From: Sphingobacteriaceae bacterium
GTDB lineage: Bacteria; Bacteroidota; Bacteroidia; Sphingobacteriales; Sphingobacteriaceae
Direction of reading: 5' to 3'
DNA: 34,922 nt
Assembly (NCBI GenBank): GCA_019752795.1
Contig: JAIELS010000109.1
Span: 1-34,922 of the forward strand
The notes beneath the pieces are model-generated. The model was not told where the DNA came from. It saw only the letters and a list, made by a program, of their open reading frames with translations, and searched no databases. A program made the translations under genes and the position numbers. Positions 1-34,922 of the stretch are shown one piece after another; position 1 is the first letter of the stretch; every line of letters begins with the position of its first letter.

Positions 1-2
1 GT

Positions 3-335
3 CCACAGCGAAGAGGTGTATGTACACGTGTATATACTACTACCCCTAAAAAACCAAACTCAGCAATGCGTAAAGTTGCCCGTGTACGTTTAACCAATGG
101 TAAAGAGGTGAATGCCTATATTCCAGGAGAAGGACATAACTTACAAGAGCACTCAATCGTGTTAATTCGTGGTGGTCGTGTTAAAGATTTACCAGGTGTA
201 CGTTACCACATTATTCGTGGTGCATTAGATACATCAGGTGTAGCTGGTCGTAACCAACGTCGTAGTAAATATGGTACTAAGCGTCCTAAACCAGGGCAAG
301 TAGCTGCAGCACCAACTAAAGGAAAGAAAAAATAA
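3..335 (+). CDS. rpsL: 30S ribosomal protein S12, 5' truncated by window edge
   Basis: Frame stays open upstream of the listed ATG at 66: [36 protein letters not shown]... is the S12 signature. Confidence 0.97.
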
Positions 336-351
336 TTAGGAGGAAACAGAA

Positions 352-819
352 ATGAGAAAGTCAAAACCAAAAAAGAGAATTATTCTTCCTGATCCTAAAT
401 TTAACGATGTTCAGGTTACAAGATTTGTAAACAACATGATGTACGATGGAAAAAAATCTATCGCTTATTCTATTTTTTATGATGCAGTAGAAATTGCAGA
501 ACAAAAAGCAGGTGAAAGTGGATTAGAAGTTTTTAAACGTGCATTAACTAATATTATGCCAGCTGTAGAGGTTAAATCTCGTAGAGTTGGTGGTGCTAAC
601 TTCCAAGTTCCAACAGAAGTAAGACCAGACCGTAAAGTTGCTTTAGGCATGAAATGGTTAATCTCTTATGCTCGTAAACGTGGTGAAAAAACCATGAAAG
701 AGAAATTAGCAGGAGAAATGGTTTCTGCAGCTAAAGGTGAAGGTGCAGCAGTTAAAAAGAAAGAAGATACGCATAAAATGGCTGAGGCTAATAAAGCGTT
801 CTCACATTTCCGTTTTTAA
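352..819 (+). CDS. rpsG: 30S ribosomal protein S7
   Basis: 155 aa; S7 motifs ([18 protein letters not shown]); position between rpsL and fusA. Confidence 0.98.
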
Positions 820-845
820 TTAAATAAAGATACATAGATAAAAAT

Positions 846-883
846 ATTACGCCGATTATTTAAATATAGATAATCGGTGTAAT
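846..883 (+). promoter_or_regulatory. Intercistronic hairpin rpsG/fusA (14-bp stem, one G-T wobble)
   Basis: ATTACGCCGATTAT / ATAATCGGTGTAAT with 10-nt loop, no following T-run. Confidence 0.6.
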
Positions 884-915
884 CATTTAAAAATCGTAGT
901 AATCAAAAAATTATA

Positions 916-3030
916 ATGTCAAGAGATTTAAAATTTACAAGAAATATCGGAATTGCTGCTCACATTGATGCGGGTAAAACCACAACAACTGAGCGTATTC
1001 TTTATTATGCTGGCGTTAGTCATAAAATTGGTGAGGTGCATGAAGGTGCTGCAACAATGGATTGGATGGCACAAGAGCAAGAGCGTGGTATTACCATTAC
1101 TTCAGCCGCTACAACAGTTGATTGGAATTATAGAGGTCAAAAATATCACGTTAACGTGATTGATACACCAGGTCACGTGGATTTTACCGTAGAGGTAAAC
1201 CGTTCACTACGTGTATTAGATGGTTTGGTATTTTTGTTTTCGGCGGTTGATGGTGTTGAGCCTCAATCTGAAACTAACTGGCGTTTAGCTAATAACTATA
1301 GCGTACCACGTATTGGTTTCGTTAATAAAATGGACCGTTCTGGTGCTGACTTTTTGAAAGTTGTTAAGCAAGTTAAAGATATGTTGGGTAGTAATGCAGT
1401 TCCATTGCAATTACCTATCGGTTCTGAAGATTCATTTAAAGGTGTGGTTGATTTAATTAACAACCGTGGTATTGTTTGGAATGAGCATGATAAAGGAATG
1501 ACCTTTACAGAAGTGCCTATCCCTGCAGACATGTTAGATGAGGTTGCTGAGTGGAGAGAAAAATTATTAGAATCTGTTGCAGATTATGATGAGACTCTAA
1601 TGGAGAAATTCTTCGAAGATCCAAACTCAATTACGGAGCGTGAAATATTAGACGCATTGCGTGCAGCTGTATTAGATGCTAAAATTGTACCTATGGTTTG
1701 TGGTTCATCTTTCAAAAACAAAGGTGTTCAAACTATGTTGGATTATGTGATGGAATTATTGCCATCTCCAATGGATGTTGAAGGTATTACAGGAACTAAT
1801 CCAGAAACTGGTGAAGAAGTTTTACGTAAACCATCAGAAAAAGAGCCTTTTGCAGCTTTAGCTTTTAAAATTGCAACAGATCCTTTCGTAGGTCGTTTAT
1901 GTTTTATTCGTGTTTATTCAGGTAACCTAGAAGCTGGTTCTTACGTTTATAATGCTCGTTCTGAAAATAAAGAGCGTATTTCTCGTATTTTCCAAATGCA
2001 TGCTAACAAGCAAAATCCAATTCCTAATGTAGGTGCTGGTGATATTGCTGCGGTTGTAGGCTTTAAAGATATTAAAACTGGAGATACACTTTGCGAAGAG
2101 AAAAACCCAATTATTCTTGAATCAATGAACTTCCCTGAACCAGTAATTGGTTTAGCGATTGAGCCTAAAACTCAAGCTGATGTTGATAAATTAGGTATGG
2201 GCTTATCTAAATTAGCTGAAGAAGATCCTACGTTTAGAGTTCAAACTGACGAAGAAACTGGTCAAACAGTAATTTCGGGTATGGGTGAGCTTCACTTAGA
2301 TATTTTAATTGACCGTTTAAAGCGTGAATTTAAAGTAGAGGTTAATCAAGGTGCGCCACAAGTAGCTTATAAAGAAGCAATTTTTGGTACAGCTAATCAC
2401 AGAGAAACCTACAAAAAACAATCTGGTGGTCGTGGTAAATTTGCTGATATTTCAGTTGTGATTTCACCAATTGATGCTGATTACGAAAAAGGTGGTTTAC
2501 AATTCGTAAACGAAATTACAGGTGGTTCAATTCCACGTGAATTTATTCCTTCAGTAGAAAAAGGTTTTGCTTCGGCAATGGCAAATGGTGTATTAGCTGG
2601 TTATCCACTACCTGACATGAAAGTTCGTTTAATTGATGGTTCATTCCATGCGGTCGATTCAGATGCATTGTCATTTGAGCTTGCAGCTAGAATGGCTTAT
2701 CGTGAGGCTTTACCAAAATGTAAACCTACATTGATGGAGCCAATCATGAAAATCGAAATCTTAACTCCTGAGGAAAACATGGGTGATGTTATCGGTGATA
2801 TGAACCGTCGTCGTGGTCAACTTTTAGGTATGGATACACGTAACGGATCTCAGGTAATTAAAGCTACTGTGCCTTTATCAGAAATGTTTGGTTATGTAAC
2901 TCAGTTACGTACAATCACTTCTGGTCGTGCAACTTCTACAATGGAGTTTGATCACTACGAAGCAGCGCCTAAAAACGTACAAGACGAAGTGATTGCGAAA
3001 TCAAAAGGTAAAGTTAAATCTGAAGATTAG
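916..3030 (+). CDS. fusA: Elongation factor G
   Basis: 704 aa; [29 protein letters not shown] motifs. Confidence 0.99.
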
Positions 3031-3042
3031 TATTTAGCTACT

Positions 3043-3083
3043 AGTATTTAGTAGTTAGATTTCTTGTCTAATTACTAAATACT
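3043..3083 (+). repeat. Inverted repeat between fusA and rpsJ (17-bp stem, one wobble)
   Basis: AGTATTTAGTAGTTAGA ... TCTAATTACTAAATACT, 7-nt loop. Confidence 0.7.
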
Positions 3084-3158
3084 TATTACTATGTACTTTA
3101 AAGATAAATCCGACACTTGTTATTAATAGCTCTAACAAGTTTCATAATTAAAAATAAT

Positions 3159-3464
3159 ATGAGCCAAAGAATTAGAATTAAATTAAAATCTTACGATTAC
3201 AACTTGGTAGATAAATCTGCTGAGAAAATCGTTAAAACTGTTAAACCTACGGGTGCAGTAGTTAGCGGACCAATTCCGTTGCCAACAGAAAAGAAAATCT
3301 TCACTGTTTTGCGTTCACCACACGTAAACAAAAAAGCACGTGAGCAATTTCAATTGTGTGCTTATAAACGTCTATTAGATATTTATAGCTCTAACTCTAA
3401 AACTGTTGATGCATTGATGAAACTTGAATTGCCTAGCGGTGTTGAAGTAGAAATCAAAGTTTAA
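3159..3464 (+). CDS. rpsJ: 30S ribosomal protein S10
   Basis: [25 protein letters not shown]...; ATG at 3159 gives 101 aa; the 3117 start adds a non-homologous extension. Confidence 0.97.
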
Positions 3465-3481
3465 TGATTTTATAGAACAAT

Positions 3482-3516
3482 AAAAAGCCCTTAAAATTAA
3501 TTTTAAGGGCTTTTTT
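3482..3516. terminator. Bidirectional intrinsic terminator after rpsJ
   Basis: AGCCCTTAAAATTAATTTTAAGGGCT perfect palindrome flanked by A-run and T6; lies between convergent genes. Confidence 0.9.
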
Positions 3517-3534
3517 GTTGGCCAAAATTTATAT

Positions 3535-4230
3535 TTATTTGCCTCTATTTTTCATCTCTTCTATCGTATTTCGCTCATCTTGCAACTCTCTAGCTAATTT
3601 ACGCTGCTGCTCATTTGCTTTAGCTTTATAGGCTTGGTATTCTGCAGAAATCTCCTCATAAAGTTGAGTTCTATGTCTCGCTTCTAAAATATTTTTAGTC
3701 GATCTGGCTATTACTACAAATAGGGCAATCGCTAAAATTAGGATAATAGACCAAACCATCATTTGATAACTCCCTTTTGTAAATGAAATTCCTAAAAAAT
3801 TAATTTCATTCAATTTTGCATTAGAATCATTTAAAGAGTTTTCCTTACCGCTTACTTCTGCTTGTAAATTGGCAATCGTTTGTTGCTGCTCACTAATTTT
3901 TGACCTGTCTTTTGTGAGCTCTATTCTTTCTTTTCGAATAGTGTCAGTTACGCTTTGCCATAAAGAATTTAATCTTGTAGGATTAATTAATTTGTAACCA
4001 TTAATTGTCTTAGATCTTGAAAGCATAAATTGGTATTGCCCTCTAAGACTTGGGTCAGTGTTTTTTACCGTATCTATTTGAGAATAGGTGCTAGGTCTTT
4101 TAGCATATGGTTTTACGCTTTTAGTATTAGACTGTATAATTGGTTTACTATTTGCTTGTTTTACTGGGGCTTGTGCTAATAAATTTTGCGCAATAAACAT
4201 TAAAATTAAAATGAATAGTTTTTGTTTCAT
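3535..4230 (-). CDS. Hypothetical protein: signal peptide, coiled coil, single TM helix, charged C-terminal coiled coil
   Basis: MKQKLFILILMFIAQNLLAQ signal; heptad-rich segments flanking MMVWSIILILAIALFVVIA. Confidence 0.8.
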   Translation of the reverse strand: MKQKLFILILMFIAQNLLAQAPVKQANSKPIIQSNTKSVKPYAKRPSTYSQIDTVKNTDPSLRGQYQFMLSRSKTINGYKLINPTRLNSLWQSVTDTIRKERIELTKDRSKISEQQQTIANLQAEVSGKENSLNDSNAKLNEINFLGISFTKGSYQMMVWSIILILAIALFVVIARSTKNILEARHRTQLYEEISAEYQAYKAKANEQQRKLARELQDERNTIEEMKNRGK

Positions 4231-4518
4231 GATATTATTCTTTAATCTATTACAACAATATTAACAAAAAAATATTTGTGATTTTTATAAGGTAGCTAAT
4301 TGATGTTATTTGAAAGCAATTAATAAACGCCACAAACATTAGATTAATATGAAATCCACATCATTTTAATGATAGGTTTAGTATAAAAATTAATGTAGCT
4401 ATAAAACAATCATAATACGACTTTCTCATAAGTTTGATTTATAATATTGGAGTCATGCCAATTGAAAACATAGTTGATTTAATTCGTCTTTTGTTTCTTT
4501 AAGAAAAATTAAGTCACT

Positions 4519-4526
4519 TATATTTG
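4519..4526 (+). promoter_or_regulatory. Bacteroidota -7 element TATATTTG, 5 nt before the ATG at 4532
   Basis: Matches TAnnTTTG; implies very short or leaderless mRNA; -33 element not well spaced. Confidence 0.4.
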
Positions 4527-4531
4527 TAGAG

Positions 4532-5362
4532 ATGACGGTTTTAGTATTTACACTAATTGTTTTAGTTGGTGCTTTTTTGGCTGGCCTTTTGGGTTCGCTT
4601 ACGGGCTTAGGAGGAGGTGTAATCATTATTCCATTGCTTACCCTAGGTTTAGGTGTAGATATTCATTATGCTATTGGTGCTTCTATTATTTCGGTTATAG
4701 CAACTTCATCAGGTTCTGCAGCTGCTTATGTAAAAGAAGGTATTACCAATGTTCGTATAGGTATGTTTTTAGAAATTGCTACAACAGTTAGCGCAATAGT
4801 AGGCGTAGTTATAGCAACTTATATTGATGCAAATTCTATTATGGTTGTTTTCGGACTGATTTTATTGTTTTCTGCATTTATGATGCTTAAAAAGAAGATA
4901 GATCATTCTAATAACGAAAAAACAAGTATTTTAGCTAGCTATTTTAAATTAAATGGGAGTTATCCAACAGAAGATGGTGTAAAACAATATGCAGTTCACA
5001 ATGTGATAGGTGGTTTTGCAATGATGTTTGTGGCAGGTACATTATCTGGTCTGCTAGGTATTGGCTCAGGAGCATTAAAAGTTATTGGGATGGATAATAT
5101 CATGAAAATTCCTTTTAAAGTTTCTACAACTACGAGTAATTTTATGATAGGTGTAACTGCGGCGGCAAGTGCGCTTATTTACTTACATAAAGGACAAATT
5201 GATCCAGTTATTGCTATGCCTGTCTCATTGGGCGTAATTTTAGGTGCTACACTTGGCGCAAAGATTTTAATTAAAACAAAAACTGATAAACTTAAATGGG
5301 TTTTTGCTGTAGTTATTACCTTTTTAGCATTACAAATGATTTATAACGGATTAATAGGATAG
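4532..5362 (+). CDS. TauE/SafE family sulfite exporter-like membrane protein
   Basis: 276 aa, multi-TM, GLLGSLTGLGGGVIIIPLL and SGLLGIGSGALKV repeats typical of TauE/SafE. Confidence 0.9.
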   Translation: MTVLVFTLIVLVGAFLAGLLGSLTGLGGGVIIIPLLTLGLGVDIHYAIGASIISVIATSSGSAAAYVKEGITNVRIGMFLEIATTVSAIVGVVIATYIDANSIMVVFGLILLFSAFMMLKKKIDHSNNEKTSILASYFKLNGSYPTEDGVKQYAVHNVIGGFAMMFVAGTLSGLLGIGSGALKVIGMDNIMKIPFKVSTTTSNFMIGVTAAASALIYLHKGQIDPVIAMPVSLGVILGATLGAKILIKTKTDKLKWVFAVVITFLALQMIYNGLIG

Positions 5363-5364
5363 TA

Positions 5365-5760
5365 ATGCAAGTGAAAAATAGCAATTATTTTATAGATAAA
5401 GATGTGCAGTTATTGCTGGGTACATTGTTAAGAGTTGGAGTTTTAATCTCCAGTGCTGTGATATTATTAGGTGGCATTATATTTTTAAGCACTCAATCTA
5501 ATGCAGTAGTTTCTTTTAGCGAATTTAAGCCAGAACAAGTAAAGATTTCTAGTATCGCCAATATATTTGAAGGATTAAAAACTTTTGATGGACTTGCAAT
5601 TATTCAATTTGGTGTTTTGCTTTTGATCTTTACACCGATTGCAAGAGTAGTTTTTTCTATTTTTAGCTTTTTACTTGAAAAAGATTATCTATATGTAGTA
5701 ATTGGCACAATTGTATTGTGTGTGATTATCACCAGCTTATACCTCGATGTAGCTCACTAA
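5365..5760 (+). CDS. DUF1634-like membrane protein
   Basis: 131 aa, about 3 TM helices, starts 2 nt after the TauE-like gene; known partner arrangement. Confidence 0.75.
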   Translation: MQVKNSNYFIDKDVQLLLGTLLRVGVLISSAVILLGGIIFLSTQSNAVVSFSEFKPEQVKISSIANIFEGLKTFDGLAIIQFGVLLLIFTPIARVVFSIFSFLLEKDYLYVVIGTIVLCVIITSLYLDVAH

Positions 5761-5834
5761 GGGCATTTTTTTCGGTATCTTACTGTGGCTTAGAAAAATA
5801 AATGCAATTATTTGAAAAAATAATGAGCTAACTA

Positions 5835-5865
5835 TTTGAAAATTAAGAATTCTTTCTTATTTTTG
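5835..5865 (+). promoter_or_regulatory. Predicted promoter for the rplC operon
   Basis: TTTG (5835-5838) - N19 - TATTTTTG (5858-5865), matching TTTG-N~19-TAnnTTTG. Confidence 0.7.
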
Positions 5866-5869
5866 CCGT

Positions 5870-5943
5870 CCCTTAGCGGGGAATGTATATCCACCTTGAA
5901 CGAAGCCCTACTGCTTCGATGGGTGTTAAATTAAAAATAGAAA
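5870..5943 (+). promoter_or_regulatory. Structured 5' leader upstream of rplC (candidate r-protein leader)
   Basis: CCC/GGG hairpin (5870-5880) then nested CACC[ttgaaCGAAG ccctactg CTTCGatg]GGTG at 5892-5925. Confidence 0.45.
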
Positions 5944-6561
5944 ATGTCAGGTATTATTGGAAAAAAAGTAGGAATGACCAGCATTTTTGACGCCGAAGGA
6001 AGAAATATTCCTTGTACGGTGATCGAAGCTGGACCTTGTGTAGTAACACAAGTTAAGACCGAAGAAAAAGATGGTTACGTTTCAGTTCAACTGGGTTACG
6101 ACGAAGCCAAAGCAAAAAACACTACACAGCCCTTAATGGGTCATTTTGCGAAAGCAAACACAACTCCAAAACGTAAATTGGTTGAATTTGAGCAGTTTGA
6201 AGAATCGGTTAGCTTAGGCGATACTGTAACTGTAAACATTTTTAACGAAGGTGATTTTGTTGATGTTGTTGGTACTTCAAAAGGTAAAGGTTTTCAAGGT
6301 GTTGTAAAACGTCATGGATTTGCTGGTGTTGGTGGTCAAACCCACGGTCAACATAACAGAGGGCGTGCGCCAGGTTCATTAGGTGCTGCATCTTATCCAG
6401 CTCGTGTATTCAAAGGAATGCGCATGGCAGGTAGAACAGGTGGAGACAGAGTAAAAATTCAAAACTTACAAGTATTGAAAGTTTATGCTGAACAAAACTT
6501 AGTGGTAGTTAGTGGTTCCATTCCAGGAGCTAAAGGTTCTTACGTAATCTTAGATAAGTAA
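5944..6561 (+). CDS. rplC: 50S ribosomal protein L3
   Basis: [32 protein letters not shown]. Confidence 0.98.
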
Positions 6562-6565
6562 GCAG

Positions 6566-7195
6566 ATGGAAGTTAAAGTAATAAACATTTCAGGAAAAGA
6601 GACAGGTGCCAAGGTGCAACTTCCTGAGTCGGTATTTGGTGTTCAGCCAAGCGATCACGCGATTTATTTAGATGTAAAGCAATATTTGGCTAATCAACGT
6701 CAAGGAACGCATAAATCTAAACAACGTAACGAGATTGCAGGTTCTACCCGTAAATTATACAAACAAAAAGGTACAGGCGGTGCACGTGCCGGAAGCATTA
6801 AATCTCCATTGTTTAATGGTGGTGGTCGTGTTTTTGGTCCACAGCCAAGAGACTATAGTTTTAAACTAAACAAAAAATTAAAATCATTAGCACGTAAATC
6901 AGCTTTATCATACAAAGCACAAGATAACAACGTGGTAGTATTAGAAGATTTTACTTTTGATAGCATTAAAACTAAAAACTATATCAATTTGGTTAATGCA
7001 TTAAATTTAGCTGGAGAGAAAACGTTATTAGTTTTGCCTGCGCAAAATAACAATATCTATTTATCAAGCAGAAACATTCAGAAAGCTAAAGTTATTACTG
7101 CAGCAGATTTAAATACATATGATGTATTAAATGCAGGTAAACTTTTGTTAACTGCAGATTCGCTTAAAACATTGGAGGAGGCATTTGCCAAGTAA
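6566..7195 (+). CDS. rplD: 50S ribosomal protein L4
   Basis: [34 protein letters not shown]. Confidence 0.98.
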
Positions 7196-7196
7196 T

Positions 7197-7487
7197 ATGG
7201 AAATTTTACAAAAACCAATATTAACCGAAAAAGCTTCTGCATTAACTGAAAAAGCAAACCGTTTTACTTTTAGAGTAGATCACAGAGCTAACAAGTTGCA
7301 GATTAAATCGGCCATCGAAAAAATGTATGGTGTTAACATTATTGCCTTAAACACAATGGTTGTTGTAGGTAAGTTAAAATCAAGAAACACTAAAGGTGGT
7401 ATAGTATCAGGACGTAGTCCAAAATACAAAAAAGCTATTGTAACATTGAAAGATGGAGAAACAATAGATTATTACTCGAATATTTAA
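7197..7487 (+). CDS. rplW: 50S ribosomal protein L23 (start TTG 7185 also possible)
   Basis: MEILQKPILTEKASALTEKANRFTFRVDHRANK. Confidence 0.95.
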   Translation: MEILQKPILTEKASALTEKANRFTFRVDHRANKLQIKSAIEKMYGVNIIALNTMVVVGKLKSRNTKGGIVSGRSPKYKKAIVTLKDGETIDYYSNI

Positions 7488-7510
7488 TAAAAATTGAATA
7501 ATTTATAACT

Positions 7511-8335
7511 ATGGGCTTAAGAAAATTTAAACCAGTCACTCCCGGTACCCGTTTTAGGGTAGGCGCAAGCTTCTCGGAGATTACAGCAACCAAGCCCGAA
7601 AAATCATTGGTTGTATCTTCTAAGAAATCGGGAGGTCGTAACAATACAGGAAAGATGACAATGCGCTACATGGGCGGTGGTCACAAAAAATCTTACCGTT
7701 TAATAGATTTTAAACGTGATAAGTTTAACATTCCTGCAACAGTAGCTACTGTTGAGTACGATCCAAACCGTACAGCTCGTATTGCTTTATTGCACTACGT
7801 AGATGGAGAGAAGCGCTACATTATTGCACCTGAGGGATTGCAAGTAGGACAAACTGTGCTTTCGGGTGAAACAGCTACTCCAGAAGTAGGTAACACATTA
7901 ACGTTGGCAAATATCCCTTTGGGATCTATTATCCACAATTTAGAAATTCAACCAGGTAGAGGTGCTCAATTGGCACGTAGCGCAGGTGCTTATGCACAAT
8001 TGGCAGCTAGAGATGGTAGATATGCAACTATTAAAATGCCATCAGGTGAAGTAAGATCTATCTTAGTTACTTGTTTAGCAACAATTGGTGCAGTTTCTAA
8101 TGCAGATCATGCTAATGAAGTATTAGGTAAAGCAGGCCGTAGCCGTTGGTTAGGTCGTCGTCCTCGTACTCGTCCAGTAGCGATGAACCCTGTGGATCAC
8201 CCAATGGGTGGTGGTGAAGGTCGCTCTTCAGGAGGTCAGCCTCGTTCAAGAAACGGAGTTTACTCTAAAGGCTTCAAAACCCGCTCACTTAAAAAATACT
8301 CAAATCGTTTCATCATAGAGAAAAGGAAGAAATAA
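7511..8335 (+). CDS. rplB: 50S ribosomal protein L2
   Basis: [16 protein letters not shown]...; [35 protein letters not shown]. Confidence 0.99.
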
Positions 8336-8601
8336 TGGCTCGTTCGATAAAAAAAGGACCTTATATTGACCATAACGTAGAGAAAAAAGTAATCTCTATG
8401 AATGATTCAGGCAAAAAGTCTGTGATCAAAACTTGGTCTCGCAGATCAATGATTTCACCGGATTTCGTGAATCATACATTTGCTGTACACAACGGTAATA
8501 AATTTATACCAGTATACGTAACAGAAAACATGGTTGGTCACAAGCTGGGAGAGTTTGCTCCAACCAGAACATTTAGGGGTCACTCTGAAAAAAGAAAATA
8601 A
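8335..8601 (+). CDS. rpsS: 30S ribosomal protein S19
   Basis: [15 protein letters not shown]...[16 protein letters not shown]. Confidence 0.99.
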
Positions 8602-8608
8602 TTAAGAG

Positions 8609-8971
8609 ATGGAAGCATTAGCGAAATTAAACAATTGTCCAACCTCACCACGTAAAATGCGTTTGGTTGTAGATCTTATCAGAGGTGAGCGTGTTGAGAA
8701 AGCATTAAGCATTTTGAAATTCACAAATAAAGAAGCAGCAATAAGAGTTGAAAAACTATTATTATCAGCTATCAAAAATTGGGAAGCTAAAAATGAAGGT
8801 TCTCGCCCTGAAGAAAGCCAATTATACGTGAAAACGATAATGGTTGGCGGTGGTCGTCAGTTAAAAAGATTGAGACCAGCACCACAAGGTCGTGGTTATA
8901 GAATACGTAAGCGTTCTAACCATGTTACCGTAGTAGTAGATAGTAAAAACGTTGAAACTCAAACTAATTAA
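8609..8971 (+). CDS. rplV: 50S ribosomal protein L22
   Basis: [38 protein letters not shown]. Confidence 0.98.
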
Positions 8972-8976
8972 CAGAA

Positions 8977-9825
8977 ATGGGACAAAAAGCACATCCAATA
9001 GGTAACAGATTAGGAATCATCAGAGGATGGGATTCTAATTGGTTCGGAGGCAACAACTATGCTGATAAATTAGTTGAAGACGAAAAAATAAGAAAATACC
9101 TTTCAGCTCGTATTGCAAAAGGTGGTGTAGCTAAGGTAGTAATTGAACGTACGTTAAAACGTATCACTGTTACTATTCACACAGCTCGTCCAGGTATTGT
9201 AATAGGTAAAGCAGGTGCTGAGGTTGATAAAATCAAAGAAGAGTTAAAGAAATTGACTAAAAAGGAAATTCAAATTAACATCTTTGAAATTAAACGCCCA
9301 GAACTTGATGCACAATTAGTTGCAGAAGGTGTTGCAAAACAACTTGAGGCTAGAATCTCATTCCGTAGAGCAATGAAAACTACTATCGCATCAACAATGC
9401 GTATGGGTGCAGAAGGTATCAAAATAATGACTTCAGGTCGTTTAGGTGGTGCTGAGATGGCTCGTAGCGAACAGTATAAAGAAGGAAGAATTCCTTTGCA
9501 TACTTTCCGTGCAGACATTGATTATGCATTAGCAGAAGCATTAACAACTTATGGTAAAATAGGTGTTAAAGTTTGGATCTGTAAAGGTGAAGTTTACGGT
9601 AAACGTGATCTTTCTCCTAACATCGGTGCTACGAGCAATGCTCCAGGTAAAGGTGGCGACAGACCTCAAGGTGCTTTCGGTGGCCGTGATGGTGGTAGAG
9701 ATAACAGAGGCGGCGGAGACAGAAGGAATGACAAACGCCCAGGTGGTGGTCGTCCAGGTCAAGGCGGTGCTGGCGCAGGAAGAGACAATAAAGGTGGTGG
9801 TGCTAACAGAGGCCCACGCAAATAG
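8977..9825 (+). CDS. rpsC: 30S ribosomal protein S3 with Gly/Arg-rich C-terminal extension
   Basis: [25 protein letters not shown] domain [16 protein letters not shown]; low-complexity RGG-like tail. Confidence 0.98.
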
Positions 9826-9859
9826 TTAACAAGATCGTTTAACGATAATATAAAATAAA

Positions 9860-10282
9860 ATGTTACAGCCAAAAAGAACGAAGTTCAGAAAGATGCAAAA
9901 AGGCAGAATGAAAGGTTTAGCAACACGTGGTGCTGAATTATCATTCGGATCTTTCGGGATAAAATCTTTAGAGGCAACTTGGATTACAAGTCGCCAGATA
10001 GAAGCAGCCCGTATTGCGGTAACTCGTTTCATGAAACGTGAAGGTCAAGTTTGGATTAGAATATTCCCGGATAAACCGGTAACTAAGAAACCAGCTGAGG
10101 TACGTATGGGTAAAGGTAAAGGTGCTCCAGAATATTGGGTAGCTGTTGTTAGACCCGGACGTATAATTTTTGAAGCAGAAGGTGTTCCAATGGAAATTGC
10201 CAAAGAAGCATTAAGACTTGCAGCTCAAAAATTACCAATTCAAACAAAATTTGTAGTACGTAGAGATTACGTAGAAGCATAA
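9860..10282 (+). CDS. rplP: 50S ribosomal protein L16
   Basis: [19 protein letters not shown]... Confidence 0.98.
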
Positions 10283-10354
10283 AAAAGTTGTGGGATCAAT
10301 GTTGTAAATAACTTGTTGTTATAACCGCTAGACCCAGACATAAAAATTAATAAA

Positions 10355-10567
10355 ATGAAGAACTCAGAAATCATAGGGCTTTCAAAAGAAGAACTAGTAG
10401 CTAAGATTGCAGAAGAAAAAGAAAACTTGGTAAAGTTAAAATTTGCTCATACAATTTCGGCTATAGAAAATCCTACCCGTATCACTAAGGTAAGAAAAGA
10501 CATCGCCCGATTAACTACTGAATTGACTAAGGCTAATAAAGCACAGTCTGCAACTGAAACTAAATAA
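10355..10567 (+). CDS. rpmC: 50S ribosomal protein L29
   Basis: 70 aa between rplP and rpsQ; L29-like [31 protein letters not shown]. Confidence 0.95.
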
Positions 10568-10580
10568 CTTTAGAGTCGAA

Positions 10581-10835
10581 ATGGAAAGACAATTAAGAAA
10601 AACAAGAACCGGGTTGGTGGTAAGCAATAAGATGGATAAATCTGTTGTTGTAGCGGTTGAGCGTAAAGTGAAACACCCGATTTATGGTAAGTTTGTTAAG
10701 AAAACTACCAAATTTATGGCTCACGACGAAAAGAACGAGTGTGGTATCGGAGATACTGTATTAATTCAAGAAACTCGTCCGCTGAGTAAAAACAAGAACT
10801 GGAGATTAGTACAAATTTTAGAAAGAGCTAAATAA
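10581..10835 (+). CDS. rpsQ: 30S ribosomal protein S17
   Basis: [45 protein letters not shown]. Confidence 0.98.
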
Positions 10836-10836
10836 G

Positions 10837-11205
10837 ATGGTACAACAGGAATCACGATTAAACGTAGCCGATAATAGCGGCGCAAAACAAGTACTGGTTA
10901 TCCGTGTACTTGGTGGAACTGGCAAAAGATATGCTTCTATTGGTGACAAAATTGTTGTCACTGTAAAAAGCGCTTTGCCATCTGGTAACATTAAAAAAGG
11001 AACAGTTTCTAAAGCAGTTGTAGTAAGAGTTAAAAAAGAAATCAGACGTAAGGATGGTTCTTATATTCGTTTTGACGACAATGCAGCAGTATTGTTAAAT
11101 GCACAAGATGAGCCACGTGGTACACGTATTTTTGGCCCGGTTGCAAGAGAACTGCGTGAAAAACAATTCATGAAAATTGTATCATTAGCACCGGAGGTAT
11201 TATAA
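10837..11205 (+). CDS. rplN: 50S ribosomal protein L14
   Basis: [27 protein letters not shown]. Confidence 0.99.
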
Positions 11206-11206
11206 T

Positions 11207-11545
11207 ATGAAAAATAAAGTAACACAAGCCAAAGCAAAAATCCGTAAAGGAGATTTAGTAAAGGTTATAGCTGGCGATTCAAAAGGCCAACAAGGTAAAG
11301 TACAAGAAGTACTTGTTGCCAAAAGTAGAGTTGTTGTAGAAGGTATTAACCTTGTATCTAAACATACTAAACCAAATGCTGCTACACCAAATGGTGGTAT
11401 AATTAAAAAAGAAGCTGCTCTTCATATTTCTAACGTACAATTAGTTGATCCAAAATCTGGTAAAACTACTCGTGTTGGTCGTAAATTAAACGCTGACGGG
11501 AAATTAGTTAGAGTTGCTAAAATATCAGGGGAGGAGATCAAATAA
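11207..11545 (+). CDS. rplX: 50S ribosomal protein L24
   Basis: [26 protein letters not shown]. Confidence 0.98.
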
Positions 11546-12111
11546 TGGCATACGTACCAAGATTAAAAAGTAAATACAAAGAGGAAATTGTAGGGGCTCT
11601 TAAAGAGAAGTTCAATTACAAAAGCATTATGCAGGTTCCTAAATTAGAGAAAATTGCCATTAACCAAGGTGTTGGCCGTTATTCTGTAACAGATAAAAAA
11701 GTTATGGATAGCTCTATTTTAGAAATGACGACCATTGCTGGTCAACAAGCGGTAGGTGCAAACTCTAAAAAAGATATCTCAAACTTTAAATTACGTAAAG
11801 GTATGCCAGTTGGTGTAAGAGTAACTTTACGTGATAATAACATGTATGAGTTTTTAGATCGATTAATTTCCGTAGCTTTGCCACGAATTAGAGATTTCAA
11901 AGGTATCAATGATAAAGGATTTGATGGAAGAGGTAACTACACTTTAGGTGTTACTGAACAAATCATTTTCCCAGAGATTAACATCGATAAAATCAACAAG
12001 ATTTTAGGTATGGATATTACATTTGTAACATCTGCTACCACTGATGTTGAAGCATTGGAACTTTTAAAACAATTTGGATTACCATTTAAAAATCAAAAAA
12101 CAGAGCAATAA
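11545..12111 (+). CDS. rplE: 50S ribosomal protein L5
   Basis: [44 protein letters not shown]. Confidence 0.99.
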
Positions 12112-12380
12112 TGGCAAAAGAAGGAGTAAAAGCTCGCGAAGTTAAGCGCCAAAAATTGGTTGCTAAATATGCAGACAAACGTGCGGCTTTAAAAGCGGCA
12201 GGTGATTACGAAGGATTAGATAAGTTACCAAAAAACTCATCAGCAGTACGTTTACACAACCGTTGTAAATTAACTGGTCGTCCTCGTGGATATATGCGTA
12301 CTTTTGGTATCTCAAGGGTAACATTCCGCGAGATGGCTTTAGATGGCAAAATACCAGGCGTTACAAAAGCAAGCTGGTAA
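12111..12380 (+). CDS. rpsN: 30S ribosomal protein S14 (zinc-independent long form)
   Basis: [28 protein letters not shown]; no CxxC...CxxC. Confidence 0.98.
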
Positions 12381-12396
12381 TTACCGAGTTATAAAT

Positions 12397-12427
12397 TTTG
12401 AGTTATAAGTTGTAAGTTGTATTTTTG
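12397..12427 (+). promoter_or_regulatory. Predicted promoter for the rpsH operon
   Basis: TTTG (12397-12400) - N19 - TATTTTTG (12420-12427), same geometry as the rplC promoter. Confidence 0.65.
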
Positions 12428-12448
12428 CAGCCCTTACAACTTATAGCT
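12401..12448 (+). repeat. Inverted repeat overlapping the rpsH promoter (16-bp stem, one wobble)
   Basis: AGTTATAAGTTGTAAG ... CTTACAACTTATAGCT. Confidence 0.7.
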
Positions 12449-12483
12449 TTTTACTATATATAGCTACGAATAGAATTTTAACC

Positions 12484-12526
12484 GATAGCAGGTCCCTAGC
12501 CGGGTGGCAAAGAGGAAACCACTATC
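12484..12526 (+). promoter_or_regulatory. Structured leader upstream of rpsH (candidate r-protein leader)
   Basis: GATAG/CTATC closing stem enclosing CCC/GGG and TGG/CCA helices (short helices, eye-folded). Confidence 0.4.
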
Positions 12527-12540
12527 ACAACTATATCATA

Positions 12541-12939
12541 ATGAATACAGATCCAATCGCAGATTATCTGACACGTGTGAGAAATGCTATCAAGGCTAAT
12601 CACAGAATTGTAGAGATCCCTGCATCTAACCTTAAAAAAGAAATTACAAAAGTTCTTTTTGACAAAGGTTACATCTCAAACTATAAGTTTGAAGACACTA
12701 ATGCTCAAGGCATTATCAAAATTGCTTTAAAATACAACGCAATTACTAAAATCTCGGCAATCCGTACGTTAACACGTATCAGCAAACCAGGTTTAAGACA
12801 ATACGCTGGTGTAGAGAATATGCCAAGAGTATTAAATGGTTTAGGTATCGCAATCTTATCTACTTCTAAAGGTGTAATGACTGATAAAGAAGCAGCCAAA
12901 TTAAACATTGGCGGTGAGGTATTGTGTCACGTTTATTAA
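12541..12939 (+). CDS. rpsH: 30S ribosomal protein S8
   Basis: MNTDPIADYLTRVRNAIKANHRIVEIPAS. Confidence 0.99.
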   Translation: MNTDPIADYLTRVRNAIKANHRIVEIPASNLKKEITKVLFDKGYISNYKFEDTNAQGIIKIALKYNAITKISAIRTLTRISKPGLRQYAGVENMPRVLNGLGIAILSTSKGVMTDKEAAKLNIGGEVLCHVY

Positions 12940-12957
12940 TTAAAGGAGGATAGCACA

Positions 12958-13515
12958 ATGTCAAGAATAGGAAAAAACCCAATTAATATCCCAGCAGGTG
13001 TAACTATTACTGTAGCCAACGATAACGTTGTTACTGTAAAAGGCCCTAAAGGAGAATTAACTCAAGCGGTAGATGCAGATATCATTATCAGTCAAGAAGA
13101 TGGTGTATTAACAGTAAATCGTCCAACTGAACAAAAAAGACACAAAGCCCTTCACGGCTTATACCGTTCTTTAATTAACAATATGGTTGTTGGAGTTACA
13201 GATGGTTATAAAATAGAACAAGAATTAGTAGGTGTGGGTTACCGTGCTACTAACCAAGGTAATACTTTGGATCTAGTTTTAGGTTATTCTCACCATTACG
13301 TATTCCAGTTACCAGCAGAAATTAAAGTTACAACAGTATCTGAAAAAGGACAAACTCCTAAAATCATTTTAGAGAGTATAGATAAACAACTAGTTGGTCA
13401 AGTTGCAGCGAAAATTCGTTCGTTACGTGCTCCAGAGCCTTACAAAGGTAAAGGTATCAAGTTTGTTGGTGAAGTATTAAGAAGAAAAGCAGGTAAATCA
13501 GCTTCTAAAAAATAA
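12958..13515 (+). CDS. rplF: 50S ribosomal protein L6
   Basis: [19 protein letters not shown]...[10 protein letters not shown]. Confidence 0.99.
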
Positions 13516-13520
13516 TTAAA

Positions 13521-13874
13521 ATGGCAGGAAAAAAATTATCTCGTAGAGATCGTATAAAAAAAGGTATCAGAAAAAGACTTACTGGCTCTGAAAACCGTCC
13601 ACGTTTATCAGTTTATAGAAGCAATAAAGGTATTTATGCTCAAATCATCAATGATGTAACTGGTAATACAATAGTTTCAGCATCATCTTTATCTAAAGAT
13701 TTTACTGGTAAAGGAAACAAATCTGATCAGTCAATCGCAGTAGGCAAGTTAATTGCCGAAAAAGCAATTGCAGCTGGAGTAAAAGAAGTTGTTTTCGACA
13801 GAAATGGTTACTTATACCATGGTCGTGTTAAGTCGTTAGCAGAAGGTGCTCGCGAAGCTGGTTTAGTTTTTTAA
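13521..13874 (+). CDS. rplR: 50S ribosomal protein L18
   Basis: [44 protein letters not shown]. Confidence 0.99.
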
Positions 13875-13892
13875 TCTAAGAAACAGGATAAG

Positions 13893-14411
13893 ATGTCAAC
13901 TATCAATATAAAAAGAGTAAAGACTAGCGAAATCGAATTGAAAGATCGTTTAGTTAGCATACAACGTGTTGCTAAAGTAACCAAAGGTGGACGTACGTTC
14001 AGTTTCTCAGCCATTGTGGTTGTAGGAGATGAGCAAGGTGTTGTTGGTTATGGTTTAGGTAAAGCGAAAGAGGTTACTGAAGCAATTGCAAAGGGAATTG
14101 ATGATGCAAAAAAGAACTTAGTTAAAGTTCCAATTTTACATGGTACAGTTCCTCATGAGCAAATTGGTAAATTCTCTGGAGGTTTTGTATTAATCAAACC
14201 TGCAGCTGTAGGTACCGGTGTAATTGCTGGTGGTGCAATGCGTGCTGTATTAGAGAGTGCTGGTATTCATAACGTATTAGCAAAGTCAAAAGGTTCATCA
14301 AACCCACACAACGTGGTAAAAGCAACAGTAGATGCTTTAACTAAAATGCGTGATGCTTATACAGTAGCTCAGCACCGTGGTGTAGATTTAAATAAAGTTT
14401 TTAACGGATAA
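13893..14411 (+). CDS. rpsE: 30S ribosomal protein S5
   Basis: [31 protein letters not shown]. Confidence 0.99.
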
Positions 14412-14415
14412 TATC

Positions 14416-14595
14416 ATGGCTAAAATTAAAATTACCCAAGTAAAAAGCATTATCGATAGAAGCGAACGCCAAAAAAGAACAATGAAAGCATTAGGTTTAA
14501 CTAAAATGAACCAAAGTGTAGAAGTTGAGGCTAACGCTGCCATTATTGGGATGGTAAGAAAAGTTAATCACTTAGTAGCTATTGAGACTGTTTAA
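14416..14595 (+). CDS. rpmD: 50S ribosomal protein L30 (not in ORF track)
   Basis: Translated by hand: MAKIKITQVKSIIDRSERQKRTMKALGLTKMNQSVEVEANAAIIGMVRKVNHLVAIETV*, 59 aa. Confidence 0.97.
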   Translation: MAKIKITQVKSIIDRSERQKRTMKALGLTKMNQSVEVEANAAIIGMVRKVNHLVAIETV

Positions 14596-14665
14596 GATGA
14601 ATTAGAGAATGATTGAATAAGAGGATGTATTTATACTCAATTGTTCAATCATTTCATCATTTAAA
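14591..14665 (+). repeat. Imperfect inverted repeat between rpmD and rplO
   Basis: GATGA(7-nt bulge)AATGATTGAA ... TTCAATCATTTCATC. Confidence 0.6.
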
Positions 14666-14733
14666 TAACAAACAAATTTATTTATCGTTGTTCCTGATTA
14701 GTGAAAGCGAAGGGCAACACAACAAGTTTAAAA

Positions 14734-15180
14734 ATGAACTTAAGTAATTTAAAACCTGCAAAAGGGTCTGTTAAAAAAGTTAAAAGAATTGGTCGTGGTC
14801 AAGGTTCTGGTCGTGGTGGTACATCCACTCGTGGTCATAAAGGAGCTGGTTCACGTTCTGGTTACAAAAGTAAAATTGGTTTCGAAGGTGGTCAAATGCC
14901 ATTACAACGTCGTGTGCCTAAGGTTGGTTTCAAGCCAATTAACCGTACAGAATATGTTGGTGTAAATTTAGATGTACTTCAAGGTTTAGTTGAAAGATTT
15001 AATTTAACTACTATTGATTTTGCTGCAATTCAAGAACATGGTTTAGCTTCTAAAAATGATCTAGTGAAAATTTTAGGTCGTGGTGAGATTAATGCTAAGG
15101 TAACAGTTACAGCACATGCATTTTCGGGAACTGCTCAAAAAGCAATCGAAGCTGCTGGTGGCTCAATCGTAAAATTGTAA
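14734..15180 (+). CDS. rplO: 50S ribosomal protein L15
   Basis: [46 protein letters not shown] 14734 preferred to GTG 14701. Confidence 0.97.
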
Positions 15181-15183
15181 TTA

Positions 15184-16518
15184 ATGAAGAAGCTATTTAC
15201 TACTTTCAGTAATATCTGGAAAATACAAGAATTAAAAGAACGTATTTTATTTACGATTATGATTCTTGTTATTTACAGATTCGTTTGTCAAATTGTTCTG
15301 CCGGGTGTAGATCCAACTCAGTTATCTACTGCAGAAAAATCTGGTATTTTAGGTTTGTTAGATATGTTTGCAGGTGGTGCTTTTTCTAAAGTATCGATTG
15401 TAGCTTTAGGTGTAATGCCTTACATTTCTGCATCTATTGTTGTTCAGTTATTGGGCATAGCAGTGCCTTCTTTCCAGAAAATGCAAAAAGAGGGTGAGAG
15501 TGGTAGAAAGAAAATAACTCAGATTACGCGTTACCTAACTGTAGCTATTACAGCTGTGCAAGCAGTAGGGTACGTTAAAACGCAAGTACCAGCAGAAGCT
15601 ATCTTAATTGATCATACTTCATTCTACATATTATCTGGTTTTGTATTAACTTCTGGCACATTATTCGTAATGTGGTTAGGTGAGAAAATAACCGATAAAG
15701 GTATTGGTAATGGTACATCGCTAATTATTATGGTGGGTATTATTGCACGTTTACCAATGGCTATTGATCAAGAAGTTCGTTCAGTATTTACTGGTAACGA
15801 TGGTGGTTTAATTAGACTGGTTTTAGAAATTGTAGCTTTATATGGTGTAGTTATGTTTACTATTCTTATTGTACAAGGTGTACGTAAAGTGCCTGTGCAA
15901 TACGCAAAAAGAATAGTTGGCAATAAACAAGTAGGAGGTGTTAGACAATATATTCCTCTAAAAGTTAATGCTGCTGGGGTAATGCCAATTATTTTTGCTC
16001 AAGCTTTAATGTTTGTTCCAAATGCAATTATTGGTTTATTTCCTAAATTAACCGATAGTTGGTTGCACCAATATTCTGATATCACTTCTGTAACCTATAG
16101 TGCTACATTTGCATTTTTAATTATTGCATTTACTTTTTTCTATACAGCAATTACTGTTAATCCAACTCAAATGTCGGATGATATGAAGAAAAATGGTGGA
16201 TTTATACCGGGTATTAAGCCAGGTGTAGCTACTTCATCATTTATTGATGATGTGATTTCTAAGATTACTTTTCCAGGATCGTTGTTCTTAGCACTTATCG
16301 CTATTTTACCTTCATTTGCAGTTAAACTAGGAATTCAACAAGAGTTTGCTCACTTTTTTGGTGGTACCTCATTGTTAATTTTAGTAGGTGTGGTATTAGA
16401 TACTTTGCAACAAATAGAAAGTTATTTGTTAATGCGTCACTATGATGGTTTAATGAAAACTGGTAGAGTAACTGGTCGTACAGGAATTCCTGCGGCTGGA
16501 TCTGGTGCAGCATTGTAA
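15184..16518 (+). CDS. secY: Preprotein translocase subunit SecY
   Basis: 444 aa, 10 TM-like; GIGNGTSLIIMVGI; QYAKRIVG; ADDMKKNGGFIPGIKPG-like motif. Confidence 0.99.
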   Translation: MKKLFTTFSNIWKIQELKERILFTIMILVIYRFVCQIVLPGVDPTQLSTAEKSGILGLLDMFAGGAFSKVSIVALGVMPYISASIVVQLLGIAVPSFQKMQKEGESGRKKITQITRYLTVAITAVQAVGYVKTQVPAEAILIDHTSFYILSGFVLTSGTLFVMWLGEKITDKGIGNGTSLIIMVGIIARLPMAIDQEVRSVFTGNDGGLIRLVLEIVALYGVVMFTILIVQGVRKVPVQYAKRIVGNKQVGGVRQYIPLKVNAAGVMPIIFAQALMFVPNAIIGLFPKLTDSWLHQYSDITSVTYSATFAFLIIAFTFFYTAITVNPTQMSDDMKKNGGFIPGIKPGVATSSFIDDVISKITFPGSLFLALIAILPSFAVKLGIQQEFAHFFGGTSLLILVGVVLDTLQQIESYLLMRHYDGLMKTGRVTGRTGIPAAGSGAAL

Positions 16519-16527
16519 AAAATAAAC

Positions 16528-17313
16528 ATGTCTAAAATTTATTATAAATCTCCGGAGGAGATCGAATTAATAAGAGAAAGTTCTTTACTTGTTTCAAAAA
16601 CCCTGGCAGAAGTGGCTAAAGTCATCAAGCCGGGTATTACAACTCTTTCATTAGATAAATTAGCATATGAATTTATAAAGGATAATGGAGCAATTCCAGC
16701 CTTTTTAAATTATGGAGGTTTTCCATATTCTTTATGCATATCTCCTAATGATCAAGTGGTACATGGTTTTCCTAGTGAATACGTAATCAAAGAAGGAGAT
16801 TTAATCTCGGTTGATTGCGGTGTAATCAAAAATAATTTCTTCGGAGATTCTGCTTACACATTTTCTATTGGAGAGGTTGATGCCGAAAGACAAAAACTAA
16901 CCAAAGTAACACAAGAGTGTTTAAATTTTGCGATAGACAAAGCTGTTGTCGGTATGCGAGTTGGAGATATAGCTTTTGCTGTACAACAACATGCAGAATT
17001 AAATGGTTTTGGCGTAGTAAGAGAGTTAGTGGGACATGGTGTTGGAGTTCAGCTACATGAGAAACCTGAAGTGCCAAATTATGGTAAACGAGGAACTGGA
17101 GCTAAGTTGGAAGAAGGAATGGTGATTGCCATTGAGCCAATGATTAATGCAGGAACTGCTGCAGTAAAATTTTGGTCTGATGGATGGACAGTTACCACTA
17201 AAGACAACAAACCTTCAGCACATTTTGAACATACGGTTGCAATCAAAAAGGGGAAAGCAGATGTTTTATCGACCTTTTCACTAATTGAAGAAGTTTTAAA
17301 AGAAAAAAAGTAA
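16528..17313 (+). CDS. map: Type I methionyl aminopeptidase
   Basis: NDQVVHGFPS, SVDCG, GDSAYTF, GHGVGVQLHEKPEVPNYG, IEPM. Confidence 0.98.
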   Translation: MSKIYYKSPEEIELIRESSLLVSKTLAEVAKVIKPGITTLSLDKLAYEFIKDNGAIPAFLNYGGFPYSLCISPNDQVVHGFPSEYVIKEGDLISVDCGVIKNNFFGDSAYTFSIGEVDAERQKLTKVTQECLNFAIDKAVVGMRVGDIAFAVQQHAELNGFGVVRELVGHGVGVQLHEKPEVPNYGKRGTGAKLEEGMVIAIEPMINAGTAAVKFWSDGWTVTTKDNKPSAHFEHTVAIKKGKADVLSTFSLIEEVLKEKK

Positions 17314-17332
17314 AAAATTGAAAATTTTTATT

Positions 17333-17340
17333 TAATTTTG
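17333..17340 (+). promoter_or_regulatory. Candidate -7 box upstream of infA
   Basis: TAATTTTG, 44 nt before the infA ATG; no well-spaced -33 TTTG. Confidence 0.35.
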
Positions 17341-17384
17341 CAACCCTAATTAATAGCAGTTAATTAAGTAAAAATCAATATAAT

Positions 17385-17603
17385 ATGGCTAAACAAGCCT
17401 CGATTGAACAAGACGGAGTAATAAGGGAAGCGTTATCTAATGCTATGTTTCGAGTTGAACTTGAGAATGGACATGAGATAATCGCCCACATTTCAGGAAA
17501 GATGAGGATGCACTACATCAAAATTCTTCCTGGAGATAAAGTTAAATTAGAGATGTCGCCTTACGATTTATCAAAAGGCAGGATTACTTATAGATATAAA
17601 TAA
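17385..17603 (+). CDS. infA: Translation initiation factor IF-1
   Basis: 72 aa; [43 protein letters not shown]. Confidence 0.99.
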
Positions 17604-17604
17604 A

Positions 17605-17721
17605 ATGAAAGTTAGGTCATCAATTAAAAAACGTAGCGCTGATTGTAAGATTATTCGCCGTAAAGGTAAACTTTACATCATAAACAAGAAAAATCCGAAG
17701 TATAAGCAACGTCAGGGATAA
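17605..17721 (+). CDS. rpmJ: 50S ribosomal protein L36 (not in ORF track)
   Basis: Translated by hand: [38 protein letters not shown], 38 aa. Confidence 0.97.
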
Positions 17722-17731
17722 TTAAACATTG

Positions 17732-17771
17732 GAACGAACTCGTACAACGGTGGCCCGCCGTTCGGTCGTTC
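17732..17771 (+). promoter_or_regulatory. Nested hairpin upstream of rpsM (candidate r-protein leader)
   Basis: GAACGA[actcgtac AACGG tggcccg CCGTT cgg]TCGTTC. Confidence 0.55.
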
Positions 17772-17793
17772 ATATTAACAATAACATACAAAT

Positions 17794-18171
17794 ATGGCAA
17801 GGATTTCAGGTATTGATTTACCAAGAAACAAAAGAGGTGAAATTGGACTAACTTACATTTTTGGTGTAGGTAGAAAGACTGCTCAGAACATTTTAACTGA
17901 AGCAGGTATCGATTTCAACAAGAAAGTACAAGATTGGTCTGATGATGAGTTATCTGCTATCCGTACAATCATTAACGACGGAATTAAAGTAGAAGGTGCT
18001 TTACGTTCTGAGGTTCAGTTAAACATTAAACGTTTAATGGATATTGGTTGTTACCGTGGCTTACGTCATAGAAAAGGTTTACCTGTTCGTGGTCAACGTA
18101 CTAAAAATAATTCTCGTACTCGTAAAGGAAAGAGAAAAACAGTTGCTAACAAGAAAAAAGCTACTAAGTAA
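17794..18171 (+). CDS. rpsM: 30S ribosomal protein S13
   Basis: [30 protein letters not shown]. Confidence 0.99.
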
Positions 18172-18179
18172 TAAATGAT

Positions 18180-18207
18180 AAGCAATCCCGTATTACGGGA
18201 TTTGCTT
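18180..18207 (+). promoter_or_regulatory. Strong hairpin between rpsM and rpsK
   Basis: AAGCAATCCCGT att ACGGGATTTGCTT: 12 bp with one bulged T; no T-run follows. Confidence 0.65.
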
Positions 18208-18287
18208 GGATTAAAATAAATTAAAATGGTTAATGGGTCCGGATTAGTAATAATCTAATAATTCATTAATTTAATAATTAAAGCAAA

Positions 18288-18677
18288 ATGGCTAAAAGTA
18301 AAAAAGTTACCAAAAAACGTATTGTTGTTATTGAGTCTGTTGGTCAGGCGCATATCAATGCTACGTTCAACAACATCATCGTTACTTTAACAAACAACAA
18401 CGGTCAAACTATTTCATGGTCGTCTGCAGGTAAAATGGGTTTCAAGGGTTCTAAAAAGAACACTCCATACGCTGCTGGCCAAGCTGCATCTGATTGCGGT
18501 AAAGTAGCATTTGATTTGGGTTTACGTAAAGTAGAGGTATTTGTTAAAGGTCCAGGTTCAGGCCGTGAGTCTGCAATCAGAACTTTGCAAGTAGCTGGTA
18601 TCGAGGTAATGTCTATTAAAGATATTACACCGCTTCCACACAATGGATGTCGTCCTCCTAAAAAGAGAAGAGTTTAA
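18288..18677 (+). CDS. rpsK: 30S ribosomal protein S11
   Basis: [46 protein letters not shown]. Confidence 0.99.
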
Positions 18678-18686
18678 TTAATCATT

Positions 18687-18733
18687 TTTTAAAGCTAAGA
18701 GTCGGCAATTTAAGGTTGTTCGATACTTTAAAA
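18687..18733 (+). promoter_or_regulatory. Stem-loop between rpsK and rpsD
   Basis: TTTTAAAG (18687-18694) / CTTTAAAA (18726-18733), inner GGCAA/TTGTT helix with wobbles. Confidence 0.4.
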
Positions 18734-18746
18734 TTAAAATCAAAAC

Positions 18747-19355
18747 ATGGCAAGATATACAGGACCGAAGTCCAAAATCGCCCGTAAGTTCAGAGAACCA
18801 ATTTTTGGTCCTGACAAAGTATTAGACAGAAAAAACTATCCTCCAGGCCAACATGGCGCTTCAAAAAGAAGAGGAAAACAATCTGAGTACTCAGTACAGT
18901 TAATGGAAAAACAAAAAGTAAAATACACTTATGGTGTGTTAGAAAAACAATTCCGTAACTTGTTTACAAAAGCTTCAGCTCGTGGTGGTATCACAGGTGA
19001 TAACTTATTACAATTATTAGAAGCACGCTTAGATAATACAGTATATAGATTAGGTATTGCTCCAACTCGTTCAGGTGCACGTCAATTGGTTAGCCACAAA
19101 CACGTAACTGTTAACGGTGAAGTAGTTAATATTCCATCATATCAATTAAGAGCTGGTGATGTTATCGCTGTACGTGATAAATCGAAATCTTTAGAAGCAA
19201 TCACTAATTCAGTGGCTGGAAGAATGATCAATAAATTTAATTGGTTAGATTGGAACGCAAGTGAATTAACAGGTAAGTTTTTAGCTTATCCACAACGTGA
19301 TGAGATTCCAGAAAACATTAAAGAGAACCTTATAGTAGAGTTATACTCTAAGTAA
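18747..19355 (+). CDS. rpsD: 30S ribosomal protein S4
   Basis: [27 protein letters not shown]4 domain [31 protein letters not shown]. Confidence 0.99.
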
Positions 19356-19362
19356 TCATATT

Positions 19363-19392
19363 AGTTAAAGCCTTTATGGCTTTAACTTTTTT
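19363..19392 (+). terminator. Intrinsic terminator/attenuator between rpsD and rpoA
   Basis: AGTTAAAGCC tttat GGCTTTAACT (10-bp perfect stem) followed by T-tract. Confidence 0.8.
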
Positions 19393-19431
19393 CCGTTACA
19401 CAACATTAATAACGATCTAAAAACATTATAA

Positions 19432-20424
19432 ATGGCAATTTTAGCATTTCAGAAACCCGATAAGGTAATCATGCAGAAATCAACTGATTTCGATGGTCAA
19501 TTTGAATTTCGTCCTTTAGAGCCCGGTTTCGGTGTAACAATTGGTAATGCCCTAAGAAGAATTTTACTTTCTTCATTAGAAGGTTTTGCAATTACAAGTA
19601 TTCGTTTTTCAGGCGTTTCTCACGAATTTTCTACCATGAAAGGTGTTGTAGAAGATTTAACTGAAATCATTCTTAACTTAAAACAAGTTCGTTTTAAGAA
19701 AGTTGGTGAATCAGGAGATTCTGAGAAAGTATTCATTATTGTAAATGGTCAAGATCAATTCTTAGCTGGTGATATTACTAAATTCTCTAACAATTTTGAG
19801 GTTTTAAACCCTGATTTTGTAATCTGTAATATGGAAAAATCTGTTACTTTAGAGGTAGAATTAACTATCAATAAAGGACGTGGTTATGTTCCTGCTGAAG
19901 AGAACAAAATTACTGATGCAGTAGTTGGTGTTATCGCTATCGATTCGATCTTTACGCCAATGAAAAATGTAAAATACACGATTGAAAACTATCGTGTTGA
20001 ACAAAAAACAGATTACGAGAAATTAATTTTAGATATTTCTACTGATGGATCAATCCATCCAGAAGAGGCTTTGAAAGAAGCAGCTAAAATTTTAATCCAA
20101 CACTTTATGTTGTTCTCTGATGAGAACTTGGTATTAGAATCTCAAGCTAAAGAAGAAACTAAAGAAGTTGATGAGGAAATTTTACATATGCGTAAAATCC
20201 TTAAAACAGAATTAGTTGATTTAGATCTTTCTGTACGTGCATTAAACTGCTTAAAAGCAGCTGATATTCGTACTTTAGCTGATTTAGTTTCTTACGATGT
20301 TGCTGACATGTTAAAATTCAGAAACTTCGGTAAAAAATCATTAACTGAAATTCAAGAATTAGTAAAATCTAAACAATTATCGTTTGGAATGAACTTATCT
20401 AAATTTAAGTTAGAAGAAGAATAA
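19432..20424 (+). CDS. rpoA: DNA-directed RNA polymerase subunit alpha
   Basis: [29 protein letters not shown]-terminal domain [22 protein letters not shown]. Confidence 0.99.
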
Positions 20425-20560
20425 AAAAAGTTTTCAGTTTTGAGTTTTCAGTTGTGAAATTGTGCTCAAGGCTCGGAATATAATATTAATTAAATATTCA
20501 CTGTGTATAATTCCCTCAGATTAAGTTCAAAGAGACGGTATACACTTTACAAAACAAACA

Positions 20561-21151
20561 ATGAGACACGGTAAAAAACACAACCATTTAGGTAGAACAA
20601 CTTCGCATAGAAAAGCGATGTTAGCTAACATGGCATCTTCGTTAATTAAACACAAGAGAATTTCAACTACTTTAGCTAAAGCAAAAGCTTTACGCGTATA
20701 TGTTGAGCCTCTAATTACAAAGTCTAAAAACGATACTACTCACTCACGTCGTACAGTATTTGCTTACTTACAAGATAAAGAAACGGTTACAGAATTGTTC
20801 CGTGATGTAGCTGCTAAAGTTGCTAACCGTCCAGGTGGTTATACTCGTATTATTAAATTAAACAATCGTTTAGGTGATAATGCTGAGATGGCTTTAATTG
20901 AATTAGTTGATTACAACGAAGTTTATGGCCAAGATGCTGCTGCAGAAGAAAAGAAAACTACACGTAGAGGTAGAAGCAAAGCTAAAAAAGCTGATGCTCC
21001 TGCTGCAGAAGCTAAAGCTCCAAAAGCTGAGGCTGTAGTTGAAGAGGCTGTAGTTGTTGAAGAAGCAGCACCAGCTGTTGAAGAAACTCCTGCAACTGAA
21101 GAAGCAACTCCAGAAGCACCAGCTGCTGAGGAAGAAGCTCCAAAAGCATAA
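20561..21151 (+). CDS. rplQ: 50S ribosomal protein L17 with acidic Ala/Glu/Pro C-terminal tail
   Basis: [34 protein letters not shown]; low-complexity tail. Confidence 0.98.
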
Positions 21152-21188
21152 ATCTCAAATCCCAAAAATGGGACTTTAAAAAATATTA

Positions 21189-21219
21189 AGCCCTTTAGGA
21201 TTTCCTAAAGGGCTTTTTT
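21189..21219. terminator. Bidirectional intrinsic terminator after rplQ
   Basis: AGCCCTTTAGG attt CCTAAAGGGCT + T6; convergent with the - strand gene. Confidence 0.9.
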
Positions 21220-21247
21220 GTACTTTATATTTTTATTAGTAGGCTAT

Positions 21248-21871
21248 TTAAATATTGATGTTCTCCATTCCATATTGTTTTAATACGTCTGCCGGTACAC
21301 CTTCCCATTGATTAGGCTGATTACCTACATACCCAATATCTTTAATCCCAATTTCTGTAGTATAGAATCCAGAAGCAGTTAGACTTCTCATTCTATTGAA
21401 AAATGATACACCTGCAGACATTTCCGGTTTAGCTTTATTAGGATATGCAATTTCATCTATTAATGTAATTTGATTTGTTGCGCTGGTTTCTATGAATGGT
21501 TTTTCAAATCTGTTAAAACTTTGAATATCGAGCCATTTTAATCCACCACGCATAGGTACTTGATGCTCTGGCATATCTTTTACAATAAATTCTATAAATT
21601 CAGGAACTTTGGCATCGGTAGCGCTACCAGAAACATTATCTTTTGGAATAATGATATCTACTAAGACCGTGATTGTGGCCATTTCATGAGCATTGAAAAA
21701 GGTTTCTTTTTTTATTTTTTCCTCTCTTTCTGTTTCCCACTGCTCTCGACCTGGTAATTGTTCGCCAGATACCAATTCTTTTTTATCTCCTGATGGTTTA
21801 CAGGCACCAACTAATAATGATGTGCTTATTGCTGTAAGTCCTAGTGCTTTTAGTGATTCGCGTCTGTTCAT
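21248..21871 (-). CDS. Gluconate 2-dehydrogenase subunit 3-like protein with Tat/lipoprotein-type N-terminus
   Basis: MNRRESLKALGLTAISTSLLVGACKPSG (RR motif plus lipobox); directly downstream of a GMC oxidoreductase. Confidence 0.85.
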   Translation of the reverse strand: MNRRESLKALGLTAISTSLLVGACKPSGDKKELVSGEQLPGREQWETEREEKIKKETFFNAHEMATITVLVDIIIPKDNVSGSATDAKVPEFIEFIVKDMPEHQVPMRGGLKWLDIQSFNRFEKPFIETSATNQITLIDEIAYPNKAKPEMSAGVSFFNRMRSLTASGFYTTEIGIKDIGYVGNQPNQWEGVPADVLKQYGMENINI

Positions 21872-21873
21872 GA

Positions 21874-23610
21874 TTAAATATTTTGTTTTTTCTTTTCAGC
21901 TAAAATATATTCTGCAGTTCTCATCGCTAAAGCTAATATTGTCCATGTGGCATTTTTATCTCCTTGTTGCACAAATGGACCAGCATCAACCACAAAAAGA
22001 TTTTTACAATCGTGTGCTTGGCAATACTTGTTTAAAGCTGATTTTTTCGGGTCATCGCCCATACGGATTGTACCAACTTCGTGAATAATTCTTCCAGGAG
22101 CTAATAATCCATAATTAGTTTCTGGCCCATGAATTTTAGAAGTAACTATTCCACCCATTTCTTTCATGATGGATAAAAAGGTTTCTTGCATGTGTTTGGC
22201 TTGCAATATTTCTTCTTTTGCCCATTTGTAATGAAATCTCAAAACTGGAATTCCATATTTATCTACCACATCTGGGTCTATTTCACAATAATTATCTTCT
22301 CTAGCAATAGCAGTTCCACGACCAGCCATGCCTACGCTTGTACCATAAAAGCGACGATAATCTTCTTTTAGTGATGCCCCATATCCACCAGCTTCTTTCA
22401 TTTGACCATTTTTATCCGGCACTAAACCGTTCATAGATGATACACCACCCCCAAATCCGTAAGATGGCATGCCCATTCCTCCGCCATATTCAATGTGGTA
22501 ACCTCTAGGAAAATCTAACTTTTTATTATCCAACCACCAAGGAGAGTAAATGTGTATACTACCAAGCCCATCTTCATTATACCTTTTTCTATCCATTAAT
22601 TGAGGAAGAAAACCATAAACACCAGCACCAGTAGAATCATGTAAATATTTACCTACAACACCACTGTTGTTTGCTAAACCGTTTGGATGTTGAGATGATT
22701 TTGAGTTCAATAAAATTCTAGCCGATTCGCAGGCACTAGCACCTAAAATCACCAATTTGCCATTAACTTGATATTCTTGCAAATCTTTACGATTTACATA
22801 GGAAACGCCTTTTGCAGAACCATCCTTATTGGTAATCACTTCTCTTACCATTGCATCTGTTATTACGGTAAGATTGCCTGTTTTTTGTGCGGGAATAACT
22901 AAACAAGATGATGCAGAAAAATCTCCATATACTTTACATCCTCTACCGCACTGCCCACAATAAAAACAAGGTGCACGATCGTTATTTCCTTTTATACTTT
23001 CAGTCATTACCGCACCTCTTCCTGCGATTACCTTTACGCCTGCTTTTTCTGCTCCTTTTTTAATGAAAAGTTCATTTAAACGAGGTTTTGGTGGTTTCAT
23101 GAAAATTCCATCAGGTTCGTTTTCTATACCTTCTACAGAGCCATAAATACCTATCATACGGTCAACTTTGTCGTAAAAAGGTTTTACATCAGCATAAGTA
23201 ATTGGCCAATCGGCTGTTAACCCATCTTTTGGTTTAAAATCATCAGGACCCATTCTTAATGAAATTCTTCCCCAATGGTTTGTTCTACCACCTAACATAC
23301 GTGATCTAAACCAATCGAACTCTGTTTTATCTTTCTTAGTGTATGGCTCACCTTCTAATTCCCAGCCGCCATAAGAGGCATCAAAATCTCCAAAAGGTCT
23401 TGTGGTGCCAGCCCCACGTCTAGGCGATTCCCAAGGCCATTTCATCTGATGTGAATCTATTCTTGGATCGAAGTGTTGACCTGCTTCAAGTAGCAATACT
23501 TTTTGTCCGGCGTTTGCCAAAACATAGGCGGCCATTCCTCCACCAGCACCAGAGCCAACTATTATAGCATCGTAAACTGTTGAAGACTTTTTGATTTGAA
23601 ATTCGCTCAT
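21874..23610 (-). CDS. GMC family FAD-dependent oxidoreductase (gluconate/glucoside dehydrogenase-like)
   Basis: AIIVGSGAGGGMAAYVLANAGQKVLLLEAG; CFYCGQCGRGCKVYGDFSASSC; C-terminal GPFVQQGDKNATWTILALAMRTAEYI. Confidence 0.92.
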   Translation of the reverse strand: MSEFQIKKSSTVYDAIIVGSGAGGGMAAYVLANAGQKVLLLEAGQHFDPRIDSHQMKWPWESPRRGAGTTRPFGDFDASYGGWELEGEPYTKKDKTEFDWFRSRMLGGRTNHWGRISLRMGPDDFKPKDGLTADWPITYADVKPFYDKVDRMIGIYGSVEGIENEPDGIFMKPPKPRLNELFIKKGAEKAGVKVIAGRGAVMTESIKGNNDRAPCFYCGQCGRGCKVYGDFSASSCLVIPAQKTGNLTVITDAMVREVITNKDGSAKGVSYVNRKDLQEYQVNGKLVILGASACESARILLNSKSSQHPNGLANNSGVVGKYLHDSTGAGVYGFLPQLMDRKRYNEDGLGSIHIYSPWWLDNKKLDFPRGYHIEYGGGMGMPSYGFGGGVSSMNGLVPDKNGQMKEAGGYGASLKEDYRRFYGTSVGMAGRGTAIAREDNYCEIDPDVVDKYGIPVLRFHYKWAKEEILQAKHMQETFLSIMKEMGGIVTSKIHGPETNYGLLAPGRIIHEVGTIRMGDDPKKSALNKYCQAHDCKNLFVVDAGPFVQQGDKNATWTILALAMRTAEYILAEKKKQNI

Positions 23611-23725
23611 TATTAATGGTTAGATATTTAAAGATATCCTAATTTAAAGCTTAATTTTGTGAAAGCAAAAAGTTAAGTAGGCTAATTTATTAATAAAGTA
23701 GTTACTTAATTGATAATCCTTAAAT

Positions 23726-24928
23726 ATGACAAATACTGAAACGCTTAATAAATTTAGTCAAACTTTAGAAACAAGTATTCTAGATAAAAACCTTGTCAAA
23801 CTTTCTCTTGGGAACTATCAAGGAAATGATAGAGAATTAAAAAATATTTATGTCAAGTTGGTTAAAATTAAAAGAGTTGATATGCTTTCTTTTAACTATA
23901 GGTATAAAACCAGAGACATTTTTAAAAACCATCAAATTGAAGATGGGATAAAGTTGCTTAATAATTTATTGAGCAATGATTTTAAGATTGGAACTTTGTT
24001 TACTGTAGATCAAGAAATTATAATTGAGCATGATAAAAAGAATATTATAAAGCTAAGAGAAAGATTTTTTAATACTAAGCTAGAACCTAATTTATCTCAT
24101 GATAAGGAAAAGAAGCGCTTGATTAAGCCTGCCAATAACTCTTATTTACATGCCTTAAAAATTACAGATGCTGACGGCAAAGTTTTTAAGAATTCACAAG
24201 ATAAGTACAAGCAGATTAATCAATACATAGAGATTTTAAGTTCTTTAATTAAGGAATTGCCAGAAGGAACCATTAAGAATGTCGTAGATATGGGCTCTGG
24301 AAAAGGTTATTTAACATTTGCTCTGTATGATTATTTGCATCAACAATTGAATTTAAAAGCAAAGGTAACAGGGGTTGAGTTTAGAGCAGATTTAGTTACG
24401 TTATGTAATGACATTGCCAAGCAATCTAGTTTTGAGCAATTGCATTTTGTTGAGGGTACAATTGAAGATTATAAAGTAAAAGAAATAAATCTATTAATTG
24501 CCTTACATGCTTGTGATACAGCAACAGATGATGCGATTTTTAAAGGTATAAATGCTGGTGCTGAATTAATTGTTGTTGCACCTTGTTGCCATAAACAGAT
24601 TAGACGAGAAATTGAAAAATACAAAGTTAAAAATGATGTTTCGTTTTTAACAAAATATGGAATTTTCTTAGAACGCCAAGCCGAAATGGTAACTGATGGA
24701 ATTAGAGCTTTAATCTTAGAATATTACGGTTACAAAACCAAAGTTTTTGAATTTATTTCTGATGCGCATACCCCGAAAAATGTGTTGGTAGTGGGGGTGA
24801 AGCCCCTAAATCCCCTGAAGGGGACTTCTGAAGCGAAACGCAAAGAAGAAATTTTACAAAAAATAAAAGAAACTAAGGCTTATTTTGGGATTGGCTACCA
24901 TCATCTGGAGAGATTGTTAGAATTGTAA
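23726..24928 (+). CDS. Class I SAM-dependent methyltransferase (Methyltransf_32-like)
   Basis: NVVDMGSGKGYLTFALYDYL; ALHACDTATDDAIFKGI; VAPCCHKQIR. Confidence 0.85.
   Translation: MTNTETLNKFSQTLETSILDKNLVKLSLGNYQGNDRELKNIYVKLVKIKRVDMLSFNYRYKTRDIFKNHQIEDGIKLLNNLLSNDFKIGTLFTVDQEIIIEHDKKNIIKLRERFFNTKLEPNLSHDKEKKRLIKPANNSYLHALKITDADGKVFKNSQDKYKQINQYIEILSSLIKELPEGTIKNVVDMGSGKGYLTFALYDYLHQQLNLKAKVTGVEFRADLVTLCNDIAKQSSFEQLHFVEGTIEDYKVKEINLLIALHACDTATDDAIFKGINAGAELIVVAPCCHKQIRREIEKYKVKNDVSFLTKYGIFLERQAEMVTDGIRALILEYYGYKTKVFEFISDAHTPKNVLVVGVKPLNPLKGTSEAKRKEEILQKIKETKAYFGIGYHHLERLLEL
24793..24828 (+). repeat. Palindromic GC-rich element inside the methyltransferase CDS
   Basis: GGGGGTGAAGCCCCTAAATCCCCTGAAGGGGACTTC: GAAG..CTTC and CCCC tgaa GGGG pairing in a strongly AT-rich gene. 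Confidence 0.6.
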
Positions 24929-25035
24929 TGAGGCTAAAGCCGACGATTTTACCCCGTATGTTTAGCCAATATTTTACATTTTAGTAAATGCTTTTGTTAT
25001 TTAAACCTGATGGTAGCGGAAATACTTTTTTGTAT

Positions 25036-25120
25036 CGTCATTTCGAAGAAGGTACGACTGAGAAATCTGTAAGCAGAGAAGTATAGGATAGAGATTTCTC
25101 GCATGCGTTCCAAAGGACGG
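25036..25120 (+). repeat. REP-like inverted element (CGTCATTTCGA...GAGAAATCT...AGATTTCTC)
   Basis: Perfect 9-bp GAGAAATCT/AGATTTCTC arms (25060-25068/25092-25100); second half-copy at 32441-32482. Confidence 0.65.
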
Positions 25121-25303
25121 TTGAAAGACCAACAAAAAGATTACAGCAAACAGCAGGACTGCAGATCCTAATAATTACTGACATTCATTTTCAAAACACC
25201 TAATCCTTTAAAATTTCTGCCTTTCTGCCAACGTGTCAGCCATTATTAAGCTTAATCGTTACATTTTAACAGTCTTTTAAGTGTTATTTCTGCCAAAACT
25301 CAA

Positions 25304-25319
25304 TTGGCACATTGCTTGT
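25304..25319 (+). promoter_or_regulatory. Sigma54-like -24/-12 promoter upstream of dnaK
   Basis: TTGGCAC-N5-TTGT vs consensus TGGCAC-N5-TTGC; 47 nt before the ATG. Confidence 0.5.
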
Positions 25320-25366
25320 TAATGAGCTAGTATACATTAAAAATTTAAAAAGAAATACAAAATAAA

Positions 25367-27268
25367 ATGGGAAAAATAATTGGTATAGACTTAGGAACAA
25401 CAAACTCTTGCGTTTCTGTAATGGAAGGTAACGAACCTGTAGTTATAGCCAACAGTGAGGGTAAACGTACAACGCCATCTATTGTTGCTTTTGCAGAAAA
25501 CGGCGAGCGTAAAGTGGGTGAACCTGCTAAACGTCAGGCGATAACGAACCCTACAAAAACAATTTATTCTATTAAGCGCTTTATGGGTAACAGCTTTGCT
25601 GAGGTTGCCAAAGAAATTGGTAGAGTACCTTATAAAGTAGTTAAGGGAGATAACAATACGCCACGTGTAGAAATAGACGATCGTAAATATACTCCACAAG
25701 AAATTTCGGCTATCATTTTACAAAAAATGAAAAAAACGGCTGAAGATTTCTTAGGTCATGAAGTAACGGAAGCAGTTATTACTGTTCCTGCATACTTTAA
25801 CGATGCACAACGTCAAGCGACGAAAGAAGCTGGGGAGATTGCTGGTTTAACTGTAAAACGTATCATTAACGAACCAACTGCAGCAGCTTTAGCTTATGGT
25901 TTAGATAAAGCACACAAAGACATGAAAATTGTTGTTTTTGATTGTGGTGGTGGTACACATGATGTTTCGGTTTTAGAATTAGGTGATGGCGTTTTCGAAG
26001 TAAAATCTACTGATGGTGATACACACTTAGGTGGTGATGATTTTGACCACGTAATTATCGATTGGTTAGCTCAAGAATTCAAGACTGAAAATGGAATGGA
26101 TTTAGCTCAAGATCCAATGGCTTTACAACGTTTAAAAGAAGCCGCTGAAAAAGCTAAAATTGAGTTGTCTAGTACAACTTCTACAGAAATTAACTTGCCA
26201 TATATTACTGCTGATGCAAGCGGACCAAAACACTTAGTTAGAACTTTAAGCCGTGCTAAATTTGAGCAATTAGCTGGAGATTTAATTAAACGTACGATTG
26301 ACCCTTGTAAATCTGCTTTGAAAAATGCTGGTTTAAAAGTTGGTGATATCGACGAAATTATCTTAGTAGGTGGTTCAACTCGTATTCCTGCAATTCAGGA
26401 TGCTGTTAAAGCTTTCTTTGGTAAAGAACCAAGTAAAGGTGTAAACCCTGATGAGGTTGTTGCAATTGGTGCTGCTATTCAAGGTGGTGTTTTAACTGGT
26501 GAGGTTAAAGATGTATTGTTATTAGATGTTACTCCACTTTCTTTAGGTATTGAAACTATGGGTGGTGTAATGACGAAATTAATTGAAGCAAATACAACTA
26601 TCCCTTCTAAAAAAGCAGAAACTTTCTCTACAGCAGCTGATAATCAGCCTTCGGTAGAAATCCATATTTTACAAGGCGAGCGTCCTATGGCTGCTCAAAA
26701 CCGTACAATTGGTCGTTTCATTTTAGATGGAATTCCACCAGCGCCACGCGGTGTGCCACAAGTAGAAGTTGCTTTTGATATTGATGCAAACGGTATTTTA
26801 CACGTAAGCGCTAAAGATAAAGCTACTGGTAAAGAGCAAAAAATTCGTATTGAAGCTTCATCTGGTTTAACAGAAGAAGAAATTAAGAGAATGAAAGAAG
26901 AAGCGGAAGCTAATGCTGATTCTGATGCTAAACAAAAAGAAGAAGCAGATAAAATTAACGGTGCTGATGCTTTAATTTTCTCTACTGAGAAACAATTGAA
27001 AGAGTTTGGTGATAAATTATCTGATGATAAAAAAGCGCCAATAGAAGCTGGTTTAGAGAAATTAAAAGCAGCTCATTTGTCTCGTAACTTTGCAGATATT
27101 GATGCAGCTCAAGAAGAATTGCAAAATGCTTGGAACGTTGCTTCAGAAGAAATGTACAAAGCTGGTGAGCAAGCTCAAGGTGATGCTCCACAAGCAGATG
27201 CACAACAAGGTGGCGATACAGTTACTGATGTTGAATTTGAAGAAGTAAAAGACGAAGAGAAAAAGTAG
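25367..27268 (+). CDS. dnaK: Molecular chaperone DnaK (Hsp70)
   Basis: [51 protein letters not shown]. Confidence 0.99.
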
Positions 27269-27309
27269 TCAGAAAGTCTAGAGACTAAAAGTCCGAAGAT
27301 TATAGATAA

Positions 27310-27344
27310 AAAGCGTTGCTGATTAATTTCAGTAACGCTTTTTT
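27310..27344. terminator. Intrinsic terminator after dnaK (likely bidirectional)
   Basis: AAAGCGTTGCTGA ttaatt TCAGTAACGCTTT + T-run. Confidence 0.88.
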
Positions 27345-27360
27345 AGTTTAAGAAAGATTA

Positions 27361-28431
27361 CTACAAACATTCTTCGATAATATCTTGTAAAATCTTTTCA
27401 TTTTCGAAAAGTTCGTTTAATAATTTAAATTGATTTTTCGCCCGGTCTAAATTTTGTTCTGGATAGGCAATTGGATAATAAACATTCCCGTTAAGATAAT
27501 CGGTTAAAAATCTTAAAGCTTGCATGTAAATAATATATTTTCCAGAGAATAAAATTAATTCTTTTTCAGTATCGGTTAATATGCTAGCCATTTCAGAAAG
27601 ATAACCTTTTATGGTAGCTTCAAAATACTCTAAACGAATATTAATCTTATTTAAATCAGTTTCATTTTCAGAGAAAGCACAAAGGTAAGTTCGCATCATA
27701 TCGCCTAAATCTGATATGAATTTACCTGGCATTAAAGTATCCAAATCGATTACACAAACGCCATCAAAATTAACTGTATTTAAAAGTACATTACTAATTT
27801 TGGTGTCATGGTGCATTACCCTGTTCGGGAAACTCTTGCTGTGTTCAAAAGACTTGTAGTAATCAACAATATAATGGTGATGTAATGCGGTTTCTATTTG
27901 CTGTTTTGCATCAGCCTTAAGGTGTTTATCAGCTTTGCTTAATGCAAAAGTAAACTGCTCATATCGCCATGCTAAATCATGAAAGCCAGGAATTGTGGGT
28001 TTTAAAAGAGAAGTATCAAACTTGTTTAGTAACTTGCTTAGTTTACCAAATTGTTTAGCGGCTTCATATGCCTGCTTTGGGTTGCTTAATGTATCATATG
28101 CTGTTGTATCGTCTACAAAGGGTAGTAGACGCCAATAATCATCTTCAAAATGAAACATTAATTTGCCGGTTAATGTGCTAATTGGTGTTGGGAAAAGATA
28201 ATTAGGGTGATGTATTTTTAAATAATCAGCAACAGCTTTGACATTGTTTGCAATTGCATGTGGATCTTTAAAAACGGAAGTATTGATCTGTTGTAGAACA
28301 AATTTTTTATGATGCTGGGTAGATAGCAAATAGGTTCGGTTGATATGCCCCGAACCTATTTGTTGTAATTTTACGGTTTTTAGCGTAAATCCGTAGGCTA
28401 ATAATATTTCTTCATTGATGTTTAGTTCCAT
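27361..28431 (-). CDS. Aminoglycoside phosphotransferase-fold kinase, N-acetylhexosamine 1-kinase-like
   Basis: IGSGHINRTYLL; VMHHDTKISNVLLN; VIDLDTLMPGKFISDLGDMMR. Confidence 0.82.
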   Translation of the reverse strand: MELNINEEILLAYGFTLKTVKLQQIGSGHINRTYLLSTQHHKKFVLQQINTSVFKDPHAIANNVKAVADYLKIHHPNYLFPTPISTLTGKLMFHFEDDYWRLLPFVDDTTAYDTLSNPKQAYEAAKQFGKLSKLLNKFDTSLLKPTIPGFHDLAWRYEQFTFALSKADKHLKADAKQQIETALHHHYIVDYYKSFEHSKSFPNRVMHHDTKISNVLLNTVNFDGVCVIDLDTLMPGKFISDLGDMMRTYLCAFSENETDLNKINIRLEYFEATIKGYLSEMASILTDTEKELILFSGKYIIYMQALRFLTDYLNGNVYYPIAYPEQNLDRAKNQFKLLNELFENEKILQDIIEECL

Positions 28432-29321
28432 AGTTTTTCTGGATAAACACCATCTTTAATTAGCTGATCTATGCTAGCTTGTACAAATGGTTTATCTTCT
28501 TTATAGGTTACGCCAAACCATTGGTTTGAAGTAGGCACTACCTGAAAAGTTGCGGTATTGCTTTTAACTAAGTTTTCGCCAATTAAAGGAATAAAGAATT
28601 CTGCTTTGGGATTTTCTTTATTTGCCATTGCAAATGTTCTAAACATTTCTTCAGTGATGCTAAAAACGGCAGGAGTAAAGCCCCAAAAATTCATAGAAAC
28701 AGGTGTTTCAAATGCTAATGGATATTTTTTATCATTTTCTTCATATACAATAGCGTCATTTTCTTTATAGATTTTTGTGCGTTCTACAATTTCTTCTAAG
28801 TTTCCATTTTCATCAACTTTACAAACGCCACGAGAAACAGCCCCAAAATCTGACAATGTTTTGCCAATTTGATAACCTATAATTGCATAATTGCTATCTG
28901 TTGCTTCTTCTGTTAAAAAGTCGACCATTTTCTTAAAAGCATCGTAGCCATAAAAATCATCAGCATTAATTACACAAAAAGGTTCTTTAACTACTTTTCT
29001 TCCCGATAAGATAGCGTGTGCTGTTCCCCAAGGTTTCTCTCTATAAATTTCTTCTTGAATACCGAATTGCTTTAAATCAAAATTTTGAAAAACATAGTCA
29101 ACTTCAATTTTTCCTTTGAGTTTTGGATCAAAAATTTTTCTAAAACTTTCTGCAAATTCTTCTTTAATGATAAACACAACTTTGCCAAAGCCAGCTTTAA
29201 TTGCATCGTATATAGAGTAGTCAATGATAGTTTCGCCATTAGGTCCAAAACCATCTATTTGTTTCATGCTGCCGTAGCGGCTAGCCATACCGGCAGCCAA
29301 AATTAGTAAAGTAGGTTTCAT
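28422..29321 (-). CDS. Sugar nucleotidyltransferase (NTP_transferase-like)
   Basis: LLILAAGMASRYGSMKQIDGFGPNGETIIDYSI; AHAILSGRKVV; VINADDFYG. Confidence 0.88.
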   Translation of the reverse strand: MKPTLLILAAGMASRYGSMKQIDGFGPNGETIIDYSIYDAIKAGFGKVVFIIKEEFAESFRKIFDPKLKGKIEVDYVFQNFDLKQFGIQEEIYREKPWGTAHAILSGRKVVKEPFCVINADDFYGYDAFKKMVDFLTEEATDSNYAIIGYQIGKTLSDFGAVSRGVCKVDENGNLEEIVERTKIYKENDAIVYEENDKKYPLAFETPVSMNFWGFTPAVFSITEEMFRTFAMANKENPKAEFFIPLIGENLVKSNTATFQVVPTSNQWFGVTYKEDKPFVQASIDQLIKDGVYPEKLWN

Positions 29322-29374
29322 TAAAAATATTTATTTAAATAGGGGTAATAAATGTAGAGTTTCAAATTTAAGAT

Positions 29375-30946
29375 TTAAAAACCAAAAAGACCACCACTTC
29401 TTGAACGTGGTTTTTTTCCTGTTAGCATACCAAAAATACCTCTCACAATCTCTTTGCCAATTTGTCTAGTAATAGTTGCTCCCATTACTTCTTCAACAAT
29501 ACTTTTCTCTCCAGGTTTTGGTTTGCTTTCTTGTTCAACTCTTTTTTGTTCTTCAACTGCGGCTTTCACTTCATTTTCTTCAGCCATTTTCTGATTGATT
29601 TTATCTGTTAGCATTTCAAAAGCACTAACAGGATCAATAGTTTTTTGATATTTAGTAAATAATGGACTTGATTGCATTAATTTTTCACAATCTATGTTTG
29701 CCATTGGCGCCATTATAGCTCTCGGTGGAGTAAGCATTGTTGCTGCAACTTCTGTAGGTATACCTTTTTCATTTAAAACAGTAACTAAGGCTTGCCCAGT
29801 TCCTAAAGCGGTTAACATTTTATCTATTTCATAAAAATCTGATTTTGGATAAGTGTTAACTGTTTTTTTCAACGCATCTACATCATTTGGTGTAAAAGCT
29901 CTAAGTGCATGTTGTACTCGGTTACCTAATTGTGCCAACACCGTTTCAGGGATATCCATTGGCGATTGTGTGCAAAAGAAAACGCCAATTCCCTTAGAGC
30001 GAATTAACCGAATAATGGTGTTTACTTGCTCCAAAAATGCTTTTGGAGCATCGTTAAATAGGAGATGGGCCTCATCAAAAAAGAAAACCAGTTTAGGTTT
30101 GTCTAAATCTCCAGCTTCTGGCATTGCTTGATAAATTTCTGCCAATAGGCTTAATAAAAAAGTAGAGTATAAAACTGGTTGGTTTTGTACGTCGGCGATG
30201 TTGAGTAAACTAATTACACCTTTTCCATCTACACGATTAAAAAGGTCTTCAATATCATAAGAAGTTTCACCAAACATGCCACCCAAACCTTGTTGTTCTA
30301 TTGCAACGATTTTTCTTAAAATCGTACTAGAGGTTGCTGATGAAATTGAGCCATAACTACTTTTAATTTCTGCGGCTCCGGCTCCTTCAGATAAATACCC
30401 TAATAATTTTTTTAGATCGTTTAAATCAACGATTGGCATTTTGTTATCATCAGCATATTTAAATATTACTGCTAAAACTCCTGTTTGTGTATCGTTTAAT
30501 TCTAAAATTTTAGCCAGTAAAACTGGACCGAATTCGGTAACTGTAGCACGCATTTGTGCACCAGTTTTGCCGCTTAAAGAGTAAAGTTCTACGGGAAAAC
30601 CACTTGGTGTAAAAGGTTTATTTAATTGTTTAGCTCTATCTTCGATTTTCGGATTTGTACTTCCAGCTTGGTTTAAACCAGATAAATCGCCTTTAACATC
30701 AAGCATAAAAACTGGTACGCCAGCATCAGAAAGTTGCTCTGCTAACAATTGTAAAGTTCTAGTTTTACCTGTCCCGGTAGCACCAGCAATTAAACCGTGG
30801 CGGTTCATCATTCTTAATGGTAAGTTTACTTCCGCTTCTGCTAAAACCTCGCCGTCTAAAATACCAGCTCCTAAATATATAGATGCTCCCGTTGGGGCAT
30901 AAGATGCTTTAATCTTTTCTGTAAATAAAGTCTTTTTATCACTCAT
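29375..30946 (-). CDS. HerA-like/DUF853 ATPase
   Basis: GATGTGKTRTLQLLAEQLSDAGVPVFMLDVKGDLSGL; FFFDEAHLLF. Confidence 0.9.
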   Translation of the reverse strand: MSDKKTLFTEKIKASYAPTGASIYLGAGILDGEVLAEAEVNLPLRMMNRHGLIAGATGTGKTRTLQLLAEQLSDAGVPVFMLDVKGDLSGLNQAGSTNPKIEDRAKQLNKPFTPSGFPVELYSLSGKTGAQMRATVTEFGPVLLAKILELNDTQTGVLAVIFKYADDNKMPIVDLNDLKKLLGYLSEGAGAAEIKSSYGSISSATSSTILRKIVAIEQQGLGGMFGETSYDIEDLFNRVDGKGVISLLNIADVQNQPVLYSTFLLSLLAEIYQAMPEAGDLDKPKLVFFFDEAHLLFNDAPKAFLEQVNTIIRLIRSKGIGVFFCTQSPMDIPETVLAQLGNRVQHALRAFTPNDVDALKKTVNTYPKSDFYEIDKMLTALGTGQALVTVLNEKGIPTEVAATMLTPPRAIMAPMANIDCEKLMQSSPLFTKYQKTIDPVSAFEMLTDKINQKMAEENEVKAAVEEQKRVEQESKPKPGEKSIVEEVMGATITRQIGKEIVRGIFGMLTGKKPRSRSGGLFGF

Positions 30947-31005
30947 GGTTGATGATGTTTTTCGATTGTAAATTAAGAAAGATTTATGGGAAATAAAATA
31001 GAAGA

Positions 31006-31632
31006 TTAAGCCTTATTCAACCTTCTTTGAAACTCATCTACAAATAAACTAACATGATAACCATCCATTAAAGCATGATTAACATGGATAGAGATTGGCA
31101 TAGATTTTTTACCATTTTCATCTGTCATTTTACCAAAAGAAAATTTTGGGCAACTATCTTTAAAAGAAAAACTACGGGCATGAGAAAGAGACGTGAATTT
31201 TAAAAATGGCATAGCCGATATATGAATTACATTGGCTCCATTTCCCGATAAATTTAATCCGATTGAATTTTTTACTTCTTCAATTTCCTTTTTTGCTGCG
31301 GTTTGAAATTCAATAAAATCTTGAAAGTAATCTATATAAGAAAAACCAAAAGTATTATCTGGTCGATTGATAACAGCAGAAGCATTTACTTGGTCATAAA
31401 CATAGATTTGATTATCTTCTATTCTAAACCTAAAGTTTTCGATGGTATTTGCCGCAGCTAATGATTGGTGTAAGTAATAAAGGAAAAAACCTTTGCCCTC
31501 CTTTTTGCATTTATGATAAGCTATGGAACAGTCAATATCTACCGTAACACCAAAAAAAGGTTCTTCAAAGCTATTAAAGAAATTAAAATGATCTTTTCTT
31601 GCCCAATTCTCTATATTAAGTAGCTTTTTCAT
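31006..31632 (-). CDS. Chloramphenicol acetyltransferase (CatA)-like protein
   Basis: Trimeric CAT fold signature ISIHVNHALMDGYHVSLFVDEFQ; FFGVTVDIDCS near N-terminus. Confidence 0.85.
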   Translation of the reverse strand: MKKLLNIENWARKDHFNFFNSFEEPFFGVTVDIDCSIAYHKCKKEGKGFFLYYLHQSLAAANTIENFRFRIEDNQIYVYDQVNASAVINRPDNTFGFSYIDYFQDFIEFQTAAKKEIEEVKNSIGLNLSGNGANVIHISAMPFLKFTSLSHARSFSFKDSCPKFSFGKMTDENGKKSMPISIHVNHALMDGYHVSLFVDEFQRRLNKA

Positions 31633-32321
31633 TTTTTAAGGAAAGTTAAAATTTCGGTAAGGTTTTCTGCCGATTTAAAATTATCATGCTCAACATTGTG
31701 TTCAACAACTTCATGAGCCCATGTGGTATGAAAAGGAACATGTATAGCATTGCCACTAATTGCCAATACTGGTAACACATCCGACTTTAAGGAGTTGCCG
31801 ATCATTAAAAAGTTTTCGGGCTTGCAGTCTAAATGCTTTAATAATTTAAGGTAATCTTTTTCGTGTTTTTCACTCATAATTTCGATATGATGAAAATAGC
31901 TTTCTAAACCCGATTTTTGCAATTTTCGTTCTTGATCTAACAAATCGCCTTTGGTAGCCACAACTAAACGATAATCACCTTTTAATGCTGCTAGAACTTC
32001 CTCAACCCCGTCTAATAATTCAATGGGTTTATTGAGCTGTTCCTTGCCAAATTCGATGGCTTTAGCAATCATTGCTAAACTTGCCGTACCTTGGGTTACG
32101 TCCAAAATAGTTTCAATCATCGATAGCATAAAACCCTTAATGCCATAACCATATAAAGGTAAATTTGCAATTTCGGTTTTAAATAAAGCATTAGCGGTAC
32201 TATGCAAAGGCAGATAATCTTCTAACAAGGCGCAAAATTTATCTTCAGCTTCGCGGAAATAGGGCTCGTTTACCCATAAAGTATCATCGGCATCAAATGC
32301 GATAACTTTAATATTAGTCAT
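31629..32321 (-). CDS. HAD family hydrolase
   Basis: IKVIAFDADDTLW; VVATKGD; MIGNSLKSDVLPVLAISGNAIHVPF. Confidence 0.9.
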   Translation of the reverse strand: MTNIKVIAFDADDTLWVNEPYFREAEDKFCALLEDYLPLHSTANALFKTEIANLPLYGYGIKGFMLSMIETILDVTQGTASLAMIAKAIEFGKEQLNKPIELLDGVEEVLAALKGDYRLVVATKGDLLDQERKLQKSGLESYFHHIEIMSEKHEKDYLKLLKHLDCKPENFLMIGNSLKSDVLPVLAISGNAIHVPFHTTWAHEVVEHNVEHDNFKSAENLTEILTFLKK

Positions 32322-32440
32322 TTTTGGATAGTTTATTTTGTAAAAGTAGGAATTTTTAACATTAAGAAGTGAAGGTGCTTAAAGCTGTGTTGCGCTTTTG
32401 ATTTCTGGATTTAAATTGTTGTAATGGTTTCTTAAAGCTC

Positions 32441-32482
32441 TATAGGAAAGATTTCTCGTCGCTGCCCTCTGTCGAAATGACG
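32441..32482 (-). repeat. Half-copy of the REP-like element found at 25036-25120
   Basis: TATAGGAAAGATTTCTCG...TCGAAATGACG; reverse complement CGTCATTTCGA...GAGAAATCT. Confidence 0.6.
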
Positions 32483-32497
32483 GTTTTTGTGAATAAA

Positions 32498-32527
32498 AAA
32501 AGGTTGAGGATTTCCCCTCAACCTTTT
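32498..32527 (-). terminator. Intrinsic terminator downstream of the M42 peptidase gene
   Basis: AAAAGGTTGAGG atttcc CCTCAACCTTTT, T-run on the - strand. Confidence 0.85.
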
Positions 32528-32548
32528 AACTTATAATTATTCTCCTTT

Positions 32549-33661
32549 TTAAGAGAACTCTCTAAAATCTTGGTCTGCTTTTATGTTTAATAGACTTTCG
32601 TAAATTAAACTAATTACATTATCTACGTCTTCTTTGTGCACCATTTCTACAGTGGTATGCATATAGCGTAAAGGTAGCGAGATCAATGCAGAAGGAACAC
32701 CTCCGTTTGAGTACGCAAAAGCATCTGTATCTGTTCCGGTAGAACGAGATGAAGCTTGACGTTGGAATGGAATATTATTTTTCTCTGCAGTTTTAATTAA
32801 TAACTTATTCAAATTAGTTTGTACCGCTGGCGCATAAGATACTACTGGACCTTTACCACAAGATAAATCACCTTGTGTAATCTTACTAATCATTGGGGTA
32901 GTTGTATCGTGGGTTACATCAGTTACGATTGCAACATTTGGTTTAATGCGTTGTGCAATCATTTCTGCACCACGTAAACCGATTTCTTCTTGTACAGAAT
33001 TAACAATGTATAAAGCAAAAGGTAATTTCTTTTTGTTTTCCTTTAATAAACGAGCAACTTCTGCAATCATAAAACCACCTGCACGGTTATCTAAAGCTCT
33101 GCCAACATAATAGCGATCATTTAAATTCATAAATTCATCTTCATAGGTGATTACACAGCCTACATGAATTCCCATTTTTTCTACTTCTTCTTTAGTAGTT
33201 GCGCCGCAGTCTAAAAAGATGTTTTTTAAAGCTGGGGCTTCTTCTTTTTCGCCACTACGGGTGTGAATGGCTGGCCAACCGAAAACAGCCTTAACTAATC
33301 CTTTTTCTGTATGAATATTTACGCGTTTTGATGGTGCAATTTGATGATCTGAACCTCCATTGCGAATAACATAGATTAATCCATCGCTGGTAATGTAATT
33401 TACATACCATGAAATTTCATCAGCATGTGCTTCAATTACAACTTTATATTCGGCTTTTGGATTAATTACGCCAACTGCAGTACCATAATTGTCTATAAAG
33501 TGTTCGTCGATGTAAGGTTTTAAGTAATCTAACCACAATTTCTGTCCTTCCCACTCATAACCAGTAGGTGCAGGGTTGTTAATATATTTTTCGAAAAACT
33601 GTAGTGATTTTTTTGTAACTACAGGTACATGTTTCTTTTTTTCGTCGTTTTTCTTTGCCAT
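32549..33661 (-). CDS. M42 family metallopeptidase (glutamyl aminopeptidase/endoglucanase-like)
   Basis: VVIEAHADEISWYV; RALDNRAGGFMIAEV; VQEEIGLRGAEM; ALISLPLRYMHTTVEMVHKEDV. Confidence 0.93.
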   Translation of the reverse strand: MAKKNDEKKKHVPVVTKKSLQFFEKYINNPAPTGYEWEGQKLWLDYLKPYIDEHFIDNYGTAVGVINPKAEYKVVIEAHADEISWYVNYITSDGLIYVIRNGGSDHQIAPSKRVNIHTEKGLVKAVFGWPAIHTRSGEKEEAPALKNIFLDCGATTKEEVEKMGIHVGCVITYEDEFMNLNDRYYVGRALDNRAGGFMIAEVARLLKENKKKLPFALYIVNSVQEEIGLRGAEMIAQRIKPNVAIVTDVTHDTTTPMISKITQGDLSCGKGPVVSYAPAVQTNLNKLLIKTAEKNNIPFQRQASSRSTGTDTDAFAYSNGGVPSALISLPLRYMHTTVEMVHKEDVDNVISLIYESLLNIKADQDFREFS

Positions 33662-33793
33662 AGTTTTATTTATGTATAGTGGTAAATGTACATATTAAAG
33701 CTAAATGATGAAACTTGTTTTTTGAATTTTGACAGGAAAATAATTATCTTAATGCTAACCAGATTTATAATTAAATTATCAATGTAATTAAGC

Positions 33794-34207
33794 TTATACT
33801 TCAACCTTAATTTCCATTCTGATATATGCTAATTGGTCTTGTAAATATGGTTCTCCAGTAGTTACAAAACCAATTTTTTTATAAAATTCAATAGCGCTTG
33901 TTCTGGCATTACACCATAACAATTGAATTCCTTCTTGTTTGCAAAAATCAATTACATATTGAAGTAATTGTGTGCCAAAACCCTTCCCTTGGTCACCGGG
34001 TAAAACAGCCATCTTCCTAAATTGTGCAGTTGTTCCTTTTTCGAATAAAGAAACAACTCCAGTTAGCTCGTAGTTATGATAAAGTCCAAAGTGAATACCA
34101 TCAAAGTCATTTGGCAATGCCATCTCTTTGATTTCTTTTTCAGGATACATGGCTAACTTTCTAATTCGCCAAGTTAACGCTGGGAATATTTGTTCAACTA
34201 TCGCCAT
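33794..34207 (-). CDS. GNAT family N-acetyltransferase
   Basis: FRKMAVLPGDQGKGFGTQLLQYVIDFCKQEG; NARTSAIEFYKKIGF. Confidence 0.9.
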   Translation of the reverse strand: MAIVEQIFPALTWRIRKLAMYPEKEIKEMALPNDFDGIHFGLYHNYELTGVVSLFEKGTTAQFRKMAVLPGDQGKGFGTQLLQYVIDFCKQEGIQLLWCNARTSAIEFYKKIGFVTTGEPYLQDQLAYIRMEIKVEV

Positions 34208-34208
34208 T

Positions 34209-34922
34209 TTATTTTTTTGAGTATAACTGATAAATGAAGATGTTTAAAATTATAATTCCTGTAATACCATAACAAAACATAGACCAACCGCCTAAACTCC
34301 ATAACCATAAACCTAAAGCAGAACCACAACTTGCGCCTATAAAACTTACTGACATAAAAATGGTATTTAATCTGTTTCTAGCTTCTGGAACTAAGGCATA
34401 AATTCGAGTTTGATTAGTAACGTGTATGGCCTGTTGACCAATATCTATTAAAATAATTCCTACAACAAATAAGAATACACTTTGACCTGTAAAATAGAAT
34501 AACGCTACACTAACAAGCTCTAAAATAAAACCTATGAGTAGATTTTTTCGAGGATTATTGTTTCCGCTCAGTTTGCCAACTAAAGGTGCAGCTAATGCGC
34601 CGGCAGCACCAGCAATGCCGAATAAACCAATTTTAGCAGTGCTAAATTGATGTGGAGGATTGGCTAAGTATAAAACCATGGTTGTCCAAAACCCCATGAT
34701 AACAATAAAAGCAAAAAAATTAATTAAAGAGGCTTCTCTTAATACTGGTTGTGTTTTAATGTAGGCTAGCATAGATCGCATTAAATCTTTATAAGTGCCT
34801 TTAAATAGTGGTTCACTTTTTATAAATCTAACGTTCATTAAGTAGATAAGCAAAAGACAAATAACAGCTGCTATTAAGAACATTGCACGCCATCCCAGTA
34901 ACTCGCCTATTATTCCGCTAAT
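34209..34922 (-). CDS. MFS transporter, 5' end beyond the window
   Basis: Multi-TM MFS-like; frame remains open beyond the listed Met to the edge (ISGIIGELLGWRAMFLIAA). Confidence 0.85.
   Translation of the reverse strand: MSGIIGELLGWRAMFLIAAVICLLLIYLMNVRFIKSEPLFKGTYKDLMRSMLAYIKTQPVLREASLINFFAFIVIMGFWTTMVLYLANPPHQFSTAKIGLFGIAGAAGALAAPLVGKLSGNNNPRKNLLIGFILELVSVALFYFTGQSVFLFVVGIILIDIGQQAIHVTNQTRIYALVPEARNRLNTIFMSVSFIGASCGSALGLWLWSLGGWSMFCYGITGIIILNIFIYQLYSKK

Follow-up and report, generated by a model that had tools for sequence, protein, structure and literature searches.

In Proteobacteria the genes dnaK, groESL, grpE, clpB, lon and hsp20 belong to the regulon of sigma-32 (RpoH), a factor that is not known from Bacteroidota. 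PspF, the sigma-54 activator of the phage-shock system, is a short enhancer-binding protein (EBP) without an N-terminal sensor domain; it serves a stress-type regulon and represses its own synthesis through an upstream operator. Bacteroidota are a dominant phylum of the gut and the environment, and on the control of their chaperones the open literature offers no settled answer.

In the part of their study that treats the enrichment of functional categories, Carrera-Reyna et al. (2025, PMC12316311) report that predicted sigma-54 promoters are enriched, at class level, at the COGs for GroEL, GroES, DnaK, DnaJ, GrpE and IbpA in Bacteroidota and Planctomycetota, and that protease COGs are likewise enriched in these two phyla; the same text credits Sabree et al. 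2009 with earlier remarks about GrpE and GroES. That these chaperones are under sigma-54 control is thus a prediction already made (PMC12316311). Here we consider a single dnaK promoter, the site from which it may be activated, and the protein that is likely to act there.

Results

A -24/-12 element upstream of dnaK

The window, by which we mean the whole stretch of 34,922 nucleotides that was analysed, is contig C3 of a genome that is 83% complete and divided among 218 contigs. The genome is Pedobacter-like: its sole full-length DnaK match, encoded in the window, is 91-93% identical to Pedobacter DnaK. The features of interest, all on the plus strand, are these.

25226 to 25238, plus strand: enhancer-like dyad TGCCA-ACG-TGTCA, within CTGCCAACGTGTCAG, a putative UAS of the chaperone EBP
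25291 to 25295, plus strand: TGCCA half-site, left arm of an inverted repeat, its centre 12 bp upstream of the -24 T
25304 to 25319, plus strand: predicted sigma-54 -24/-12 promoter TTGGCAC-N5-TTGT, on the basis of conservation in 76/80 dnaK upstreams
25331 to 25366, plus strand: predicted dnaK 5'UTR, from the -24/-12 spacing
25367 to 27268, plus strand: dnaK (Hsp70), 633 aa, ATG at 25367, PF00012 E 2e-262

A preliminary description had read the element at 25304-25319 as a -24/-12 promoter with one mismatch and a 5'UTR of ~35 nt, and had seen neither a TAnnTTTG box nor a CIRCE element near dnaK. These points hold. The element reads TTGGCACATTGCTTGT and departs from TTGGCAC-N5-TTGC only at the -12 C, which is T; with its GG at -25/-24, the predicted dnaK start falls at ~25331 and the 5'UTR would measure 36 nt. 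TAnnTTTG is absent from 25150-25366, and the window has no CIRCE-like repeat upstream of dnaK. The perfect 6-bp inverted repeat that had been called operator-like, TGCCAA-aactcaa-TTGGCA (25291-25309, TGCCAAaactcaaTTGGCA), is present and overlaps the -24 box, but the right arm is that box, and the left arm belongs to a set of phased half-sites (below); as an independent operator it was rejected.

Within the window the motif is at the level of chance: TGGCAYN5TTG occurs once against 0.62 expected, and the consensus with one mismatch once against 0.64. The evidence of the preliminary description was therefore insufficient by itself, and we rejected any judgement of the promoter from the window alone (about 0.6 matches expected). 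The dnaK motif rises above chance because it is conserved across dnaK upstreams.

A REP-like short repeat, TCATTTCGA...GAGAAATCT, is present in two copies, at 25038-25080 (plus strand) and near 32430-32485 (minus strand) of the window; one of these lies ~190 bp upstream of the dnaK dyad.

Conservation of the element across Bacteroidota

We compared 80 dnaK loci spanning Pedobacter to Bacteroidales. YGGCAY-N5-TTG occurs within 150 nt of the dnaK ATG at 76 of the 80 and on the opposite strand at none (0/80). Markov sequences gave an expectation of 0.2 dnaK-upstream matches, with a maximum of 3 in 300 simulations, and only 5 of 307 control ORF upstreams carry the pattern. Near variants precede dnaK at L027 (TGGTACAGTGCTTGC), L033 (TGGCAAGAAGGTTGA) and L034 (TGGTATAGTGATTGA); at L085 a copy of the element lies 163 nt upstream, beyond the 150-nt limit.

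Across the dnaK sites the GG, CA and TTG of the element are conserved and the N5 spacing is fixed. The -12 base is A at a frequency of 0.49, T (as in the window) at 0.38, and the classical C at 0.13. Replacement of the C of TTGC by A or T in 87% of sites counts against a sigma-54 reading; judged from the aligned sites, it is a lineage-specific variation of Bacteroidota. Upstream of groES the element takes a variant form, TTGGCATA-N4-CTG and relatives of it, and the weaker -12 boxes found there also count against that reading.

RpoN was matched in 389 of the 393 Bacteroidota genomes sampled. The protein of the source genome (503 aa) contains the AID, core-binding and DNA-binding domains (PF00309, PF04963 and PF04552), all above cut-off, together with the ARRTVAKYRE box. 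HrcA was found in none of 22 Bacteroidia genomes, the source genome included, and in 10 of 14 from other classes of Bacteroidota, where several groES genes are preceded by CIRCE-like repeats; such a repeat (TTAGCACTC-N9-GAGTGCTAA) precedes 0 of the 80 dnaK genes.

A phased dyad upstream of the -24 box

The enhancer-like element is the dyad at 25226-25238 and not the inverted repeat of the preliminary description, from which it sits 66 bp farther upstream. Its centre precedes the -24 T by 73 bp, and the window contains no other TGNCA-N3-TGNCA. The TGCCA at 25291-25295 falls on the nearest tooth (12-16 bp) of a comb of half-sites that emerges from comparison between species.

Upstream of the dnaK -24 box the dyad is found at 39 of 80 loci, against 0.25 expected and a maximum of 3 in 200 simulations. 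The spacing of 3 is uniquely favoured, every other half-site spacing from 0 to 24 occurring in 0 to 8 dnaK upstreams, and single TGNCA half-sites upstream of the 80 boxes number 251 against 55 expected. Roughly one dnaK upstream in two is without an exact dyad, which counts against a model in which an EBP acts through it.

Distances between dyad centre and -24 box cluster at ~19, 30, 41, 51, 61, 73, 83 and 93 bp. A period of 10.6 bp fits these distances best (R 0.86, 37 dyads), which places the dyads on the same side of the helix. When every combination of clade and distance was entered a single time (29 values), R was 0.84 and the Rayleigh p 1.5e-9 at 10.5 bp; randomly positioned dyads never exceeded R 0.65 in 1000 trials. 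Ten groES dyads, left out when the phase was defined, depart from the dnaK phase by at most 1.8 bp. We propose that TGNCA-N3-TGNCA, phased at both dnaK and groES, is the enhancer of an activator.

A candidate activator linked to groESL

In Pedobacter relatives a gene for an EBP stands in the continuous order miaB - EBP - lptE - TPR-like gene - secG - groES - groEL; in the source genome the pieces of this cluster are split over two contigs, C126 and C176. The protein, of ~410 aa, has an AAA+ sigma-54 activation domain from residue 12 (PF00158, E 3e-68) and a C-terminal Fis-type HTH (HTH_8, residues 372-408). All orthologs aligned possess the G[AS]FTG[AS] loop, and among them the recognition helix ISERTLYRK is invariant. 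No receiver (REC) or other N-terminal domain was found in the EBP, which sets it apart from response regulators of the NtrC type. The source genome encodes four EBPs; in G115, G299 and G363 the ortholog beside lptE is the only one. The most likely activator at the dnaK dyad is this groESL-linked EBP of ~410 aa, which we infer to bind there.

The dyad also occurs at the operon of the EBP itself: in nine of nine Bacteroidia genomes (L206-L210, L212-L215) it starts 30-33 bp upstream of the TAnnTTTG box of miaB-EBP. A dyad so placed is expected to interfere with the housekeeping promoter, and autorepression of the operon is therefore probable.

The predicted sigma-54 regulon

A pattern scan of the source genome returned 35 matches, against 11 for the reversed pattern, most of them inside genes. 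Intergenic matches with a downstream gene precede dnaK, lon, clpB, thioredoxin, a small envelope protein, an OmpA/glycine-zipper-like protein and one short ORF. The total count of TGGCAYN5TTGW in three complete Pedobacter genomes showed no enrichment over the reversed control; its intergenic sites in these relatives precede dnaK, lon, clpB, hsp20 and trxA, as well as a glycine-zipper protein, an HlyD-like adaptor, porin-like proteins and singletons. Genes in all four genomes were named from their translated N-termini. A genome-wide YGGCAY scan of G115 gave 143 matches against 70 in the control, too many to be useful.

In Pedobacter, lon, clpB, hsp20 and the envelope genes have the -24/-12 promoter without a dyad, which makes a further sigma-54 activator likely; that one activator serves the entire regulon was rejected on the same ground. 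Loci with this arrangement include clpB at L236, L287, L306 and L314, lon at L101, L253, L303 and L345, and hsp20 at L227, L298 and L324.

Reduced symbiont genomes and genomes without RpoN

Five symbiont genomes of reduced size were read over their whole length or almost all of it (for G755, 200,000 of 200,377 bp). RpoN and a single intact EBP adjoining groESL are present in G489 (629,662 bp, Blattabacterium-like), G479 (344,793 bp), G743 (309,299 bp) and G735 (263,431 bp). The whole of G489 contains two matches to the -24/-12 pattern, one in an apparent 16S rRNA and the other 44 nt upstream of dnaK. In G743 and G735 dnaK is the only adjacent gene downstream of an intergenic TTG-type match; in G479 such a match lies at lon, and dnaK has GGGCATGATGATTGA. 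Intergenic dyads in the symbionts occur only at grpE-like genes (G489, G743, G735), groES (G489, G479) and miaB-EBP (G489), the three grpE dyads being followed ~19-29 bp downstream by TGGCAA-N5-TTG-like boxes. Nearly every site in these four endosymbionts is, in short, at dnaK, groES, grpE, lon or the EBP operon.

The fifth genome, the Sulcia-like G755 (200,377 bp, 15% GC; L398-L405, L433-L434), keeps dnaK, groESL and lon; the 200,000 bp read contain no RpoN, EBP, dyad or usable element. This joint loss comes from one genome only, with a GC content of 15%, which counts against giving it much weight.

Retention of RpoN by Walczuchella, Uzinura and Blattabacterium has been called unusual and tentatively tied to nitrogen (PMC3971599). 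That nearly all recognisable symbiont sites lie at chaperone or protease genes suggests why flavobacterial insect symbionts keep RpoN, and offers an explanation besides the nitrogen link.

Outside the symbionts, in G213, G249, G296 and G367 (L138, L136, L142, L131), dnaK apparently stands behind an hsp20-like gene and is without a sigma-54 element; three of these four genomes gave no RpoN match and the fourth a weak one. G316 (L220, L149), which belongs to another Bacteroidota class and is 98% complete, has an EBP ortholog adjoining lptE and a TTGGTACGAGTTTTGC box at groES. It gave no RpoN match despite its EBP, by assembly gap or real loss, which counts against the sigma-54/EBP reading. The genomes without an RpoN match (G316, G367, G249 and G296, three of them with dnaK behind an hsp20-like gene) were considered as clean negatives and set aside as weak, being of other classes and in some cases incomplete; G316 in addition still has its EBP, and the Sulcia-like genome serves better.

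The proposal that Hsp70 is under sigma-54 control, unlike in the HrcA/CIRCE paradigm, draws on phylum-wide conservation of the element, an intact RpoN, and the absence of HrcA and CIRCE; to these are added a proteostasis regulon that emerged from a scan not targeted at stress genes, and the co-loss with RpoN in a reduced symbiont. Genome comparison thus strongly supports the sigma-54 reading of the dnaK promoter and its contrast with HrcA/CIRCE. The -24/-12 arrangement with its putative distant activator site is kept across Bacteroidota, tiny-genome insect symbionts included.

Discussion

Our preferred reading, to which we give a probability of roughly 0.85, is that dnaK has an RpoN promoter activated by the groESL-linked EBP through the phased dyad. 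At the level of sequence, the comparisons show conservation of the promoter, the dyad, its phasing, gene linkage, an autoregulatory layout and co-loss. On this reading RNA polymerase with RpoN would wait as a closed complex at 25304-25319. The EBP would bind TGNCA-N3-TGNCA at 25226-25238, ~100 bp upstream of the dnaK start, and from a fixed helical face, as in other Bacteroidota, open the promoter by ATP hydrolysis. The same unit of EBP, dyad and sigma-54 would serve dnaK, groESL and trxA in Pedobacter and, in symbionts, grpE, with the EBP probably repressing its own operon through the dyad just upstream of the housekeeping TAnnTTTG box. For lon, clpB, hsp20 and certain envelope proteins, which share the promoter and lack the dyad, another activator is probably at work. 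As to what might control a sensorless EBP, our guesses are chaperone feedback or a PspA-like partner.

It is quite possible, if short of probable, that the sigma-54 promoter provides a strong constitutive or growth-linked supply of chaperones and is no heat-shock switch. The EBP has no sensor domain; its operon looks autorepressed, as for a factor held at a constant level; and retention in endosymbionts that live under stable conditions suggests a steady, high supply. Against this, the promoter class in Pedobacter extends to clpB, lon and hsp20, which are typical stress-induced genes. A bolder extension of the preferred reading is speculative and, to our minds, somewhat doubtful: that Bacteroidia exchanged HrcA/CIRCE for a sigma-54 switch whose sensorless EBP is controlled by binding to DnaK or GroEL, and that this is why RpoN survives in insect symbionts of 260-630 kb. 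If true, Bacteroidia would possess an ATP-driven, enhancer-dependent heat-shock response under the direct control of chaperone availability.

We think it unlikely that the promoter is real and the dyad is bound by some other factor, such as an independent activator or repressor acting on chaperone genes. Binding of the EBP to the dyad is deduced from sequence, and both the four EBPs of the source genome and the sharing of the promoter without a dyad by lon, clpB and hsp20 indicate more than one activator. Where a genome has one EBP, as in G489, G479, G743 and G115, any sigma-54 promoter must, however, depend on that EBP; the dyads of the symbionts lie at groES, at grpE or at the operon of the EBP, the aligned orthologs all have the same ISERTLYRK helix, and the phasing with respect to the -24 box is consistent with an EBP.

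Less probable still is transcription of dnaK by a sigma-70-class factor (sigma-ABfr or ECF), with TGGCAY-N5-TTG playing some other role, for instance within the binding site of a repressor. The phylum does possess a housekeeping promoter of its own kind (TTTG / TAnnTTTG), which stands out plainly at the miaB-EBP operon, but TAnnTTTG occurs upstream of dnaK at 3 of 80 loci against 7.3 expected, that is, below expectation. The fixed N5 and near-invariant GG and TG match the bipartite sigma-54 promoter, and the element is missing from the RpoN-less Sulcia-like genome. A functionless TTGGCA-like string, for which the 0.6 matches expected in the window left room, is refuted by 76 of 80 observed against 0.2 expected and need hardly be entertained.

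Comparison with known systems

The study of Carrera-Reyna et al. concerns enrichment across COGs, whereas the present analysis concerns single promoters; the activator, enhancer sequence, helical phasing, autoregulation, HrcA absence and symbiont co-loss described here are not named in the part of PMC12316311 that we draw on. Our search of the open-access literature turned up no account of the activator or of its site. What appears to be new is the activator, the phased enhancer, the autoregulation and the co-loss.

The targets of sigma-32 overlap those of sigma-54 in Bacteroidota, but the promoter there is of the sigma-70 family, and here it is of the -24/-12 type, which requires an ATP-dependent activator. 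HrcA/CIRCE offers the likeness of dedicated control over groESL and dnaK and differs in its components, with HrcA in 0 of 22 Bacteroidia and a CIRCE-like repeat at 0 of 80 dnaK genes. These genomes lack the HrcA/CIRCE signature, yet almost all of them have RpoN; with promoter, enhancer and likely activator now named, the matter is testable. PspF is similar in design, the chaperone EBP being also short and sensorless, with a stress-type regulon and predicted self-repression through an upstream dyad; it differs in its targets (here the cytosolic chaperones of dnaK, groESL and grpE), in its linkage to miaB, lptE, secG and groESL and not to psp, and in its dyad. Bacteroidota appear to run their protein-folding machinery with a switch unlike the textbook ones.
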